A DNA stretch of 64,000 nt from positions 7,353,001 to 7,417,000 of the forward strand of contig NZ_JAUSZH010000001.1 of NCBI RefSeq assembly GCF_030817355.1. The letters run 5' to 3'. This DNA is from Streptomyces sp. V1I1 (GTDB lineage Bacteria > Actinomycetota > Actinomycetes > Streptomycetales > Streptomycetaceae). How positions within the stretch are numbered: position 1 is the first letter of the stretch; every line of letters starts with the position of its first letter. The notes under the pieces were generated by a model, which made no database searches, had not been told where the DNA came from, and saw only the letters and a program-made list of their open reading frames with translations. Below are positions 1 through 64,000 of this stretch, piece after piece. The translations under genes and the position numbers were made by a program.

Positions 1-1
1 C

Positions 2-106
2 GGAGTGCCGATCCTGGCCTGCACGCTGGACCACAACAGTCTGGTGGGAGCGGCGGAGTTGGCGTGGCAGCCGGTCCTGGACGACCCGCTGGGCGCGCTC
101 GGCTGA
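2..106 (+). CDS. ROK family protein, C-terminal end (partial)
   Basis: An open frame runs in from the left edge and stops with TGA at 104-106. The last 34 residues include the segment DHNSLVGAAELA followed by QPVLDDPLGALG. This looks like the end of streptomycete ROK proteins (NagC/XylR-type repressors or sugar kinases), which usually finish with a helix after an NSLVGAAxLA stretch. Only the tail is visible, so neither the HTH nor the kinase motifs can be checked, and repressor cannot be told from kinase. The assignment is from family memory. Confidence 0.55.
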   Translation, partial: GVPILACTLDHNSLVGAAELAWQPVLDDPLGALG

Positions 107-174
107 CGGGCGACGACACCCGTCCGGGGGCACGATGGACGCTTGGGGGCGCACTTTCGGGTAGGCGACGACCT

Positions 175-1026
175 ATGACCCAGAAGCCTTCCGGCGCGGA
201 GCACCATGCGCACCCGCTCCGGAACCTGCACAGCAGGACTCTCGCGTCACCCCTCGGGCTCGCCTGGAACCGCGGCCGCGAGGTGGAGCTGATGCACCGC
301 GCGATGGGCTTCGCCGCACTCGGCTTTCTGACGCTTGTCCCGCTCCTGATCGTCGTCGCGGCGGCCGACCCGGCGAGCGGACAGGGCTTCGCCCGCTGGC
401 TGGGCCAGGCGCTGGGGGTCTCGGAGGCCTCCCAGGACGAGGTCGAGCGGCTGTTCGGCCTGCCTGGGCAGGCGCTGCAGCGCACGACCGCGTTCGGTCT
501 CGCCGCGCTCACCGTCTTCGGTCTGACCTTCGGTTCGGCGGTGCAGACCGGCTACGAGAAGGTCTGGGACCTGCCGACGGCCCGCTGGCACACCATGTGG
601 CGGCATGTCGTCTGGCTGGCCCTGCTCGTCTTCTCCCTGGTGGTCTTCGCCAGCACGCCCGTGCCCACCGACGCTGTCTGGGAGACGATCCTGGGCGCCC
701 TGGCAGATCTGATCGGCACCTGCATCTTCTTCTTGCTGTCCCAGCGTGTGCTGCTCGGCGGCCGGGTCCGCTGGCGGGCCCTGCTGCCGGGGTCGGTGGC
801 GACGGCCGTGGGCCTGCTCGGCCTGCGGGTCTTCTCGCAACTCGTCTTCTCACCGCTGATCGCGTCGACCGCCGTCACCTACGGCCCGTTCGGGACCGTG
901 CTGGTCATCCAGTCCTGGCTCGTCGGTGTCGGCGTGGTCGTCTACGGAGGAGCGCTCGTGGGACGCCTCATCCACGAAGGAAGCGTGGGGCGCCGACTGG
1001 GACGCGAGCCGGAAGACGCTCCCTAG
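175..1026 (+). CDS. YihY/BrkB-like integral membrane protein
   Basis: This 283-residue membrane protein has about six hydrophobic segments (roughly residues 43-63, 105-125, 143-160, 170-190, 205-225 and 240-262) and a charged C-terminal tail. Layout and spacing fit the YihY/virulence factor BrkB family, whose biochemical role is not settled. The ATG at 175 is preferred over an upstream in-frame ATG at 64, because the extra N-terminus would overlap the preceding gene and is Arg/Gly-rich, non-membrane sequence typical of GC-rich read-through. No clear Shine-Dalgarno is visible. The gene stands alone between the ROK tail and the convergent DUF4865 gene. Confidence 0.7.
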   Translation: MTQKPSGAEHHAHPLRNLHSRTLASPLGLAWNRGREVELMHRAMGFAALGFLTLVPLLIVVAAADPASGQGFARWLGQALGVSEASQDEVERLFGLPGQALQRTTAFGLAALTVFGLTFGSAVQTGYEKVWDLPTARWHTMWRHVVWLALLVFSLVVFASTPVPTDAVWETILGALADLIGTCIFFLLSQRVLLGGRVRWRALLPGSVATAVGLLGLRVFSQLVFSPLIASTAVTYGPFGTVLVIQSWLVGVGVVVYGGALVGRLIHEGSVGRRLGREPEDAP

Positions 1027-1114
1027 GCCCAGCAGAGGGCGCGGGGCGGGATTCCGTGCGACCGCGACAGCTGAGCGAGCGCCTCGGGCCTACGGACGGC
1101 CATCGGCACGGCGC

Positions 1115-1696
1115 TCACCACTGCCGCCCGCGGGGGAGCCCGTCCCGCTGCGGGGCCGAGAGATGGAGCACCTCGTAGAGGTCGCCGGTCGCCTCGGGCG
1201 TTTCGTACTCCCAGAGCGTGAAGTACAGCAGCTCCCAGTGGCGCGGATCGACGGCGAGCGCCGCGCACACCACGCCGTCCAGCCGCGCCAGGCGCCGCGT
1301 CTCCCCTACGGCCTCCTCGATCACGGGGGCGAGCGGAGCAGGCTGCGGAATCCGCTGCTTGCGCCGCACGGCGGTGCGTGGCGCGGCGGCGGCCGCAGGC
1401 CCCTCCTCGTACGCGAGCCCGGTCCAGTGCTGCACCTCGGGCCGCCCGAAGTCATCGACGATGCCCTGGAATCCCGGCCCCCAGAGGAGGCGGTTCATGC
1501 CCTCGGGGGCGGCCCACAGATAGAACGGCGCGTACTGATTCACCGGTGAGTCGTGGCCGCGCTCGCGCATCAGATACGCCTTGAGGCCGAGCCCGGGAAA
1601 GTCGTCGAGGAGATGCCCCTTCGTCGCGACCCGCTTGCGGATGATCCCCATGTCGTAGTCGGCGGGCAAGGTGATCTCGTACTGCATGGCATGCAT
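1115..1696 (-). CDS. DUF4865 family protein
   Basis: This 193-residue soluble protein begins MHAMQYEITLPADYDMGIIR and contains GHLLDDFPGLGLKAYLMRE and a Trp-rich middle (FYLWAAPEGMNRLLWGPGF). These match the DUF4865 family, which has no known activity. Its ATG overlaps the stop of the TetR gene by one base (TGATG), so the two are almost certainly co-translated. DUF4865 genes are commonly paired with TetR regulators, so this protein is probably the effector of a small autoregulated operon controlled from the palindrome at 2270-2291. Family call from recognised motifs, function unknown. Confidence 0.7.
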   Translation of the reverse strand: MHAMQYEITLPADYDMGIIRKRVATKGHLLDDFPGLGLKAYLMRERGHDSPVNQYAPFYLWAAPEGMNRLLWGPGFQGIVDDFGRPEVQHWTGLAYEEGPAAAAAPRTAVRRKQRIPQPAPLAPVIEEAVGETRRLARLDGVVCAALAVDPRHWELLYFTLWEYETPEATGDLYEVLHLSAPQRDGLPRGRQW

Positions 1697-2262
1697 CAGG
1701 CGCTCCCGGTCGTACGCAGCAGGGCGAGCAGCCCCCGCACGCCCGCTTTGAACGCGGCCGTCGTGCCGGACGCGCGAGCCAGCACATAGCCGCCCTGCAC
1801 GGTCGCGACGATCGTCGCCGCGATCTCCGCGGGCACCAGCGCGGTGCTCAACTCGCCCCGCTCCCGGCCCTCCTGGACGATCGCGGCGAGCCGGCCGCGC
1901 AGCCAGTCCAGCGTCCCGTCGACCGGGGCGCGCAGCTCGTCGCTCGCGATGACGTCCGGGTCCATCGTCAGGCGTCCCACCGGGCAGCCGCGCAGCACAT
2001 CGCGCTCCCGCAGCAGATATGCGCTGATCCGCTCGTACGCGGTCCCCTCGCCGCTCAGTGCCGCCTCCGCGGCGGCCCGCATCTCGTCCGCCGTACGCCG
2101 GATCGCCGCCAGCGCCAGATCGGGCTTGCCTTCGAAGTGGTGGTACATGCTGCCCTGGCCTGCCCCGGCCTGCCGCTGGATGGCCTTGGGGCTGGTGCCC
2201 ACGTAGCCGCGCTCCCACAGCAGCTCGCGGGTGGCCTCGATCAGCCGCTCGGGAGTGCTCAT
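1696..2262 (-). CDS. TetR/AcrR family transcriptional regulator
   Basis: A 188-residue repressor with an N-terminal TetR helix-turn-helix (residues about 6-52: LIEATRELLWERGYVGTSPKAI followed by AGAGQGSMYHHFEGK). The C-terminal ligand domain contains GCPVGRLTMD, as in YxaF/LmrA-like TetR proteins. Start chosen at the ATG at 2262; an in-frame upstream start at 2277 would lie inside the palindromic operator at 2270-2291. It is the first gene of an operon with DUF4865, and the near-perfect 22-bp palindrome 8 nt upstream of the start implies autoregulation. Confidence 0.85.
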   Translation of the reverse strand: MSTPERLIEATRELLWERGYVGTSPKAIQRQAGAGQGSMYHHFEGKPDLALAAIRRTADEMRAAAEAALSGEGTAYERISAYLLRERDVLRGCPVGRLTMDPDVIASDELRAPVDGTLDWLRGRLAAIVQEGRERGELSTALVPAEIAATIVATVQGGYVLARASGTTAAFKAGVRGLLALLRTTGSA

Positions 2263-2269
2263 GAACAGA

Positions 2270-2291
2270 CTGTACATACTAGTAGGTACAG
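2270..2291. promoter_or_regulatory. Palindromic TetR-type operator
   Basis: A 22-bp inverted repeat with outer arms CTGTAC and GTACAG and core TACTAGTA is centred between 2280 and 2281; only one base pair of the dyad is mismatched. It sits 8 nt upstream of the TetR start codon, and on the minus strand the TAGTAT in its core resembles a -10 box. Position and symmetry fit an autoregulatory TetR operator. Confidence 0.75.
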
Positions 2292-2452
2292 AATCCAGGG
2301 CAGCCGGGAGCAGCCACGAAAGCCCTGAATACTCCCCGGGTGGTATGCGCAGTGCCGCTGGCCGTACGACGACTTCGACCCCCTCCCGGCGGGAGCCTCA
2401 AAGGCGACAAGGAACCCACGCACCACCATCGCCACCGAGGAGCTGAGCCGAG

Positions 2453-2758
2453 ATGAACACCCTGGCGTACGCAGACGGGCCAGGCCCGTGGATTCTCTTC
2501 TTCCCGCTGATCTGGGCGGCCGTCGTCGTCGGCGTCGTCACCGTTCTGCGCCGCACCGGCGTGTGGCGCGGGCGCCGCGGCCCCTGGCAGGGACCCCGCT
2601 CGACGCAGAGGCCCGGCTCGACGCACGGCGAGAACTCGCCGATCGCGCTGCTCGGCCGCCGCTTCGCCGCCGGTGAGATCGACGAGGACGAGTACTGGCG
2701 GCGGCTGTCCGTCCTGGACGAGCAGTTCGGCCGTACGGGCAAGGACAGTGCGGTATGA
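2453..2758 (+). CDS. SHOCT domain-containing small membrane protein
   Basis: This 101-residue protein has one N-terminal membrane segment (about residues 11-33, ILFFPLIWAAVVVGVVTVL), a basic linker, and a C-terminal SHOCT motif (LLGRRFAAGEIDEDEYWRRL, residues about 68-87). A GAGGAG Shine-Dalgarno precedes the ATG. Its stop overlaps the start of the following ABC-transporter remnant (ATGA), so it was originally the first gene of a transporter operon. SHOCT domains are short oligomerisation or anchoring modules of unknown specific role. Confidence 0.75.
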   Translation: MNTLAYADGPGPWILFFPLIWAAVVVGVVTVLRRTGVWRGRRGPWQGPRSTQRPGSTHGENSPIALLGRRFAAGEIDEDEYWRRLSVLDEQFGRTGKDSAV

Positions 2759-3941
2759 CCGCCACCGCCACCCGGACCCGCACCGCAGCCCGGGTCGTCG
2801 GCGCCGTGAAGATCTACGGCAAGGGCGATACCGAAGTGAGGGCCCTGGACGGGGTGAGCGTCGACTTCCCGTCGGCCGCTTCACCGCGATCATGGGGCCC
2901 TCGGGCTCCGGCAAATCGACCCTTATGCTTCCCCTCGCTTCGCTGGGGAGACCCCATGCGCCGCCGGGCTCGCGGTCAGCGTCCCGGCGTTCGGCGCGGG
3001 CGGCAGCGGACTCAGCCCGAAGCTCGCCCCGGCCATCGCCGCACAGCCCGAGGGTGCAGACCGCGGTAGGCCTCGGCAAAGGTGTTGCGGAGGTTGACGG
3101 CGCGGGACGCCGGCTCACCGTCACCGACCCGGTCGCGCTCGGCAAGGCATTCGACCTCGGCACGGTGCGGGGCTCGCTCGACGGGCTCGGCACGAACGGC
3201 ATGGCCGTGGCGGACACCGAGGCGGACAGGCGGGGCTGGAAGCCCGGCTCCATCGCCGAACTCGCCTTCACCGACGGGAAGAAGCAGACCTTCACGGTCC
3301 GCGCGGTCTTCGAGCAGTCGGAGCTGGCGGGCGACTACGTCATCACTCGCGAGGCCTGGGCCCCGCACCGGGGACAGGACTCCGACACCCTGATCGCCGT
3401 CAGCTTCAAAGACGGGGTGTCCACCGCCGACGGCACTGCGGCGGTCGAGAAGACCGCGGCGGCGTACGGCAATCCCGAGGTGCAGACCCGCGACGAGTAC
3501 GCGCAGACCGCAGCCGGAGCCATCGACATGATGCTCACCCTGGTCTACGCCCTGCTCGCGCTCGCCGTGGTGATCGCGCTGCTAGGCATCGCCAACGCCC
3601 TCACCCTCGCGATCCACGAACGCACCAGGGAACTGGGCCTGTTGCGTGCCGTCGGACAGACCAGAAGCCAGCTGCGCTCGATGGTGCGCTACGAGTCGGT
3701 GCTGGTCGCCGCGTTCGGCACGGCAGGCGGCCTGGCGCTCGGCAGCCTGCTCGGCTGGGTGCTCGTCAAGGCGTCCGAGGGTGCCGGCGACACCGCCTTC
3801 GCTTTCGCCGTACCGCCGGTGCAGCTCCTGGTGGTCGCGCTGGTCGGTCTGTTGGCCGGAGCGGTCGCGGGCTGGCGGCCCGCGCGTCGCGCCGCCCGCC
3901 TGGACGTACTGCGCGCCATCGCCACCGAACAGCGCGGCTGA
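2755..3941 (+). pseudogene. Broken MacB-type ABC transporter (ATPase start fused to FtsX permease end)
   Basis: The reading frame opens as an ABC ATPase (ARVVGAVKIYGKGDTEVRAL), then shifts: a lost base near 2868 moves the Walker A motif (MGPSGSGKSTLM) to another frame. Right after Walker A the homology stops at a short hairpin (2928-2950). From about 3060 the frame reads as the second half of an FtsX/MacB permease, with periplasmic domain and then three membrane segments ending in RPARRAARLDVLRAI. The rest of the ATPase (signature motif, Walker B) and the first part of the permease are missing, so one deletion fused the two genes. No functional product is expected, although the permease C-terminal half is intact in frame. 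Confidence 0.8.
2928..2955. repeat. Short palindromic element at the deletion junction
   Basis: CTTCCCC and GGGGAG arms flank the loop TCGCTTCGCT, followed by GACCCC. It lies exactly where the ATPase homology ends, so it may be a REP/MITE-like repeat that took part in, or landed at, the deletion. Similar GGGGAGACCCC hairpins are scattered in Streptomyces genomes (from memory, not checked here). Confidence 0.5.
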
Positions 3942-3943
3942 AA

Positions 3944-3992
3944 ATCCAGCCCGCCCGGCGATTGAGGGGCGGGGGCTGGGGCGGAGCCCCGG
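3944..3992. terminator. Streptomyces-type repeat with terminator-like hairpin
   Basis: Begins just after the permease stop with AATCCAGCCCGCCCGGCGAT, a form of a common intergenic repeat of streptomycetes. It ends in a stem-loop (GGGGCT at 3972-3977, AGCCCC at 3985-3990). The convergent gene ends at 4021, so it probably terminates transcription from both sides. Confidence 0.6.
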
Positions 3993-4020
3993 TCAGTGGA
4001 CCTCGGTCGGCAGACCCCGG

Positions 4021-4512
4021 TCAGCGCGCGATGGTTGACCGCACGGTGGCGTGTTCGCGCAAGGGGCCGTCGGTCGTTGCCCCGTACACCAGCGGATACG
4101 GCGGCAGCGCCACGGGCGACGGCGCCGAGAGCGTGAACCAGACGCTCTTCCCGGTGTCGCCCTGCGGCCGTACGCCCCAGCTCTCGCTCACCGCCGCTAT
4201 CAGCGCGAGCCCGCGGCCGGAGGTGGCGAAGTGGTCGGAGTCCTCGACCGTCGGGATACGTGGATCGTGGTCATGAACCGAGACCGTGAGCCGGTCGAGC
4301 AGCAGCTCGATCTCCACGGTGCACATCTTGTCCGGCTCGGCGTGCTGGTGGACATTGGTCAGCAACTCGGTTACGCCGAGTGCTGCCTGGTCGATCAAGG
4401 GATCGAGATGCCAGTAGCGCAGTTGCGCCGAGATGATTCTGCGGACCTGACCGATCCGCGACGGCAGGGCCTGGAGCTCCACCGTGCAGTGCCTGCTTGG
4501 CTGGCTGATCAC
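4021..4512 (-). CDS. RsbW-like ATP-binding regulatory protein (HATPase_c)
   Basis: A 163-residue GHKL ATPase-fold protein. The N-box is visible as ALGVTELLTNVHQHA and the G1-type motif as HFATSGRGLALI, as in anti-sigma/serine kinases of the RsbW group. Only the ATPase domain is present; there is no sensor part. The GTG at 4512 (VISQPSRHCTVELQALPSRI) is preferred because everything upstream in the frame overlaps the neighbouring gene in low-complexity read-through. Such proteins usually bind sigma or anti-sigma-antagonist partners; no partner gene is adjacent. Confidence 0.8.
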   Translation of the reverse strand: MISQPSRHCTVELQALPSRIGQVRRIISAQLRYWHLDPLIDQAALGVTELLTNVHQHAEPDKMCTVEIELLLDRLTVSVHDHDPRIPTVEDSDHFATSGRGLALIAAVSESWGVRPQGDTGKSVWFTLSAPSPVALPPYPLVYGATTDGPLREHATVRSTIAR

Positions 4513-4693
4513 GGCTGCGACTCCCCGAATGAGGTCCGGAAGAAGACGAAGGATCGGATCCAGCAGTTGGCTGGCTGCTGATTTGTCCGGCGGGCTGGAT
4601 CGCAGCGTGACCGCCGGTGCACCCTGAGTGATGTGAGACCAGCGTGAACCATTGACCACGGTCCCGCAACTCGCAGCATCCGGGTGGTTACTC

Positions 4694-5017
4694 TCAGTTC
4701 CTGGTGCCGCCCGCGCCGTGCAGCGCCTCCAGGAAGCGTCCGGCCAGCGCCCGGCCCTCAGGCCTGCGGCTGCGCTGTCCCATCGTGAGCCGGTACCTCT
4801 TGCCGTTGACCGTCGCCACCGTGCTCGCCTCATCGGCGAACCAGGGCTTGCCGGCCCTGACCCCGCGGACGGGAGCACTCTCGATCACCCGGCCGTAACT
4901 GGTCAGCAGCGCCAGCCTGCCGTCCTTGATCCGCACTTGTCCGGCCTTCGTCAGCGAGCGCGGCCACCGCTCGATCCGTACGCCCGTAGCGCTGAATTCG
5001 GGCTCTGCCATCGCCAT
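4694..5017 (-). CDS. Conserved streptomycete protein of unknown function
   Basis: This 107-residue protein starts MAMAEPEFSATGVRIERWPR; its middle (RIKDGRLALLTSYGRVIESA) reads like a small beta-rich PH/GRAM-type fold. The C-terminal helix is basic. The ATG at 5017 is chosen because residues from an upstream ATG at 5080 are not protein-like. It lies on the same strand as the RsbW-like gene 180 bases downstream and is divergent from the cysteine-synthase-like gene. I do not recognise a function. Confidence 0.6.
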   Translation of the reverse strand: MAMAEPEFSATGVRIERWPRSLTKAGQVRIKDGRLALLTSYGRVIESAPVRGVRAGKPWFADEASTVATVNGKRYRLTMGQRSRRPEGRALAGRFLEALHGAGGTRN

Positions 5018-5215
5018 AGGCCCTCCGCCCCCTTCACACCGTTTCCTGTTGGCAGTCTGCACAACTCTGGGCGTATGCACCAGTACGTGTGGAAGGACCC
5101 GGGCAACTCCAGCCCTGCAAGTGACCCCTATGGATGCCCAAAGTGAACGTTTGTGCAGGTGAGGGGCTTACTGTGGTGTGTGGGACCGAAGTCGACAGGA
5201 CGAGGAACGGCGCGC

Positions 5216-6349
5216 ATGAGCACGAGTGAGAAGCCAGTGACGGGCGAGGCGATGCCGACCGTCGATGTGGACCGCAGCGATCCAGAGTACCGGGCCTGGC
5301 TGAAGGAGGCGGTGCGCAAGGTCCAGGCCGACGCCAACCGCTCTGCCGACACCCACCTGCTGCGATTCCCGCTGCCCGAGGAGTGGGGCATCGACCTCTA
5401 CCTCAAGGACGAGTCCACCCATCCCACAGGCAGCCTCAAGCACCGCCTCGCGCGGTCGCTGTTCCTGTACGGCCTGTGCAATGGCTGGATCCGGCCTGGC
5501 AAGCCCGTCATCGAGGCGTCCAGCGGCTCGACCGCAGTCTCCGAGGCGTACTTCGCCAAGCTGATCGGCGTCCCCTTCGTCGCGGTGATGCCCCGCACCA
5601 CCAGCGCCGAGAAGATCCGGCTGATCGAATTCCACGGCGGCCAGTGCCACTTCGTCGACGACTCGCGGAAGATGTACGAGGAGTCGGCGGCGCTCGCGCA
5701 ACGGACCGGCGGCCACTACATGGACCAGTTCACCTACGCGGAACGGGCCACCGACTGGCGCGGCAACAACAACATCGCCGAATCGATCTACCAGCAGCTG
5801 AAGTTGGAGCGCTATCCCGAGCCCGCGTGGATCGTCGCGACGGCCGGCACCGGCGGCACCTCGGCGACCATCGCCCGCTACGTCCACTACATGCAGCACG
5901 ACACCCGTATCTGCGTCCCAGACCCGGAGAACTCCTGTTTCTTCGACGGCTGGACGAACCACGATCCGCACGCCGGCAGTGACTGCGGCTCCCGCATCGA
6001 GGGCATCGGACGGCCGCGCATGGAGCCGAGCTTCGTGCCCGGGGCCATCGACCGGATGATGAAGGTGCCGGACGCGGCGAGCGTCGCCGCCGTACGTGCC
6101 CTGGACGCGGCCATCGGCCGTAAGGCGGGCGGCTCCACCGGCACCGGCCTGTGGAGCGCGCTGAAGATCATCGGCGAGATGCTGGCCGACGGGCGCAAGG
6201 GGAGCGTGGTCACGCTGCTCTGTGACCCGGGCGACCGCTACCTCGACAAGTACTACTCCGACGCCTGGCTGGACGAACAGGGCCTGGACATCGCCCCATA
6301 CACCGCGGCGATCGAGGAGTTCCTGGACAGCGGCGTCTGGCCCCGCTGA
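5216..6349 (+). CDS. PLP-dependent cysteine synthase-like enzyme (Cds1-type cysteine desulfhydrase)
   Basis: A 377-residue fold-type II PLP enzyme. The lysine that should bind PLP is in [12 protein letters not shown], the asparagine/serine loop is [12 protein letters not shown], and the phosphate-binding glycine loop is [13 protein letters not shown]. Compared with CysK it has an extended middle ([16 protein letters not shown]) and ends with an aromatic tail. This layout resembles mycobacterial Cds1 (Rv3684), which degrades L-cysteine to pyruvate, sulfide and ammonia; that activity is inferred from the family. Start ATG 5216 has AGGAACGG upstream. It is transcribed alone and divergently from the 4694-5017 gene. 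Confidence 0.75.
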
Positions 6350-6379
6350 CCGGGGCGGTTCATGTCATTGCGCGGCGGA

Positions 6380-6862
6380 TCATTGCGCGGCGGACCGGGT
6401 GAGCCTGCGGTCGAGACTGCGGACCGCGCCGCGGAAGGACGTGGCCAGCCCTGAGCGGCCCAGCTTCAGGACGGCGAGCATCAGCGCCGGGGCGTCCGCC
6501 GCGAAGGTCCACTGCACCCGGGTGCCGTTCGCGGCTGGAGTGATCCGCCACTCCTCCAACAGGGCGCGAAGGCCGGGTGCGTTGGTCTCGTCGACGCGGT
6601 AGGCGTAGCGCTCGCCGGGGTCCGTGGCCAGGATGGTCTCGAGGAAGAGGACGCCGCCCTTGAGCCTGATCTCGCGGCCCCCGCCCCCGTGGGTGGGCGT
6701 GGCCGAGCTGACAGCGGTGAACCACGAGGTCCAGCCCGGGACATCCTCGGCGAGCGCTTCGTACACGGCCTGCGGCGAGGCCGACAACTCGGCCGAGAAG
6801 ACCAGGCGCAGCGGGGCTGACTCGACGAAGTCGAGTTCCACGGGGCGGAGTCGGCGTGCCAT
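6380..6862 (-). CDS. SRPBCC family protein (START-like)
   Basis: A 160-residue protein with a polyketide-cyclase/START-like fold: it begins with the strand LRLVFSAELSASPQAVYEAL, has the DVPGWTSWF segment typical of SRPBCC domains that bind small hydrophobic ligands, and ends with a long helix (LMLAVLKLGRSGLATSFRGA). The start at 6862 (MARRLRPVELDF) is preferred over 6910. It lies downstream of a second SRPBCC gene (6924-7442) and a DeoR regulator on the same strand with small gaps, suggesting one unit. The ligand is unknown. Confidence 0.7.
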   Translation of the reverse strand: MARRLRPVELDFVESAPLRLVFSAELSASPQAVYEALAEDVPGWTSWFTAVSSATPTHGGGGREIRLKGGVLFLETILATDPGERYAYRVDETNAPGLRALLEEWRITPAANGTRVQWTFAADAPALMLAVLKLGRSGLATSFRGAVRSLDRRLTRSAAQ

Positions 6863-6923
6863 GGACCGTACCTCCGGCTGGAGAGGAGTGGGGCGGGGCC
6901 CGCACACCATAGCTGGCGGCCCG

Positions 6924-7442
6924 TCAGTTGTCCGTAGCAGGCGGCCTCGGTCGTGTGAGGAGTCCGTCCAGCGCGCGGCCGAACACCAGCCGCGCCACCC
7001 GGACTACCAGCGGGTCGAGCAGCCGGGGAACCAGCCGGATACGGAGCTCCTCCACCCAGACCACCACGGCACCAGGCCCCTGAGGGAGCACCTCGATCTC
7101 TGCCCAGCCCTTGATGACGCGGCCGCGCTTCTCCAGTCGGCACAGCCCCGGCGCGCCGTCCTCGGGCGGCTGCCAGTGGACGACCTCCATCGGATCGTCG
7201 AAGCCGAAGCGGTCAAGTCTGAAGCGGTCAAGTCCGGAGCGGTCAAGTCCCGAGCGGCCAAGTCCGGAGCGGCCAAGTCCCGAGCGCGCCACGAACACCG
7301 TGCCGACCCGGGTGGGCGACGGTGTCACAGAGGACACGGTTGTCAACGGCACCTGGGCGGCGTGCGCCCGCCAGTCGGTGACCCGCAGCCAGGCCTCATC
7401 GGCAGGCAGCGTGACGGCCCGTGCGATCCGGAAGGCGGTCAC
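6924..7442 (-). CDS. SRPBCC family protein with internal 5-residue repeats
   Basis: This 172-residue protein starts MTAFRIARAVTLPADEAWLR, a typical SRPBCC first strand and helix, and continues with VTDWRAHAAQVPLT. After FVARSG the usual short loop is expanded into a tandem GRSGL/DRSGL/DRFRL array (residues about 53-78) before FGFDDPMEVVHW resumes the family pattern. The insertion is an exact multiple of three bases, so the frame is kept. Its start lies 6 nt downstream of the stop of the DeoR gene, so both are likely on one transcript. Function unknown. Confidence 0.7.
   Translation of the reverse strand: MTAFRIARAVTLPADEAWLRVTDWRAHAAQVPLTTVSSVTPSPTRVGTVFVARSGLGRSGLGRSGLDRSGLDRFRLDRFGFDDPMEVVHWQPPEDGAPGLCRLEKRGRVIKGWAEIEVLPQGPGAVVVWVEELRIRLVPRLLDPLVVRVARLVFGRALDGLLTRPRPPATDN
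7208..7282. repeat. Five tandem 15-bp units inside the SRPBCC gene
   Basis: Five consecutive units of the form AGCGG(T/C)CAAGTC(N)3 fill 75 bp without interruption. Units differ at only a few positions and keep the reading frame, giving the protein a run of five-residue repeats. This is a minisatellite-type array likely to vary in copy number between strains. Confidence 0.85.
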
Positions 7443-7448
7443 CCGGCG

Positions 7449-8294
7449 TCAGCCGTCCTGCCCGTCGGCGACCTCGCGACCGCCCGCCACCACCAGGCCG
7501 GGCAGATGCTCCGCGATCTCCTCGCGCGCCTCCCCCGAAAGACCCGCATCAGTCACCAGCGTGTCGACCTCCGCGAGCCGGGCGAACGAACTCAGGCCCA
7601 CCGTCCCCCACTTGGTGTGGTCGGCGACCACCACGACCCGGCGCGCGGCCTGGACGAAGCGGCGGTTCGTCTCGGCCTCCGCCAGATTCGGCGTGGAGAG
7701 CCCGGCCTCCACCGAGATGCCGTGCACCCCGAGGAACAGCACATCGAAGTGGAGCGAGCGGATCGCCTGGTCGGCGACCGGCCCGACCAGCGAGTCGGAG
7801 GGCGTACGCACACCGCCGGTGAGGACCACCGTCGCGGCGCCGGAACGCTGGCCGCCCGCCGCACCCGCCCGCTGCGCCGCGTGGAACACATCCGCGACCC
7901 GCACCGAGTTGGTGACCACCGTCAGATCCGGCACCTCGAGCAGATGGTGCGCCAGCGCATAGGTCGTGGTGCCGCCGGACAGCGCGATCGCGCTGCCGGG
8001 CACCGCCATCTGCGCGGCCGCCCGCGCGATGTCCTCCTTGGCGCTCAGCTCAAGCGCCGACTTGGCCTCGAACCCCGGCTCGTGCGTGCTCGCCTCAACC
8101 ACCGGCACCGCGCCGCCGTGGACCTTCTCGATGACCCCCTGCCGGGCCAGGGAGTCCAGATCCCGGCGCACCGTCATGTCGGAGACATTGAGCTTGCGGG
8201 TGAGCTCATTGACCCGCACCCCACCGCGCCTGCGCACCTCGTCGAGGATCAGGGCGCGCCGCTGCTCCGCGAGCAGGTTCTGGTTGTCGGTCAC
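7449..8294 (-). CDS. DeoR/GlpR family transcriptional regulator
   Basis: A 281-residue DeoR-type repressor. The N-terminal winged HTH reads LILDEVRRRGGVRVNELTRK followed by VSDMTVRRDLDSLARQGVIE. The C-terminal DeoR sensor domain has the sugar-phosphate-binding motifs LSGGTTTYALA and FLGVHGIS and the later VVVVADHTKWG. The GTG at 8294 (VTDNQNLLAEQRR) is chosen by resemblance to usual family starts; ATGs at 8315 and 8327 are alternatives. Known members respond to phosphorylated sugars. The two SRPBCC genes downstream are likely in its operon; no sugar gene is adjacent, so the effector is unknown. Confidence 0.8.
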   Translation of the reverse strand: MTDNQNLLAEQRRALILDEVRRRGGVRVNELTRKLNVSDMTVRRDLDSLARQGVIEKVHGGAVPVVEASTHEPGFEAKSALELSAKEDIARAAAQMAVPGSAIALSGGTTTYALAHHLLEVPDLTVVTNSVRVADVFHAAQRAGAAGGQRSGAATVVLTGGVRTPSDSLVGPVADQAIRSLHFDVLFLGVHGISVEAGLSTPNLAEAETNRRFVQAARRVVVVADHTKWGTVGLSSFARLAEVDTLVTDAGLSGEAREEIAEHLPGLVVAGGREVADGQDG

Positions 8295-8505
8295 TGCCGG
8301 GGCCGGTCCTTCCATGTCGTCGTACACCGCTCGTCGTACACCGCCTGGGGCGAAGGTGGCTCATCCTCGCACGCACGACGCGGCCCGTCTCGGGGAGATT
8401 CCGTGAGAGCCGTGCGGTGAGCTGCCAGGATCCGGGATTCTGGTCATGAACTGCCGCGCGGCCGCGCACTGATCGATCCTCCCATCGAGAGAGCGAGTCA
8501 CAGAA

Positions 8506-10956
8506 GTGTCCCCTGCCACTCCGGTCCCGCAGAGCGGAGGGCCCGCGCTGGAACTGCTGGTCCACGGCGTCGGCGGCGCCACCCCGCAGGACATGCTCGG
8601 CGACCCACGTACGGTCCGGATCTCCGGCGACGAGAAAGCCGCAGTGTTCCGGCGCACCGACGACGAGGAGGCGGAGCGCCACCCCGAGCGGTACGCGGAC
8701 CGGCCCATCCCCGAGGCGTACTGCTGGTCCAACCTCACCTCGGGCAACGGCGCGCGGGCCCTGTGGCTGCTGCTGCTCCCCTTCATGGTGGTCAACCTCG
8801 CGCACTGGATGCGGCCCCGCGCCAAGGGCCGCGCCAGTACGACCCGGTTATACGGAGTGCTGGTGCGGCTCGTCGCGCTCAGCCTCACCGTGCTGCTGAC
8901 GGCCGCTGCCTGCGAGGTCGCGCTGGACCTGCTGGCGTGGCAGTGCGCGGGCTCTGCCGACTGCACCCGGGAGAGGTCCTGGCTCGGCTTCCTGTCGAGC
9001 GCTCAGGGCGGCTGGTGGTCGCAACCGGGCCGCCGTCTCGCGCTCGCCGCTGTGGTTCCGGCCGCGCTGGTGGGGCTGCTGTGGTACCTCTCCAACCGCA
9101 CCTGGAGCGCGTACGAATCCCAGCGGCCGCCGACCGGCGATGACGTGGGGGAGGGCGAGGAAGACCCGGACGAGGACGCGGACGAGCTCGAGGACAAGGG
9201 CGAAGACAAGTGCGGCACGAAGCCGGCCGTGCGGCCCGCGCTCGGCAGGCCCGGATTCTGGTACGGCCGCCGGCTCGTCGCCCGGCTGCGCGCCGCGCAC
9301 ACCGCAGCCGGATTCCTGACCGTCTCCGCCGCGGTCGCAGGGGCAGCCGCCCGCCACGACCGCCGAGCCGCCGGTACGGCGCTGGAAATCTGCGGCCTCC
9401 TGCTGGAGGCAGCTCTCGTCGTGGCGCTGCTCGGCGTGCTGTGGGTCGTCATCCGCAGGGGCCGCAGCGAGCGGCGGATCGACGCTCGCATCGATCGCGC
9501 CGCCGTCCGCTATCTGCCCGGCGCCGCCCTCGTACTGCTCGTGCTGTCCCTGCTGTACGCCTCCTGGTCCCGCCCCGGCTGGGTCTCCAGCGCCACCCTC
9601 CCCGGCGATGTCACCTTCCGCGTCATCGCCCTCGTCCAGGGCGCCCTGGTTGTTTCCCTCGCAGTGGCCGCACGTGTCCTGCACCGCCGCGCGCGCCACC
9701 CGCGTACCGCCATGTCCGGCTTCGGCGGGCCCGCCGTCGCGATGCTCGCCTGCGCCCTGGGCGGGGTGATGACCGGCGGAGTCGCCCAGCGTGTGGCCGA
9801 CTGGCTGGACGGCCCCGGCACGCCTGGCATGGACGAGGAGGGCTCGATTCCCGGGCCTCCGGTGCTGCTTAGCTGGCAGGCCTCGGTCATCCCCGTGCTG
9901 CTGATCGTCCTGTTCGTCCCCGCCGTCGTCCTTGCCGTACGGACCTGGCTGAAGGCCCGCCGGCTCGCGGGCCCGGTCGAGGCGGACTACGACGACGGCC
10001 GCCCGGACGCCGTCCGCACCCGCCGGATAGCGGGCACCCGCGCCCGGGCCGCCCTCACCGACGCCGCCCCCTGGATCGTCGGCATCGTCTCCGGTGCCAC
10101 CCTGCCCCTCGGCGCGGGCGCGGTCGCCGGCGCCTGGGCCAGCGGCGAAGTGCCCGGCAAGGCCTTCGGCCACAGCGACGGCTTCGTCGAGTCCGCAGCG
10201 GAGGCCGCACAGTCCATCGGCTCCTGGCTGATCGGCTTCGGCTTCATACTCTTCGTCACCTGGGGCCGCCGCGCCTACCGCGACGCCTCGGCCCGGCGCA
10301 CCATCGGCATCCTCTGGGACGTCGGCACCTTCTGGCCGCGCGCGGCACACCCCTTCGCACCCCCTTGCTACGCGGAACGCGCCGTCCCCGACCTCACCTG
10401 GCGGATGTGCACCTGGACCGGACTCACCGGCGGACGGCTCGTCATCTCCGGCCATTCGCAAGGCAGCGTGCTGGCCGCGGCGGCCGTCTGGCAGCTGCCC
10501 GCCGCCACCCGTCGCCGGGTGGCGCTGCTGACGTACGGATCACCCCTGGAGCGGCTCTACGGCCGCTGGTTCCCCGCGTACTTCGGACCCGTCGCCCTGC
10601 GCGAGCTGCGCAGCGAAGTGAACTGCTGGCGCAATCTGTGGCGGCGCACCGACCCGATCGGCGGGCCGGTGCTGGTCCCTGCCGAGGGCGAACACCCCGC
10701 GGTGGACCGGGATGCACTCAAAGACCCGGTGGTGTACGGGCGTTCGGAGCGGCATCCGCTGCCGGAACCGATCCTCGGGCACTCCGAGTACCAGGCCGAC
10801 AAGGCCTTCGACAGGGAACGCCGGGAGCTTCTCGACCGGCTCACCCCGGCGGTGCCCCGGCAGGTGCAGGCGGATGCCCAGGCCCAGGCCCAGGCCCAGG
10901 CCCAGGCCCCGGGCCAGGGTCAGGCTCAAGGCAGTTCGGGCAGATCCTCCGGGTAG
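8506..10956 (+). CDS. Large integral membrane protein with split alpha/beta-hydrolase motifs; contains TTA codon
   Basis: An 816-residue protein starting at GTG 8506. Its N-terminus has the oxyanion-type motif LELLVHGVGG (His20). A long block of about ten membrane segments with an acidic cytoplasmic-like stretch (EGEEDPDEDADELEDKGED) follows. The nucleophile elbow ISGHSQGS (Ser651) appears only near residue 650, and a plausible catalytic His lies at 759 (LGHSEYQAD). The hydrolase core therefore seems interrupted by a membrane domain. The C-terminus is a Gln-Ala repeat. Leu115 is encoded by TTA (8848-8850), so translation should require bldA tRNA. Its 3' end overlaps the convergent beta-helix/AAA gene by 31 bp. 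Substrate unknown; lipase- or esterase-like activity is an inference. Confidence 0.75.
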   Translation: MSPATPVPQSGGPALELLVHGVGGATPQDMLGDPRTVRISGDEKAAVFRRTDDEEAERHPERYADRPIPEAYCWSNLTSGNGARALWLLLLPFMVVNLAHWMRPRAKGRASTTRLYGVLVRLVALSLTVLLTAAACEVALDLLAWQCAGSADCTRERSWLGFLSSAQGGWWSQPGRRLALAAVVPAALVGLLWYLSNRTWSAYESQRPPTGDDVGEGEEDPDEDADELEDKGEDKCGTKPAVRPALGRPGFWYGRRLVARLRAAHTAAGFLTVSAAVAGAAARHDRRAAGTALEICGLLLEAALVVALLGVLWVVIRRGRSERRIDARIDRAAVRYLPGAALVLLVLSLLYASWSRPGWVSSATLPGDVTFRVIALVQGALVVSLAVAARVLHRRARHPRTAMSGFGGPAVAMLACALGGVMTGGVAQRVADWLDGPGTPGMDEEGSIPGPPVLLSWQASVIPVLLIVLFVPAVVLAVRTWLKARRLAGPVEADYDDGRPDAVRTRRIAGTRARAALTDAAPWIVGIVSGATLPLGAGAVAGAWASGEVPGKAFGHSDGFVESAAEAAQSIGSWLIGFGFILFVTWGRRAYRDASARRTIGILWDVGTFWPRAAHPFAPPCYAERAVPDLTWRMCTWTGLTGGRLVISGHSQGSVLAAAAVWQLPAATRRRVALLTYGSPLERLYGRWFPAYFGPVALRELRSEVNCWRNLWRRTDPIGGPVLVPAEGEHPAVDRDALKDPVVYGRSERHPLPEPILGHSEYQADKAFDRERRELLDRLTPAVPRQVQADAQAQAQAQAQAPGQGQAQGSSGRSSG
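10876..10909 (+). repeat. GCCCAG hexanucleotide tandem repeat
   Basis: About five and a half perfect GCCCAG units encode the QAQAQA tail of the membrane hydrolase. A six-base unit keeps the frame whatever the copy number, so only tail length would vary. Confidence 0.8.
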
Positions 10957-13319
10957 AGCAGGGTCAAGTCGTCGGTGCTCGCCTCGGCGAGCTCGGCGAC
11001 CCGGCCCGCGTGCCGCTCCACCATCGACTCGAAGGTCTGGCGGGCGGTGCGGCCGTTGCCGAAGGCGGGCCCCTTGGGCAGTGCGGTGAAGTACTTCAGC
11101 AGCGCCTCGCCGGTGCCCGTGCCCAGCCGGTACTCATGCTCCTCGGCCTGCTGCTCCACGATCCGCAGCAGTTCCTCGGGCACATAGTCGCTGAAGGTGA
11201 TGGTCCGTGAAAAACGGGACGCCACACCGGGGTTGACGGACAGAAACCGCTCCATCTCCGCGGTGTACCCGGCGACGATCACCACGACGGCGTCGCGGTG
11301 GTCCTCCATCAGCTTCACCAGCGTGTCGATGGCCTCCTTGCCGAAGTCCCGCCCGGAGTCCTCGGGAGACAGGGCGTACGCCTCGTCGATGAAGAGCACT
11401 CCGCCGCGCGCCCGGTCGAACGCCTCCTGGGTGCGGATCGCGGTGGAGCCGATGTGCTCGCCGACCAGGTCCACCCGGGAGACCTCGACGAGATGGCCGC
11501 GCTCCAGCACCCCGAGCGAGGCCAGGATCTCGCCGTACAGCCGTGCCACGGTCGTCTTGCCGGTGCCGGGGGAGCCGGTGAAAACCAGGTGGCGGCGGGC
11601 GGAGGCGGCCTTCAGCCCCGCCTCCTGACGGCGCCTGCCGACCTCGATCATGTTGGTGAGTGTGCGGACCTCGCGCTTGACGCTGTCCAGGCCGACCAGC
11701 GCGTCCAGTTCGCCGAGGACCGCGCCCGATGTGCGTACGGGCTCGGCCGGCGCGGCCTCGGGGGCGCGCTGGTCGGGGATCGTGCTGAGCAGCCCCGGCG
11801 ACTGGGTCGCGGTCAGCACGGCCGTCGTCTGCTCGGCCCCCGGCCGTACGCCGCTTTCGTCGCTGGTGCAGTCCTCGACGGCCGAGCCGTCGTCCTCCGC
11901 CAGCTCGTAACCGCCGCGCGCACAGCGCTCGGTGCGGCAGCGGCTCAGCGTTGTACGGCAGCCGTCCATCACATGGAAGCCGTAGCCCCCGCTGCCCGTG
12001 ACCCGGCAGCCGCGGAAGGTGCCACGGCCCTCCGCCGACACATAGAAACCGGCTTCGGCGGGCGAGGTGACCGTGCAGCGTTCGATCACCGGATCGGCGC
12101 CCTTGGTGACGATCACGCCGGTCTGCGCGGCGTCGATGGTGCAGCCGTTGAGCGTGCCGCCGCTGCCGTGGTCGCGGAACCAGGCGCCGGTGGACGCCTC
12201 CCTGATCCGGCAGTCGTCGAGCTGCGCGGTCGCGCCGTCGCTCACCGACACCGCGGTGTTGCGGACCTGGGAGAGATCACTGTCGACGACATCGGCGCGT
12301 GAACCGCGGTCGAGTACGAAGATCGCGTCCGGGACGTCGTGCACGCGGCAGGAGTCGAGCACGACGGTCGCGCCGTCGCTGACCCAGACAGCCGGATAGT
12401 CGCCCGTACTGTCATGGATCTCGCACTGATTGGCGTCCACTCGCGTGCCCGGGTCCCAGACGGACAGGCCGTTGCGCCCGAAGCGGCGGACCGTCGACCG
12501 CGTGAGCGTGAGCACGGACCGGGAGCGCAGATCGATCGCGTTCTCCGGGATGTCGTGGATGTCGCAGTCGGAGAGCGTGAGTACGGCGTCCGTGTCGAGG
12601 GTTATGCCGTCGGCCGAAGTGCGGTGCACGGTGGAGTCGGTGAGATGGGCGCTCGCGCGGGAGGCGATCTGGACGCCGGTGCCCTTGATCTCGTACACCT
12701 CGCAGCCGATCGCATCGAGGCCACTGCCCTCGCCGGTGACGGTCAGGCCCGCGCCCGACGCGTGATGCACCCGGCAGCGCTCCAGCCTCGGATGCGCGCC
12801 GCCGCCCACGGAGACGCCGGACCGGCCGGCCGAGACCACCTCGCACTCCTCGAACACCCCGCCGGCGCCGTCCAGTACGCCGATGCCGACGCCCGCCGGG
12901 TTGTCGACGGTGCAGCGGCGGACGGTGGGGCGGGCCGCGCCGCGCACCTCGAGACCGGCAGCGGAACGGGTGACGATTCGCAGATCGATCAGCTCGGGAG
13001 TGCCGTCCTCGACCAGCAGCGCGGGCGCTGCCGCGTCCTGCCCCTCCACATGGAGGTCCTGGACGATGGCCGAAGCGCGCACGGTGAGCGGCACTCCGTC
13101 GGCGGGCGCGATGCGCACCGAGCCGACCGCGCCCTCGGAGCCGCGCAGGGTGACCGCCCGCTGGACGACGAGATTCTCGCGGTACGTCCCCGGCGCGACG
13201 GTGAGGATGTCACCGTCCCCTGCGGCCTCCAGGGCTGCGGCGAGTGAGGGGTACTCGCCCGTGCGGCGCCGCCACCGCGATGTGCCGGTGTGCGTCACCT
13301 GGACCGTGCCCTGTGCCAT
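10926..13319 (-). CDS. Right-handed beta-helix / AAA+ ATPase fusion protein (CbbX/EccA-like)
   Basis: A 797-residue protein. Residues about 15-490 are a pectate-lyase-like parallel beta-helix: the entry YPSLAAALEAAGDGDILTVA is followed by some twenty repeats of the pattern xxCxVxxSxxxGVxVxxGAxP. Residues about 533-797 form an AAA+ module of the CbbX/SpoVK/EccA type with Walker A (GSPGTGKTT), Walker B (GGVLFIDEAYAL) and sensor/arginine region (SRFSRTITF). The ATG at 13319 (MAQGTVQVTHTG) is chosen; upstream frame is low quality. EccA-type ATPases act in type VII secretion, but no Esx genes are nearby. The role is unknown; it may remodel a partner recognised by the beta-helix. The 3' end overlaps the convergent membrane hydrolase gene. 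Confidence 0.85.
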   Translation of the reverse strand: MAQGTVQVTHTGTSRWRRRTGEYPSLAAALEAAGDGDILTVAPGTYRENLVVQRAVTLRGSEGAVGSVRIAPADGVPLTVRASAIVQDLHVEGQDAAAPALLVEDGTPELIDLRIVTRSAAGLEVRGAARPTVRRCTVDNPAGVGIGVLDGAGGVFEECEVVSAGRSGVSVGGGAHPRLERCRVHHASGAGLTVTGEGSGLDAIGCEVYEIKGTGVQIASRASAHLTDSTVHRTSADGITLDTDAVLTLSDCDIHDIPENAIDLRSRSVLTLTRSTVRRFGRNGLSVWDPGTRVDANQCEIHDSTGDYPAVWVSDGATVVLDSCRVHDVPDAIFVLDRGSRADVVDSDLSQVRNTAVSVSDGATAQLDDCRIREASTGAWFRDHGSGGTLNGCTIDAAQTGVIVTKGADPVIERCTVTSPAEAGFYVSAEGRGTFRGCRVTGSGGYGFHVMDGCRTTLSRCRTERCARGGYELAEDDGSAVEDCTSDESGVRPGAEQTTAVLTATQSPGLLSTIPDQRAPEAAPAEPVRTSGAVLGELDALVGLDSVKREVRTLTNMIEVGRRRQEAGLKAASARRHLVFTGSPGTGKTTVARLYGEILASLGVLERGHLVEVSRVDLVGEHIGSTAIRTQEAFDRARGGVLFIDEAYALSPEDSGRDFGKEAIDTLVKLMEDHRDAVVVIVAGYTAEMERFLSVNPGVASRFSRTITFSDYVPEELLRIVEQQAEEHEYRLGTGTGEALLKYFTALPKGPAFGNGRTARQTFESMVERHAGRVAELAEASTDDLTLLYPEDLPELP

Positions 13320-13446
13320 GGTGCTGCTCTGCCCCCACCTCGTGATCCTGCTCCGCCGCGTCTCTGAGGGGGACGCCCCCTGACCCCCGAGGGGGTTGCC
13401 CAACCGTAGCGCGCGCGACGAGCCGGAGTTGACGAGACGTGACCGG

Positions 13447-14055
13447 TCAGCTGCCTGCGCCCGTACGACCCCAGTCGGGGCCGGCCGCGGCCCATGCCCG
13501 GTCAAGGCGCGCGTATCTGCGCCGTACAAGTCGCGAGACGACCAGCCGTCTGGCGCATTCGACGAGTCCGGCGGCGGCGAACGCGGCGCCTGTCCCCGCC
13601 AGGACGGCGTGCACGCCGGCAGTCGCCGCGTCCATCGGGCGAGTGACGATCCGGCCGGTGCGGTCGGTCCAGATGGTGAACGTGTCGCCGGGCCGCACGG
13701 TCCGCAGCACGGTGGAGACCGTACCGGTGTGCCGACTGCCGTCCGCCGCCGTCCACTTCGCGACGATCGGCCGACGCCTCTCGTGGGCCGCGGAGGACTC
13801 GGGGTCGTACGCGGCGGGCTTGTGCGCCGGGGCCGGTTTCAGCACCGTCGCGGTGACCGCGTGACGCTGCTCGCCCTGCATGCGTACCGACTGGCGCAGC
13901 GACTCGTCGGTCAGGCTCCCGGTGATCCAGCCGACGGCCGGGGCCGCGGTGACGAGAAGCACGGCGGCGACGAGCGCCACCCACGCCTCCAAGAGATCGG
14001 TCGCACGGCGCAGGGGATTGCGGCGCCAGCGCCAGACTCCTGTGGCTGCTCGCAC
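13447..14055 (-). CDS. Rv1733c-like membrane protein
   Basis: A 202-residue protein with two membrane segments (about residues 22-45 and 158-180) enclosing an extracytoplasmic domain containing the HAVTATVL strand and VAKWTAADGSRHTGTV. It resembles the actinobacterial Rv1733c family: short basic N-terminus NPLRRATDLLEAW, TM, domain, TM, basic tail. The GTG at 14055 is chosen because the family begins shortly before this motif and the upstream frame is cysteine-rich read-through. Family members are linked to dormancy or stress in mycobacteria; here the function is unknown. The gene stands alone. Confidence 0.75.
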   Translation of the reverse strand: MRAATGVWRWRRNPLRRATDLLEAWVALVAAVLLVTAAPAVGWITGSLTDESLRQSVRMQGEQRHAVTATVLKPAPAHKPAAYDPESSAAHERRRPIVAKWTAADGSRHTGTVSTVLRTVRPGDTFTIWTDRTGRIVTRPMDAATAGVHAVLAGTGAAFAAAGLVECARRLVVSRLVRRRYARLDRAWAAAGPDWGRTGAGS

Positions 14056-14220
14056 TGTCCTGCACCCCCTCCCGCGTCCGTCATAGCCCGGTACGGCACG
14101 GCATAAGCACGAGTGGCGCGAAGAGAGAGGAATGTCACCCGCCACTCACCCCGCCAACAGTCCAACGCGTCTGTCACCGCGGGGTGTTCCCGGGTTTGAG
14201 GGTTCCCGGGTCGTGGTGAC

Positions 14221-15045
14221 CTATGCGAGGACGCTGACAGTGTCGCCGGCCCGGATGACGCCGGTCCGCTCCGGCACCAGGTACTGCCCGAAGACCACCT
14301 TGTCCCCGACGCGGCGGTGCCGGGCGAGGGTCCGCAGCGGCTCCTTGCCACGCTCGGCAGTGCGCTGGTCGGTGGTGGTGATGACGCAGCGGCCGCAGGG
14401 CCTGGCCACCCGGAAGGTGACTTCGCCCAGCGCGATCCGCTGCCAGTCGTCCTCGGCCCAGGGCGCCGCGCCGTCGACGACGACATTCGGCCGGAACCGG
14501 GTCATGGGCAGCGGCCCCTCGTCGGCGTGATCACCCTGTGCGATGAGGGAGTTGAGAGCGTCGAGTGAGGCGAGGGTGGTGACGAGCAGCGGATACCCGT
14601 CGCCGAGATGGACCGTCTCGCCGGGGAGCGCGTACTGAGGGTCAATGGGGCGCCGAGTGGCCGGGTCGTCGAGATGGACGAGCCGCACCTTGGCGCCCAG
14701 ATAGTCGCTGAACCAGTCGTCCGCGGGCCCCTCGACAGGCACCGTCTCGACCTTGTCCCCGAAAAGTTGCACCGCGACAGTCCCGACTGGCTCGGGAACG
14801 GCGACGGTCAGCGGCTCGTGCCCGGGCGCGGTCAGCCGGATCCCGCCGTCCGGCATCGACTCGGCACGGGCCAACGCCAGCCGTGGCTGCTGGCGTTGGG
14901 TGACCACCTTGGCCGAGGGGTCGATCAGCGTCCACCGACGGTCCCCGGCGAGTCCCCACGGCTCTACAGCCGTCTCGCCGAGTGCGTACCCCGCCACCGA
15001 TTTGACCGGGTGGACATGGATGGAGCGGATGGTTGGGTTGCGCAT
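14221..15045 (-). CDS. MOSC domain-containing protein
   Basis: A 274-residue protein with an N-terminal MOSC_N beta-barrel (IRSIHVHPVKSVAG, LAGDRRWTLIDPSAKVVTQR) and a C-terminal MOSC domain with MTRFRPNVVVDG and the cysteine-bearing RPCGRCVITTTDQ (the conserved Cys expected in this family). Such proteins (YcbX/mARC-like) carry a molybdenum cofactor and reduce N-hydroxylated compounds or move sulfur. No partner reductase lies next to it. Starts at ATG 15045. Confidence 0.85.
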   Translation of the reverse strand: MRNPTIRSIHVHPVKSVAGYALGETAVEPWGLAGDRRWTLIDPSAKVVTQRQQPRLALARAESMPDGGIRLTAPGHEPLTVAVPEPVGTVAVQLFGDKVETVPVEGPADDWFSDYLGAKVRLVHLDDPATRRPIDPQYALPGETVHLGDGYPLLVTTLASLDALNSLIAQGDHADEGPLPMTRFRPNVVVDGAAPWAEDDWQRIALGEVTFRVARPCGRCVITTTDQRTAERGKEPLRTLARHRRVGDKVVFGQYLVPERTGVIRAGDTVSVLA

Positions 15046-15082
15046 ACAGCCATAGTGCCAGCCCCCACTGACATCCGGCCGG

Positions 15083-15544
15083 TCAGTACCCCCGGCCCTG
15101 GTACGGACGGTTGTACGGGTCGTCGTAGGGGGCGGGCGTGGGCGCGGGACGCGCGGCCGCAGGGCGCATCGCCTCGTAACCGGTGGGCACCGGACGCTGC
15201 TGCTGGGCCTGGGGCTGAGGGCCCGGGTACCCGCGCGGCACGGAGGTCTGCTGAGGGATGTACGGCGCGGGCGCGTGCTGCAGCGGCATGGGCTGCTGCA
15301 TCTGCTGCGGGTAGCCGTACGAGCCGTAGGAGGGAGAGGACTGCGAGGGGCCTGCCGGGAGGGCGGGCAGGGCCGCGGGGAGCGCCGGCAGATAGCTGTT
15401 GCCGGTGTCGTACGCAGCAGGCACTCGGATCGGGGCGATCTGAGGTGTGCCCCGCTCCGCGACCAGGGAGTCGTAGATGGGGGTGTCGGGGAACGACGGA
15501 GCGGAGTAGTAACCGCCGCCGTAGGTGGCGCGGGGGGAGGTCAT
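15083..15544 (-). CDS. Pro/Tyr/Gln-rich small protein (DUF6643-like)
   Basis: This 153-residue protein begins MTSPRATYGGGYYSAPSFPD, then TPIYDSLVAERGTPQIAPIR. The rest is low-complexity Pro/Gln/Tyr/Ala sequence ending PYNRPYQGRGY. It has no membrane segment. The N-terminal 45 residues look conserved among streptomycetes (I believe this is DUF6643, from memory), while the tail is disordered. It lies downstream of nothing on its strand and divergent to the TerD gene; the 254-bp intergenic region carries the 15717-15739 hairpin. Function unknown. Confidence 0.6.
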   Translation of the reverse strand: MTSPRATYGGGYYSAPSFPDTPIYDSLVAERGTPQIAPIRVPAAYDTGNSYLPALPAALPALPAGPSQSSPSYGSYGYPQQMQQPMPLQHAPAPYIPQQTSVPRGYPGPQPQAQQQRPVPTGYEAMRPAAARPAPTPAPYDDPYNRPYQGRGY

Positions 15545-15716
15545 GGCACATAAGTTAAGCCCACGATGTGCTGGTTGGGGAGCCCGATAAGAGGGTTGTT
15601 TCAGTAGATGCGAGTGACCGTGGATCCCCAATGCGAGCGAACCCGGGAAAAACGGTCGCCGGGAAGCGCATAGATCGTGTAAATGGCAAGCTGAGAGCGG
15701 GTTACCCACGGGTCGG

Positions 15717-15739
15717 CCAGGGCGCCCCGGGCGCCCTGG
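15717..15739. promoter_or_regulatory. Perfect inverted repeat in the TerD leader region
   Basis: Arms CCAGGGCGCC and GGCGCCCTGG are separated by three bases (CCG). It lies 60 bp upstream of the TerD-family start codon. It could be a transcription attenuator, an operator, or a terminator of an undetected upstream transcript. Confidence 0.55.
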
Positions 15740-15798
15740 GGATTAGGTTGGCGGCAGATGAATTTTCTGGGTCACCCCGACTCGCGATGGGGGCGAGC

Positions 15799-17064
15799 AT
15801 GTCCATGCTAAAAGGAGCCAATACTCCGGTGCCGGCGCAACACGTTCGCGTCGAATTGGGATGGCGTACAGGTCCCGGTGCACCGGATGTCGACGCCTCG
15901 GCGCTCCTCCTCGCATCGGGAAAGGTCCGCTCCGACGCGGACTTCGTCTTCTACAACCAGCCGTCGCACGCCTCGGGAGCCGTACGCCACGAGGGGAAGC
16001 AGAGCGCGCCGGACAATGTGACGGATCTGCTGTCGGTCGACCTCGCGCGCGTGGAGCCCGCGATCGAGAAGATCGTGCTGGCCGCCTCGGCCGACGGCGG
16101 CAGCTTCGGGCAGGTGCCCGGCCTGTACATCAAGGTGCTTGACGCGGCGTCCGGCGCCGAGATCGCGCGGTACGACAGCCAGGACGCGACGGTCGAGACG
16201 GCCTTTGTGCTCGGCGAGCTGTACCGGCGGCAGGGTGCGTGGAAGTTCCGCGCGGTGGGGCAGGGCTACAGCACCGGACTCGAGGGCCTGGCGACGGACT
16301 TCGGCATCTCGGTCGACGAGCCCCAGCAGGCGGCCCCGGCTGCCGCTGCGACGGCTCCTGCCACGCCCGTCGCGCCCGCCCCCGTGAAGCCAGTGTCTCC
16401 GCCGCCGGCGCCTGCTCCTTCCGCTCCCGTACGTCTGAGCAAGGTGACGCTGACGAAGGAGACCCCGTCCGTCTCCCTGACCAAGCAGGGCGGCACCTCC
16501 GGCGCGATGCGCGTCAACCTCAGCTGGCAGGTGCGCAAGCAGTTCCAGGGCTGGGGCGCCAAACTCGGCCGCGCCGTCGCCATGCACGCGGACCTCGACC
16601 TCGACCTGTGCGCGCTCTACGAACTCGCCGACGGCCGCAAGGGAGTCGTCCAGGCCCTCGGCAACGCCTTCGGCTCGCTCCAGCAGCCCCCGTACATCCA
16701 TCTCGACGGCGACGACCGCACGGGCGGGACCTCCGGCGAGAACCTCACCATCAATCTGGACCACAAGGACCGGCTCCGCCGCGTCGTCATCTTCGTGACC
16801 ATCTACCAAGGTGCGCGCAGCTTCGCCGATCTGGACGCGACGGTCACCCTCCAGCCGCAGCACGGCGCCGCCATCGACTTCTCGCTCGGCGAGTGCACCG
16901 TACCGTCGACCGTCTGCGCGCTCGCACTGATCACCAACACCGGCTCGGATCTCGTCGTCCAGCGCGAGGCCCGCTTCCTGGTCCCGGAGCGCGGTGTGAG
17001 CCCGCAGCGGTCGATCGACTACGCGTACGGCTGGGGCATGAACTGGACGCCCGGCAGGAAGTGA
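15799..17064 (+). CDS. TerD family protein with two TerD-like domains
   Basis: A 421-residue protein. The N-terminal TerD domain (residues about 2-185) shows [30 protein letters not shown] and the acidic calcium-binding-type segments seen in TerD. A Pro/Ala linker (about 190-225) leads to a second TerD-related domain (about 232-420: [32 protein letters not shown]). TerD proteins belong to tellurite/stress modules whose biochemistry remains unclear. Start at [12 protein letters not shown] (15799); an ATG at 15787 is possible. There are no other ter genes beside it; the neighbours are a divergent small protein and a convergent glycosyltransferase. Confidence 0.8.
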
Positions 17065-17079
17065 CGCTCGTTGGGCTGG

Positions 17080-18252
17080 TCACCGGTCCGGCGCGGCCTC
17101 GGGACGGGCGTACGTACGCCCCTTCCAGGCCGCGCCGCGCCCGCGGTGGTGCTGTACCGCCGAATCGACGGTCATCAGCAGATACAGCAGGGCGGTGAAG
17201 GGCAGCAGAGGCGCGAGCAGCAGCGGCTGCCGGTAGTAGCGCATCATCGGGAGATACGTCCCCGTCATCACCGCCCACGCGAGCCCCCCGGCCCAGCCGG
17301 CCGCCGCATTGTGCCCCCATACGCCGGCGCACAGCGTGACGGGCGGCGCGAGGTACACCAGCGCGAGCCCCACCACGGTCCCGGCCAGCAGCACGGGACT
17401 GTGCAGCAGTTGGGCGTACGCGCTGCGCGACACCATCCGCCACAGGTCCGCCAGCCGCGGATACGGCCGCACGCTGTCGACCCCGTCCGCCAGCCCCAGC
17501 CAGATCCGGCCGCCTGAGCGCTGCACGGCCCGTGCCAGCGACACATCGTCGATCACCGCCTGCCGGATCGACTCCGGAACGCCCGCCCGCTCGGCCGCCT
17601 CCGTGCGCAACAGGACGCAGCCGCCCGCCGCGGCCGCCGTCCGCGACCCCGGGCGGTTGACCCATCGGAAGGGGTAGAGCTGCGAGAAGAAGTAGACGAA
17701 GGCGGGCACGATCAGCCGCTCCCACTCGCTCGCGACGCGCAGCCGCGCCATCTGGGAGACGAGGTCCAGCCCGTTCGTGCGGGCCGCGGCCACCAACTCG
17801 CGCAGACTGTCCGGTTCGTGCGCGATATCGGCATCGGTGAGGAGCAGGTATTCGGGACTGTCGGCCCGGGCCAGGGCGATGCCGTGCCGGAGCGCCCAGA
17901 GCTTCCCCGTCCAGCCGGGCTCCGGCTCGCCGGGGGAGACCACACGCAGCGGCAGCCCGCCATGGCGCTCGGAGAGGGAGCGGGCCAGTTCCCCAGTGCC
18001 GTCCGTACTGCCGTCGTCGACCAGCACGATCTCCGCCCGGCCGGGATAGGCCTGCGCCAGCAGGGAAGGCAGGCTGAGCGGCAGCACCTCGGCCTCGTCC
18101 CTCGCGGGCACGACAACGGCGACATCCGGCCAGTGGCCGTGGGCCTCACGCCGGGGCAGTCGCTGGTCCGTACGCCAGAAGAAGCCCTGCCCGAGCAGCA
18201 GCCACCCCCATGCGGCCAGTGATCCCACGGCGATCCAGGCAACGACGCTCAT
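17080..18252 (-). CDS. hpnB: HpnB-like family 2 glycosyltransferase
   Basis: A 390-residue membrane-associated glycosyltransferase. One N-terminal membrane segment is followed by a GT-A domain: nucleotide-binding VAVVVPARDEAEVLP, LVDDGSTDGTG, the WTGKLWALRHG acceptor-type motif and the DxD-like LLLTDADIAHEP. Three C-terminal hydrophobic segments follow residue about 290. The WTGKLWAL pattern and overall layout match hopene-associated HpnB. Hopanoids are made by streptomycetes, but no hopanoid genes lie in this window, so the symbol is tentative. It converges on the TerD gene. Confidence 0.65.
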   Translation of the reverse strand: MSVVAWIAVGSLAAWGWLLLGQGFFWRTDQRLPRREAHGHWPDVAVVVPARDEAEVLPLSLPSLLAQAYPGRAEIVLVDDGSTDGTGELARSLSERHGGLPLRVVSPGEPEPGWTGKLWALRHGIALARADSPEYLLLTDADIAHEPDSLRELVAAARTNGLDLVSQMARLRVASEWERLIVPAFVYFFSQLYPFRWVNRPGSRTAAAAGGCVLLRTEAAERAGVPESIRQAVIDDVSLARAVQRSGGRIWLGLADGVDSVRPYPRLADLWRMVSRSAYAQLLHSPVLLAGTVVGLALVYLAPPVTLCAGVWGHNAAAGWAGGLAWAVMTGTYLPMMRYYRQPLLLAPLLPFTALLYLLMTVDSAVQHHRGRGAAWKGRTYARPEAAPDR

Positions 18253-18298
18253 TTGCCGCAGTCTGCCCCACTGCGCCAGTACCGCAAGGGCAGTCGAC

Positions 18299-18310
18299 TA
18301 TGGTGACCGG
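18299..18310 (+). promoter_or_regulatory. Leaderless -10 box (TATGGT) of the racemase gene
   Basis: TATGGT at 18299-18304 lies 6 nt before the GTG at 18311, the spacing of a leaderless transcript that starts at or next to the start codon. It supports the GTG as the true start. Confidence 0.55.
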
Positions 18311-19084
18311 GTGAAGATCGCGCTCATGGACTCCGGAATCGGCCTGCTTGCAGCGGCCGCCGCGGTACGCAGGCTGCGGCCGGACGCGGATCTCGTCCTC
18401 TCCTCCGACCCCGACGGCATGCCTTGGGGCCCGCGTACGCCCGACGATGTCACCCGGCGTGCACTCGCCGCGGCCCGGGCGGCCGCCCTGCACCGCCCCG
18501 ACGCGCTGATCGTTGCCTGCAACACCGCGTCGGTGCACGCCCTGCCCACTCTGCGCGCCGAGCTGGAGCCCGGGATCCCGGTGATCGGCACGGTCCCCGC
18601 GATCAAGCCGGCCTCGGCCGGCGGCGGCCCCGTCGCGATATGGGCCACGCCCGCCACCACGGGCAGCCCGTACCAGCGTGGTCTCATCCGGGATTTCGCC
18701 GACTCGGTCGCCGTCACCGAGGTGCCCTGCCCTGGGCTCGCGGACGCCGTGCAGTGGGCTGACGAGAGTGCCATCGACGCGGCGGTGGCAGCCGCGGCCG
18801 CCCTCACACCCAGTGATGTAAGGGCCATCGTCCTGGGCTGCACCCATTACGAGCTGGTCGCCGACCGGATCCGTTCCGCTGTCGGACACCCCGTGGCTCT
18901 GCACGGCTCGGCCGGGGCGGTCGCCGCGCAGGCACTACGCCGTATCGGCGAGCAGCCGGCCCCCGACGCCGCTCCGAGCAACCGGCTCACGGTGCTGCTC
19001 AGCGGCCGCGAGTCCACCCTCCCCGAGCAGGCGCTCGGCTACCTGGAAGGCGGCCTGCTGGAGGCAGTGAGCCCCGCGCACTGA
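18311..19084 (+). CDS. Aspartate/glutamate racemase family protein
   Basis: A 257-residue protein with the two catalytic-cysteine regions of glutamate racemases, VACNTASVHAL and VLGCTHYELV, plus the opening IALMDSGIGLLA. Its length is near that of MurI. The usual SPRD or GDxARxPYG loop is replaced by PDGMPWGPRTPDD, so it may not be the essential cell-wall MurI; streptomycetes normally have another copy. The expected reaction is L- to D-glutamate without cofactor. It is transcribed from its own leaderless promoter, divergently from the glycosyltransferase. Confidence 0.75.
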   Translation: MKIALMDSGIGLLAAAAAVRRLRPDADLVLSSDPDGMPWGPRTPDDVTRRALAAARAAALHRPDALIVACNTASVHALPTLRAELEPGIPVIGTVPAIKPASAGGGPVAIWATPATTGSPYQRGLIRDFADSVAVTEVPCPGLADAVQWADESAIDAAVAAAAALTPSDVRAIVLGCTHYELVADRIRSAVGHPVALHGSAGAVAAQALRRIGEQPAPDAAPSNRLTVLLSGRESTLPEQALGYLEGGLLEAVSPAH

Positions 19085-19187
19085 TCGTGATCGGGCCAGC
19101 TCAGCGCTCGGCCTAAGGCCGCTACCGGGGTCGCTCCGCACCTGTGATCCATACGGTCGAGACCATGCCCTGCCGCAGGAATCTGAG

Positions 19188-19200
19188 TACCCTGCTTGCC
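19188..19200 (+). promoter_or_regulatory. Leaderless -10 box (TACCCT) for the 19201 gene
   Basis: TACCCT at 19188-19193 stands 7 nt before the ATG at 19201. There is no Shine-Dalgarno, so this points to a leaderless start and argues against the in-frame ATG at 19144. Confidence 0.5.
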
Positions 19201-19761
19201 ATGAGGGACCACTTCCGCGAATCGGGGCACCCCACAGCGCCCCCGCCCGCGATCTGGACCGGCCGGGCGACCAACCGCATTCAGTGGCTGTTCGCCGCGG
19301 CGGGTGCCGCCTGCATGGCGCTCGGCATCGAGCTGGCCGTCGACTACGCATGGACCACGGACATCGTCCCACTGCTGATGTCCGTGATCGGCTGCGTCGC
19401 GGCGGGCCTGATGATCCTCTACGGGACCCTCGCCTTCGTCCATGTGGCGGTCAAGGTCGACAGCGATGCCGTCGAGGTGCGCTGCGGCCACATCGGCCTG
19501 CCACGTCGGCGGATCCCGCTCTCCCACGTGGTGGACGCGGAGTTCGTAGCGAAGGTCACCCCTTGTCAGTGGGGCGGCTGGGGGTACCGCTGGCGCCCGG
19601 AGATGGGCACGGCCGTGGTCGTACGCCGCGGCGAGGGCCTGGTCGTCACGTTGGGCGACGGCAGGGTCTTCACGGTGACCGTGGACGACGCGGAAGCGGC
19701 TGTGCGGGCGATCCGCGACCGCCTCCACCTGACGGGTACGACCAAGCCCGCGGGGGCGTAG
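19201..19761 (+). CDS. Two-TM membrane protein with PH-like C-terminal domain
   Basis: A 186-residue protein: two membrane helices (about residues 25-47 and 54-80) followed by a soluble beta-rich domain (VKVDSDAVEVRCGHIGLPRR, then IPLSHVVDAEFV, TAVVVRRGEGLVVTLGDG) and a short helix AEAAVRAIRDRL. This resembles DUF3093 or other bacterial PH-like membrane proteins. It follows the racemase gene after 116 bases and has its own predicted promoter. Function unknown. Confidence 0.65.
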   Translation: MRDHFRESGHPTAPPPAIWTGRATNRIQWLFAAAGAACMALGIELAVDYAWTTDIVPLLMSVIGCVAAGLMILYGTLAFVHVAVKVDSDAVEVRCGHIGLPRRRIPLSHVVDAEFVAKVTPCQWGGWGYRWRPEMGTAVVVRRGEGLVVTLGDGRVFTVTVDDAEAAVRAIRDRLHLTGTTKPAGA

Positions 19762-19821
19762 CGCTCGTAGCCGTCGGCCTCTGAGGCCCGGCTGAACCGT
19801 GCACTTGAAGACTGGTGGCCG

Positions 19822-20901
19822 CTATACCGCGTGACTGTCCGCCTCCGTCTGGCGCGCCACCCGAGTACCCGCCCCCACCGCGCCCTCGGCCGCCACGCGC
19901 GCCGTCGCCAGGCCCGCGAGGAGCCCAGCGCCCGCCGTCACCGGGGCGAAGCTCAGCGCATTGCCGACGCTCGCCAGGACTGCCAGCGCCGTGAGCGCGG
20001 CGCCCGCGCTCAGTACCACCGGCGTGGACCGGGGCGAGCGCAGTAAGCCGTACAGCATCCAGCCGAACGCCGCCCCCAGCAGCGCCACCCCCACCACACC
20101 CTGCTCGGCCGCCTGCTGCAGCGAGGCGGAGTGCGGTTTGCCGTCGGAGCCCAGCGACTGCTGAGCCGTGCTGCTCAGCTTGCCGAAGCGGTCGGGGCCC
20201 ACGCCCCGTATCGGATCCTCCTGGGCGAGCGCGATCGCGTCCCGCCACAACGCCACCCGGTTCTGGGTCAGCTGGCCCTCCAGCGAGACGGTCAGCCCGT
20301 CCGGCAGGGCGTCTTCGGCCACGCCCCAGGACGTGGCGACGACCAGGCCGGCGGCGAGGGCCATACCTGCGATCGCCACCGTCCGCCGGCGCATCCGAAC
20401 GGCCGCGAGCGAGCAGAGCAGTACGCCGAGCGCGGCAGCGAACCCGACCATGGATCCGAGTGCGAGCGCGGTGCAGGCGACGGCGAGAGCGAGCACCCGC
20501 AGCCCAAGGCGCAGCACGGGCGGACGGGCCGCGGAGGCGGCGCAGCAGGCCGCGCCCGCGGCGAGGACCAGCAGCGCGGCGGCCGCGCCCGTATGCCCGG
20601 GTTGGGTGGCCGCTCCGACGTTCGCGCCGGGCACTCCCTGCCGCGAGGCGATTGCCAGGCCCAGGGCCGCGAGTGCCGCGGCCGACGCGGCGGCAACGGG
20701 CAGGAGCGTGCCGCAGATGCGGCCGCAGGCGTACCCCGCGGCGACGGCGAACACGGCGAGCAGCACACCCTCGGGCCGGGCCTCTCGTCCCGCCGCGCTG
20801 ATCAGCGACCAGACGGCGCACCCGCTCAGGACGACGACGCCGGCGACATCGCTCGCGCCGCCGCGCTCCCGCGCCGCGGACCGGCTGTCCGGTGCAGCCA
20901 T
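19822..20901 (-). CDS. O-antigen ligase-like polytopic membrane protein; contains TTA codon
   Basis: A 359-residue protein with about ten membrane segments. The Wzy_C/O-antigen-ligase signature is visible as LTQNRVALWRDAIALAQEDP followed by IRGVGPDRFGKLS, then HSASLQQAAEQG, the conserved periplasmic loop of the family. ATG at 20901 (MAAPDSRSAARER) is chosen; the upstream frame lacks membrane character. One leucine (YGLLRSP region) is encoded by TTA (complement of 20044-20046), which predicts bldA dependence and hence late expression. It probably joins or transfers a lipid-linked glycan; the substrate is unknown. Divergent from lnt. Confidence 0.7.
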   Translation of the reverse strand: MAAPDSRSAARERGGASDVAGVVVLSGCAVWSLISAAGREARPEGVLLAVFAVAAGYACGRICGTLLPVAAASAAALAALGLAIASRQGVPGANVGAATQPGHTGAAAALLVLAAGAACCAASAARPPVLRLGLRVLALAVACTALALGSMVGFAAALGVLLCSLAAVRMRRRTVAIAGMALAAGLVVATSWGVAEDALPDGLTVSLEGQLTQNRVALWRDAIALAQEDPIRGVGPDRFGKLSSTAQQSLGSDGKPHSASLQQAAEQGVVGVALLGAAFGWMLYGLLRSPRSTPVVLSAGAALTALAVLASVGNALSFAPVTAGAGLLAGLATARVAAEGAVGAGTRVARQTEADSHAV

Positions 20902-21117
20902 CCCGTCGACCCCCCGACCTGTGACGGGCCCTGCCGCAGCAGCCGAACAGGGTCGGGTGGCAGGGACTGGCGCACACGGTAACGGCAGAGACAGGGGTTT
21001 GTGGATGGGTTGCGCAGGAACGTTGCGGCAGCCGAGGCTTCGGCAGTCCGGCGCCCGCCCCGGTCCGCACTGCCGACAGAGCGCGGACCGGACTGCCGGG
21101 AGCACAGCCTGCCGCCG

Positions 21118-21130
21118 TAGACTCCGCCAG
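21118..21130 (+). promoter_or_regulatory. Leaderless -10 box (TAGACT) of lnt
   Basis: TAGACT at 21118-21123 precedes the GTG at 21131 by 7 nt, fixing the start of lnt. Confidence 0.5.
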
Positions 21131-22774
21131 GTGAGCGCCACCATCACCACCGTCGACACCCCTCAGCCCGCCACCGCCGGCCGACCGTTGCTGCGCCGGT
21201 TCGTACGGCCGGGTGCCGCCGCGCTTTCGGGGGCCTTGCTCTTCGTGAGCTTCCCGCCGCGGCCCCTGTGGTGGCTGGTGCTGCCCGCCTTCGCGCTGCT
21301 CGGCTGGACGCTGTACGGACGTCGGCCGCTGCCCGCTCTCGGTCTCGGGTACCTCACCGGCCTCGGCTTTCTGCTGCCGCTCCTCATGTGGACGGGCGAG
21401 GAGGTTGGCCCGGTGCCGTGGGTGGCACTGGCCGCGGTGGAAGCGGTGTTCGTCGCGCTCGCCTGCCTGGGCATCGCCGCGGTCTCCCGGCTGCCGGTGT
21501 GGCCGGTGTGGGCGGCCGCCGTGTGGATCGTGGGCGAGGCGGCACGCGCCCGGGTGCCGTTCGGCGGCTTCCCCTGGGGCAAGATCGCCTTTGGCCAGGC
21601 GGACGGCTTTTTCCTGCCGCTCGCGGCGCTCGGCGGGACGCCGCTGCTCGGTTTCGCCGTCGTACTGTGCGGATTCGGGCTGTACGAGACCGTCCGCCGG
21701 GTCCTTGCCTACCGGCGCACCGGCGGGCTGCCGCGCAGCGCCGCGGCCGCCGCGCTCCTCAGCGTGCTCGTCCCCGTCACCGCGGCACTCGCAGCCCTGC
21801 CGCTCGTCGACGACTCCGCCGAGGACGGCACCGCGACCGTCGCCGCGATCCAGGGCAATGTGCCGCGCCTGGGGCTCGACTTCAATTCCCAGCGCCGTGC
21901 GGTCCTCGACAACCACGCGCGCCGCACCGAGCAGCTCGCCGCCGATGTGAAGGCGGGCAAGGTGGCCAAGCCGGACTTCGTGCTGTGGCCGGAGAACTCC
22001 TCGGACCTCGACCCGTACCGCAATGGCGACGCCCGGGTGGTCATCGACGACGCGGTGAGGGCGATCGGCGTGCCGACCGTGGTCGGCGCGGTGGTAAATC
22101 CCGACACCGGGAAGCTCCGCAACACCCTGATCGAATGGGACCCCACGCGCGGCCCCGTCGACACCTACGACAAGCGCCATGTGCAGCCATTCGGCGAGTA
22201 CATCCCGATGCGTTCCCTCGTACGGCTCGTCAACTCGGACGTCGACCGGGTACGCCGGGACTTCGGCCCCGGCCACAAGGTGGGCGTTTTCGATCTGGCG
22301 GGCACCAAGGTCGGCATGGTCACCTGCTTCGAGGCGGCGTTCGACGACGCGGCGAGGGACACCGTCACGCACGGTGCCCAGCTGATCTCCGTACCCAGCA
22401 ACAACGCCACTTTCGGGCGCAGCGAGATGACGTATCAGCAGCTGGCGATGTCGCGGGTGCGGGCGGTCGAGCACGGGCGCTCGGTCGTCGTCCCCGTCAC
22501 CAGCGGTGTCAGCGCGGTGATCATGCCGGACGGGAAGATCGTCCAGAAGACGAAGATGTTCACCCCGGACGCGCTGGTGGCCGAGGTGCCGCTGCGCTCG
22601 TCGCTGACTCCGGCGTCCCGGCTCGGGACCTGGCCGGAGCGCTTCCTGGTGCTGGTCGGGTTGGGCGGTCTGGGCTGGCTGGTCGTTCGGGGCGTACGGA
22701 CTCGGCGGGAGCAGCGGGTGGAGCGGGAACAGCGGGTGGAGCGGTCGGAGCAGGGCCCGGTCGACGCCGGTTAG
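21131..22774 (+). CDS. lnt: Apolipoprotein N-acyltransferase
   Basis: A 547-residue enzyme that adds the third acyl chain to the N-terminal cysteine of lipoproteins at the outer face of the membrane. The N-terminal half has about six membrane helices with the family motif PFGGFPWGKIAFGQ. The C-terminal half is the nitrilase domain with the catalytic triad: Glu in VLWPENSSDLD, Lys in YDKRHVQPFGEY, Cys in GMVTCFEAAFDD. A last membrane helix (FLVLVGLGGLGWLVV) and a basic tail with a short EQRVER repeat follow. Start GTG 21131 is supported by a TAGACT box. Followed after 10 bases by a Nudix gene. Confidence 0.92.
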   Translation: MSATITTVDTPQPATAGRPLLRRFVRPGAAALSGALLFVSFPPRPLWWLVLPAFALLGWTLYGRRPLPALGLGYLTGLGFLLPLLMWTGEEVGPVPWVALAAVEAVFVALACLGIAAVSRLPVWPVWAAAVWIVGEAARARVPFGGFPWGKIAFGQADGFFLPLAALGGTPLLGFAVVLCGFGLYETVRRVLAYRRTGGLPRSAAAAALLSVLVPVTAALAALPLVDDSAEDGTATVAAIQGNVPRLGLDFNSQRRAVLDNHARRTEQLAADVKAGKVAKPDFVLWPENSSDLDPYRNGDARVVIDDAVRAIGVPTVVGAVVNPDTGKLRNTLIEWDPTRGPVDTYDKRHVQPFGEYIPMRSLVRLVNSDVDRVRRDFGPGHKVGVFDLAGTKVGMVTCFEAAFDDAARDTVTHGAQLISVPSNNATFGRSEMTYQQLAMSRVRAVEHGRSVVVPVTSGVSAVIMPDGKIVQKTKMFTPDALVAEVPLRSSLTPASRLGTWPERFLVLVGLGGLGWLVVRGVRTRREQRVEREQRVERSEQGPVDAG

Positions 22775-22784
22775 GGTCGACAGC
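22772..22784 (+). promoter_or_regulatory. -10 box (TAGGGT) overlapping the lnt stop codon
   Basis: The TAG stop of lnt (22772-22774) forms the first three bases of TAGGGT, which lies 7 nt before the ATG of the Nudix gene. The Nudix gene can thus be expressed leaderlessly from its own start as well as by read-through. Confidence 0.5.
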
Positions 22785-23267
22785 ATGGCAACCCCTGACT
22801 TCATCCGCGAGATCCGGGCCACTGCCGGGCATCAGCTTCTCCTCCTGCCGGGCATCAGCGCGGTCGTCTTCGACGACGAGGGGCGGGTGCTGCTGGGCAG
22901 ACGTGCCGACACCGGCAAGTGGTCGATCATCGGCGGGATTCCGGAGCCCGGAGAGCAGCCGGCCGTGACGGCTGTGCGGGAGGTGTACGAGGAGACCGCG
23001 GTGCAGTGTGTCGCGGAGCGGGTCGTGCTCGTGCAGGCGTTGCGGAAGCCGGTCACCTACCCCAACGGCGATCAGTGCCAGTTCATGGACATCTGCATTC
23101 GCTGCCGGGCGGTGGGCGGACAGGCTCGCGTCAATGATGACGAGTCGCTGGAGGTGGGGTGGTTCTCTGCGGACGCGCTGCCGGAGCTGAAGGAGTTCTC
23201 GCTCTTCCGGATCAAGCAGGCGCAGACCGAGGGACCAGCATGGTTTCAACCCACCATCGAGCAGTGA
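22785..23267 (+). CDS. Nudix hydrolase
   Basis: A 160-residue protein with a complete Nudix box (GGIPEPGEQP then AVTAVREVYEETAV, residues about 47-70), which binds the metal and cleaves nucleoside-diphosphate-linked substrates. The N-terminal helix FIREIRATAGHQLLLLPGIS and C-terminal SLEVGWFSADALPEL are typical of the actinobacterial ADP-ribose-pyrophosphatase/MutT-like group. The substrate cannot be told from sequence. It sits 10 nt after lnt with a probable internal leaderless promoter. Confidence 0.88.
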   Translation: MATPDFIREIRATAGHQLLLLPGISAVVFDDEGRVLLGRRADTGKWSIIGGIPEPGEQPAVTAVREVYEETAVQCVAERVVLVQALRKPVTYPNGDQCQFMDICIRCRAVGGQARVNDDESLEVGWFSADALPELKEFSLFRIKQAQTEGPAWFQPTIEQ

Positions 23268-23309
23268 AGTATGGGTGGTGACCACATCGGTCGGGGGGTG
23301 ATCACTGCC

Positions 23310-23322
23310 TAGGGTGCGAAGC
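23310..23322 (+). promoter_or_regulatory. Leaderless -10 box (TAGGGT) of the hydroxybutyrate dehydrogenase gene
   Basis: TAGGGT at 23310-23315 is 7 nt before the ATG at 23323. Just upstream lie GTGGTGACCAC and GTGATCAC, two dyad-symmetric pieces that could bind the adjacent PucR-type regulator. Confidence 0.5.
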
Positions 23323-24147
23323 ATGACCGCGCCCACCACACCAGGTCCCGCACCTCACTCTCGTCCTCGTCATCCTCGTACGGTCGACCTCGACCTCGGC
23401 GGCCGTACGGCACTCGTCACCGGCGCGGCGGGCGGCATCGGCCGAGCCTGCGCTCTGCGGCTCGCGGCAGCCGGTGCGAAGGTCAGGGCCGTCGACCGGG
23501 ATGCCGAAGGCCTTGAGGCCCTGGCCGCGGACTCCCGGGGGCTGGCCGGCGCCGTGGAACCGCAGGTCCTGGACCTCACCGATCTCGATGCTGCGGAGGC
23601 GGCGGCCGCCGGTGCGGACATCCTGGTCAACAACGCGGGGCTGCAACTGGTCCGGCCCATCGAGGAGTTCCCGCCGGACGTCTTCCACACTGTGCTCACC
23701 GTGATGCTGGAAGCGCCGTTCCGGCTGATCAGGGGCGCCCTTCCGCACATGTACGCCCAAGGGTGGGGCCGAATCGTCAATATCTCTTCCGCACATGGAC
23801 TGCGAGCCTCTGCCTTCAAGTCCGCCTATGTGTCAGCCAAACACGGTCTGGAGGGGCTTTCGAAGACCGCGGCCCTGGAGGGTGCTCCACATGGGGTGAC
23901 GTCCGTATGTGTCAACCCCAGCTATGTACGGACACCACTGGTCGAGCGACAGATCGCCGATCAGGCCGCGGCCCATTCCGTGGCCGAGGAGCGCGTCCTC
24001 GCCGACGTACTGCTCAGAGACTCCGCGATCAAGCGGCTGGTCGAGCCGGAGGAGGTCGCCGAAGCGGTGCTGTATCTGTGCAGCCCGCAGGCCTCCTTCA
24101 TCACCGGCACCTCGCTCGTCATCGACGGTGGCTGGACCGCCCACTAG
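23323..24147 (+). CDS. 3-hydroxybutyrate dehydrogenase (SDR family)
   Basis: A 274-residue short-chain dehydrogenase: NAD-binding TGAAGGIGRACALRL, the NNAG motif (ILVNNAGLQ), catalytic Ser (IVNISSAHGLRAS) and YxxxK (AYVSAKHGLEGLSKTAALE). The C-terminal HSVAEERVLADVLLRDSAIK and INxGW-like VIDGGWTAH match 3-hydroxybutyrate dehydrogenase, which oxidises (R)-3-hydroxybutyrate to acetoacetate. ATG 23323 is chosen from the leaderless -10 box; a GTG at 23314 is in frame. Next genes are a GAF/PucR regulator on the same strand and an MHS-type transporter opposite, together forming a probable hydroxy-acid uptake and use unit. Confidence 0.85.
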   Translation: MTAPTTPGPAPHSRPRHPRTVDLDLGGRTALVTGAAGGIGRACALRLAAAGAKVRAVDRDAEGLEALAADSRGLAGAVEPQVLDLTDLDAAEAAAAGADILVNNAGLQLVRPIEEFPPDVFHTVLTVMLEAPFRLIRGALPHMYAQGWGRIVNISSAHGLRASAFKSAYVSAKHGLEGLSKTAALEGAPHGVTSVCVNPSYVRTPLVERQIADQAAAHSVAEERVLADVLLRDSAIKRLVEPEEVAEAVLYLCSPQASFITGTSLVIDGGWTAH

Positions 24148-24267
24148 ACATCCGGGGCTTCCCGCGACATCCCGCGGCCGCCTGCCGAGGGGGACGCGGT
24201 TGTCCACAACGGCTTCGTCGTCCACAGGGCTGGTGCGACCACCCGTACGGCAGGTAATCCTGTGTCC

Positions 24268-26208
24268 ATGCCTCACGATCAAGCCTCCTACCTGGAGCTC
24301 CTCGCACGCGGTGCCGCCACCGAGGCGTACGACCGGCCCGTGCTGCTCGCCCGCGCGAGCGGCGCGGCACCGGACGAGCTCGCCGCCATCGAGCACGCCA
24401 AGCAGCTCGCGCTGCGGGTGCGCGCCGAGCTGGAGGGGCGGCGACGGCGCGAGGCCGAGCTGTCCGCGCTCTTCGAGACCGCGCACGACCTGGCGGGTCT
24501 GCGCGACCTCGACGCCGTGCTGCGGGCGATCGTGCAGCGCGCCCGTTCGCTGCTCGGCACCGAGGTCGCCTATCTGAGCCTCAACGACCCGTCGGCGGGC
24601 GACACCTATATGCGGGTCACGGAAGGGTCGGTGTCGGCGCGCTTCCAGCAGCTGCGGCTAGGCATGGGGGAGGGGCTCGGCGGGCTCGTCGCCCAGACCG
24701 CACGACCGTATGTCACCGACAGCTACTTCGACGACGCCCGCTTCGAGCACACGAGGGCGATAGACACGGCCGTCAGCGACGAGGGCCTGGTCGCGATCCT
24801 CGGGGTGCCGCTGATGCTCGGCAGCCAGGTGATCGGCGTGCTCTTCGCCGCGGACCGCCGTGAGAGAGTCTTCGAACGCGAACAGGTCGCGCTGCTGGCC
24901 TCCTTCGCCGCCCATGCGGCCGTCGCCATCGACACCGCCAACCTGCTGGCGGAGACCCGTTCGGCGCTCGCCGAGCTGGAGCGGGCCAACGAAATCATCC
25001 GGGATCACAGCGGCGTCATCGAGCGTGCCTCGGAGGTCCACGACCGGCTGACCGAAGTGGTGCTGCGCGGCGGAGGCGTTCATGACGTGGCCGCCGCCCT
25101 GTCCGAAGTCCTGGACGGCTCGGTCGAGTTCACGGACGACGACCTCGACGCGACCGGCGCCGACGGCCGTGCGATACGGCACGGAGACGCCTGGGTGGCA
25201 GCGGTCTCGGCGGGCGGCGAGCTGCTGGGCGCCCTGGTGCTCCGCGGCCGGCGGGACCTGGATCCCGTCGACCGGCGCACCTTGGAGCGCGCCGCCATGG
25301 TCACCTCGCTGCTGCTCCTTGCCCGGCGCTCCGCCCACGCCGCCGAACAGCGGGTACGGGGCGAGCTGCTCGACGACCTCCTCGACGCCGCCGACCGCGA
25401 CCCGCGGCTGCTGCGTGAGCGGGCTGCGCGGCTTCGGGCCGACCTGGACGCCCCGCATGTGGTGCTCGCCGCCCGCATCGACGGCCCCGGCACGGACGCC
25501 GCGGACCGGGACGCGGCCTGCCGGGACTCGACCGGACGGGACTCGACCGGACGGGACACCGCTACCGCCGAGCGGGAGACCGCGGACCGTCAGCGACTGT
25601 GGTCCGCCGCCTCGCACCTGGCCGCGACCCGCTCGGGCCTGGCGGCTGCTCGCGACGGCGGCACCGTACTGCTGCTGCCGCTCGGCCCCGACGACAGTGC
25701 GTCCGACGTCGCGCGCCAGACCGCCAGGCAACTGGGCGGCACACTCAGGGAGTTGGTCACCGTCGGCGCGTCCTCACCGGTGGCCGCGCCCGCCGGCGAT
25801 CCGAGCCCGATAGCCGGCGCGTACGCACAGGCGCGTCGCTGCCTCGACGCCCTGCGCCTGCTCGGCCGCTCCGGACAGGGCGCCGCGGCACAGGACTTGG
25901 GTTTCCTCGGCCTGCTGCTCGCCGACCCCGGTGACATCGACGGCTTCGTAGAGCGCACGATGGGCGAGGTCGTCGAGTACGACCGTCGGCGCGGCACCGA
26001 TCTGGTCCGTACGCTCGACGCGTACTTTGCGAGCGGCATGAGCCCGGCCCGTACGAAGGACGACCTGCATGTCCATGTGAACACTGTGGCCCAGCGACTG
26101 GAACGAATAGGCCGGCTGCTCGGCCCCGACTGGCAGTCACCGGCGAGGGCGCTGGAGATCCAGCTGGCACTGCGGCTGCATGCGATGTCTGCGGCGGTCG
26201 CCCACTGA
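24268..26208 (+). CDS. GAF-domain regulator with C-terminal PucR-type HTH
   Basis: A 646-residue activator. Residues about 70-225 form a GAF domain (LSALFETAHDLAGLRDLDAV to VALLASFAAHAAVAIDTA), then a short coiled segment (ETRSALAELERANEIIRDHS), a poorly conserved middle with a 15-bp repeat giving RDSTGRDSTGRD, and a C-terminal PucR/CdaR helix-turn-helix (TLDAYFASGMSPARTKDDLH, then VHVNTVAQRLERIGRLLG). ATG 24268 follows TAATCC by 7 nt; a GTG at 24262 is the alternative. Such regulators usually control the flanking catabolic genes, here the 3-hydroxybutyrate dehydrogenase and the MHS transporter. Confidence 0.8.
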   Translation: MPHDQASYLELLARGAATEAYDRPVLLARASGAAPDELAAIEHAKQLALRVRAELEGRRRREAELSALFETAHDLAGLRDLDAVLRAIVQRARSLLGTEVAYLSLNDPSAGDTYMRVTEGSVSARFQQLRLGMGEGLGGLVAQTARPYVTDSYFDDARFEHTRAIDTAVSDEGLVAILGVPLMLGSQVIGVLFAADRRERVFEREQVALLASFAAHAAVAIDTANLLAETRSALAELERANEIIRDHSGVIERASEVHDRLTEVVLRGGGVHDVAAALSEVLDGSVEFTDDDLDATGADGRAIRHGDAWVAAVSAGGELLGALVLRGRRDLDPVDRRTLERAAMVTSLLLLARRSAHAAEQRVRGELLDDLLDAADRDPRLLRERAARLRADLDAPHVVLAARIDGPGTDAADRDAACRDSTGRDSTGRDTATAERETADRQRLWSAASHLAATRSGLAAARDGGTVLLLPLGPDDSASDVARQTARQLGGTLRELVTVGASSPVAAPAGDPSPIAGAYAQARRCLDALRLLGRSGQGAAAQDLGFLGLLLADPGDIDGFVERTMGEVVEYDRRRGTDLVRTLDAYFASGMSPARTKDDLHVHVNTVAQRLERIGRLLGPDWQSPARALEIQLALRLHAMSAAVAH

Positions 26209-26215
26209 ACGCGCC

Positions 26216-26246
26216 GCTGCGCGGACCCCGTTGGGATCCGCGCAGC
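26216..26246. terminator. Bidirectional terminator hairpin
   Basis: Fourteen-base arms GCTGCGCGGACCCC and GGGATCCGCGCAGC (one mismatch) enclose a 3-nt loop between two convergent genes (regulator ending 26208, transporter ending 26298). Confidence 0.8.
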
Positions 26247-26260
26247 GCCATACGCCATAC

Positions 26261-26300
26261 GTCTGTCTGTCTACCTACTTACCTGCCGGCCTGCCTGTCA
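26261..26300. repeat. CTGT/CTAC/CTGC quasi-tetranucleotide tract
   Basis: Roughly ten imperfect four-base units of the form CTGT, CTAC, CTTAC and CTGC follow the terminator hairpin and run up to the transporter stop codon. It looks like a decaying microsatellite. Confidence 0.5.
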
Positions 26301-27692
26301 GGCAGTTCGCGCATCGGCCGGCCGATGCGCCGGCCCGCCGTCCTCCACCGGCTCGGCCTCGACTGCGTTCAGATCCCGCTGCCGGGTCTCGCGCGCACAG
26401 CCGATGGCCACGACGGTGAGCAGCGCAGCGGCGATGACGTACAGAGCGATCGGCGTCGACGAGTCGTAGTCGGCGAGGAGCGCGGTGGCGATCAGCGGAG
26501 CCGGAGCGCCGGCCGCGACCGACGAGAACTGTGCACCGATGGAGGCCCCGGAATAGCGCATGCGCGTGGCGAACATCTCGGAGAAGAACGCCGCCTGGGG
26601 TGCGTACATCGCCCCGTGCAGCACAAGCCCCACCGTGACGGCGAGCAGCAGACTGCCGAAGCTGCCCCTGTCGATCAGCGCGAAGAACGGGAACATCCAG
26701 GCGCCCACACCGATCGCGCCGATGAGATACACAGGCCTGCGCCCGATCCGGTCCGACAGCGCGCCCCATGCCGGGATCACCGCGAAGTGCACTGCGGAGG
26801 CAATGAGTACGGCATTGAGCGCGGTCTGCTTGCTGAGCTCTACCGCGGTCGTGGCGTAGACGAGGATGAACGCCGTGATGACGTAGTAGCTGATGTTCTC
26901 GGCCATCCGCGCGCCCATCGCCACCAGCACATCGCGCCAGTGGTGCCGCAGCACGGCGACCAGCGGCATCTTCTCGACCTGCCCGGAGGCCGCCTTGCGC
27001 TCCTCGGCCTGTGCCAGCGCCGCCTTGAAGACCGGAGATTCATCGACAGAGAGACGTATCCACAAACCGACGATCACGAGCACACCGGAGAGGAGGAACG
27101 GTATGCGCCAGCCCCATGAGGTGAAGGCGGCATCCGAGAGCAACGCGGTGAGAGCGGAGAGCACCCCGGTGGCGAGCAGTTGCCCGGCCGGCGCCCCGGT
27201 CTGCGGCCACGAAGCCCAGAACCCGCGCCGCTTGGCGTCCCCGTGCTCCGACACGAGCAACACGGCCCCGCCCCACTCACCGCCGAGCGCGAACCCCTGC
27301 ACCAGCCGCAACACGGTGAGCAGCACGGGCGCGGCGCTCCCGATGGTGGCGTGCGTCGGCAGCAGCCCGATGGCGAAGGTCGCCCCACCCATCAGCAGCA
27401 GACTCAGCACCAGCAGCTTCTTGCGGCCGAGCCGGTCGCCGTAGTGCCCGAAGACCAGCGCCCCGAGGGGGCGGGCGGCGAAGCCGACGGCGTAGGTGAG
27501 GAAGGAGAGAAGAGTTCCGACGAGCGGGTCGGAGCCGGGGAAGAACAGCTTGTTGAAGACCAGGGCGGCAGCCGATCCGTAGAGGAAGAAGTCGTACCAC
27601 TCGATGGTGGTGCCGATGAGGCTCGCGGCGACGATGCGCTTGAGGGAGCTGGGCGATGCGGGCGCTGGGGGAGCGGATGCCGAGGCAGCCAT
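26298..27692 (-). CDS. MHS-type major facilitator transporter
   Basis: A 464-residue twelve-helix transporter of the metabolite:H+ symporter group (ShiA/ProP-like). Recognisable parts: the first helix with IVAASLIGTTIEWYDFFLYG, the loop 2-3 motif GHYGDRLGRKKLLVLSLLLM, VLRLVQGFALGGEWGGAVLL, and the second-half loop SDRIGRRPVYLIGA. ATG 27692 is chosen. It is convergent with the PucR-type regulator and probably under its control; an organic acid such as 3-hydroxybutyrate is a reasonable substrate guess from context only. Confidence 0.85.
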   Translation of the reverse strand: MAASASAPPAPASPSSLKRIVAASLIGTTIEWYDFFLYGSAAALVFNKLFFPGSDPLVGTLLSFLTYAVGFAARPLGALVFGHYGDRLGRKKLLVLSLLLMGGATFAIGLLPTHATIGSAAPVLLTVLRLVQGFALGGEWGGAVLLVSEHGDAKRRGFWASWPQTGAPAGQLLATGVLSALTALLSDAAFTSWGWRIPFLLSGVLVIVGLWIRLSVDESPVFKAALAQAEERKAASGQVEKMPLVAVLRHHWRDVLVAMGARMAENISYYVITAFILVYATTAVELSKQTALNAVLIASAVHFAVIPAWGALSDRIGRRPVYLIGAIGVGAWMFPFFALIDRGSFGSLLLAVTVGLVLHGAMYAPQAAFFSEMFATRMRYSGASIGAQFSSVAAGAPAPLIATALLADYDSSTPIALYVIAAALLTVVAIGCARETRQRDLNAVEAEPVEDGGPAHRPADARTA

Positions 27693-28069
27693 GGTCACCA
27701 CTTCCGGGCGGAGGACGGGGACGATTTGATGTCGCCACACCGTAGAAATCCGCTGGTCACCGGCACATGTGGTGGGACACCATAGTTCTGTGTGCGGGTG
27801 TGCGCGGAGCCACCATGACCTACCAACGTCGTGCGCCCGTGCGGCCCGGAGCGCAAGGAGGCGTGCAGGACGTCCAGGTCGGTGCCGGTGGCCACCCATA
27901 GCCCGGTCTGCCTTGTGCGGTATTCCGGCAGCGTCGTCGACGATCTCCGACGCACGCGGTTCGGCACCGCGACGTCGGCCGGCCGAGGCGTCTGCGCACC
28001 CGCCTGGGGTTTCCGGGGCCCGTTTCCGACGTTCGGTTACTGGGCGTCCGGGCTGTCCGGGCTGTCCTC
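27693..28069. other. Intergenic region, 377 bp, no supported gene
   Basis: Holds the promoter of the MHS transporter (reading left) and the downstream flank of the RsbW-like gene. A minus-strand frame (27695-27967) could code 90 residues but has no recognisable motif and an unremarkable composition. I see no RNA gene or strong hairpin. Confidence 0.5.
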
Positions 28070-28486
28070 CTACGCTGCGAGGAGATCCGCCCAGCAAGTG
28101 ATCCCGCCGGCGTGGACGCGTACGCCGTAGCGGGCCGACAGGGCGGTGACTATGGCGATTCCCCGGCCGTGCTCGTCCGGGTCTGCCGACTGCCTGGCTG
28201 GGAGCGCGCCTCCCGCGTCGGTGACTTCGACGCGCAGGGCTCTTCGTTCGTCGACGTGGACCCACGACAACCGCAGCGTCGCCGGTGGCAGGGCGTGGAC
28301 GAGCGCATTGGTCAGCAACTCCGAGACCACCAGGAGCGCATCCATGGTGACGTCCGGGGAAAGGCCCCACTCCGTGAGCACCGTGCGGACACGTCCGCGC
28401 ACGACCGAGACGGCTCTCGGGGAATGCGGCACGGGACAGAAGTGATCGACTGCCTCGCGGGCCACTGTGCTGAGCTGAGCCGCCAT
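28070..28486 (-). CDS. RsbW-like ATP-binding regulatory protein
   Basis: A 138-residue GHKL ATPase-fold protein with N-box VVSELLTNALVHAL and G1/G2 pattern VTDAGGALP and GRGIAIVTALSARYGV. Size and motifs match the many small streptomycete anti-sigma-factor-like kinases (RsbW/SpoIIAB type). The N-terminus (MAAQLSTVAREAVDHFCPVP) is typical. It is divergent from gylR; no anti-anti-sigma gene is adjacent, so the partner is unknown. Confidence 0.8.
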   Translation of the reverse strand: MAAQLSTVAREAVDHFCPVPHSPRAVSVVRGRVRTVLTEWGLSPDVTMDALLVVSELLTNALVHALPPATLRLSWVHVDERRALRVEVTDAGGALPARQSADPDEHGRGIAIVTALSARYGVRVHAGGITCWADLLAA

Positions 28487-28650
28487 GTGCCCTCCTCGGC
28501 GTAGCGCTGCCGGCAGGACGCCGGTCTCGACGCACGCTAGGGAGCGATGCGAGGCCGGTCAATGAACAGCGGTCGGCATTACCGAATGGACTACCTGGAT
28601 CCTGAAGAATCACCCCATCATGGGCCACCGCAGACCGGCAAAGGCGAGCC

Positions 28651-28662
28651 TAGAATTGCTGT
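28651..28662 (+). promoter_or_regulatory. Leaderless -10 box (TAGAAT) of gylR
   Basis: TAGAAT at 28651-28656 lies 6 nt before the ATG at 28663. Confidence 0.5.
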
Positions 28663-29430
28663 ATGGCCGGTCCGGTCCAGTCCATCGAACGAGCGGCGGC
28701 AATTCTGCGCCTGCTCGCCGGCGGCCCTCGTCGGCTCGGACTGGGAGAGGTGGCCGCGTCGCTGGGGCTGGCGAAGGGCACCGCCCACGGCATTCTGCGC
28801 ACCTTGCAGCACGTGGATTTCGTGGAGCAGGACGCGGCGACGGGAAAATACCAGCTCGGGGCGGCGCTGCTCCACCTCGGCACCAGTTACCTCGATGTCA
28901 ACGAGCTGCGGTCGCGCTCCATCAACTGGGCCGACGCTCTGGCCGCCCGCAGCGGGGAGGCAGTCCGCCTGGGCACCCCCCTGGAGGACAGGGTGCTCAT
29001 CGTCCACCACGTCTTCCGGCCGGACGACACGCTCCAGACCCTGGACGTGGGCGCGCTGCTGCCGCTGCACGCCTCCTCGCTCGGCAAGGTCCTGCTGGCC
29101 TTCGGCACCGCGACCGTGGAGTCGGCGCTCGACGCCGGTCTGGATGCGTACACCCGGCACACCCTGGTTGTCCCGGAAGAGCTCACCCGAGCACTCGCCG
29201 AGATCCGGGAGGTCGGTTGGGCGGCCGAGGTTCAGGAGATGAGCATGGGTGAGGCCGGCGTCGCCGCGCCCATCCGGGGGCACGGGGGCCTCGTGGTGGG
29301 CTCCATCGGCGTGTCCGGCCCGGTCGAGCGGGTCTGTGATGCCAAGGGCCAGCCTCAGCCGGCCCTGATCACCCTGCTCCGTGAGGCCGCACGGGCGATC
29401 TCCAGAGACCTGGGGGCGGCCCGCTGGTAG
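28663..29430 (+). CDS. gylR: IclR family regulator, probable glycerol repressor GylR
   Basis: A 255-residue IclR protein: N-terminal winged HTH ([40 protein letters not shown]) and C-terminal IclR effector domain ([34 protein letters not shown]). It is followed after 44 bases by glpK on the same strand, as in the gyl operon of Streptomyces coelicolor, where GylR represses glycerol genes and responds to glycerol-3-phosphate. The glpF and glpD genes that normally accompany it are absent here, so this may be a secondary or rearranged locus. Confidence 0.8.
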
Positions 29431-29474
29431 GTCCCACCACCGCATCCTCGACGCATCGGAAGGCGGTCCGGATC

Positions 29475-30989
29475 ATGGTTGAACGGTATGTGATGTCCAT
29501 TGACCAGGGCACCACCTCCACCCGTTGCATCCTGTTCGACCACCGTGGGCGTTTGGTGTCGGTAGCCCAGCGCGAGCACGAGCAGTATTTCCCGAGACCC
29601 GGCTGGGTCGAACACGACGCCCTCGAGATCTGGCGCAATCTGCGGCGCGTCGTGCCCGAGGCCCTGTCCGGCGTCGGCGCCGCCGGCGGAGAGGTCTCCG
29701 CCCTGGGCATCGCGAACCAGCGCGAGACCACGGTGCTCTGGGACCGGCGGACAGGCACCCCGCTGGGGAGAGCGATCGTCTGGCAGGACACCCGCACCGC
29801 TCCGCTCGTCGAGGATCTGAGAAACCACCCCGGCGACGACTTCTTCCTGGACCGCTGCTGCCTGCCGCCCTCCACCTATTTCTCCGCGCCACGGATCCGC
29901 TGGCTGTTCGACCATGTCGCGGGGCTGGAACAGCGAGCTCAGGACGGCGAGGTGCTGTTCGGCACGATGGAGACCTGGCTGATCTGGAACCTCACCGGCG
30001 GGACGGCCGGCGGTCAGCACATCACCGACGTCACCAACGCCAGTCGCACGATGCTCATGAACATGCGCACGCTCACCTGGGACGAGGAACTGCTGGGGTT
30101 CTTCGGGGTTCCCCGCGCCATGCTGCCCGAGATCCGGTCCTCGGCGGAAATCTACGGTGAGGACCGCTCGGTCCTCCCGGGCATCCGCATCGCGAGCGCG
30201 CTCGGCGATCAGCAGGCTGCACTCTTCGGGCAGACCTGCTTCTCCCCGGGCGAGGCGAAGTGCACCTACGGGACCGGCAGCTTCCTGCTGCTCAACACCG
30301 GCAACAACGTCGTGCGGTCGCGGAACGGACTTCTCACCACCGTTGCGTACAAGATCGCCGATCAGCCCGCGGTCTACGCGCTGGAAGGCCCGATCGCCGT
30401 CACAGGCTCGCTGGTCCAGTGGTTCCGTGACCGTCTGGGACTGATCAGCAGCGCGCCGGAGATCGAGACCCTCGCGCGCACCGTCGAGGACAACGGCGGC
30501 TGCTACATCGTCCCGGCGTTCTCCGGTCTCTTCGCGCCCCACTGGCGCAGCGACGCACGCGGTGTCATCGTCGGCCTCACCTCGTACATCACCAAGGGGC
30601 ACCTGGCCCGAGCTGCGCTGGAAGCCACCGGCTGGCAGACGCGTGAGGTCGTCGACGCCATGAACGCCGACTCCTCGCTGACCCTGAATGAGCTCAAGGT
30701 CGACGGCGGCATGACATCCGACAACCTGCTCATGCAGATCCTGGCCGACGTCCTCGACGTGCCCGTGGTGCGGCCCATGGTCGCCGAGACCGTCTCGCTG
30801 GGCGCCGCCTACGCCGCCGGGCTGGCCGTCGGCTACTGGTCGGACCTGGAAGTCCTGCGCAGCAACTGGCACCGGGCGGCCCAATGGCTGCCCGACATGG
30901 ACTCCGCACGGCGCGAATCGGAATACGACAACTGGCAGCGTGCCGTCGAGCGATCGCTGGGGTGGATCAAACCGTCGAACCGCCCTTGA
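29475..30989 (+). CDS. glpK: Glycerol kinase
   Basis: A 504-residue FGGY-family kinase that phosphorylates glycerol with ATP. Seen: [16 protein letters not shown] (phosphate loop), [14 protein letters not shown] and WQDTRT (glycerol-binding Arg and Trp region), [27 protein letters not shown] and the FGGY signature-like [14 protein letters not shown]. Length is normal. ATG 29475 has GGAAGG-like sequence upstream. It is expected to be induced by glycerol through the preceding GylR-like regulator. The downstream 247 bp before the LuxR gene carry no gene. Confidence 0.93.
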
Positions 30990-31236
30990 CGGGCAAACCA
31001 TTACGAATTGTGACCGAGGCGCAGTCGTGCAGCGCCCCCCTTGCGATGGCTCGCGCGGAGCACTGCCGGTGCCGACAGAGGGCGCACGGCTGCCCCGTAT
31101 CCGGGCGTGCTTCCAGCGTGCTCAGCGGTCGGCACGACCGCACCCGCAGAGCGCCCGGCCGCCCTGCGCGGCGCGCATATGCGTAGGAACACTGGGATGC
31201 TGAGGGGGGAGAGCGTTGCCCATGACCTGACGAACA

Positions 31237-33942
31237 GTGGCGGTGAGCGTCATGGCTGGGGTGGAGGAGAACGGTCCGGAACCGGCCACACCGCGCGCCG
31301 ATCCCCAGGGAGACCCGTTTCTGCGCACGCGGTTCGCCGTACCGACGCGCCCTGCGACGTTCCTGCGGCGGGAGCGGTTGGTCAAGCACCTCGACCAGGC
31401 TCTTCTGACTCCGTTGACGATGGTCAACGGAGCCGCGGGCGCGGGCAAGACCCTGCTGGTCGCCGACTGGGCCGCGGGGCTGGACCGGTCCGTCGCCTGG
31501 CTCACCGCCGACACGGCGGACCAGGGGTGTGGAGTGTTCTGGGCGTACCTGCTCCAGGCCCTGCGCGCCTCCGGTGTGCCGCTGCCCGCGGAGGTCGGCT
31601 TCCCCGCGGACGCGAGCCGCGTGGACCACACGCTGCTGGCGCGACTCGCCGCCGGTCTGAGCGCTCGGGACCGGCCCGTGATCGTAGTGCTCGATGAATA
31701 CGACCGTGTGACCGAACCGGAGATCGCGGAGCAGCTGGAGTTCGTCCTGCACCACGCAGGACGGGGCATGCGCCTGATCCTCGTCACCCGCACCGAACCG
31801 CTGCTGCCGCTGCACCGTTACCGGGCGGCCGGCGACATGACGGAGATCAGGGACGCGGAGCTGGCCTTCGCTCCCGAGGAAGCGGCCGCGCTGCTGGAGC
31901 TGCACGGGCTGCGCCTTCCGGTGCACGCTGCGCGCGGGCTCGTGGAGCGCACCCGGGGATGGGCCGCCGGGCTACGCCTGTGCGCCCTGGCCGCGCAGGA
32001 GAGCCCGGATCCGGAGATGTATCTGAAGGAGTTCGAGGCCGACCGCACCACAGTCGCCGACTTCCTGCTGGCGGAGGTGCTCAAGCGGCAGAGCGCCGAG
32101 ACGCAGGACCTCCTGCTGCGGGTCAGCGTCCTCGAGCGCTTCTGTCCCGAGCTGGCGAACGCGCTGACGGAGCGCACCGATGCCGAGTCCATCCTGGCCG
32201 GGCTGCACCGCGAGAACGCGTTCGTCGAGTACCTCGGGCACGCCTGGTACCGCCTCCACCCGCTGTTCAGGGAGATCCTCCATGCCCATCTGCGGGTGCG
32301 GTCTCCCGGCCTGGAGCCCGAACTGCACCGGCAGGCCGCGGAATGGCTGCGGCGCTCCGGATCCCTCGCGGAGTCGCTCGGCCACGGTGCGGCTGCGGGC
32401 GACTGGGAGTTCACCGCCGATGCCCTCGTCGACGGCCTCGCCATCGGTCAGCTCTTCACCGGCCTCCGTTCCGACGACCTGGCCGGGCTGTTCTCACGGA
32501 TGGGGCCCGAGACCACGAGCCCGGCCACGGACCTCGTCCGCGCGGCCCGTGAGCTGTCCCGGTGCGACCTCGACCGTGGCCTGACCCACCTGCGGCAGGC
32601 CGAGCAGAGCCTGGCGGGGGAGCAGACGCCGGCGGGGGACGAATCACCCGGCCTGGCGGCGGCCCGGCTGAGCTGTGCCCTGCTGGAAGCCCTGGCGGCC
32701 CGGCTGACCGGTTCGCCGGGAAGGGCGGAGATGGCCGCGGAGGCGGCCGAGAAACTCCAGGAGGAGGTGCCCACCCACCTCCTGGACGAGCATCCCGAAC
32801 TCAACGCCCTCCTGCTGACCCATCTTGGCTCGACGCGGCTGTGGGCCGGGCGCTTCGCGGACGCACGCGCCGCCCTGACCACGGTGGCCGGCTGCTCCGG
32901 GGGGGCTTCGACGGCGCTCCCGCGCGAGGAGTCCCTGGGCCACCTGGCCCTGATCGACTACCTGAACGGCTGGCTAGGCAGGGCGGAGCGCAAGGCCCTG
33001 GCGGCGATGACCGAGACCGAGCGGTTCAGCCTGCCCCAGGCGTCCGGCTCCGGCATCGGGCTGCTGGTCCTGGCCGCCGTGGCCGTCGAACGCAACGAAC
33101 TGGGTCAGGCCCAGGCCCTCCTCGACGCCGCTGCGGACTCGCACCGCGCGATGCGGGACCCGGTGATGGAAGCGGGGCGGGCCATCGCCACCGCGCGCCT
33201 GCTACTGGCCCGCGGCAACACGCAAGCCGCGCTCGAAGAGGCGGAACCGGCCGTCGCCGCCGACGTGGTCTCCCCATGGGCGGAGGGGCACACGGCGCTG
33301 GTGGCATCCACCGCACACCTGGCCGAAGGCCGGCCGGAGACGGCCGCCGAGCTGCTGCGAGCGGTGCCCGACGACCAGGTGGCGTGTGCCGTAGGGGCCG
33401 CGCGGGCCCAACTCGCCGCGGGGAAGCCCTTCGCGGCGATCGACCTGCTCGACAGAGTGCACCCCGAGGGCCGCACCGGCCCCGCGGTGACCGTCCGGGC
33501 TTCGCTGGTGAGGGCGCAGGCCGCGGACGAGGCGGGGGACTGCGCCACCTCGCGCAGGCTCGTCGCCCAGGCTCTCCACGAGGCACGGCGCGAGCGGCTG
33601 CGGCGCCCCTTCCTCGAAGCCGGACCGTGGATCCGGCCTTTGCTGGGCATGGTGCCGCTGCGAGGGCTGGCCGCGGGCTGGCTCACACCCGGTCCGCCGC
33701 CGCACGGCGGGTCGCCTCGGCCCGAAGACCAGCCGCCGGCGCCGGTCGTGGAGGAACTGAGTGAACGCGAGCGCGATGTGCTGCAACGGCTGGCCCAGAT
33801 GATGTCGACGGAAGAGATCGCCGCCGATCTGTATGTGTCGGTGAACACGGTCAAGACCCACCTCAAGAGCGTCTACCGGAAGCTGGCCGTGAACCGGCGC
33901 CACGACGCGGTGCGCCGCGCGCGCGAGCTGCGGCTGCTGTGA
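31237..33942 (+). CDS. Large MalT-like LuxR family regulator (LAL type)
   Basis: A 901-residue regulator. Residues about 45-250 are a STAND/NTPase domain with Walker A (VNGAAGAGKTLLVADW), Walker B (VIVVLDEYDRVTEP) and the MalT-type LILVTRTEPLLPLHRYRAAG. A long tetratricopeptide-like helical region (about 350-820) follows. The C-terminal LuxR HTH is LSERERDVLQRLAQMMSTEE followed by VSVNTVKTHLKSVYRKL. GTG 31237 is the first start; an in-frame ATG at 31252 is equally possible. The inducer is unknown; the small membrane-protein genes downstream are candidate targets by position only. Confidence 0.85.
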   Translation: MAVSVMAGVEENGPEPATPRADPQGDPFLRTRFAVPTRPATFLRRERLVKHLDQALLTPLTMVNGAAGAGKTLLVADWAAGLDRSVAWLTADTADQGCGVFWAYLLQALRASGVPLPAEVGFPADASRVDHTLLARLAAGLSARDRPVIVVLDEYDRVTEPEIAEQLEFVLHHAGRGMRLILVTRTEPLLPLHRYRAAGDMTEIRDAELAFAPEEAAALLELHGLRLPVHAARGLVERTRGWAAGLRLCALAAQESPDPEMYLKEFEADRTTVADFLLAEVLKRQSAETQDLLLRVSVLERFCPELANALTERTDAESILAGLHRENAFVEYLGHAWYRLHPLFREILHAHLRVRSPGLEPELHRQAAEWLRRSGSLAESLGHGAAAGDWEFTADALVDGLAIGQLFTGLRSDDLAGLFSRMGPETTSPATDLVRAARELSRCDLDRGLTHLRQAEQSLAGEQTPAGDESPGLAAARLSCALLEALAARLTGSPGRAEMAAEAAEKLQEEVPTHLLDEHPELNALLLTHLGSTRLWAGRFADARAALTTVAGCSGGASTALPREESLGHLALIDYLNGWLGRAERKALAAMTETERFSLPQASGSGIGLLVLAAVAVERNELGQAQALLDAAADSHRAMRDPVMEAGRAIATARLLLARGNTQAALEEAEPAVAADVVSPWAEGHTALVASTAHLAEGRPETAAELLRAVPDDQVACAVGAARAQLAAGKPFAAIDLLDRVHPEGRTGPAVTVRASLVRAQAADEAGDCATSRRLVAQALHEARRERLRRPFLEAGPWIRPLLGMVPLRGLAAGWLTPGPPPHGGSPRPEDQPPAPVVEELSERERDVLQRLAQMMSTEEIAADLYVSVNTVKTHLKSVYRKLAVNRRHDAVRRARELRLL

Positions 33943-34251
33943 CCACCTGGCCGTGAAGGGGCCGGCTCCATGGCGCACCGCCGCCGGCACCCCCGCGGGC
34001 AGGGGTCTTCGCGGCTCGTCCGGCTCGCCCGTGGTGGGTGAGGCACAGGGTGAGTTCTTCGGCTGCGATGGGGGTGGCGGCAGGGCATGTGCCGGGCCGC
34101 TCCGGCGGTCCTCGCCACCGGGGGAATCACGCTCGCCAGTCCTGGTCAAGCCGCATCTGCCGACTCGGAGGGCCGGCCGTCCGAAGCAACCCGACACCGG
34201 CGCTCGGGGCCGACGCGAACGGCTCGAGTCGCTGACTTCGAGGAGGCCGCG
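33943..34251. other. Intergenic region, 309 bp, no supported gene
   Basis: Contains no frame with credible protein content. A GAGGAG Shine-Dalgarno for the next gene lies at its right end. The GGTGGGTGAGG stretch near 34033 resembles half of the TCACCC/GGGTGA inverted repeats found further right. Confidence 0.45.
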
Positions 34252-34770
34252 ATGTCCAACGCCGAGCACGGCACGGCCCGAGCGCGCACCGTCGAGCGCC
34301 GGGCCCATGCCGACTACACCGGTGGCGTCTACGGATCCATGCTCGCCGCCTCGGTGGTCGTCGGCGCCGGCACCCTGGGCTCGTTCCCGCACCTGGAGCT
34401 GGTGCTGCTGCTGTTGCTCACCGGCGTGGTGTTCTGGATCGCGCATGTGCACGCCCAGCTGTTCGGGGCGCGCCTGGCACAGCAGAGCCTGGATCGCCGG
34501 ATCGTGCTGCACGTGTGCCGCGACGAGTGGCCGATCGTCAAGGCCGCCGTCCCGCCGGCCGCCGCCGTGGCCGTCAGTCCCCTCCTGGGCCTCGACGTAC
34601 AGGGTGCCCTCTGGCTGGCGCTCTCGGTTGCCGTGGCAGGCCAGGCGGGCTGGTCGGCGGCCGCGGCACGACGTGCCGGCGCCTCGTGGCGCCTGGTGGC
34701 CGCCACCGCCTCGGTGAATTTGCTGCTCGGTCTGCTGATTATCGCGTTCAAGGTCATCCTGAAGCATTGA
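34252..34770 (+). CDS. Small polytopic membrane protein, unknown
   Basis: A 172-residue protein with four predicted membrane helices: about residues 24-45, 47-66, 105-130 and 148-170. The N-terminus is MSNAEHGTARARTVERRAHA and the tail ends FKVILKH. GAGGAGG precedes ATG 34252 with good spacing, so that start is preferred over in-frame ATGs further upstream (34087). I do not recognise the family. It lies in a set of small stress-type genes (34.2-36.3 kb). Confidence 0.65.
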   Translation: MSNAEHGTARARTVERRAHADYTGGVYGSMLAASVVVGAGTLGSFPHLELVLLLLLTGVVFWIAHVHAQLFGARLAQQSLDRRIVLHVCRDEWPIVKAAVPPAAAVAVSPLLGLDVQGALWLALSVAVAGQAGWSAAAARRAGASWRLVAATASVNLLLGLLIIAFKVILKH

Positions 34771-34799
34771 TGCAGGTGGAGCGCGTGCCGGGCGACGTA

Positions 34800-34816
34800 T
34801 CACCTCTACGGGGTGA
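34800..34816. promoter_or_regulatory. Inverted repeat TCACC-N7-GGTGA
   Basis: A 17-bp dyad between the 34252 membrane protein gene and the 65-residue protein gene. It belongs with similar dyads at 35510 and 36310 and a weaker one at 40110. It could be an operator or a weak terminator. Confidence 0.4.
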
Positions 34817-34900
34817 GGCCGGGCGGTGCGCCGAGGCGGACGATTGTAGGGAAAGGGCGCAGCCCGCCTGTCCCAGGCCATCAGGGGGAGAGAGCAGCTC

Positions 34901-35098
34901 ATGCGCTACGAGATCCGCGTCGACGGACACATGTCGGAGACGCTGACCAGAGCCTTCCCGGAGCTGGACCACGTGGTGATGTCCGGCCAGACAGTCCTGT
35001 TCGGCTGCGTCGTCGACGAGGCGCACCTGTACGGGCTGTTGGCCCGCTGCCAGTCGCTGGGACTACGGGTCCTGGAGATGCGCCAGCTGCCGGAGTGA
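34901..35098 (+). CDS. Small conserved protein (65 residues), unknown
   Basis: A 65-residue soluble protein: MRYEIRVDGHMSETLTRAFP with the later LFGCVVDEAHLYGLLARCQS and LGLRVLEMRQLPE. The alternation of strands and helices suggests a small ferredoxin-like (ACT-like) fold. GGGGGAGAGAGC upstream gives a good ribosome site. Similar small proteins occur in streptomycetes next to stress genes, from memory. No function known. Confidence 0.7.
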   Translation: MRYEIRVDGHMSETLTRAFPELDHVVMSGQTVLFGCVVDEAHLYGLLARCQSLGLRVLEMRQLPE

Positions 35099-35173
35099 CG
35101 CGGCCTTACGACGAGCGATGCCACGAGCGGCGCTTTCGCGCAACGGAGCGCCGTGGGGGTGGGGCGGGTGACC

Positions 35174-35349
35174 TCAGAGGCTCTCGGCGTGGATCCTGCC
35201 GGAGCGGGCGGCGGCGCCCAACGCCTCGAAGTCCCGCTCGTCCTTGGTCCCGCTCGTCCTGTTCGGCATAGGCCTGGGCGAACCGGCTGAGCGCGCGGTC
35301 GAAGCGGTCGCTCCCTCCCAGGCAGGCGGCGACGGCGAGGGGGTCGCCG
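35174..35349 (-). pseudogene. DUF2252 family C-terminal relic
   Basis: On the minus strand GDPLAVAACLGGSDRFDRAL followed by SRFAQAYAEQDERD matches the C-terminus of DUF2252 proteins. The ending DFEALGAAARSGRIHAESL continues the family but in another frame. A tandem duplication of 14 bases (35231-35244 and 35247-35260, 16-bp period) causes the shift. The first 300 or more residues of the family are absent. This is a decayed remnant. Confidence 0.65.
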
Positions 35350-35509
35350 TAGCGGGACCCGGTCGTCTCCGATACGTCGCCTGCCCGGACCGGGCGGGCC
35401 CCGTCCGGGCAGCCACTGGATCGTTCAGCTCGTGTCTCTTCGTCCGTTCCGCCGCACGCCGGCGCATTCCTTTCGGCACTCACCTCAAAGCCCCGGCGGT
35501 GCGTACGGA

Positions 35510-35526
35510 TCACCCGCCGTGGGTGA
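35510..35526. promoter_or_regulatory. Inverted repeat TCACCC-N5-GGGTGA
   Basis: Perfect 6-bp arms with spacer GCCGT, about 100 bp upstream of the HdeD-like gene. It has the same arms and spacer length as the copy at 36310-36326, downstream of that gene. Confidence 0.45.
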
Positions 35527-35628
35527 CCCGGTGGCCGACGGCGGGCGGGATGCTGGCCAGGTGAGATCCCTGCGCACCGCCCCGTCGGCGGTCCAGGAGT
35601 GCCCCGCTCGATCGCGCGAGGAGGAGCC

Positions 35629-36291
35629 ATGACCGTGTCGCGTGGTCCGACACCGCGTACCGGACCGGAACACATGCCCGACGGGGTGGCGCCCGGACTA
35701 GCGGGCGACCCCGCGGAAGTGCTGGCGCAACTCGGACGCTCATGGACGTGGATCCTGGGTTCGGCTGTCGCCACGCTCGTGCCGGGCGTTTTGGTACTGG
35801 TCTGGCCGGACGGGACCCTGCACGTCGTGGCGGTCCTCATCGGCCTGTACCTGCTCGTGACCGGGGCGTTCCGGTTCGTTGCGGCCTTCGCAAGGGAAGA
35901 GCACGGCGAAAGGCTGCACGGGCTGCTCCTCGCAGTGCTGTACGTCCTGGCCGGGGTGCTGTGTCTGAGGAACCCGCTGCAGACCATCGCCGCGCTCTCG
36001 CTGATCGTCGGGATCGTCTGGCTGGTGTCCGGCATCCTCACCCTCTACACGGCCATCGCCACCAAGGACCTGCCCCACCGCGGGTTCGTCTTCGGCGCCG
36101 CGGTGATCGGCATCGTCGCGGGGATCGTGGTGCTGGCCCTGCCGGCCGAGTCGGCCCGCGCGCTGACCTGGCTGCTGGGTCTGTGGCTCGTCCTGCTCGG
36201 CCTGGTCGAGGTGGCGGTGGCCTTCGCATGGCGAGCCGCACTCCGCAGGTCAAGCACCGCGGGGCCACGCGGCTCCGCCGGGACCGTCTGA
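35629..36291 (+). CDS. HdeD family (DUF308) membrane protein
   Basis: A 220-residue protein with six membrane helices in the paired DUF308/HdeD pattern: SWTWILGSAVATLVPGVLVL, then LIGLYLLVTGAFRFVAAF, VLYVLAGVLCL, LIVGIVWLVSGILTL, and a last pair ending LLGLWLVLLGLVEVAVAFAW. GGAGGAG lies just before ATG 35629, which is preferred to the ATG at 35599. HdeD proteins are linked to acid resistance in enterobacteria; in actinobacteria the role is unknown. It is flanked on both sides by identical TCACCC-N5-GGGTGA dyads. Confidence 0.8.
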   Translation: MTVSRGPTPRTGPEHMPDGVAPGLAGDPAEVLAQLGRSWTWILGSAVATLVPGVLVLVWPDGTLHVVAVLIGLYLLVTGAFRFVAAFAREEHGERLHGLLLAVLYVLAGVLCLRNPLQTIAALSLIVGIVWLVSGILTLYTAIATKDLPHRGFVFGAAVIGIVAGIVVLALPAESARALTWLLGLWLVLLGLVEVAVAFAWRAALRRSSTAGPRGSAGTV

Positions 36292-36309
36292 GTTCCGCGC
36301 CCCGTCCGC

Positions 36310-36326
36310 TCACCCGCCTCGGGTGA
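36310..36326. promoter_or_regulatory. Inverted repeat TCACCC-N5-GGGTGA
   Basis: Perfect arms with spacer GCCTC, 18 bp after the HdeD-like stop codon. Its position fits a terminator; the match with the upstream copy at 35510 suggests a shared protein-binding site instead. Confidence 0.45.
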
Positions 36327-36448
36327 GGCCGCCCGGTCCTTCCCCGTGGGCAGGCAGACGGCAGAGAACGGCAGAGAACGGCTGATGGGCGAACGCTTCG
36401 CCGACTGTGGCCGACGGGTTCATGGCCCAGGTCCCGGCGCCTGCGTGG

Positions 36449-37741
36449 TCAAGCCCTGCCATGTGCCTTCTGCGAGTGGTGCGACAGCGAGTCGAGGGCC
36501 ACGGCGGCGAGAAGCACGCCACCGGTGATCACGGATTGCATCGGCGTCGGGATGCCCAGGAGAACCATTCCCGACGCGATCGACTGGATGACGAGTATGC
36601 CGAGCAGGACAGACCAGGTTGTACCGCGGCCGCCGAACAGGCTGACGCCGCCGATGACGGCTGCGGCGACGGCGTTGATCAGCAGGATGCTGGAGCCCGA
36701 GGTCTGGCCCACCGCGGCGACGCGTGAGGCCAGGAAGAGCCCGCCGACAGCGGCCAGGGTCCCGGACACCATGAACGCCGAGATCCGCAACCACACCACA
36801 TTGATGCCGGCGCGGCGGGCCGCCTCGGCACCCCCGCCGATGGAGAAGATCTTCCGCCCGTAGAACGTGCGGCGAAGGACGAAGTCGAGGCCGACGACGA
36901 AGGCCAGGAAGATCAGAAGAGCGAGCGGCAGGCCCTGGAAGCGGTTCAGGATATAAGCGGCGGCGAACGCGACCAGTGCCACCGCGCCCATGCGCACGGC
37001 GATGACACTGAGCGGCCGGGACCGCACGCCGGCGGCCCTGCGGCGGCGTGCGTCCCGGTAGGACGCGAGGAAGAACACGGCCACGCTGAACGCCGCCAGC
37101 CCGTACGCGACTGCCGCGTCGTGGAAGTAGTAACTGGTCAGCGCGTGGATCAGGCCCTGCTCGTGGAGGTTGATGGTGCCGCTCGCGCCCAGGACATAGA
37201 GCATCAGGCCGTTCCAGGCCAGCAGCCCCGCCAGGGTGACGACGAACGCCGGTACGCCGATCTTGGCCGAGAAGAACCCCTGAACGGCTCCGATCGCCGC
37301 CCCGACGAGCATGGCGGCGACGATCGCCAGCCACTCCGGCAGGCCGTTGCTCACGTTCAGCACCGCGAACACCGCCGCCGTGAGCCCGCTGATGGAGGCG
37401 ACCGACAGGTCCACCTCGCCGAGCAGCAGCACGAAGGCGATGCCGAGGGCGATCATGCCCGTGCCGACGATGTCCACGCTGAGGTTGGACAGGTTGCGGG
37501 GCGACAGGAACTGCTGGTGAAGGCTCTGGAAAACGGTCCAGAGCACGACGACGCCGATGATGCCGGGCAGCGATCCGAGTTCGCCGCTGCGCAGCTTGCG
37601 GGTGAAGTCGCCGACGTAGCTCCTGAAACCGCCCTCGCCGCCCGCTGCCCGGCGCTGGTCGACGGCGGTGGGCACGGCGCCGGCCGAATCGCTGCCCGCC
37701 CTGGTGGGACCGAGATTCTCGGATGCCCGTGTCCTGTTCAC
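36449..37741 (-). CDS. Sugar ABC transporter permease (XylH/RbsC-like)
   Basis: A 430-residue permease with about ten to twelve membrane helices. Family motifs: LSVDIVGTGMIALGIAFVLL, LLGEVDLSVASISGLTAAVF (the EVDLSV motif of the BPD_transp_2 family), VPAFVVTLAGLLAWNGLML and INAVAAAVIGGVSLFGGRGT. It overlaps the ATPase gene by 4 bp (ATGA), so translation is coupled. It is the third gene of a binding protein, ATPase, permease operon. The long form with an extra middle section is typical of xylose permeases (XylH). It imports a pentose-type sugar; exact substrate inferred. Confidence 0.85.
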   Translation of the reverse strand: MNRTRASENLGPTRAGSDSAGAVPTAVDQRRAAGGEGGFRSYVGDFTRKLRSGELGSLPGIIGVVVLWTVFQSLHQQFLSPRNLSNLSVDIVGTGMIALGIAFVLLLGEVDLSVASISGLTAAVFAVLNVSNGLPEWLAIVAAMLVGAAIGAVQGFFSAKIGVPAFVVTLAGLLAWNGLMLYVLGASGTINLHEQGLIHALTSYYFHDAAVAYGLAAFSVAVFFLASYRDARRRRAAGVRSRPLSVIAVRMGAVALVAFAAAYILNRFQGLPLALLIFLAFVVGLDFVLRRTFYGRKIFSIGGGAEAARRAGINVVWLRISAFMVSGTLAAVGGLFLASRVAAVGQTSGSSILLINAVAAAVIGGVSLFGGRGTTWSVLLGILVIQSIASGMVLLGIPTPMQSVITGGVLLAAVALDSLSHHSQKAHGRA

Positions 37742-38523
37742 ATCGCTCCCTCCGACGCCCAGGTCTCGCGATGGGTTACGGCGTTGTCGGTGGCGCCTGT
37801 GATGGAGGAGACGATCTGCTCCTGGGACGTGGTCGGCACGCTGAAGAAACCATTGTTGCGACCGAGGTGCAGCACCGCGACCCGGTCCGCGACGGCCTTG
37901 ACGTCACCCAGGTTGTGGCTGACGAGGAGAACGCCGACCCCGCGTTCCCTAAGCCGGTCGATCAGGTCGAGGAAATGGATGGTCTGCCTGACGCCCAGCC
38001 CAGCGGTAGGTTCATCGAGGATGAGCATCCTGGGTTCGCTGAGAAGAGCGCGCGCGATCGCGACCGCCTGGCGTTGGCCCGCGGAGAGGGAGGCGACGGG
38101 GACGCCGACGCTGGGGATATGTATGGAGAGGGTGTCCAGCAGGTCCAGTTCCCCGGCCCGGCGCTCCATGGACACTTCGTCGAGGATTCCGGTCCTGCCG
38201 ATCTCGTGGCCGAGGAAGAGGTTGCCGACGACATCGAGGGTCTCGCACAACGCGAGGTCCTGGTAGACGCTGGCGATGCCCAGGCCCTGGGCATCGCGGG
38301 GGCGAGTGATCCGGACGGGACGGCCGTTCCACTTGATGACACCCTCGTCGGCAGGGGCGACGCCGGTGATCACCTTGACGAGGGTGGACTTGCCCGCGCC
38401 GTTGTCGCCCACCAGGGCGACGACTTCTCCGGCATGGATCTCCAGCTCGACGTCCGTGAGTGCCCAGACAGCGCCGAACCGTTTGCAGACTCCGCGCAGC
38501 GCCAGCAGGGGCGTGCTCGGCAC
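37738..38523 (-). CDS. Sugar ABC transporter ATP-binding protein
   Basis: A 261-residue single-domain ATPase: Walker A VGDNGAGKSTLVKV, Q-loop ASVYQDLAL, signature LSAGQRQAVAIARAL (LSAGQ rather than LSGGQ), Walker B MLILDEPTAGLGV, H-loop VLLVSHNLGDVKAVA. It carries one nucleotide domain, as in the single-domain FrcA/XylG-like actinobacterial ATPases, whereas RbsA/XylG of enterobacteria have two. GTG 38523 follows AAAGGAGGTGG with good spacing. It is the middle gene of the operon and overlaps the permease gene. Confidence 0.87.
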   Translation of the reverse strand: MPSTPLLALRGVCKRFGAVWALTDVELEIHAGEVVALVGDNGAGKSTLVKVITGVAPADEGVIKWNGRPVRITRPRDAQGLGIASVYQDLALCETLDVVGNLFLGHEIGRTGILDEVSMERRAGELDLLDTLSIHIPSVGVPVASLSAGQRQAVAIARALLSEPRMLILDEPTAGLGVRQTIHFLDLIDRLRERGVGVLLVSHNLGDVKAVADRVAVLHLGRNNGFFSVPTTSQEQIVSSITGATDNAVTHRETWASEGAM

Positions 38524-38603
38524 GTGAACCACCTCCTTTGCCCGTCCCGTCTCTCCGGGCCGGTGATGCCGCACGACGTGCGGGAGGTGCGGCGTCGGGC
38601 TAC

Positions 38604-39722
38604 CTATTCGGTGAGCCCGGCTTTCCGGCAGGCGGCTTCGACCGCCGGGGTGCAGATCTGGCTGACCGTGTAAAGGCCGCTTTTGACGACCGTGTCCTTG
38701 ATCGTGCCGACGGTTACGGGGACGAGGGGCCCCAGGACGGCCGGAATCTCCTTGCTTGTGCCATTGCTGACACGGTCCGTTGCGATGGTGTCGAGCTTCT
38801 CGCCACGGCCCAGGGCGACGGCCATCTCGGCGGCGGCGTTGGCCTCTGCTTCGAAGGACTTGTAGATGGTGACGTACTGCTCGCCCTTGAGGATCCGCCG
38901 CACGGCCGAGAGGTCGGCATCCTGACCGGTGACGGGCGGCAGCGGCCTGATACCGGCGGCCTTGAGCGCGGTGATCACGCCACCCGCGAGCCCGTCGTTG
39001 GCCGACAGGACGCCGTCGATCCTGTCCGCGCCCAGCTCGGCGATGGCGGCCGACATGTTCCTGAACGCGTTCTCCGGAATCCACTCGGCGGTGTAGTACG
39101 ACCTGCCGATCTTCGTCTTGCCCTTGAGTACGGAGAGCGCGCCCCTCATCAGGTCTCTCGTGTTCGGGTCGGTGGAGTCACCGTTCATCATCACGATCTG
39201 GCCGCCGCGCGCCTTGGGGCCCATCGCTTTGAGGAGCTCCTCGGCCTGGATCCTGCCGATCTCCTCCGAGTCGTAGCTGGAGTAGGCCGAGATGGGGCCC
39301 TCGGCGAGGCGGTCGTAGGAGACCACCGGGACGTCCGCGTCGCGGGCCCTGGTGACCGAGGAGCGGAGCGCCTTGTCGTCGACGGGATCCAGGATCAGGA
39401 CCTTGGCACCGTCCGCGATCATGGATTCGATCTGCTGCTGCTGGGTGGCCACGTCCGCTGAGGCGTAGGCGTGGGTAACCCTGCAGTCGGGGCACAGTGC
39501 CTTGACCTTCTCCACGATCAGGGGCTTGTCGGCGGTCGCCCAGCGAGCGGTGTGAGTGTCCGGGAGCAGCAGTCCGATCGTGAAGCCGCCCCTGCCGGAG
39601 GTTCTCCCGCCCGCGTCCTCGCCTGCCTCGCCGACCACCCCGCAGGCGGCGAGAGCGGCGAGCGTCCACGCCGCTGTCACGGCGACGACAGCACGACCCG
39701 GACAGTTCTTCGTCCGAGGCAT
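38604..39722 (-). CDS. Sugar ABC transporter substrate-binding lipoprotein
   Basis: A 372-residue periplasmic-binding protein of the ribose/xylose class. The signal peptide ends in a lipobox (AALAAC, Cys about residue 27). The mature domain begins FTIGLLLPDTHTARWATADK and shows IADGAKVLILDPVDDKALRS, DVPVVSYDRLAEG, DGVLSANDGLAGGVITALKA and PPVTGQDADLSAVRRILKGE, all characteristic of XylF/RbsB-like proteins. First gene of the operon. The region 39770-39805 upstream is unusually AT-rich with ATGT-N8-ACAT, a possible operator. Confidence 0.88.
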   Translation of the reverse strand: MPRTKNCPGRAVVAVTAAWTLAALAACGVVGEAGEDAGGRTSGRGGFTIGLLLPDTHTARWATADKPLIVEKVKALCPDCRVTHAYASADVATQQQQIESMIADGAKVLILDPVDDKALRSSVTRARDADVPVVSYDRLAEGPISAYSSYDSEEIGRIQAEELLKAMGPKARGGQIVMMNGDSTDPNTRDLMRGALSVLKGKTKIGRSYYTAEWIPENAFRNMSAAIAELGADRIDGVLSANDGLAGGVITALKAAGIRPLPPVTGQDADLSAVRRILKGEQYVTIYKSFEAEANAAAEMAVALGRGEKLDTIATDRVSNGTSKEIPAVLGPLVPVTVGTIKDTVVKSGLYTVSQICTPAVEAACRKAGLTE

Positions 39723-40285
39723 TTTCCTGCCACGTCTCCTGAGGCTGTGCACCGTCTGGGGCCGAACCGACATAACCCCCAATGTATGAGAAAACATAAA
39801 ACAGTGACGGCCGGACATCGCGGCAGACCCGGCGCGGTGGCAGAGTGATCCCGCCCAGCCCGCGGGTCCGACGCCGACCTTGGCCTGCGGCGCTCCGGAA
39901 ACCCGGGGTCGAGTCTGTTGACCTGGGCCGATGATCCTGAAGCAGTCTCTCGGGCGATGCGGGCGATGCGGGCGCTCCAGGTCCGGGGCTTGCCGCACCG
40001 GGTCGGGCAGATGGCTGGCCGCGTCCACGTCTGATCCGGGGGTTCGGCGTTCCCCCGGGCCGCGAGCACGCCCCTCGGGTTCGGTCGACACGATTGGGAC
40101 TGGAACGGCTGACCCTTACGGGTGAGGAGGTAACGCGCGGCGTGCGTCCGGGCCGACACCACAGCCCTGGACGGATGAGTTGTCGTACCACTCGATGGTG
40201 GTCCACCCCAGATGCTTCCGTCGGTATTCGAACATCGACCAGAATGCCGCTTCCCTCATGTCGCACACCGAAAGCATGGGTAACA
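39723..40285. other. Intergenic region, 563 bp, with promoter DNA and a transporter relic
   Basis: The left end carries an AT-rich patch (39770-39805) that should hold the promoter of the sugar operon. A weak dyad TGACCC-N4-GGGTGA lies at 40110-40125. At 40182-40202 twenty-one bases are identical to positions 27591-27611 in the MHS transporter gene and, on the minus strand, encode the same TTIEWYD motif; the surrounding frame reads YRRKHLGWTTIEWYDN. This looks like the remnant of an MHS transporter N-terminus. No intact gene is seen. Confidence 0.5.
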
Positions 40286-41974
40286 ATGCCCAATGAGCAA
40301 GAAATACCCCTGTCCGACGCCGAACTCACCGCCGCAATCAGAGAGTTGCAGTCCGACGCCCCAGTGGACGAGTTATACCGCCGCCACCGGTCCGCCGTTT
40401 TCTGCTACGCACTCGCCTGCTGCCGCGACCGGCACACCGCCGAAGACCTCACCTCGGAAGCCTTCGTCCGCACACTCCAAGCCGTACGGTCCGGCAGCGG
40501 TCCGGAGGCCGCCTGGCGCCCGTACCTCCTCACCGTCGTCCGCCGCACCGCCGCCGACTGGGCGGGCACGGCTCGCCGCACCGAGCTGTCAGCCGACTTC
40601 GAGCAGTGGCTCGCCAACGTGTCCGACACCCCCGAGGCGGAGAGCGGCGAGGAGCGGATGCTCCGCCTGGAGGAGAACAGCCTTGTCCTACGGGCGTTCC
40701 GCTCGTTGCCCGAGCGCTGGCAGGCCGTCCTCTGGCACACCGCCGTCGAGGAGGAACCGGCCGCGAATGTCGGCCCCCTGCTCGGCCTGGGCGCGAGCGG
40801 TGTCAGCTCGCTGGCGTCCCGCGCCCGGGAAGGTCTGCGCGAGGCATACCTGGCGGTGTACGGAGAGAACGCCTCCGGCACCGACGAATGCCGCCGCTAC
40901 AGCTCCCTGCTCGGCGCCGCCGTGCGTCGCACCGGCCGGCGTACGAACAAGGACCTTGACCGGCACCTTGCGGAGTGTGAGCGCTGCCGCGCGGCGCTCA
41001 TCGAACTCACCGAACTCAACGAGCGGTTGGGCTCGGTGCTGCCGGCCGGAGTGCTGCTGTGGGGAGGCTCGGCGTATATGGCGGCACGGCTGGCGGAAGC
41101 GGGCGCGAGTGCCGGTGGTATGGCCATCGCACCCGGCGCACCGGACGGCTCCGTCCCCCTGGACGGCGGTACGGGGTGGTGGGCCAAGGCCAAGGACGCC
41201 CCGCTGTCCTCGGGCGCGGTCGCCGGTTCCGTAGTCGCCGCCATCGGGATCGCAGTCCTCGTCGCGCCGATGCCTTTCGGCGACGACGGGAACGGGTCGG
41301 AGAGCTCGCCGCACGCACGGGTGGCGCAGCCGCCCATTTCGGTTTCCGGGCATCCGCCGCCCGTCAGGCTCACAGCCACGCCCTCCCAGACCGCCGCGGC
41401 GCGCCGGGCCGGGCACTCCGCCACAGCGTCAGCTCCGGCATCCGGAGAGTCGGCGCAGCCATCGCCCACCTTGGCCGACCTCGGGGCCGTCAAGTGGTCA
41501 GGCAGCCTCCGCAACGCGGGAGTCAGCGTCATGTGCGTCGAGCCCGCCGGTACGAGTGTCGTCCAGAACGCGTGTGACGACGGTAAGGACCAGGTCTGGG
41601 AGACCTTTTCGTTCAAGGAGAACAAGGACTACACCTGGCTGCGCAATGCCGCCACAGGCGAGTGCATCGACTACCGCGGAGGCACCCAGGAGGTATACGA
41701 CAACGCTGCCAACGTACGGATCAGGATGGGACCCTGCCGCGCGGCCGGCGACGGACAGCTGTTCCGCTTCGACCCGTGGTGGGGCGAGAGTGACGGCGGC
41801 AGTTACCTGGTGCGCGCCGAACTCGAGGACGGCAAGCCCTGGGACGAGATGCAACTCGGCATGCTGGACTGGTGGGAAGGGAACGACCCGCCGCCTGAGA
41901 AGGACGCCCCCGTCGTGCTCACGTACAACTACTACAACGCCCCACGGCTCCGCTTCCACATCGACGTCAAGTGA
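40286..41974 (+). CDS. ECF sigma factor fused to zinc-finger, membrane helix and ricin-like lectin domain; TTA codon
   Basis: A 562-residue multi-domain protein. Sigma region 2 spans about 28-92 (YALACCRDRHTAEDLTSEAF), sigma region 4 about 132-190 (AFRSLPERWQAVLWHTAVEE). A zinc-finger anti-sigma-like motif HLAECERC has His227, Cys231, Cys234. One membrane helix follows at about 307-327, then a Ser/Pro linker and a C-terminal beta-trefoil-like domain (about 400-562: VMCVEPAG, CDDGKDQVWETF, NAATGECIDYRG). This resembles ECF groups with membrane and carbohydrate-binding extensions (ECF53-like, from memory). It may sense an extracellular glycan and control transcription within one polypeptide. 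Leu30 is TTA (40373-40375). Confidence 0.8.
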   Translation: MPNEQEIPLSDAELTAAIRELQSDAPVDELYRRHRSAVFCYALACCRDRHTAEDLTSEAFVRTLQAVRSGSGPEAAWRPYLLTVVRRTAADWAGTARRTELSADFEQWLANVSDTPEAESGEERMLRLEENSLVLRAFRSLPERWQAVLWHTAVEEEPAANVGPLLGLGASGVSSLASRAREGLREAYLAVYGENASGTDECRRYSSLLGAAVRRTGRRTNKDLDRHLAECERCRAALIELTELNERLGSVLPAGVLLWGGSAYMAARLAEAGASAGGMAIAPGAPDGSVPLDGGTGWWAKAKDAPLSSGAVAGSVVAAIGIAVLVAPMPFGDDGNGSESSPHARVAQPPISVSGHPPPVRLTATPSQTAAARRAGHSATASAPASGESAQPSPTLADLGAVKWSGSLRNAGVSVMCVEPAGTSVVQNACDDGKDQVWETFSFKENKDYTWLRNAATGECIDYRGGTQEVYDNAANVRIRMGPCRAAGDGQLFRFDPWWGESDGGSYLVRAELEDGKPWDEMQLGMLDWWEGNDPPPEKDAPVVLTYNYYNAPRLRFHIDVK

Positions 41975-42117
41975 CTGACTGGCCAGGGCCCGTGCGACGC
42001 CACCCGGCCGCATGGGCCCATTGGGCAAAGCGTTAGCAAAGCGGCGGGATGAACTCCGCCGGGAGCAGTCCTCCTTGTGACCGTCTGTACATACGACACA
42101 CATCCCGGGGGACCCCG

Positions 42118-42609
42118 ATGGTCCGAAGTGTCCTCGCGCACCACCTTCATCAGCGCTTCAGCGATGCGGAGACCGGACAGCTCGTACGACACGGCAGAAC
42201 AGCGGCCTTTCAGACCCTCGTGGTGCGTCACCGGCCCGCCGTCGTCGCCTGTCTCCACACCTGCTTCAAGGACCGGGCAGCTGTCCTGAGGGGCACCGAA
42301 CAGGTCTTCAGCGACCTCTACGACGCGACGGTGGGCGGACGCCCACTCGCAGGCTCGCTTCGGGTGCACCTATTGACCACCGCGCGCACGCCGGCGCTGC
42401 GCGAGTGGAACCGCGCGCCGAAGGCGTGGGGCGACACCCCGGACGCGGAGGGTGCGGCTCGTACCCTCACCGACGGCAGCTTGCCGGGTTCGGCACGTTG
42501 GCCGCACGCGCCCATGCGGCCAACCGCCGGTGTCCACACGGTGCATCTCACGGCGTGCTGCGCCGCGGGCAATTCCTGCGTCAGCATCACCGAATTCACC
42601 TTCAGCTGA
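42118..42609 (+). CDS. Internally deleted ECF sigma-like protein
   Basis: A 163-residue product. Residues about 17-100 resemble sigma region 2 of the downstream paralogue (RHGRTAAFQTLVVRHRPAVV, ending in a TTARTPALREWNR helix). Then, after DGSLPGSARW, the last 27 residues (AGVHTVHLTACCAAGNSCVS plus ITEFTFS) match the last strands of the CBM-like domain of the 42725 protein (DGVHRVHVTAHC, CIEFHAFG). Sigma region 4, zinc finger, membrane helix and most of the carbohydrate-binding domain are missing, so a deletion of about 300 codons left an in-frame fusion. Probably non-functional or a dominant-negative fragment. Confidence 0.6.
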   Translation: MVRSVLAHHLHQRFSDAETGQLVRHGRTAAFQTLVVRHRPAVVACLHTCFKDRAAVLRGTEQVFSDLYDATVGGRPLAGSLRVHLLTTARTPALREWNRAPKAWGDTPDAEGAARTLTDGSLPGSARWPHAPMRPTAGVHTVHLTACCAAGNSCVSITEFTFS

Positions 42610-42724
42610 CTCTCCCCGGAATACTTTGCCGGCTCGCAGCAAGGCGTCGGCCGGCAGGCCGGTGACGCCATGCGGGCCTTCACCCGTGGCCGGCCGCCAC
42701 CGGACTTGAGTGGAAGGTTTCTCG

Positions 42725-44254
42725 ATGCATTTGGTCCTGGGTTCGCGGCCGCCACGGCAGCCCCTTTCGGATGCTGCTCTGATTCACGCAGTGCGTAAAG
42801 GACGAGTCGAACTCTTTCGGCATCTATATCGCCGCCACTACGCCGCCGTGAAGGCGTACGCCTCCCAATGCCTGCCGGGTCCACTGCATGCGCACGAGGT
42901 GACATCACAAGTCTTCGCGCAACTGCTGCAACGGATGGTGTCCGGGGAGGGCTTCGTCGGACAACGTCATCCGGGCTGCCTGCGACCTCAGTTACTGGGC
43001 AATGTTCGCACCGCGGCGATCACGAGATGGCATCGGGAGCGCGAAGCGCTGTCGCCGGACTTCCGGGCCTGGGTCGCCGCGGGAGGCCGGTGGCCCTGGG
43101 GCGAGGACGGCCAGCTGGCTCTCGCGTTCCAGCGCCTCCCCGTCACCACCCAGTGTCTGCTGTGGCACTCGGTGGTGGACCGGGACGATCCCGCGTCGAC
43201 GGCCCGCATCACGGGGCTGGCCCTCAATGCGGTCAAGGACTGGTGCGACCAGGCCAGAAGCGCGCTGCGCCAGGCCCGTACGGACCTGTATCTCGAGCGG
43301 CTGGAGCGTCAGGACTGCCGGGAGGTGATCAAGCGGCTGGCCCTGCGGGCCGAGGCGTCGCCGACCGAGGAGGTCGCGGACCATCTCCGTGTCTGTCCGG
43401 CATGCATGGGTGTCTACAAAGACGTGTCCCGGCTCGACGGGCAGCTGGAAGCGCAGCTGCCCGTACGACTGTTGGGGTGGTGGACCGGTCAGGATTACCT
43501 GCGGGCGAAGGCCGCCATCCCCGTGCCCCTGGACGATCCGCCGTTCCTGACGAGGCTGATGGTGCAAGCCCGGGTCGATGCTCCCGCACAGCGCTCGCGC
43601 GTACGCCGGGCCCGGGCCACGGCGGCCACCGCCCCGCGTCACCGGGGAACAATGTGGGCGGCGTCCCCGCGGGTCCTTCGCCGCTCGCGGGCCGCTCTCG
43701 TGGTCATCGGCTTCCTGGCCGGCGTTGGCGTGGGCATGGTCGCGCTGGCCGCTTGCGATCAGCAGCGCGGGGCCCAGGGGCACCCGCCGTCTGCGTCCCG
43801 GTCCTCGCCCGCGCCGGACGACTCTCCGTCGCCGGAAGCACCGACTCCCCCTACGTTCCGGGCCAGAGACCGCGTCCCTGCTGATGCGTACACATTCCAG
43901 CGCGGGACGACTGCCGGCTCCGGCCGGGGCACCCGTGTCCTGGGAAGCTCATCCTTCCTGCGCTACGACCGTGTCGTTTTCTCCACCGGGGACGCGCTCG
44001 CCCACGCCAGACTCGCGGGGCCGCCGGGCGGCGGTGCGTGGATAGAGCTCGTGCTCGATTCCCCTGCCCGATTAACGCTGGCGCGGATCACGCCAACCGC
44101 CGACGGTTCCGTGCACGACATCTCGGTGCCGATCATCCCCGTCGACGGCGTGCACCGTGTCCATGTCACCGCGCATTGCCCGACGACCGCCGAGCCGTGC
44201 ATCGAATTCCATGCGTTCGGTTCCGATTCATCCCTGTCCCCGGGCGCCGAATGA
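42725..44254 (+). CDS. ECF sigma-like protein with zinc finger, membrane helix and CBM-like domain; two TTA codons
   Basis: A 509-residue paralogue of the 40286 protein. Sigma region 2 at about 17-100 (ELFRHLYRRHYAAVKAYASQ), region 4 at about 130-190 (AFQRLPVTTQCLLWHSVVDR), zinc finger HLRVCPAC (His220, Cys224, Cys227), membrane helix about 322-344, Ser/Pro linker, and a C-terminal jelly-roll-like domain (about 385-498) whose IPVDGVHRVHVTAHC ending resembles CBM6/CBM35 modules. ATG 42725 follows GGAAGG; an in-frame GTG at 42710 is the alternative. Leu90 and Leu450 are TTA codons (42992-42994, 44072-44074), predicting strict bldA dependence. Confidence 0.78.
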   Translation: MHLVLGSRPPRQPLSDAALIHAVRKGRVELFRHLYRRHYAAVKAYASQCLPGPLHAHEVTSQVFAQLLQRMVSGEGFVGQRHPGCLRPQLLGNVRTAAITRWHREREALSPDFRAWVAAGGRWPWGEDGQLALAFQRLPVTTQCLLWHSVVDRDDPASTARITGLALNAVKDWCDQARSALRQARTDLYLERLERQDCREVIKRLALRAEASPTEEVADHLRVCPACMGVYKDVSRLDGQLEAQLPVRLLGWWTGQDYLRAKAAIPVPLDDPPFLTRLMVQARVDAPAQRSRVRRARATAATAPRHRGTMWAASPRVLRRSRAALVVIGFLAGVGVGMVALAACDQQRGAQGHPPSASRSSPAPDDSPSPEAPTPPTFRARDRVPADAYTFQRGTTAGSGRGTRVLGSSSFLRYDRVVFSTGDALAHARLAGPPGGGAWIELVLDSPARLTLARITPTADGSVHDISVPIIPVDGVHRVHVTAHCPTTAEPCIEFHAFGSDSSLSPGAE

Positions 44255-44419
44255 CGGCCACTCGCCCCGAGTCACGGCCGTCGCTGCCGTCGGCCGGTTC
44301 GACGTCCTGGCCGGCGACCAGGGTCAGTGCGGCGAGAAGGGGCGGGCCGTACCGCGGCCGAGGCGCTTCGCTGCCGACGGCCCAGACTGGCAAGAAGCGC
44401 GGCCCTCATGTGCGCCCGG

Positions 44420-45628
44420 TTACGCCCCCGCCGGCGGCCTGCGCGCAGCGTACGTTCCCGCGCCCGCCGCCAGCAGCATCACGCAGCCCGTGAAAATCAG
44501 CCCGGCCTGGCGTAGCCCGAGCCATGTGGCCATGGCGCCGACACCGACCACCGGCACCGAGATTCCGGCGTAGGCGACGACGAAGAACGCCGAAATGGTG
44601 CCGCCTCGATGCTGTGCCGGGGCCGCGCCGCTGACCACGGTGAGCGCCGCGCGAAAGGCCAGGCCCTGGCCGGTGCCGCCGCAGAGGGCGCCGAGGACGA
44701 GTAGGAGCATGGATTCGGCGAGCAGCGATGATGCCACCAACAGCAGGCCCACGATGAGGATGCCGCACCCCACGGGGAGCGCGAGGCGCGCGCCGATCCG
44801 TTGTGTCAAGGTCTGTCCGACGGTCGAAGCGAGGAACACGGAGAACACCACCGCGCCCGAGACAGCCAGGTTGTGCAAACCCAGCGTCTGCGAGGCAAAG
44901 CTCGGCGCGACCGCCGTGAACAGCCCGAGAAGCGCGAAGCCGGCGAACGCCGCCAGCGCGGCGGGTGTGAACACACCCTTCACCTCCGGAGGCACCGTGA
45001 CTCCCTGCGGCTTCAGAGGTGGCCATCGCTTCGGCTCCGTCACGGTCTCCGGCAGGAACCAGGTGATCCCACAGGCCACAGCCACCAGCCCCAGGTGGAC
45101 CCAGAACGGCAGCAACAGCGGCCAGGGCGTGTACTGCGCGAGAAGGCCGGAGAGCAGTGGCCCGCAGCCCAGACCACCCATGTTCGCTGCGGTGGCGGCG
45201 AACCCGGCCCGCGCCTTCTGCCCAGGACCGGCCAGCTCGATGACGGCCGGTGTGGCCGCGCCGCTCAGCAGACCGGCCGCGCAGCCGGACAGCAGCCGCC
45301 CCGCGAAGAGCAGAGGCAGACCGCTCTGCAGGAGGAAGCATCCCGCGCTCGCGGCCGACAAGGCCATGGCGATCAGGAGCACTGGTCGGCGGCCGACCTC
45401 GTCGGAGTAGTTTCCCGCCACGAGCAGCACGGTGATGACCGCGACGGCATACACGGCGAAGACAACGGTCACCATCAGCTCGGAGAACCCGATCTGTTCC
45501 TGGTAGAGCCCGTACAACGGTGTGGGCAGGGTGGTCCCGGCCATCCCGATGGCGAACACCACTGCCGCAGCCGGATAGCCCGGTCGCCAAGCACCGCCTG
45601 CGTTCACTGCGCCCTTGCGAACGATCAC
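44420..45628 (-). CDS. Major facilitator superfamily transporter (drug-efflux-like)
   Basis: A 402-residue, twelve-helix MFS protein. Helix 1 contains GMAGTTLPTPLYGLYQEQIG, the loop 2-3 motif is AGNYSDEVGRRPVLLIAMAL, and helix 5 carries GGLGCGPLLSGLLAQY (motif-C-like), pointing to a drug or metabolite exporter of the DHA1 type. The GTG at 45628 is chosen because TAGGGT stands 7 nt before it on the minus strand (complement of 45636-45641). Its neighbour across the divergent region is a lipoprotein gene. Substrate unknown. Confidence 0.8.
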   Translation of the reverse strand: MIVRKGAVNAGGAWRPGYPAAAVVFAIGMAGTTLPTPLYGLYQEQIGFSELMVTVVFAVYAVAVITVLLVAGNYSDEVGRRPVLLIAMALSAASAGCFLLQSGLPLLFAGRLLSGCAAGLLSGAATPAVIELAGPGQKARAGFAATAANMGGLGCGPLLSGLLAQYTPWPLLLPFWVHLGLVAVACGITWFLPETVTEPKRWPPLKPQGVTVPPEVKGVFTPAALAAFAGFALLGLFTAVAPSFASQTLGLHNLAVSGAVVFSVFLASTVGQTLTQRIGARLALPVGCGILIVGLLLVASSLLAESMLLLVLGALCGGTGQGLAFRAALTVVSGAAPAQHRGGTISAFFVVAYAGISVPVVGVGAMATWLGLRQAGLIFTGCVMLLAAGAGTYAARRPPAGA

Positions 45629-45635
45629 GCACGTC

Positions 45636-45641
45636 ACCCTA
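45636..45641 (-). promoter_or_regulatory. Leaderless -10 box (TAGGGT) of the MFS gene
   Basis: Read on the minus strand, TAGGGT is followed by 7 nt and then the GTG start at 45628. Confidence 0.5.
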
Positions 45642-45791
45642 CGAGCGCCCCCTCGCCGCCGCCGCCAGGCACGAGGCGGCGCGCTGCCCACGGGGAACGC
45701 GGCCGGGCCGGGGTCTGTGACGTGAACCGGAGTGGTGGGACGATGGCTGAACGGACCGAATCGGCGGTCGGTACAACCCTGTGGGGCACTC

Positions 45792-46634
45792 ATGAACATC
45801 TGGCTCCCATTCCGGCTCTTCGCCGCAACGGCCGTGACCGGCCTGATGCTCACCGCCTGCGGGGGTTCTGGCGGGTCCCCGACCGCGTCGGGATCGCCGT
45901 CCGCCGCACCGGGAACGTCCTCACCGTCGCAGTCGCCCGCGACACCCGTTCCCTCGGCCCCGGCGGCGACGACACCGCCGGGCACGCAAGGGCCGACCTC
46001 GCCCGCCCCCGGCGGCAGCCTGCCAGTGCTCGGCTCCGGGCGTTTCCAGCCGTTGTGGCCGTTCGCCACGCTCGCCGAAGCCCAGGCGTGGGAACGTGAC
46101 TATCGCTCCGGCGGACACGCGCCCTGGCATCTCGACCCGGACCAGACCGCACTGTCCTTCACCCGGAACTACCTCGGCTTCCGGGAGATCGGCCGGATCT
46201 CCTCACACACCGTCAGCGGTCCGCACGCCCGCATCGGCGTCGCACCGAGCGGGCCCGAAGGCGGCACCGCGGCGATTGTCCACCTCATGCGATACGGCAC
46301 CGGCCCGGACGCCCCGTGGGAGGTCGTGGGCACCGACGACACGACGTTCTCCCTGACCACGCCCGGATACGGGTCGCTCGTGCGTTCCCCGATGGTGGCC
46401 GGCGGGCGGATCACCGGCGTGGACGAGGGCATCCGCGTGCAGGTGCGCCAGCCATCGTCCGGGGCGCTGCTGGGAACCTCGTGCTGCACCTCGGCGGGCG
46501 GCAACGACCAGCCCTGGAAACAGTCGGTGTCCTTCTCCGGAGCCCGCGACCCGGTGCTCACGGTTGTCGCATCCACCGGCGGGCACGTCGCCGAGGTTGA
46601 ACGCTTCACCGTCACGGCGGTGCGCACCGGCTGA
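45792..46634 (+). CDS. Secreted lipoprotein with C-terminal Ig-like (Gmad2-type) domain
   Basis: A 280-residue lipoprotein: signal peptide MNIWLPFRLFAATAVTGLML with lipobox LTAC, a Ser/Pro/Thr-rich linker (residues about 25-75), a middle domain (AQAWERDYRSGGHAPWHLDP, SFTRNYLGF), and a C-terminal domain that reads like a Gmad2 immunoglobulin-like module (SLVRSPMVAGGRITGVDEGI to VSFSGARDPVLTVVASTGG). ATG 45792 is chosen from the signal peptide. Anchored outside the membrane; function unknown. Convergent with the 46656 gene. Confidence 0.7.
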   Translation: MNIWLPFRLFAATAVTGLMLTACGGSGGSPTASGSPSAAPGTSSPSQSPATPVPSAPAATTPPGTQGPTSPAPGGSLPVLGSGRFQPLWPFATLAEAQAWERDYRSGGHAPWHLDPDQTALSFTRNYLGFREIGRISSHTVSGPHARIGVAPSGPEGGTAAIVHLMRYGTGPDAPWEVVGTDDTTFSLTTPGYGSLVRSPMVAGGRITGVDEGIRVQVRQPSSGALLGTSCCTSAGGNDQPWKQSVSFSGARDPVLTVVASTGGHVAEVERFTVTAVRTG

Positions 46635-46655
46635 CCGGCCGACCGGCTCACCTGG

Positions 46656-47252
46656 TCACGAAGAGGGATCGGTGAAGCGGTTTGTGTACCGGCCGATCAG
46701 CGTTTGTGACCGTCGGCGGGTGCAGGACGTCCCAGCCCACCGTGTTTGCTGCGGCCGGAGATGTGGGCACCCCACCTGGTAGCCGCCATGGGTCTGCTTC
46801 CAGCTCAATGAGTAGTACAGGTAGTTCCGCTCGGTGGTGTCGGTGCCGGACTGGGCGTGAAAGGCGCGCCAGTACTTGTGGCCTTCGCCGGGGGCGTCGC
46901 CATCCGGGTAGAGCACGATGCCCAGAACCCCGTGCAGCGCTTCCCTCTTTTCGGTCATGTAGATGACGTTCGCGCCTTCCCGGTAGTCGGTGATGCGTGC
47001 CCAGAACGGCGCGTGCAGGCCGAGTGCCCTGGGCAGTTCCAGGTGGCTTTCGATGGACTCGTCGCCTCCGACCATCCCGTCGTGGGCGAAGAGCGCCTCG
47101 ACTGCCATGTACGGCATGGTGAACATCTCGCCTTGGCTTTTGGCGCGGAGGAAGTCTGCGGCTTCCAGCAGAGTCAGCCTCTCGAGGGACCGCGTCTGGA
47201 GAGTCTGCGCGGTCTGCAACTCCTTGGGGGCGTACGGGTCGCAGCCAGTCAT
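46656..47252 (-). CDS. Protein of unknown function
   Basis: A 198-residue soluble protein beginning MTGCDPYAPKELQTAQTLQT. The middle reads well as a folded domain (PFWARITDYREGANVIYMTE, HGVLGIVLYPDGDAPGEGHK, NYLYYSLSWKQTHGGYQVG). The last 45 residues are Arg/Thr/Ser-rich and look less protein-like, so the original end may lie near 46790 with a frameshift extending it. GGGAGG precedes ATG 47252. It starts 26 nt after the stop of the acyltransferase-like gene and may be co-transcribed with it. I do not recognise the family. Confidence 0.5.
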   Translation of the reverse strand: MTGCDPYAPKELQTAQTLQTRSLERLTLLEAADFLRAKSQGEMFTMPYMAVEALFAHDGMVGGDESIESHLELPRALGLHAPFWARITDYREGANVIYMTEKREALHGVLGIVLYPDGDAPGEGHKYWRAFHAQSGTDTTERNYLYYSLSWKQTHGGYQVGCPHLRPQQTRWAGTSCTRRRSQTLIGRYTNRFTDPSS

Positions 47253-47277
47253 GGAGAAACCTCCCAGTTCTGGCGAA

Positions 47278-48522
47278 TCATTCTGTGTCCCTGAGACGGG
47301 CGGGTGTGGTGGCGGCATGCAGCATGTACTCCAGCGGTCCGCGCCGGAAGGCCCGGGTCCAGGCGAGTGCCAGCAGCATGGCAGCTGCGGCGAAGCCGAG
47401 GAGGACCAGTAGGGCCACGGAGTCCGGCAGGTCGTCGATGCCCAGGGCCTTGATGGCGATGATGTGGCCGACGTAGGCGGTCAGGGCGATTGAGCCGACC
47501 GCGATGACGGGCGTGGCCAGCCACCGCAGGCGGGCCGACCGGTCCGTGGCGATGAAGCAGGCGGCCAGGACCACGAGGGCGACGCCGGTGCTGCCCAGGA
47601 TGGACCATGTCGTCTGGCTGTGCGGCGCGGCCACCAGCAGCCAGGCGGGAATGCCCGCGGTCGGGTCCTCGCCGACGGCGTCGGACCACCAGGCCGATGA
47701 TGCCGCCCCGGTGTCCGTGGCCGCGTTCACAGCGGCCGGTGCGCCCGGGACCAGATGCAGGGCCAGCCATGAGCCCCCGTAGCCGAGCACGGCCAGCGCG
47801 CCGCCGGTCAGGGCGACCCTGGCCGGTGCACCGGGCCGGGTGAGGTCGAGCCGGGCCACCGCCATTCCGGCGATGATGAAAGGCAGCCAGGTCAGCACCG
47901 GGTACGCGCCGGTGATGAACAGCTCGACGAGCCCGTCCGAATCGGTGATGCGCCCCAGCGGATCGTGGGCGATGACGGTATCGGCCCAGCTTCCGCCCTC
48001 GACCGCAGCCCGCAGCAAATACAGGACCTGGGGCAGTACGAGCGCGGTCGCTGCGGCGATGAGGGCCAGGGTGACCGCGCGCAGCCGGTACAGAGGAAGG
48101 GCGAGGACGAAGAGCAGTCCGTAGCAGGCAAGGATCACGTCGACCGGAGTGTCCAGGGCGGCCAAGGCGTATCCCAGGACGATCAGGACGGCGGAGCGGA
48201 TCAGTACCCTGCCCACGGCCTGCCGCCCCGCGCGCCCGGTCCGCGGCTGCGGCCTGCCGGTGAGCAGGACCAGGGAGAACCCGGCAAGCAGAGCGAACAA
48301 GGCAGCGGACCGGCCGCGTGCCAGCTCCATCGCCCAGCCCAGCGGGCCGCCCACGGACGGCTCGGGACCGACGTGGGCCGCGTACATGCCCAGGACCGCC
48401 AGGCCGCGGGCCAGGTCGATGCCGATCAGCCGCCCTGTTGACGTCGTACGGCAGGGAGAGCGGCCCGCCGCGGCCTCGGGTGCTGCCTCGGACGGCACGG
48501 CCTGCGATACGTCGTGCGTCAT
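47278..48522 (-). CDS. DUF418/heparan-acetyltransferase-like membrane protein
   Basis: A 414-residue protein with about ten to eleven membrane helices. It begins, after a soluble leader, with RLIGIDLARGLAVLGMYAAH, the signature first helix of the DUF1624/DUF418 acyltransferase-like group, and continues FALLAGFSLVLLTGR. The last helices (VAVGSIALTAYVGHIIAIKA-like) match DUF418. Such proteins are thought to move acyl groups across the membrane or act as transporters; the substrate is unknown. Divergent from a response-regulator gene, which may control it. Confidence 0.75.
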   Translation of the reverse strand: MTHDVSQAVPSEAAPEAAAGRSPCRTTSTGRLIGIDLARGLAVLGMYAAHVGPEPSVGGPLGWAMELARGRSAALFALLAGFSLVLLTGRPQPRTGRAGRQAVGRVLIRSAVLIVLGYALAALDTPVDVILACYGLLFVLALPLYRLRAVTLALIAAATALVLPQVLYLLRAAVEGGSWADTVIAHDPLGRITDSDGLVELFITGAYPVLTWLPFIIAGMAVARLDLTRPGAPARVALTGGALAVLGYGGSWLALHLVPGAPAAVNAATDTGAASSAWWSDAVGEDPTAGIPAWLLVAAPHSQTTWSILGSTGVALVVLAACFIATDRSARLRWLATPVIAVGSIALTAYVGHIIAIKALGIDDLPDSVALLVLLGFAAAAMLLALAWTRAFRRGPLEYMLHAATTPARLRDTE

Positions 48523-48697
48523 AGCTCAAGGGTTGGGGAAAGCTGCCAGTTACAACCATCCGGCAGGTGTCCGGAACCGCCCCCGCCGACTGGCTGGCGC
48601 AGCCCCGTCGCCTGGCGGTATTCGGTGTCGGGCACCCGCAGGGCCTCCCTCGGCGTGGTACGAATCGGACAGTGGTCCGATGGCGAGTGGAGCACGT

Positions 48698-49363
48698 GTG
48701 ATCCGGGTATTGGTGGTCGACGATGAGGCCCTGATCCGTACGGGCTTTCAGCACATCCTCGACGCGGCGGACGATATCGAGGTCGTGGCGGCGGTTACCG
48801 GCGGCCAGGCGGTCCAGACTGCGCAGCAGACACGTCCCGACGTCGTGCTGCTGGACATCCGGATGCCGGACGTGGACGGACTCACCGTCCTGGCCGGCCT
48901 CCGTCGGCTGCCGCACCCTCCTGTGGTTGCCATGCTCACGACGTTCGACATGGACGAGTACGTGGCAACGGCACTTCGCTCGGGCGCCGCCGGCTTCCTG
49001 CTCAAGGACACCGACCCCGAGGGACTGCCGTTCCTGGTGCGGACCCTGGCCGACGGCGGCACCGTGCTGTCGTCCAAGGTCACCCGGACGGTAGTGGACG
49101 GCTACCTGAACGCCGGCTCCCAGGAACCCGCCGCCCGCAGCCTCGACCGGCTGACCGACCGCGAGCGCGCCGTACTCGCCCTCATCGCCGAGGGACTGTC
49201 CAACACCGACATCGCCACACGGATGCACCTGAGTACCGGCACGGTCAAGGACCATGTGAGCGCCATCCTCACCAAGCTGGAGGTGGGCGGCCGCGTCCAG
49301 GCCGCCCTGCTCGCCGAACGCGCCGGCCTCCTCAAGCCGCCGCGGGACGAGGAGGAGCGATGA
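48698..49363 (+). CDS. NarL/FixJ family response regulator
   Basis: A 221-residue regulator. The receiver domain (about 1-120) has the acidic pocket VLVVDDEALI, phospho-acceptor Asp in VVLLDIRMPDVDG, Thr in MLTTFD and Lys in GFLLKDTDPE. The LuxR-type HTH (about 155-210) is LTDRERAVLALIAEGLSNTD then HLSTGTVKDHVSAILTKLEV. GTG 48698 has GGAG at good spacing; an ATG at 48680 is an alternative. The stop overlaps the kinase start (ATGA), a two-component operon. Confidence 0.87.
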   Translation: MIRVLVVDDEALIRTGFQHILDAADDIEVVAAVTGGQAVQTAQQTRPDVVLLDIRMPDVDGLTVLAGLRRLPHPPVVAMLTTFDMDEYVATALRSGAAGFLLKDTDPEGLPFLVRTLADGGTVLSSKVTRTVVDGYLNAGSQEPAARSLDRLTDRERAVLALIAEGLSNTDIATRMHLSTGTVKDHVSAILTKLEVGGRVQAALLAERAGLLKPPRDEEER

Positions 49364-50508
49364 CCCCCCGCGGCCTGCCCGCACCGCTGCTGGACGCCGC
49401 CCTCGTCGCGGTCGCGCTGCTCGACGTCTGGGTCCATTTCGACACGGAGGAGCCGCTGCGCATGGCGTGCGCCGTGGCCGCTGCTTTCGCTCTTGTGCTG
49501 CGCCGTCGCCTGCCGCTGCTGACCTTCCTGCTCACCCTGCCCGCCGTCCTGTTCTCCGACGCGATCCTCGCCGCGCTGGCCGCGCTGTACACCCTCGCCT
49601 CACTCACCCGCCGCCGCACCCTGCTGGCCGTCTGCGCCGCGGCGTTCACGTTCAGCAGTATGTCCTCGTGGCCGTCACCGACGTTCGACCTGTCGGAGAC
49701 CGCGACCTTGATCACTCTGGGCTACACCGCGGCGACGGCGGTCGCTCCTGTCTTCCTCGGACAGCTCGTCCAGGCCCGGCGTGATCTGTCCTTGCGACTC
49801 GCCGAGATCTCCGCGGCGCGTGATCACGAGCGGCTCCTGACCGACCAGACCGTGCTGGCCAAGGAGCGCGCGCAGCTCGCCCGGGAGATGCATGACGTGG
49901 TCTCTCACCAGGTCAGCCTGATTGCGGTGCGGGCCGGAGCGCTCCAGGTCGGTGCCCGGGACGCCGAAGTCAAGGAAGCCGCAGCCACGATCAGGCGGCT
50001 GAGCGTACAGACCCTGGACGAACTGCGGCACATGGTCAGTGTCCTGCGTGCTTCCGGGGGCCGCCCCACGGAGCTGACCCCGCAGCCGTCCCTGGCCGAC
50101 CTCGAGCGGCTGGTCGAGAGCAGCGGCATCGAGGCCGAGCTGCAGACGGACCTGCCTGACGGCCTTCCGCCGACCGTCCAGCGCGCCATCTACCGCACCG
50201 TCCAGGAAGCGCTGACCAACGTACGCAAGCACGCCCCCGGCGCCACCGCGACGGTCCGCATCTGCCACGAGAACGGCGCCGTCCGTGTCACGGTAGCCAA
50301 TACCGCACCGAGCCGGCCCGCTCTACCCCTGCCCAGTGCGCACTACGGCCTGGTCGGCCTGCGTCAGCGCGCCGCGCTCCTCGGTGGCACTGTCACCTCC
50401 GGCCCGACGGCCGACGGCGGCTACGAACTTCGCCTGGAACTACCGGCCGGGGGTGCGGTCGTTGCTGACGGTGGCCATCAAGGTTCCCTCGGGGCTGACG
50501 GCCCCTGA
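49360..50508 (+). CDS. NarL-type sensor histidine kinase (HisKA_3)
   Basis: A 382-residue membrane kinase: four to five N-terminal helices (residues 10-140) with very short loops, so it probably senses within the membrane. The HisKA_3 dimerisation box carries the phospho-acceptor His in AREMHDVVSHQVSLIAVRAG, and the HATPase domain carries the N-box TVQEALTNVRKHAPG and G-box YGLVGLRQRAALLGG. Partner of the preceding response regulator by 4-bp overlap. The 3' end overlaps the convergent TetR gene by 31 bp. Confidence 0.87.
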   Translation: MTPRGLPAPLLDAALVAVALLDVWVHFDTEEPLRMACAVAAAFALVLRRRLPLLTFLLTLPAVLFSDAILAALAALYTLASLTRRRTLLAVCAAAFTFSSMSSWPSPTFDLSETATLITLGYTAATAVAPVFLGQLVQARRDLSLRLAEISAARDHERLLTDQTVLAKERAQLAREMHDVVSHQVSLIAVRAGALQVGARDAEVKEAAATIRRLSVQTLDELRHMVSVLRASGGRPTELTPQPSLADLERLVESSGIEAELQTDLPDGLPPTVQRAIYRTVQEALTNVRKHAPGATATVRICHENGAVRVTVANTAPSRPALPLPSAHYGLVGLRQRAALLGGTVTSGPTADGGYELRLELPAGGAVVADGGHQGSLGADGP

Positions 50509-51140
50509 TACCCCGTTGCGAGCATGTTGCGGGCGGCCGGTCGGACTTCGTCGCCGACGAGGTTGACGACCTGGTCGGCGATCATGTCGAGGATGTCCGC
50601 CGCGGCTGTGTCATCGCCGAGAACGAGGAAGTTCAGAGTCAGCCCGTCGGTCATGGCGGCCAGATAGCGGGCCAACACGGGGACAGGGACGCGGAGTTCG
50701 AACTCCATGCTGTTACGGAGCTGTTCGATGAGCTGGGTGTAGGTGTCGGAGTACAGCTCATACTGCCGTCGTGCCAGATGTTCGAATCCCGGCTGGCGCA
50801 GGGCGTACTGGGTGAGTTCGTAAGTGAGCATGTGCTCCCCGGGGTTGGCGGACACATGCTCCCAGTAGGCATGGAATCCCGCCCGGATGGTCTCCCGAAG
50901 GGTGGCCTTCGGCCGGATCGCCTCCTTCACCACCGTGACGTAGTGATCGGTGATCGCCGCGATGACGGACTCGAGCAGGGCCTGCTTGGAGTCGAAGCAG
51001 TAGTGGAAGACGCTCAGCGAGACGCCGGCCTCGGCGGCGATGGTCCGGGTCGTCGTCCTGGAGACACCGTCGCGGGTCATCGCGCGGATCGCTGCCTCGA
51101 TCAGCTGTCGGCGCCGCTCGGCCGACGGCATCCGTGCCAT
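50478..51140 (-). CDS. TetR/AcrR family transcriptional regulator
   Basis: A 220-residue regulator with N-terminal HTH (RRRQLIEAAIRAMTRDGVSR, TIAAEAGVSLSVFHYCFDSK) and an all-helical TetR_C domain with YELTQYALRQPGFEHLARRQ, as in the BetI-like/TetR_C_6 group. It lies 106 bases downstream of the secreted metallohydrolase gene on the same strand and may regulate it. Ligand unknown. Confidence 0.85.
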   Translation of the reverse strand: MARMPSAERRRQLIEAAIRAMTRDGVSRTTTRTIAAEAGVSLSVFHYCFDSKQALLESVIAAITDHYVTVVKEAIRPKATLRETIRAGFHAYWEHVSANPGEHMLTYELTQYALRQPGFEHLARRQYELYSDTYTQLIEQLRNSMEFELRVPVPVLARYLAAMTDGLTLNFLVLGDDTAAADILDMIADQVVNLVGDEVRPAARNMLATGYQGPSAPREP

Positions 51141-51246
51141 GTGGTTCCCTTCGGTCTTGTACCGCGCCGAGGCATGCGGCCGGGGCCGGCCGAATCAGGA
51201 GAGCTGATCCGGCCGACCCCGGCCCTTGGGCACTCCATCGGTGGCG

Positions 51247-53310
51247 TCAGCTGCCGTAGACGCCGACTTCGTTGAGGGAGTAGCCCCAGCCGGTGCCGCG
51301 CTCCAGCCCGTGGACGCGTACGTAGCGGGCTGACGTTCCGGTGAACTGCGCCGTGTCCAGGCCGCCGTCACCGGCGGTCGTGGACCATACGGACTGCCAG
51401 TCCGCACCGTCGGTGGAGACTTCGATGCGGTATGCCTTCCCATAGGCGCGCTCCCAGTTGAGGGTGACGCGCTTGATCAGGCTCGGTGCCCCGAGGTCGA
51501 TCCGGAGCCACTGGTCGTCGCTCCAGTCGCTCGCCCAGCGGGTGCCCGCGTTGCCGTCCACGGCCCTGTCGGGTGCGTAACTCGTGAACAGGCTCCACTC
51601 CGACGAACTGGCCGAGGCGGACGAGCCTGCGGCAAGGTTCACCCCGGCCTTGTGGTTCTCGGAGGCCTTCCAGGTGTCGAGGTAGGACTCGGCGCCCCGG
51701 AAGAGGTCGTCCACCACATCCTTGCCGCCGACGATCCGTATGTCCTCCAGCCAGTCCGGGACCAGACCGTAGTGCGCGGCGCCGTCGGTGTTGATGTCCC
51801 AGGTGCGCTCGCCGGTGGTCTGCCTGTCGATGACGGCGCTGCCGTCGGCGCTGCGGAAGGGGTACCGCACCGGGTTCGGGGTGTCCGCGCCGCGGGGGCC
51901 CGGCCAGCCGCCGACGCCGTTCATGTCGGTGCCGTAGCCATAGCCGACGTTGTACTTGTCGCGCAGCGCGTCCGTGCGCTTCGCCTCCGCGCTGAACGCC
52001 TCGGCGCCGTGCATGTACTGGGCGATGAAGCCGCCGAGACGGTAGACCCGCTCGGTCCAGTTGAGGTCCATCCAGCTGTGCGAGGAGATCACACCGGGGT
52101 ACGACTCGGACTCGAAGATGTCGAAGGCCCGGCCCGCGGCCTTGACGCTCATATGGTCGATCTCCAGCATCATCTTGCGTTTCATCATGCCGCGCACGGC
52201 GTACTCGCCGAGTTCGGTGAGACCTCGGGTGTTGCACTGTGCGTCAGCGGCGTACGAGGGGACCTTCACGCCCGGCGGAAGTTCCTTCTCCGCATTGGGC
52301 GCCGACGCGAGGCCGATGGGGTTGTCGTGCTGCGGGCCCGTGCACTTCTCCGTCTTCCAGAAGGTGCCGGTCGACAGGAACTGGCCGACGTTGATCGCCG
52401 TGCCGAGGGTGCCCTCGTCGAAACGGACCCCGCACAGGGCGTTGTCGAACTTGTGGCACAGGAACATGCTGCGTACGCCCAGTTTGTGCAGCTCGTCCAG
52501 ACCGCGGTCGATGTCGTCCTTGCCGCACTGCGCGACGTCCAGGATCTGCTTGCAGCCGAACGGCTCGGAGGTCTCGACCCCCAGAATGACGGCCAGCTTG
52601 CCCTGCTGGATGACCTCGCGGGCCTGTGCGCTGTCGGTGACGATCCTGAACCAGCCCTTGCCCGGGCCGCCGTACATCTTGTCGATGAAGGCCTGCATGT
52701 CGTACGTCTTCTGCGCCTGCAGGCGGATGGAGGTCATCTCGTCGCAGCTGCGGTCCTTGAAGAAGTAGACCGAGCAGATCACGCCGTTGGTGACGAGGTC
52801 GTTGACGAGCACCCGCTGACCGCCGCGCCAGGCCCGTTCGACCCAGGCGTAGTAGTTCTGCTGGTGGGTCAGCGAGTCATGGGCGGGCCAGTCCTTGAAG
52901 GTCGGCCATCCGTTGGGGTCGTGCTTGCCGTCGCCGCCTTTGGTGATGAAGTCGAAGATGGCGAGTGAGCCGTCGGGGTAGTGCTCGGGGCAGTCCTTGA
53001 GCGCGTCGGCGATCCCCAGTTCGGAGAACGGCTTGCCGCAGATGAGCCGACCGCCGAAGGCCTCGTTGGACATCAGGTGGTTGTGTGCGTCGACGAAGCC
53101 CCGTACCTGTCCCTGGGAGTCGGTCCCTTTGAAGGGCTCGCCCGTGACATTGATCTGGGAGTCGGGCGCGGGCCGGGCGGCCGGGGTCCACCAGCCGGAC
53201 TCGGCCGAGGAACTGGGCGCTGTGCCGAGGACCATGGCCACCACCGTGAGGAGCAGCGACAGAATCGCGATGGGCCTGCGTTTGCGGTGCGAGTGTCGAG
53301 TCATGGGCAT
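51247..53310 (-). CDS. Secreted metal-dependent hydrolase with C-terminal discoidin (F5/8 type C) domain
   Basis: A roughly 687-residue exported protein. The basic signal peptide RHSHRKRRPIAILSLLLTVV ends AMVLGTAPSSSAES. The catalytic region (residues about 70-540) has GFVDAHNHLMSNEA (HxH metal ligands as in amidohydrolases), FLCHKFDNALCG, MLEIDHMSVKAAG, GVISSHSWMD and GYGTDMNGVGG, which fit a TIM-barrel metal-dependent hydrolase related to amidohydrolase/dipeptidase families. Residues about 555-687 form a galactose-binding discoidin domain (WSLFTSYAPDRAVDGNAGTR, WLRIDLGAPSLIKRVTLNWE). ATG 53310 or 53304 both possible. Likely acts on an extracellular, perhaps carbohydrate-associated, substrate. 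Confidence 0.75.
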   Translation of the reverse strand: MPMTRHSHRKRRPIAILSLLLTVVAMVLGTAPSSSAESGWWTPAARPAPDSQINVTGEPFKGTDSQGQVRGFVDAHNHLMSNEAFGGRLICGKPFSELGIADALKDCPEHYPDGSLAIFDFITKGGDGKHDPNGWPTFKDWPAHDSLTHQQNYYAWVERAWRGGQRVLVNDLVTNGVICSVYFFKDRSCDEMTSIRLQAQKTYDMQAFIDKMYGGPGKGWFRIVTDSAQAREVIQQGKLAVILGVETSEPFGCKQILDVAQCGKDDIDRGLDELHKLGVRSMFLCHKFDNALCGVRFDEGTLGTAINVGQFLSTGTFWKTEKCTGPQHDNPIGLASAPNAEKELPPGVKVPSYAADAQCNTRGLTELGEYAVRGMMKRKMMLEIDHMSVKAAGRAFDIFESESYPGVISSHSWMDLNWTERVYRLGGFIAQYMHGAEAFSAEAKRTDALRDKYNVGYGYGTDMNGVGGWPGPRGADTPNPVRYPFRSADGSAVIDRQTTGERTWDINTDGAAHYGLVPDWLEDIRIVGGKDVVDDLFRGAESYLDTWKASENHKAGVNLAAGSSASASSSEWSLFTSYAPDRAVDGNAGTRWASDWSDDQWLRIDLGAPSLIKRVTLNWERAYGKAYRIEVSTDGADWQSVWSTTAGDGGLDTAQFTGTSARYVRVHGLERGTGWGYSLNEVGVYGS

Positions 53311-53479
53311 CACTCATGCCTTCGGTGAGCGGATGGTGGGGGGTGAGGAGCCGATACCGTTCGGGGCCATGTCCGTCCTGGGGATGGATTGTCATGGCCC
53401 GTGCAAGCAGTGCGACGAGAATCGCGACTATCACACTCGGAGTCAATAGTCCGGGACGGTTGACCTGATGACTCGACAG

Positions 53480-53726
53480 ATCCGCCGGACTCGCCTTCAC
53501 GGACGCCATTCCGACGTTCCCCGGCTGCCGCAGTGTGTTCCTGGCGGGGCCGTGGATGGCCGGGCAGCCAGCCTTCCTCGAGACACGAGCCGAACGAATA
53601 CGGGTGGTCAACGTCGTGCCGATCAGTGAGGCGGAACGCGCCGATTCGCCGGCGGCCCGACCGGAGGCGTTCTTCAGCGATCTGCTCGACTCACGGGACG
53701 CCCTCACTCCGCCAGCCCTGGCCTGA
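53480..53726 (+). pseudogene. Possible suppressor-of-fused (SUFU) domain C-terminal relic
   Basis: A frame reading GLAFTDAIPTFPG, then FLETRAERIRVVNVVPISEA and FFSDLLDSRDALTPPALA resembles the end of bacterial SUFU-domain proteins, where a strand leads to VVPLTxAE and a final LLDxxDxLxP helix. There is no start with a ribosome site and the N-terminal domain is missing. It may be the remnant of a gene truncated on its left side. The match is by eye and weak. Confidence 0.35.
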
Positions 53727-53862
53727 CGCTCCCGGCGAGGGTGCAGGGTCGTCCGCGCTGAGGTGAGCGGGGTGATCGGGTTTGGTTCGACGGCACCGGC
53801 CCGATGATTCTGCGTCGCGGCGGGAGTCCTGTATTCGACCGCACACTTGAGAGGGTGGACCC

Positions 53863-55011
53863 ATGGCCGATCTGCGCGACACGCTGGAGACGCACGTCAG
53901 AAAGGGCTCGGTGCCGGGAGCGGTTGGCCTGGTGGCCCGCGGTGACCGGGTCGAGGCGGAGGCCGTGGGGTACGTCGACGTCGAGGCCACCGTCCCGATG
54001 GTCAGGGATTCGATCTTCCGCATCGCATCGATCACCAAACCCATCGTCGCCGCGGCCGTCATGATGCTGGTCGAGGACGGCCGGATCGCGCTGGACGACC
54101 CGGTCGGGCAGTGGCTGCCGGAGCTGGCCTCACCGAGCGTCGTCCGTACGCCGGCCGCGCCGGTGGACGACGTGGTCCCGGCGGTCCGGCCGATCACCGT
54201 CTTCCATCTGCTCAGCTCCCGTGCCGGGTACGGCTTCCCCTCCGACTTCTCACTGCCCGCGGTCGCGCCGCTGTTCAGCGAGCTGAAGCAGGGACCGCCG
54301 CAGCCGCAGACCGTCCCCCCGCCGGACCAGTGGATGGCGAGGCTGTCCCGCATTCCGCTGCTGCACCAGCCGGGCGACGGATGGCTTTACAACATCAGCT
54401 CCGACCTTCAGGGCGTGCTGATCGCAAGGGTCACGGGCCAACCGCTGCCCGAGTTCCTGGCCGAGCGGCTGTTCGAGCCGCTCGGGATGGCCGATACCGC
54501 ATTCGCGGTACCGGCCGCCAAGCTCGACCGGTTCACCAGCTACTACCGGACCGATTCCGAGGGTGCACTCGAGCTGGTCGACGCCGCCGACGGGCAGTGG
54601 AGCAGCCCACCGGCGTTCCCGTCCGGCGCCGGCGGGCTGGTCTCGACCGTCGACGACTGGCTCGCCTTCGGCCGGATGCTGCTCGCCGGAGGGACGGCCG
54701 GTGGCCGCCGGCTGCTGTCGCCCGAGTCGGTGCGGCAGATGACCACCAATCACCTGACCCCGTCCGAGCGTGAGTCTGCCGGGTTGTTCCTCGAGGGGAT
54801 GGGCTGGGGTTTCGGCGGCGCGGTCGATGTCGAGGCCGTCGAACCGTGGAGCGTGCCGGGACGCTACGGCTGGGTCGGCGGCACCCGTACGGCCGCGCAC
54901 GTCACACCGTCCACCGGCGCGGTCACCATCGTGCTCAGCCAGCTGCAGATGGGCGGCCCCAGCTTCCCTGAGCTGATGCGGGACTTCTGGCGGTACGCGG
55001 CCGACGTCTGA
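53863..55011 (+). CDS. Serine hydrolase (class C beta-lactamase/esterase family)
   Basis: A 382-residue cytoplasmic serine hydrolase. Nucleophile Ser and general-base Lys are in the SxxK motif FRIASITKPIVAAAVMM (about residue 65); the YxN-like motif is GWLYNISSDLQG; the third motif region is GRYGWVGGTRTAAHVTPSTG. There is no signal peptide, which favours an EstB-like esterase over a penicillin-binding function. It stands alone, with the SUFU-like relic upstream and a divergently placed NTF2-like gene downstream. Confidence 0.85.
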   Translation: MADLRDTLETHVRKGSVPGAVGLVARGDRVEAEAVGYVDVEATVPMVRDSIFRIASITKPIVAAAVMMLVEDGRIALDDPVGQWLPELASPSVVRTPAAPVDDVVPAVRPITVFHLLSSRAGYGFPSDFSLPAVAPLFSELKQGPPQPQTVPPPDQWMARLSRIPLLHQPGDGWLYNISSDLQGVLIARVTGQPLPEFLAERLFEPLGMADTAFAVPAAKLDRFTSYYRTDSEGALELVDAADGQWSSPPAFPSGAGGLVSTVDDWLAFGRMLLAGGTAGGRRLLSPESVRQMTTNHLTPSERESAGLFLEGMGWGFGGAVDVEAVEPWSVPGRYGWVGGTRTAAHVTPSTGAVTIVLSQLQMGGPSFPELMRDFWRYAADV

Positions 55012-55187
55012 GGTAGGCGTGGTGCCGGGCACGACACGGCGTCGTATGCCCTGCCGACCGTCATCGCCCCATGGTCCGGCAGACACGGTGGGATCGTCGC
55101 TGTTGAGCCAGCCTCTGCCCCCGGTTTCCTGGACGCATGAATACGGCCTGCCGCGAGGATCAAGCTCTGTCAGCCGCTCGACCGATA

Positions 55188-55640
55188 TCACCCCGGCAGG
55201 GGACGCCGGCCGACGCCCGCCAGTTCATTGAGAGGGCCGTCGGTCAGCGTGGCGCGCTGATCGATCGCCACCGGCAGCCGTGCCATGGTGGAGGGCTCGA
55301 TCAGCCCCGCCTGCCCCAGGACCGATGCCTGATCCCAGTAGATGTGCTCGCTCGCGATCAGGATGCCGTCGCACGACACGACCGCTATGACCGCGATGCT
55401 TATCGCCTTCCCTGTCGGGGCCACGCCGGGGAGGATCCAGGGGACTTCAATGTCATGGGTGAACGAGGCCAGCATCTCCTCGACGATGCGGTCGTCGCCG
55501 GTGGTCCGGGTCAGGGTCTCAAGCGTGAAGTCCCGTGGATTGCGGCCGATGAACCAGCGGCGGTAGAAGTCGCGCACGGGTCCCCTGCCGCGGGCGCCCA
55601 TGGCAGTGGGCACATGGAGCACCGCTGGTGCGTCCGTCAT
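55188..55640 (-). CDS. NTF2/SnoaL-like protein, N-terminally shortened
   Basis: A 150-residue SnoaL-like cone-fold protein: GRGPVRDFYRRWFIGRNPRD, then GDDRIVEEMLASFTHDIEVP, WILPGVAPTGKAISIAVIAV and the typical ASEHIYWDQASVLGQAGLI. Related proteins carry about 45 more residues at the start (the first helices, normally before NVPTxxGxxG); here MTDA joins straight to PAVLHVPTAMG. An early in-frame deletion is likely. It may no longer fold fully. Function of the family is unclear (small-molecule isomerase or hydrolase fold). Confidence 0.65.
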   Translation of the reverse strand: MTDAPAVLHVPTAMGARGRGPVRDFYRRWFIGRNPRDFTLETLTRTTGDDRIVEEMLASFTHDIEVPWILPGVAPTGKAISIAVIAVVSCDGILIASEHIYWDQASVLGQAGLIEPSTMARLPVAIDQRATLTDGPLNELAGVGRRPLPG

Positions 55641-56019
55641 GGTATCGGTCGCTTCCTGTCGTGCCCGGCCCGATACCGGCGCGGGCGCTTCCGAAAGCCG
55701 CCGTGATGCGGCGTTCGATTCACCCTGGAGGGGGACTCGTCACCCCAGAGGGGGATTGCGCCGCCCCGGCCCCCGGAAGCCGCCGCGGTCGACCGCCCGC
55801 TCGCGGCAGCCCATATCGTCGAGCCGTTCGTTACTCCTCGTGCGCGTCAAGCCGCCTTCCCGGCAAGCGGCACCGGAACGTAACGCATCAGCCCATGCCC
55901 AATGCGTAGGGTCCTTGACCGTGGATCGCGCCTCCACGATGCTGTTGTTGCGACACGTGAGATGCGTGCCGTAATAAGCAACGCAATTCCCATGGGTGCG
56001 TATCAGTCGAGGAGTGGCC
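55641..56019. other. Intergenic region, 379 bp, upstream of mscR
   Basis: No credible gene. The right third holds a two-dyad operator candidate (55947-55982) and a GAGGAG ribosome site. The left part contains GAGGGGGA(C/T)T repeats around 55730-55755. Confidence 0.5.
55947..55982. promoter_or_regulatory. Candidate tandem-dyad operator upstream of mscR
   Basis: First half GTTGCG-ACACG-TGAGAT (55947-55963), second GTGCCG-TAATA-AGCAAC (55966-55982), start-to-start 19 bp. The outer half-sites GTTGCG and AGCAAC match the motif found upstream of betA and the Rieske genes; the inner ones are degenerate. Confidence 0.45.
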
Positions 56020-57105
56020 ATGACTCACCAGGTCCGTGCTGTCGTCGCGCGAGGGAAAGGCGCCCCCGTCAGCCTGGAAACAATCATCGTGCCTGACCCC
56101 GGCCCGGGTGAGGCGCTGGTGAACATCGAGGCCTGCGGGGTTTGCCACACCGATCTGCACTATCGCGAGGGCGGCATCAGCGACGACTTCCCCTTCCTGC
56201 TCGGCCATGAGGCCGCGGGTCGGGTCGAGGCGGTCGGCGAGGGTGTCACCGAGGTCGCGCCGGGCGACTTTGTCATCCTGAACTGGCGTGCGGTCTGCGG
56301 CCAGTGCCGGGCCTGTCTGCGAGGGCGCCCCTGGTACTGCTTCAACACCCACAACGCCAAGCAGAAGATGACCCTCGCCGACGGCACCGAGCTGTCCCCG
56401 GCCCTGGGCATCGGCGCATTCGCCGAGAAGACGCTGGTGGCGGCCGGGCAGTGTACGAAGGTCGACGAGCGGGCGTCGGCCGCGGTCGCAGGGCTCCTGG
56501 GCTGCGGTGTGATGGCGGGCATCGGCGCCGCCATCAACACCGGCGCCGTCGGGCGTGGTGATTCCGTCGCCGTCATCGGCTGTGGCGGCGTGGGCGACGC
56601 GGCGATCGCCGGGTCCCGGCTCGCGGGCGCGGCGAAGATCATCGCGGTGGACATCGACGAGCGGAAGCTGGCCACCGCGAAGAAGATCGGCGCAACCCAC
56701 ACGGTCAACTCCAAGGAGACCGATCCGGTCGAGGCGGTCCGCGAACTGACCGGCGGCTTCGGTGCGGACGTCGTCATCGAGGCCGTCGGCCGCCCGGAGA
56801 CGTACAAGCAGGCCTTCTACGCCCGCGACCTCGCCGGGACCGTCGTCCTCGTCGGCGTCCCGACTCCGGAGATGAAGCTCGAGCTTCCGCTGCTGGACGT
56901 CTTCGGACGCGGCGGATCGCTCAAGTCGTCCTGGTACGGGGACTGCCTCCCGAGCCGCGACTTCCCGATGCTGATCGACCTCCATCTGCAGGGGCGCCTG
57001 GATCTGGATGCGTTCGTGACAGAGACGATCGCGCTCGACGATGTCGAGAAGGCCTTCGAGCGGATGCATCACGGTGACGTGCTGCGCTCGGTGGTGGTCT
57101 TCTGA
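56020..57105 (+). CDS. mscR: S-(hydroxymethyl)mycothiol dehydrogenase (formaldehyde detoxification)
   Basis: A 361-residue zinc-dependent class III alcohol dehydrogenase. Catalytic zinc ligands are in [15 protein letters not shown] and GHEAAGRVE, structural-zinc cysteines in [15 protein letters not shown], and the NAD-binding fold in [16 protein letters not shown]. Sequence and length fit the mycothiol-dependent formaldehyde dehydrogenase of actinobacteria, which oxidises the formaldehyde-mycothiol adduct to S-formylmycothiol. GAGGAGTGGCC precedes ATG 56020. Its stop overlaps the next start (TGATG). Its place next to an N-demethylating Rieske system explains the need: demethylation releases formaldehyde. 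Confidence 0.88.
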
Positions 57106-57734
57106 TGACCGCAGGCATCGACCGACTGGGCACCTCCGGCACCTTCTCCCTGGACGGCGGCACCTGGGACGTCGACAACAACGTGTGGATCGTCGGCGAC
57201 GACCGGGAAGCGGTCGTCATCGACGCCGCGCACGACGCGGACGCCATCGCTGCCGCGCTCGGGGGCCGGACGCTTCGCGCGATCGTCTGCACACACGCCC
57301 ACAACGACCACATCGACGCCGCCCCGGCGCTCGCCGACCGGACCGGCGCTCCGATTCTGCTGCACCCGGACGACCTTCCGTTGTGGAAGCAGACCCACTC
57401 CGAGCGGCTGCCCGACGCCGAACTGGCCGACGGGCAGGTCCTGACAGTGGCGGGTGTCGATCTGACGGTGCTGCACACCCCCGGGCACGCCCCCGGAGCG
57501 GTCTGCCTGTACGCGCCGGCTCTGAACGCCCTTTTCAGCGGTGACACGCTCTTCGCGGGCGGGCCGGGGGCGACGGGTCGGTCGTACAGCCACTTCGGCA
57601 CCATCATCGAGTCGATCCGGGACCGGCTGCTGGCGTTGCCGGGCGACACTGTCGTGCACACCGGCCATGGGGATACGACCACCATCGCCGCGGAGGCCCC
57701 GCATCTTCAGGAGTGGATCGACCGCGGGTTCTGA
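57105..57734 (+). CDS. MBL-fold metallo-hydrolase, partner of mscR
   Basis: A 209-residue metallo-beta-lactamase-fold enzyme with the metal motif ICTHAHNDHIDAAPAL (HxHxDH), LHTPGHAPGAVCLY, FSGDTLFAGGPGATG and VVHTGHGDTTTI. It is translationally coupled to mscR (TGATG). This pair is conserved in actinobacteria; the hydrolase probably cleaves S-formylmycothiol or a related thioester, a role inferred from context and from glyoxalase-II-like family members. Confidence 0.85.
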   Translation: MTAGIDRLGTSGTFSLDGGTWDVDNNVWIVGDDREAVVIDAAHDADAIAAALGGRTLRAIVCTHAHNDHIDAAPALADRTGAPILLHPDDLPLWKQTHSERLPDAELADGQVLTVAGVDLTVLHTPGHAPGAVCLYAPALNALFSGDTLFAGGPGATGRSYSHFGTIIESIRDRLLALPGDTVVHTGHGDTTTIAAEAPHLQEWIDRGF

Positions 57735-57777
57735 CCGTGGGTTCCGACTGCGGGTTCTGAACTGCGGGTTCTGACCG
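57723..57777. repeat. Imperfect GCGGGTTCTGACC direct repeats
   Basis: Four imperfect copies of a 12-16 bp unit (GCGGGTTCTGAxC) run from the end of the MBL gene into the short gap before sdaA; a related CTCGGGTCAGCA pair follows at 57790-57817. They overlap the last codons and may be slippage products. Confidence 0.55.
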
Positions 57778-57811
57778 CCTCGCGGCGGCCTCGGGTCAGC
57801 ATTTCCTCGGG

Positions 57812-59188
<1,377 letters not shown>

Positions 59189-59209
59189 GTCGTACCCTCC
59201 GAGTCCGAA

Positions 59210-59245
59210 GTTGTGTAGTGCGCACAGCGTTGCGTAAAAAGAAAC
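59210..59245. promoter_or_regulatory. Candidate tandem-dyad operator upstream of sdaA
   Basis: GTTGTG-TAGTG-CGCACA (59210-59226) and GTTGCG-TAAAA-AGAAAC (59229-59245), spaced 19 bp start to start, lie 22-57 bp before the sdaA start codon. Confidence 0.55.
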
Positions 59246-59311
59246 ATGGAACAAGGGGTCGGCCCGCCCGGAGGATGCCTTGACACGGGCTTTGGGGGAC
59301 TTCAAACTGGC

Positions 59312-59347
59312 GTTGCGCTAACCGCAATCCGTTTCGCTATATGCACC
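59312..59347. promoter_or_regulatory. Candidate tandem-dyad operator upstream of the Rieske operon
   Basis: GTTGCG-CTAAC-CGCAAT (59312-59328) is nearly perfect; GTTTCG-CTATA-TGCACC (59331-59347) follows in the same 19-bp register. They end 18 bp before the Rieske ferredoxin start codon. Confidence 0.6.
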
Positions 59348-59365
59348 CGAGTCACCCGAGGTGTC

Positions 59366-59728
59366 ATGATGATTCCCGCGTGCCGTCTCGCGGATCTGCC
59401 GCGAGGCGAGGCCTACCGGCTCGACATCGATCCGCCCGTCTCGGTGTTCCACACCGATGACGGCGAGGTCTTCGCCATCGACGACACTTGCACCCACCAG
59501 GATGCGTCGCTCGCCGACGGCTGGCTGGAGGGCCGCGAGGTCGAATGCCCGCTGCATGCCTCGAAGTTCGACCTCCGGACGGGGGCCGTCGACTCACCGC
59601 CTGCCAAGCTCCCCGTCCGCACCCATCAGGTCCTGATCGAGGACGGCATGATCTACGTCCAGCCGTCCACGGCGGCTCCGAATCTTCCGCCCTGCATCGC
59701 GGCACGGCTCGCCGGAGGTCTCGCGTGA
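59366..59728 (+). CDS. Rieske [2Fe-2S] ferredoxin
   Basis: A 120-residue Rieske protein. Cluster ligands: CTHQDASLADGWLEGREVEC (Cys and His of box 1, Cys of box 2) with CPLHASKFDLRTG completing box 2 (CxxH). It starts MMIPACRLADLPRGEAYRLD; GAGG is 6 nt before ATG 59366. It passes electrons from the reductase encoded next (GTGA overlap) to the Rieske oxygenase at 61016. The C-terminal tail after residue 100 is longer than in typical BphA3-type ferredoxins. Confidence 0.88.
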   Translation: MMIPACRLADLPRGEAYRLDIDPPVSVFHTDDGEVFAIDDTCTHQDASLADGWLEGREVECPLHASKFDLRTGAVDSPPAKLPVRTHQVLIEDGMIYVQPSTAAPNLPPCIAARLAGGLA

Positions 59729-60888
59729 GGACCGTGGCCGTGGTGGGCGCCTCGCTCGCCGGACTGTCGGCCGCGCGTTCCCTGCGCAAGCAGGGCTACG
59801 ACGGACGGCTCGTCGTGATCGGTGACGAGCCGCACCGCCCGTACGACAGGCCGCCGCTGTCCAAGGAGTTCCTCGCCGGCACGATCCGTGAAGCGGATCT
59901 CGCGCTGGAGGCGGACGGCGAGGACCTGCAGGCGGAGTGGCTGCTCGGCGTGCGGGCCGCAGGATTCGACCCCGGTGACCACGCCGTCCGGCTTGCGGAC
60001 GGCCGGTCCGTCCGGGCCGACGGGGTCGTCGTCGCCACGGGTGCGACCGCGCGCACGCTTCCGGGCGGCGAGGGCCTCGCCGGAGTGCATACGCTGCGCA
60101 CCCTGGACGAAGCCCGTGCCCTGCGGGCCGACCTCGCCCGGGGCGGGCGGCTGGTGGTGATCGGCGGCGGGTTCATCGGCGCCGAGGTCGCCTCGACCGC
60201 GTACGGCCTGGGACTTGACGTGACGGTCATCGAGGCGGCGCCGACTCCGCTGGCCGGACCGCTCGGCGAGGCAATGGGCGGCATCGTCTCCACGCTCCAT
60301 GCGGACCACGGCGTACGCCTGCTGTGCGGCGTCGGCGTCAAAGGGCTGAGCGGGGCGGCTCGCGTCGAGGCGGTCCTGCTCGAGGACGGCCGCAGCATCC
60401 CGGCCGACACGGTCGTCGTAGGCGTGGGCGCCCGCCCGTGCGTCGAGTGGCTGGAGGGATCCGGCGTCGTACTGGACGACGGCGTCAAGTGCGGCGCGGA
60501 CGGCCGCACAAGCGTGTCCGGTGTGGTCGCGGTCGGCGACTGTGCCTCCTGGTACGACCCGGTCGCCGGGGTCCACCGTCGCGTCGAGCACTGGACCGGC
60601 GCGCGGGAACGGCCCGTCGCGGCCGTGGCCGCGCTGCTTTCCGGCGGTGCGGCGACGCCGGCGGTGCCCAAGCCGCCGTACTTCTGGTCGGACCAGTACG
60701 GCGTACGGATCCAGTTCGCCGGGCATTCCGCCGGGGCCGACAGTGTGACCGTCGAGGAGGGGCTCCCGGACGACCGCAGCTTCCTGGCGGTCTACAGGCG
60801 GTCGGGGCATCCGGTCGCGGTCCTCGGGATGAACCAGCCGCGCCTGTTCACCCTCTGGCGCAAGCAGCTCGCTGCCGCCACGCTCTGA
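59725..60888 (+). CDS. FAD-dependent ferredoxin reductase
   Basis: A 387-residue reductase of the BphA4/rubredoxin-reductase type: FAD-binding VRTVAVVGASLAGLSAARSL, the RPYDRPPLSKEFLAG motif, NAD-binding GRLVVIGGGFIGAEVASTAY, the second FAD motif GVVAVGDCASWYDP, and a C-terminal domain with PPYFWSDQYGVRIQFAGHS. It transfers electrons from NAD(P)H to the Rieske ferredoxin. Translational overlap with the ferredoxin gene is 4 bp. It replaces the CntB/GbcB-type fused reductase found in other betaine demethylases, giving a three-component system. Confidence 0.88.
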   Translation: MRTVAVVGASLAGLSAARSLRKQGYDGRLVVIGDEPHRPYDRPPLSKEFLAGTIREADLALEADGEDLQAEWLLGVRAAGFDPGDHAVRLADGRSVRADGVVVATGATARTLPGGEGLAGVHTLRTLDEARALRADLARGGRLVVIGGGFIGAEVASTAYGLGLDVTVIEAAPTPLAGPLGEAMGGIVSTLHADHGVRLLCGVGVKGLSGAARVEAVLLEDGRSIPADTVVVGVGARPCVEWLEGSGVVLDDGVKCGADGRTSVSGVVAVGDCASWYDPVAGVHRRVEHWTGARERPVAAVAALLSGGAATPAVPKPPYFWSDQYGVRIQFAGHSAGADSVTVEEGLPDDRSFLAVYRRSGHPVAVLGMNQPRLFTLWRKQLAAATL

Positions 60889-60913
60889 CGCCACTCGTGC
60901 GGTGTCACCTGCT

Positions 60914-60949
60914 GTTGCTCATCACGCCATGTATTGCATATCGCACCCG
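60914..60949. promoter_or_regulatory. Candidate tandem-dyad operator upstream of the Rieske oxygenase gene
   Basis: GTTGCT-CATCA-CGCCAT (60914-60930) and an ATTGCA half-site exactly 19 bp later (60933), followed by CGCACC with shortened spacing. It is weaker than the other copies but lies at the right place, about 70-100 bp before the start. Confidence 0.4.
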
Positions 60950-61015
60950 CCGTTCGGACTACCTCGTCCCCGGCGCGACGACCGACCGACGACGTCACCC
61001 CGCGAGGAGTGCATT

Positions 61016-62149
61016 GTGACCTCGACCAGCCTGCCGGACAGCCTGATCGCCACGCTCCCCGGCTCCTATTACACCGATCCCGGGATCTTCGCGCAGGAGC
61101 AGGAGCGCATCTTCGAGGCGATGTGGTTCTGCGTCGCGCGCTCCTCCGACCTGGCCAGGCCCGGCGCCTTCCGGACCGTCGACGTGGGCCGCGAGAGCAT
61201 CCTCGTCACCCGGGCCCGGGACAACTCCGTCCGAGCCTTCTTCAATGTCTGCCGGCACCGCGGCGCCAAGCTCTGCACGGAGGAGACCGGCGAGGTCAAG
61301 CGCGCCTTCCAGTGCCCGTACCACGCTTGGACGTACGACCTGACGGGCAAGCTCGTCGCGGCGCCCAACCTCACGAAGATGCCCGACGTCGGCCGTGTCG
61401 AGTACGGCCTGGCGAATGTGGCCTCTCGCGAATGGCTGGGCTATGTCTGGGTCTGTCTGGCGGAGAACCCGCCCTCCTTCGAGGAACAGGTCATCGGTGA
61501 GGTCGTCGCACGGCTCGGCGATGTGGAGTCGATCGAGCGCTACGACATGGAAAGCCTCGAAGTCGGCAGGCGGATCGTCTACGACGTGAAGGCGAACTGG
61601 AAGCTCATCATCGAGAACTTCATGGAGTGCTACCACTGCGCCACGATCCACCCGGAGCTCACGGAGGTTCTGCCGGAGTTCGCCGACGGCTATGCCGCGC
61701 AGTACTACGTCGGCCACGGCGCCGAATTCGGCGCGGAGATACAGGGCTTCACCGTGGACGGCTCCGAAGGCCTGGACCGCATCCCCGGGGTCTCCGAGGA
61801 CCAGGACCGCCGCTACTACGCGATCACCGTCCCGCCGCAGGTGTTCATCAACCTCGTCCCCGACCACGTGATCTTCCACCGGATGTACCCGGTCGCCGTC
61901 GACCGCACGATCGTCGAGTGCGACTGGCTCTACCTCAAGGACGTGGTGGACAGCGGCAGGGATGTCACCCGGTCCGTGGAGCTCTTCGACCGGGTCAACC
62001 GGCAGGACTTCGACGCCTGCGAGCGCTGCCAGCCCGCGATGAGCTCCCGCCTGTACGCCAAGGGCGGGGTACTCGTACCCAGCGAGCACCACATCGGCGC
62101 GTTCCACGACTGGATCCACGAGCGCCTGGGCACCCGGCAGGCGGAGTAG
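61016..62149 (+). CDS. Rieske-type oxygenase, probable glycine betaine demethylase
   Basis: A 377-residue aromatic-ring-hydroxylase-type alpha subunit. Rieske box: CRHRGAKLC (CxH) and CPYHAWTYDLTGKL (CxxH). Mononuclear iron ligands: two His in NFMECYHCATIHPEL and an Asp expected in the C-terminal half. Overall it resembles GbcA-like oxygenases that remove one methyl group from glycine betaine to give dimethylglycine and formaldehyde; proline-betaine demethylases are close relatives. The genomic setting (choline dehydrogenase, formaldehyde dehydrogenase, serine dehydratase) favours glycine betaine. GTG 61016 follows GAGGAG. Confidence 0.8.
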   Translation: MTSTSLPDSLIATLPGSYYTDPGIFAQEQERIFEAMWFCVARSSDLARPGAFRTVDVGRESILVTRARDNSVRAFFNVCRHRGAKLCTEETGEVKRAFQCPYHAWTYDLTGKLVAAPNLTKMPDVGRVEYGLANVASREWLGYVWVCLAENPPSFEEQVIGEVVARLGDVESIERYDMESLEVGRRIVYDVKANWKLIIENFMECYHCATIHPELTEVLPEFADGYAAQYYVGHGAEFGAEIQGFTVDGSEGLDRIPGVSEDQDRRYYAITVPPQVFINLVPDHVIFHRMYPVAVDRTIVECDWLYLKDVVDSGRDVTRSVELFDRVNRQDFDACERCQPAMSSRLYAKGGVLVPSEHHIGAFHDWIHERLGTRQAE

Positions 62150-62227
62150 TGCGGCAAGACCTGGGCCGCCGGGAATCCCCGCGGTGACCCACGTCCTACC
62201 TGCGGATCCGGCTCTACCGCGCCGGGG

Positions 62228-63025
62228 TCAGCCCAGGTAGCCCATTCGGTGACTGATCTCCTCGGCCCCCTTGATCAGCAGCGGGGCGACCTCGCGCATG
62301 CGCTCCTCGGTAAAGCGGTACGAGGGCCCTGACGCGCTGAGCGCCGCGATGACCTCTCCGTCCCGGGAGCGGACCGGCGCGGCCATGGCGTGCAGTCCGA
62401 GCTCCAGTTCCCCAAGGGTCCAGGAGTAGCCGTGTTCTCTGGCCTCGGCGAGGTTCTTCTCGAGCTTTGTCTTCGCGGTCACGGTGCGCGGGGTCATCTT
62501 CTTGAGGCCTGTCTGCGCCAGGAGCTCGGCACGCTCCTTGGCGGGCAGGTGGGCCAGCAGGATCTTGCCGCTGGAGGTGGCGTGCAGCGGGGTCAGCTGG
62601 CCGACCCAGTTGTGCGCCCCCACCGCCGCAGGGCCGCGCACCTGAAAGAGATTGATCGCGTAGTGCTCCTGCATGACGGCGACGTTCACGGTCTCGCCGA
62701 TCTCCTCGGCGAGGCGCTCGCAGACCGGGCGGCCCTGCTGCGTGATGTCGATGCGGCCCGTGACCGCGCCGGCCAGGCGCACGATGCCGAAGCCGAGGCG
62801 GTACTTGCCGCGCTCGCCCGCCTGCTCCACCAGACCGCGCGCCTCAAGTGCGCCGAGCAGGCGGAATGCGGTGGATTTATGGACGTCGATCTCGGCTGCC
62901 ACGTCACTGACGCCCGCTTCACCGTGTTGGGCAAGGATTTCCAGCACACTGATGGCACGGTCGACGGACTGGACTCCGCCGGGCTGCGATCCGGTCGTTT
63001 CGGTATCTGGACTGTAGTTGCTCAC
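62228..63025 (-). CDS. IclR family regulator of the choline/betaine cluster
   Basis: A 265-residue IclR protein: HTH SVDRAISVLEILAQHGEAGV and VHKSTAFRLLGALEARGLVE, effector domain LTPLHATSSGKILLAHLPAK, GLHAMAAPVRSRDGEVIAAL. GTG 63025 is chosen because TATAGT on the minus strand (complement of 63032-63037) stands 6 nt before it, a leaderless arrangement. It is divergent from betA, and the shared intergenic region holds the best copy of the GTTGCG-N5-CGCAAC motif. It is the obvious candidate regulator for all catabolic genes of this block. Confidence 0.88.
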   Translation of the reverse strand: MSNYSPDTETTGSQPGGVQSVDRAISVLEILAQHGEAGVSDVAAEIDVHKSTAFRLLGALEARGLVEQAGERGKYRLGFGIVRLAGAVTGRIDITQQGRPVCERLAEEIGETVNVAVMQEHYAINLFQVRGPAAVGAHNWVGQLTPLHATSSGKILLAHLPAKERAELLAQTGLKKMTPRTVTAKTKLEKNLAEAREHGYSWTLGELELGLHAMAAPVRSRDGEVIAALSASGPSYRFTEERMREVAPLLIKGAEEISHRMGYLG

Positions 63026-63031
63026 AACGAA

Positions 63032-63037
63032 ACTATA
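63032..63037 (-). promoter_or_regulatory. Leaderless -10 box (TATAGT) of the iclR gene
   Basis: Read on the minus strand, TATAGT is followed by TTCGTT and the GTG start at 63025. Confidence 0.6.
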
Positions 63038-63082
63038 CGCGCAGTAAACAACAGCTGCGCAGAGGTACGCACGTCCCGGTAA

Positions 63083-63118
63083 GTTGCGTGGCTCGCAACC
63101 TGGTGCGTATAGCGCTAC
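63083..63118. promoter_or_regulatory. Tandem-dyad operator between iclR and betA
   Basis: GTTGCG-TGGCT-CGCAAC (63083-63099) is a perfect inverted repeat. GGTGCG-TATAG-CGCTAC (63102-63118) follows in 19-bp register with one mismatch per arm. It lies 52-87 bp before betA and 58-93 bp before iclR. Confidence 0.7.
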
Positions 63119-63169
63119 TCGTACTAGCATGCCGGGCGTATCGAACGGCGCGAGCGAGACGAGGCAGCC

Positions 63170-64000
63170 ATGGCTCCCCTGCAGTACGACTTCGTCATCG
63201 TCGGCGGCGGATCGGCCGGCAGCGCACTGGCGAACCGGCTCTCCGCTGATCCGGGCAACCGCGTGCTGGTCCTGGAGGCCGGCCGGTCCGACTATCCGTG
63301 GGACGTGTTCATCCACATGCCGGCGGCGCTGACCTACCCCATCGGCAGCCGCTTCTACGACTGGAAGTACGAATCCGAGCCCGAGCCCAACATGGGCGGC
63401 CGGCGCGTCTACCACGCCCGTGGCAAGGTGCTCGGCGGCTCCAGCAGCATCAACGGCATGATCTTCCAGCGCGGCAACCCCATGGACTACGAGCGGTGGG
63501 CGGCCGACCCGGGCATGGAGACCTGGGACTACGCCCACTGCCTGCCGTACTTCCAGCGCATGGAGAACTGCCTGGCGGCCGACCCCGACGACGAGTTCCG
63601 CGGCCACGACGGCCCCCTCGTCCTCGAACGCGGCCCGGCCTCCAGCCCGCTCTTCCCCGCCTTCCTCGAGGCCGTCCAGGAAGCCGGCTACCCCCGCACC
63701 GACGACGTCAACGGCTACCGGCAGGAAGGCTTCGCCCCCTTCGACCGCAACGTCCACCGCGGACGCCGCCTGTCGGCATCGAAGGCCTACCTCAAGCCCG
63801 TGAAGAGGCGGCCGAATCTTGACGTCAAGACCCGTGCCCTGGTCACCCGCGTGCTCTTCGAGGGCAAGCGCGCCGTCGGCGTCGAGTACCGGCGCGGCCG
63901 CGGCAAGCCCCAGCAGGTCCGCGCCCGCGAGGTCATCCTCTGCGGCGGCGCGATCAACTCCCCGCAGCTGCTGCAGCTCTCCGGCGTCGGCAACGCCAAG
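63170..64000 (+). CDS. betA: Choline dehydrogenase-like GMC oxidoreductase (partial, runs off the window)
   Basis: The first 277 residues of a GMC-family flavoenzyme: FAD-binding [40 protein letters not shown], the GMC signature [20 protein letters not shown], and [20 protein letters not shown]. Order and spacing match choline dehydrogenase BetA, which oxidises choline to betaine aldehyde. ATG 63170 has a GAGG ribosome site. It lies downstream of the tandem operator shared with iclR. The C-terminal half, with the catalytic His, is beyond the edge. Confidence 0.85.

Follow-up and report, generated by a model that had tools for sequence, protein, structure and literature searches.

A tandem-dyad operator repeated across a choline-to-pyruvate gene cluster of Streptomyces sp. 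V1I1, probably read by an IclR protein encoded in its midst

Genes for the degradation of choline to pyruvate in Streptomyces sp. V1I1 are fronted by a repeated operator, whose reader is probably the IclR-family protein encoded in the middle of the cluster. The window, that is, the whole stretch of DNA analyzed, comprises 64,000 nucleotides (GCF_030817355.1, NZ_JAUSZH010000001.1, positions 7,353,001 to 7,417,000 of the forward strand). Coordinates are given on the window scale, with position 1 as the first letter, and numbers above 64,000 lie past the window. Each site is a pair of 17-bp dyads, GTTGCG-N5-CGCAAC, which start 19 bp apart, and nine such tandem sites are distributed across 17 kb, six in the window and three just past it. 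This control circuit is well supported and ordinary in kind.

The initial annotation placed paired dyads before mscR, sdaA, the Rieske ferredoxin and oxygenase genes, and betA, and reading the sequence directly located all five. That list omitted a site at the iclR start codon, and three further sites lie past the window (66759, 66903, and 72737). On a tandem score of 24 letters, the mscR operator (55947..55982, forward strand; dyads starting at 55947 and 55966; −73 to −38 relative to the start codon) scored 17, the sdaA operator (59210..59245, reverse strand; 59210 and 59229; −57 to −22) scored 19, and the operator of the Rieske ferredoxin/reductase operon (59312..59347, forward strand; 59312 and 59331; −54 to −19) scored 20. 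The betA operator (63083..63118, forward strand; −87 to −52) had the top score in the window and in the surrounding 40 kb, at 22. It had been called perfect, which is true of the first dyad (63083) but not of the second (63102), where two mismatches occur. The iclR–betA intergenic region holds two separate tandem sites, 63083-63118 belonging to betA and 63017-63052 (reverse strand, score 17) belonging to iclR; the latter runs from −27 to +8, across the iclR start codon, and is partly coding. A third dyad 5′ of the betA site (63064) was weak, was seen in only some of the few relatives inspected, and was not accepted. The oxygenase operator (60914..60949, forward strand; −102 to −67) is degenerate and, with a score of 15, weak alone. 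Its first dyad starts at 60914, and the 19-bp spacing claimed there holds for the left half-site (ATTGCA at 60933), but the right half-site is two bases out.

The genes behind these operators bear out the proposed choline/betaine-to-pyruvate pathway. On the forward strand, mscR (56020..57105) encodes S-(hydroxymethyl)mycothiol dehydrogenase for formaldehyde disposal (TIGR03451, 696.7 bits; cut-off 512.9) and shares an operon with an MBL-fold hydrolase gene (57105..57734; PF00753), whose orthologues have no operator at the gene start. On the reverse strand, sdaA (57812..59188) encodes L-serine ammonia-lyase, which converts serine to pyruvate (TIGR00720, 698.5 bits; cut-off 345.1), and this regulon copy forms a clade separate from the housekeeping sdaA. 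Genes for the Rieske ferredoxin (59366..59728; PF00355), an FAD ferredoxin reductase (59725..60888; PF07992 and PF14759), and the Rieske oxygenase (61016..62149) follow on the forward strand. At 142.2 bits, the ferredoxin passes the cut-off (113) of NF007422, the NCBIfam model of a ferredoxin named after 3-phenylpropionate dioxygenase. The oxygenase is a probable glycine betaine N-demethylase judging from its context; its best NCBIfam match is the GbcA equivalog NF058607, at 220.6 bits against a curated cut-off of 670, and its top PDB chains include one annotated as monooxygenase/demethylase (4qup) and carnitine monooxygenase (6y8j). The choline dehydrogenase gene betA (63170..64000, forward strand, continuing to 64828; TIGR01810, 858.8 bits; cut-off 732.1) runs out of the window, past which the cluster continues with a betB-like aldehyde dehydrogenase gene, a betaine/choline-type ABC transporter, an oxidoreductase, folD, glyA, sox genes, and purU, together with the three further operators. 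The aldehyde dehydrogenase scored 596.4 bits with its best match, TIGR01804, and falls short of the curated cut-off of 668.6. Because this enzyme and the oxygenase both lie below the curated cut-offs of their most similar families, the betaine steps are predicted from context.

It is extremely improbable that the dyads are chance or compositional repeats. Such an origin would agree with the frequency of the single dyad, which at up to three mismatches was no commoner in the window than in shuffles (45 found versus 57.5 expected), and with the weakness of the oxygenase copy. The pairing behaves differently: compared with 60 first-order Markov copies of the window, tandem scores of at least 19 occurred three times versus never, and scores of at least 17 occurred seven times versus 0.92 expected per copy, with a maximum of four in any copy; the seven include a 19-bp-shifted shadow of the betA site (63064) and one place outside the cluster (26211). 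The 19-bp pairing is thus enriched in the window, whereas single dyads are not. Three sites would be insufficiently supported by the window count, those of mscR (17), iclR (17), and the oxygenase (15), and they depend on conservation instead.

Across the 8.3-Mb genome, the tandem pattern with up to three mismatches matched five places, all of them in the cluster and amounting to five of its nine sites, whereas the reversed control matched none. A longer tandem pattern gave three cluster sites and one place elsewhere (1850082), and its reversed control gave one match, which is the other point that chance can claim. We also searched the genome with a model (R1) of sites from other species; 46 strong sites, all different from one another, had been selected, and 32 of them entered the model in both orientations, so that it leans to strong sites. 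It recovered seven of the nine cluster sites plus one weaker place elsewhere; 150 of 2053 candidates were scored, and the mscR and oxygenase sites were absent from the list. The ferredoxin and betA operators were recovered by both the model and the pattern with up to three mismatches, as was the sdaA operator, although the model holds no sdaA site (E 0.068); the iclR operator was found by the model as well, which contains a letter-for-letter identical site from another species (L078). A similar density of the motif at unrelated promoters had been named as the outcome that would count against a regulon, and the matches concentrate in the cluster instead. One distant candidate, 5′ of a solute-binding gene (G000:C1:5091114), has a register of 21 and an E value of 3.8 and was put down to another regulator or chance; weak distant targets may exist.

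The suggested comparison of the same promoter regions in related species showed that both the tandem sites and their register are conserved, which further argues against chance. Eighty related loci were used, and an upstream region was kept if the gene match had at least 50% identity, began no later than residue 20, and did not extend past the contig end. Among registers of 12 to 30, 19 was the best in relatives at the eight gene starts that have an operator, where the iclR/betA and purU/betB pairs each share an intergenic region and so do not give independent results; it was not the best at five intra-operon starts, where the site is absent. Half-site columns were more conserved than spacers and flanks at all seven gene starts tested; iclR was left out because its region extended beyond the extracted stretch. 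Rows in this comparison were aligned on the site with the best score, which favors half-sites, especially for the weak oxygenase copy. Upstream scores of at least 17 were found for 52 of 59 mscR, 72 of 72 ferredoxin, and 68 of 68 betA orthologues, and 76 of 80 iclR orthologues scored at least 16 at −27. For the oxygenase, 40 of 73 upstream regions of relatives contain a tandem site with a score of at least 16, and in 31 of the 73 such a site lies at −101 to −104, where the degenerate copy sits in the window. The sdaA operator is also present in two other genomes (G040 and G024, score 20 each), and rearranged clusters with an IclR orthologue of 55 to 60% identity retain sites upstream of fdx, mscR, or both.

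The predicted reader of these sites is encoded at 62228..63025 on the reverse strand and has an N-terminal HTH_IclR domain (PF09339, 56.1 bits; cut-off 22) and a C-terminal IclR_C domain (PF01614, 146.6 bits; cut-off 24), both above gathering scores. Among 61 genomes, the model matched in 23 of 25 with an IclR orthologue of at least 55% identity and in 2 of 36 without one (Fisher p about 2e-12, for genomes that are not independent). The 11 genomes whose best orthologue reaches at least 81% identity are exactly the 11 with at least 10 model rows. Two genomes have iclR and an adjoining site without the oxygenase at E 1e-80 (G003 and G017). Against the association, one genome has a 55 to 56% IclR without the cluster genes or a site (G027), another has a third IclR (70%) without a nearby site (G007), and two match the model weakly without an IclR orthologue (G010 and G031; E 0.48 and 0.39).

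The sites could instead be bound by another regulator, such as a different IclR-type protein of the genome, with iclR merely a neighbor. The genome offers candidates: it has 43 HTH_IclR matches above the cut-off, of which 13 (the regulator at 62228-63025 included) exceed 40 bits, and one paralogue with 35% identity (L169) has a similar recognition helix, VHKSTALRLL. However, it is this type of IclR that the sites accompany across genomes, and no second regulator was found among the cluster proteins scanned. Furthermore, a genome lacking iclR at E 1e-50 (G058) keeps the oxygenase and a DMG-type oxidoreductase but lacks a site, the highest score within 20 kb being 16. The recognition-helix core VHKSTAFR is kept in most cluster-linked IclR orthologues and differs in eight of nine listed paralogues from the V1I1 genome. 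We consider a different binder improbable. The claim that the IclR protein reads the operators is supported, as a prediction, by co-occurrence, the conserved helix, and the tandem layout already known for IclR sites (PMC8222616), and it is very probably the binder.

IclR-family factors bind DNA as dimers or tetramers. We propose that the sites are operators of one local regulon and that each 36-bp site is occupied by two dimers of the IclR protein; each dimer would contact one 17-bp palindrome, and the two would sit on nearly the same helix face. It would most likely act as a repressor released by a pathway inducer, which could be choline, glycine betaine, dimethylglycine, or a later product; that the inducer belongs to the pathway seems reasonably likely. 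The genes under its control would import betaine or choline and carry the route choline → betaine aldehyde → glycine betaine → dimethylglycine → sarcosine → glycine → serine → pyruvate, and mycothiol-dependent formaldehyde oxidation and folate enzymes would dispose of the methyl groups. Repression is favored because the gap from operator to predicted start codon measures about 15 to 67 bp and because one operator covers the regulator's own start, through which the regulator would also limit itself; position by itself does not fix the sign of control. A promoter inside the operator, with −35 in the first dyad and −10 in the second, was considered and dropped: a search of the region gave no sigma-70-like promoter (0.9 expected), and there was no consistent −10.

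The same protein and sites could also serve activation with a co-inducer. Some IclR relatives are activators, and PobR and PcaU reportedly work with a co-inducer in this way. The operators of betA, mscR, and the oxygenase lie far enough upstream for it, but those over the iclR start, near fdx, and at purU (about −50 to −15) suit blocking better. Activation is the less likely alternative, at well under an even chance, and the sign of control points to repression with fair confidence. Taken as a whole, paired binding by two IclR dimers that repress a choline-to-pyruvate regulon is the reading we hold to be likely.

Proteobacterial regulators of choline or betaine catabolism, BetI and GbdR, belong to the TetR and AraC families, in contrast to the IclR domains of the present regulator. 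Its best NCBIfam match is BhcR (NF045644; 193.3 bits, below the cut-off of 350), which controls different genes. TphR, of a terephthalate pathway in another phylum, has a comparable site: in Comamonas it is TTTTTGCGCATAGCGCAAAAA (Table 1 of PMC8222616), and its core, TTGCGCATAGCGCAA, fits the dyad of the V1I1 cluster. Tandem sites at 18 to 22 nt were predicted for 94 of 181 IclR orthologous groups by Suvorova and Gelfand in 2021 (PMC8222616), and the nine sites (that of the oxygenase being degenerate) and those of relatives, at 19 bp, share this feature. The same article describes a subgroup with paired 17-bp palindromes, GTT-11-AAC, whose centers are 19 bp apart, as here. Compared with its published GTTYCRYW3RYGRAAC, the length, the GTT/AAC ends, C5, G6, and Y7 agree, whereas positions 4/14 are G/C here and Y/R there; position 4 is G in a fraction of 0.91 of the selected rows. 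The main text of that article, supplements aside, nowhere mentions choline, betaine, or sarcosine, and in PMC7434839, in the passages concerned, an IclR gene and betaine genes come up without being linked in one regulon. Among the open-literature matches listed, none described a regulator, operator, or targets for the Streptomyces choline-to-pyruvate pathway.

Paired IclR palindromes 18 to 22 nt apart are thus already known (PMC8222616), and the choline cluster adds a case to them. For the whole choline-to-pyruvate pathway in Streptomyces, our analysis puts forward a regulator with its operator code and targets, and it offers a candidate sensor for choline or betaine. The genome without iclR (G058) is a natural case in which operators and regulator are missing together, and sdaA is a case of a recruited gene coming under the operator. 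With slightly better than even confidence, we suggest that the IclR protein may be an unrecognized master regulator of actinobacterial choline/betaine catabolism, with an old operator that has survived cluster rearrangement and occurs in several families of the class. In Streptomyces, there would have been two or more independent captures of an sdaA paralogue, all brought under this type of operator, which would place the pyruvate step under pathway control.

The putative operator in this cluster is a 36-bp element, composed in the window sequence of two 17-bp dyads (GTTGCG-N5-CGCAAC) with starts 19 bp apart. The initial annotation had placed such pairs at mscR (55947), sdaA (59210), the Rieske ferredoxin gene fdx (59312), the oxygenase gene (60914), and betA (63083). 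All five were found, the oxygenase copy being degenerate, but the list was incomplete: another site lies over the iclR start codon (63017), and three more lie just past the window, at purU (66759 on the window scale, continued beyond its end), a betB-like gene (66903), and a gene for an FAD/GcvT-type oxidoreductase (72737; hereafter DMG). All nine fall within contig positions 7408947 to 7425772, the window itself covering 7353001 to 7417000. Relative to the predicted start codons, the operators fall between −102 and +8, that of purU at about −50 to −15, and in the selected site set the outer half-sites were more informative than the inner ones.

Single dyads with up to three mismatches were not enriched in the window (45 versus 57.5 expected), and the dyad alone therefore proves nothing. 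When tandem sites were scored by matches out of 24 half-site letters, three places in the window reached 19 or more, compared with none in 60 first-order Markov copies, and seven reached at least 17, compared with 0.92 expected per copy (maximum of four in one copy); among these seven, 63064 is a shifted reading of the betA site, and 26211 lies outside the cluster. Across registers (distances between dyad starts) of 12 to 44 in the cluster region, register 19 paired four good dyads and any other none or one. A scan of the whole 8.3-Mb genome, proposed earlier as a check, concentrated its matches in the cluster. The pattern GTTGC-N7-GCAA-N4-TTGC-N7-GCAAC with up to three mismatches gave five matches, all in the cluster (fdx, betA, betB, DMG, and sdaA), and its reversed control gave none; the remaining four of the nine sites are too distant from this pattern to match. 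A longer pattern fitted to betA matched three sites in the cluster and one outside it, with a single match for its reversed control. We also used R1, a sequence-only model. Its 32 input sites, entered in both orientations, came from other species, with no sequence of this genome and no sdaA site among them; its iclR site, from locus L078, is letter-for-letter identical to that at 63017. At E values up to 10, R1 returned 15 rows from the own genome: two for each of seven cluster sites, one per strand, and a single weaker one outside the cluster at 5091114 (E 3.8, register 21). The mscR and oxygenase sites were not among the matches listed, and weak distant targets beyond the cluster may exist, since R1 scored 150 of 2053 candidates. 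At the outlying place (L119:2114-2151, G000:C1:5091114-5091151), two similar dyads lie 21 bp apart upstream of a sugar ABC transporter solute-binding-like gene, which reached 75 bits to GanS (cut-off 700); these dyads are possibly the site of another regulator.

For conservation, 80 of 277 relatives of the IclR protein (62228-63025), with 85 to 89% identity, were taken as named loci (78 titled Streptomyces, including two MAGs, one Actinacidiphila, and one "Actinobacteria bacterium"); gene order was maintained in most loci of sufficient length. When registers 12 to 30 were compared in the 250 bp upstream of each gene, 19 was the best for mscR, fdx, oxygenase, iclR, betA, purU, betB, and DMG, winning narrowly for the oxygenase (15.56 versus 14.99 for register 27). 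At intra-operon starts (MBL hydrolase, reductase, and three transporter genes), the register-19 score was at the level of shuffled DNA. At its expected position, the site scored 17 or more for mscR in 52 of 59 upstream regions, fdx in 72/72, oxygenase in 33/73, iclR in 44/80 (76/80 at 16 or more), betA in 68/68, purU in 48/48, betB in 63/64, and DMG in 47/47, counts that come from related species and are not independent. Half-site columns exceeded spacer and flank columns in conservation at the seven testable gene starts, a comparison anchored on the best-scoring site and hence favoring half-sites, those of the oxygenase most. Conservation of the iclR site is not purely regulatory because the site is partly coding. 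Of the 80 loci, only L010 has sdaA beside the cluster.

The regulator contains HTH_IclR and IclR_C, both above cut-offs, and its closest solved chains are IclR-family regulators. The recognition-helix core VHKSTAFR occurred in all Streptomyces cluster-linked rows shown (12 distinct close orthologues, six second copies, and 11 of a form with 55 to 60% identity) except L117; of 11 rows from other families, seven had it, and the other four read VHRSTAFR, VHKSTASR, and, twice, IHKSTVSR. Among the nine own-genome paralogues shown, the helix was clearly different in eight; that of L169 reads VHKSTALR.

With an E limit of 0.5, R1 matched 25 of 61 compared genomes of the genus, V1I1 included. At least 10 R1 rows were obtained for exactly the 11 genomes in which the best IclR orthologue reaches 81% identity or more, the others having a maximum of four. 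Fourteen further genomes encode a 55 to 60% orthologue, and 12 of these have R1 sites, which among the rows listed are no more than about 350 bases away from that iclR. Of the remaining 36, G002 and G021, with 49 to 50% IclR relatives, had no match, and two gave matches at E 0.39 and 0.48. The site was thus matched in 23/25 genomes with an orthologue versus 2/36 without (Fisher p about 2e-12, the genomes being related). The 55 to 60% form accompanies a rearranged cluster (fdr-fdx, iclR, mscR-mbl-DMG, oxygenase-betB) with sites preceding fdx, mscR, or both; G032 has a score-19 site although unmatched by R1. In full-cluster genomes, a few of the rows listed lay away from the cluster, for example in G022:C245 and G024:C21. 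At the former (L208:8112-8166), three consecutive dyads at 19-bp steps lie between frames resembling by eye tellurite-resistance terC and terD.

G003 and G017 possess iclR with an adjoining R1 site (weak in G017, E 0.17) and no oxygenase at E 1e-80, whereas G058 has a DMG-type oxidoreductase (62%) and an oxygenase (66%) and neither iclR at E 1e-50 nor a tandem site (best score 16 within 20 kb). In G027, whose helix reads VHRSTAFRLL instead of VHKSTAFRLL, we found neither cluster genes near iclR nor a tandem site, and a search at E 1e-80 gave no oxygenase. In this small set, the site seems to go with IclR and not with the enzymes. By eye, the G058 locus (L213, G058:C1:930001-950000) and the isolated iclR of G003 have similar neighbors, perhaps reflecting natural loss of the regulator in G058.

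In a class-wide search at E 1e-60, 49 of 296 genomes had an IclR relative, and 16 of the 30 loci examined lie outside the genus. Within 1.5 kb, tandem scores reached 18 or more in seven of these 16, against maxima of 16 to 18 over 20 base shuffles; in larger regions from 11 of the 16, at least one such site was present in nine and none in L159 and L160. The sites adjoin iclR or precede cluster genes such as DMG, betB, purU, fdx, and mscR. Further choline/betaine loci or cluster sections (L094, L097, L099, L111, L210, and L211) hold an extra IclR paralogue (68-79%), an oxygenase, and like operators, and four of the six also sdaA. Streptomyces canus DSM 40017 (L070 and L080) and S. jeddahensis (L025 and L074) each have two loci with close iclR copies.

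With dyad centers 19 bp apart, two IclR dimers would sit on nearly one helix face. This spacing is within the main class of tandem IclR sites, and paired palindromes are usual in the family, being predicted for 94 of 181 groups (PMC8222616). Among the papers listed by searches of the open literature, we found no description of an IclR choline/betaine regulon in actinobacteria. The position of the operators close to starts, one overlapping the iclR start codon, favors repression as the more likely sign of control, although a sequence-based search located no promoter in the operator regions.

The predicted steps run, as in the established pathway, from choline through betaine, dimethylglycine, sarcosine, glycine, and serine to pyruvate. 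MscR, SdaA, choline dehydrogenase, PurU, FolD, GlyA, SoxB, SoxA, SoxD, and two transporter subunits exceeded curated cut-offs, and the oxygenase (GbcA), aldehyde dehydrogenase (BADH), and SoxG had these as best matches below cut-off. The top PDB chains for the oxygenase include a monooxygenase/demethylase and a carnitine monooxygenase by name. The ferredoxin scored above the cut-off for a family whose name refers to 3-phenylpropionate dioxygenase; this points to a general ferredoxin rather than one tied to a single substrate. Directly 3′ of betA, a methylenetetrahydrofolate reductase-like frame (window scale 64849-65649, L005:9849-10649) scored 25.7 bits to PF02219 (cut-off 24) and 44.8 to TIGR00676, below 293.7. 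A 664-aa choline/betaine ABC permease (69539-71533, L005:14539-16533) has two matched stretches and is possibly a fused pair. Between the transporter genes and the DMG operon, itself preceded by an operator, lies a terminator-like hairpin of 19 pairs (72628-72671); nine such hairpins were found versus 5.3 expected. The label DMG oxidoreductase comes from context only, no family being above cut-off in 732 of its 812 residues; behind it lie folD, glyA, soxB, a SoxD-SoxA frame, and soxG. The SoxD-SoxA fusion is a single frame of 1085 residues (78636-81893, L006:3636-6893), with 123.3 bits to soxD (cut-off 116.5) and 1272.9 to soxA (cut-off 1164).

The own genome has two sdaA genes, the cluster copy with its own operator and another at 2414809, 69% identical. 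Upstream of housekeeping-type sdaA, 16 regions from 16 genomes (one of 207 bases) gave best scores of 11 to 15, that is, no site. The cluster copy groups with those of G040 and G024 (clade support 100/100), which have the same operator (score 20). The G024 gene (L102, G024:C39, 69185-70351) is identical to that in L010 (S. rhizosphaerihabitans), probably one assembly; roughly 65 residues are missing near its start, with the operator intact. A different sdaA clade (support 99/98), which groups with housekeeping-type genes, is represented in G007, G013, and G049 by a copy placed after glyA, in an additional locus that also has an IclR paralogue and operators, and in G009 by a copy near the cluster edge with a score-17 site at −108. 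These two separate operator-bearing clades, from a single 24-row tree in which some branches are left open, indicate that serine deaminase probably joined the regulon twice.
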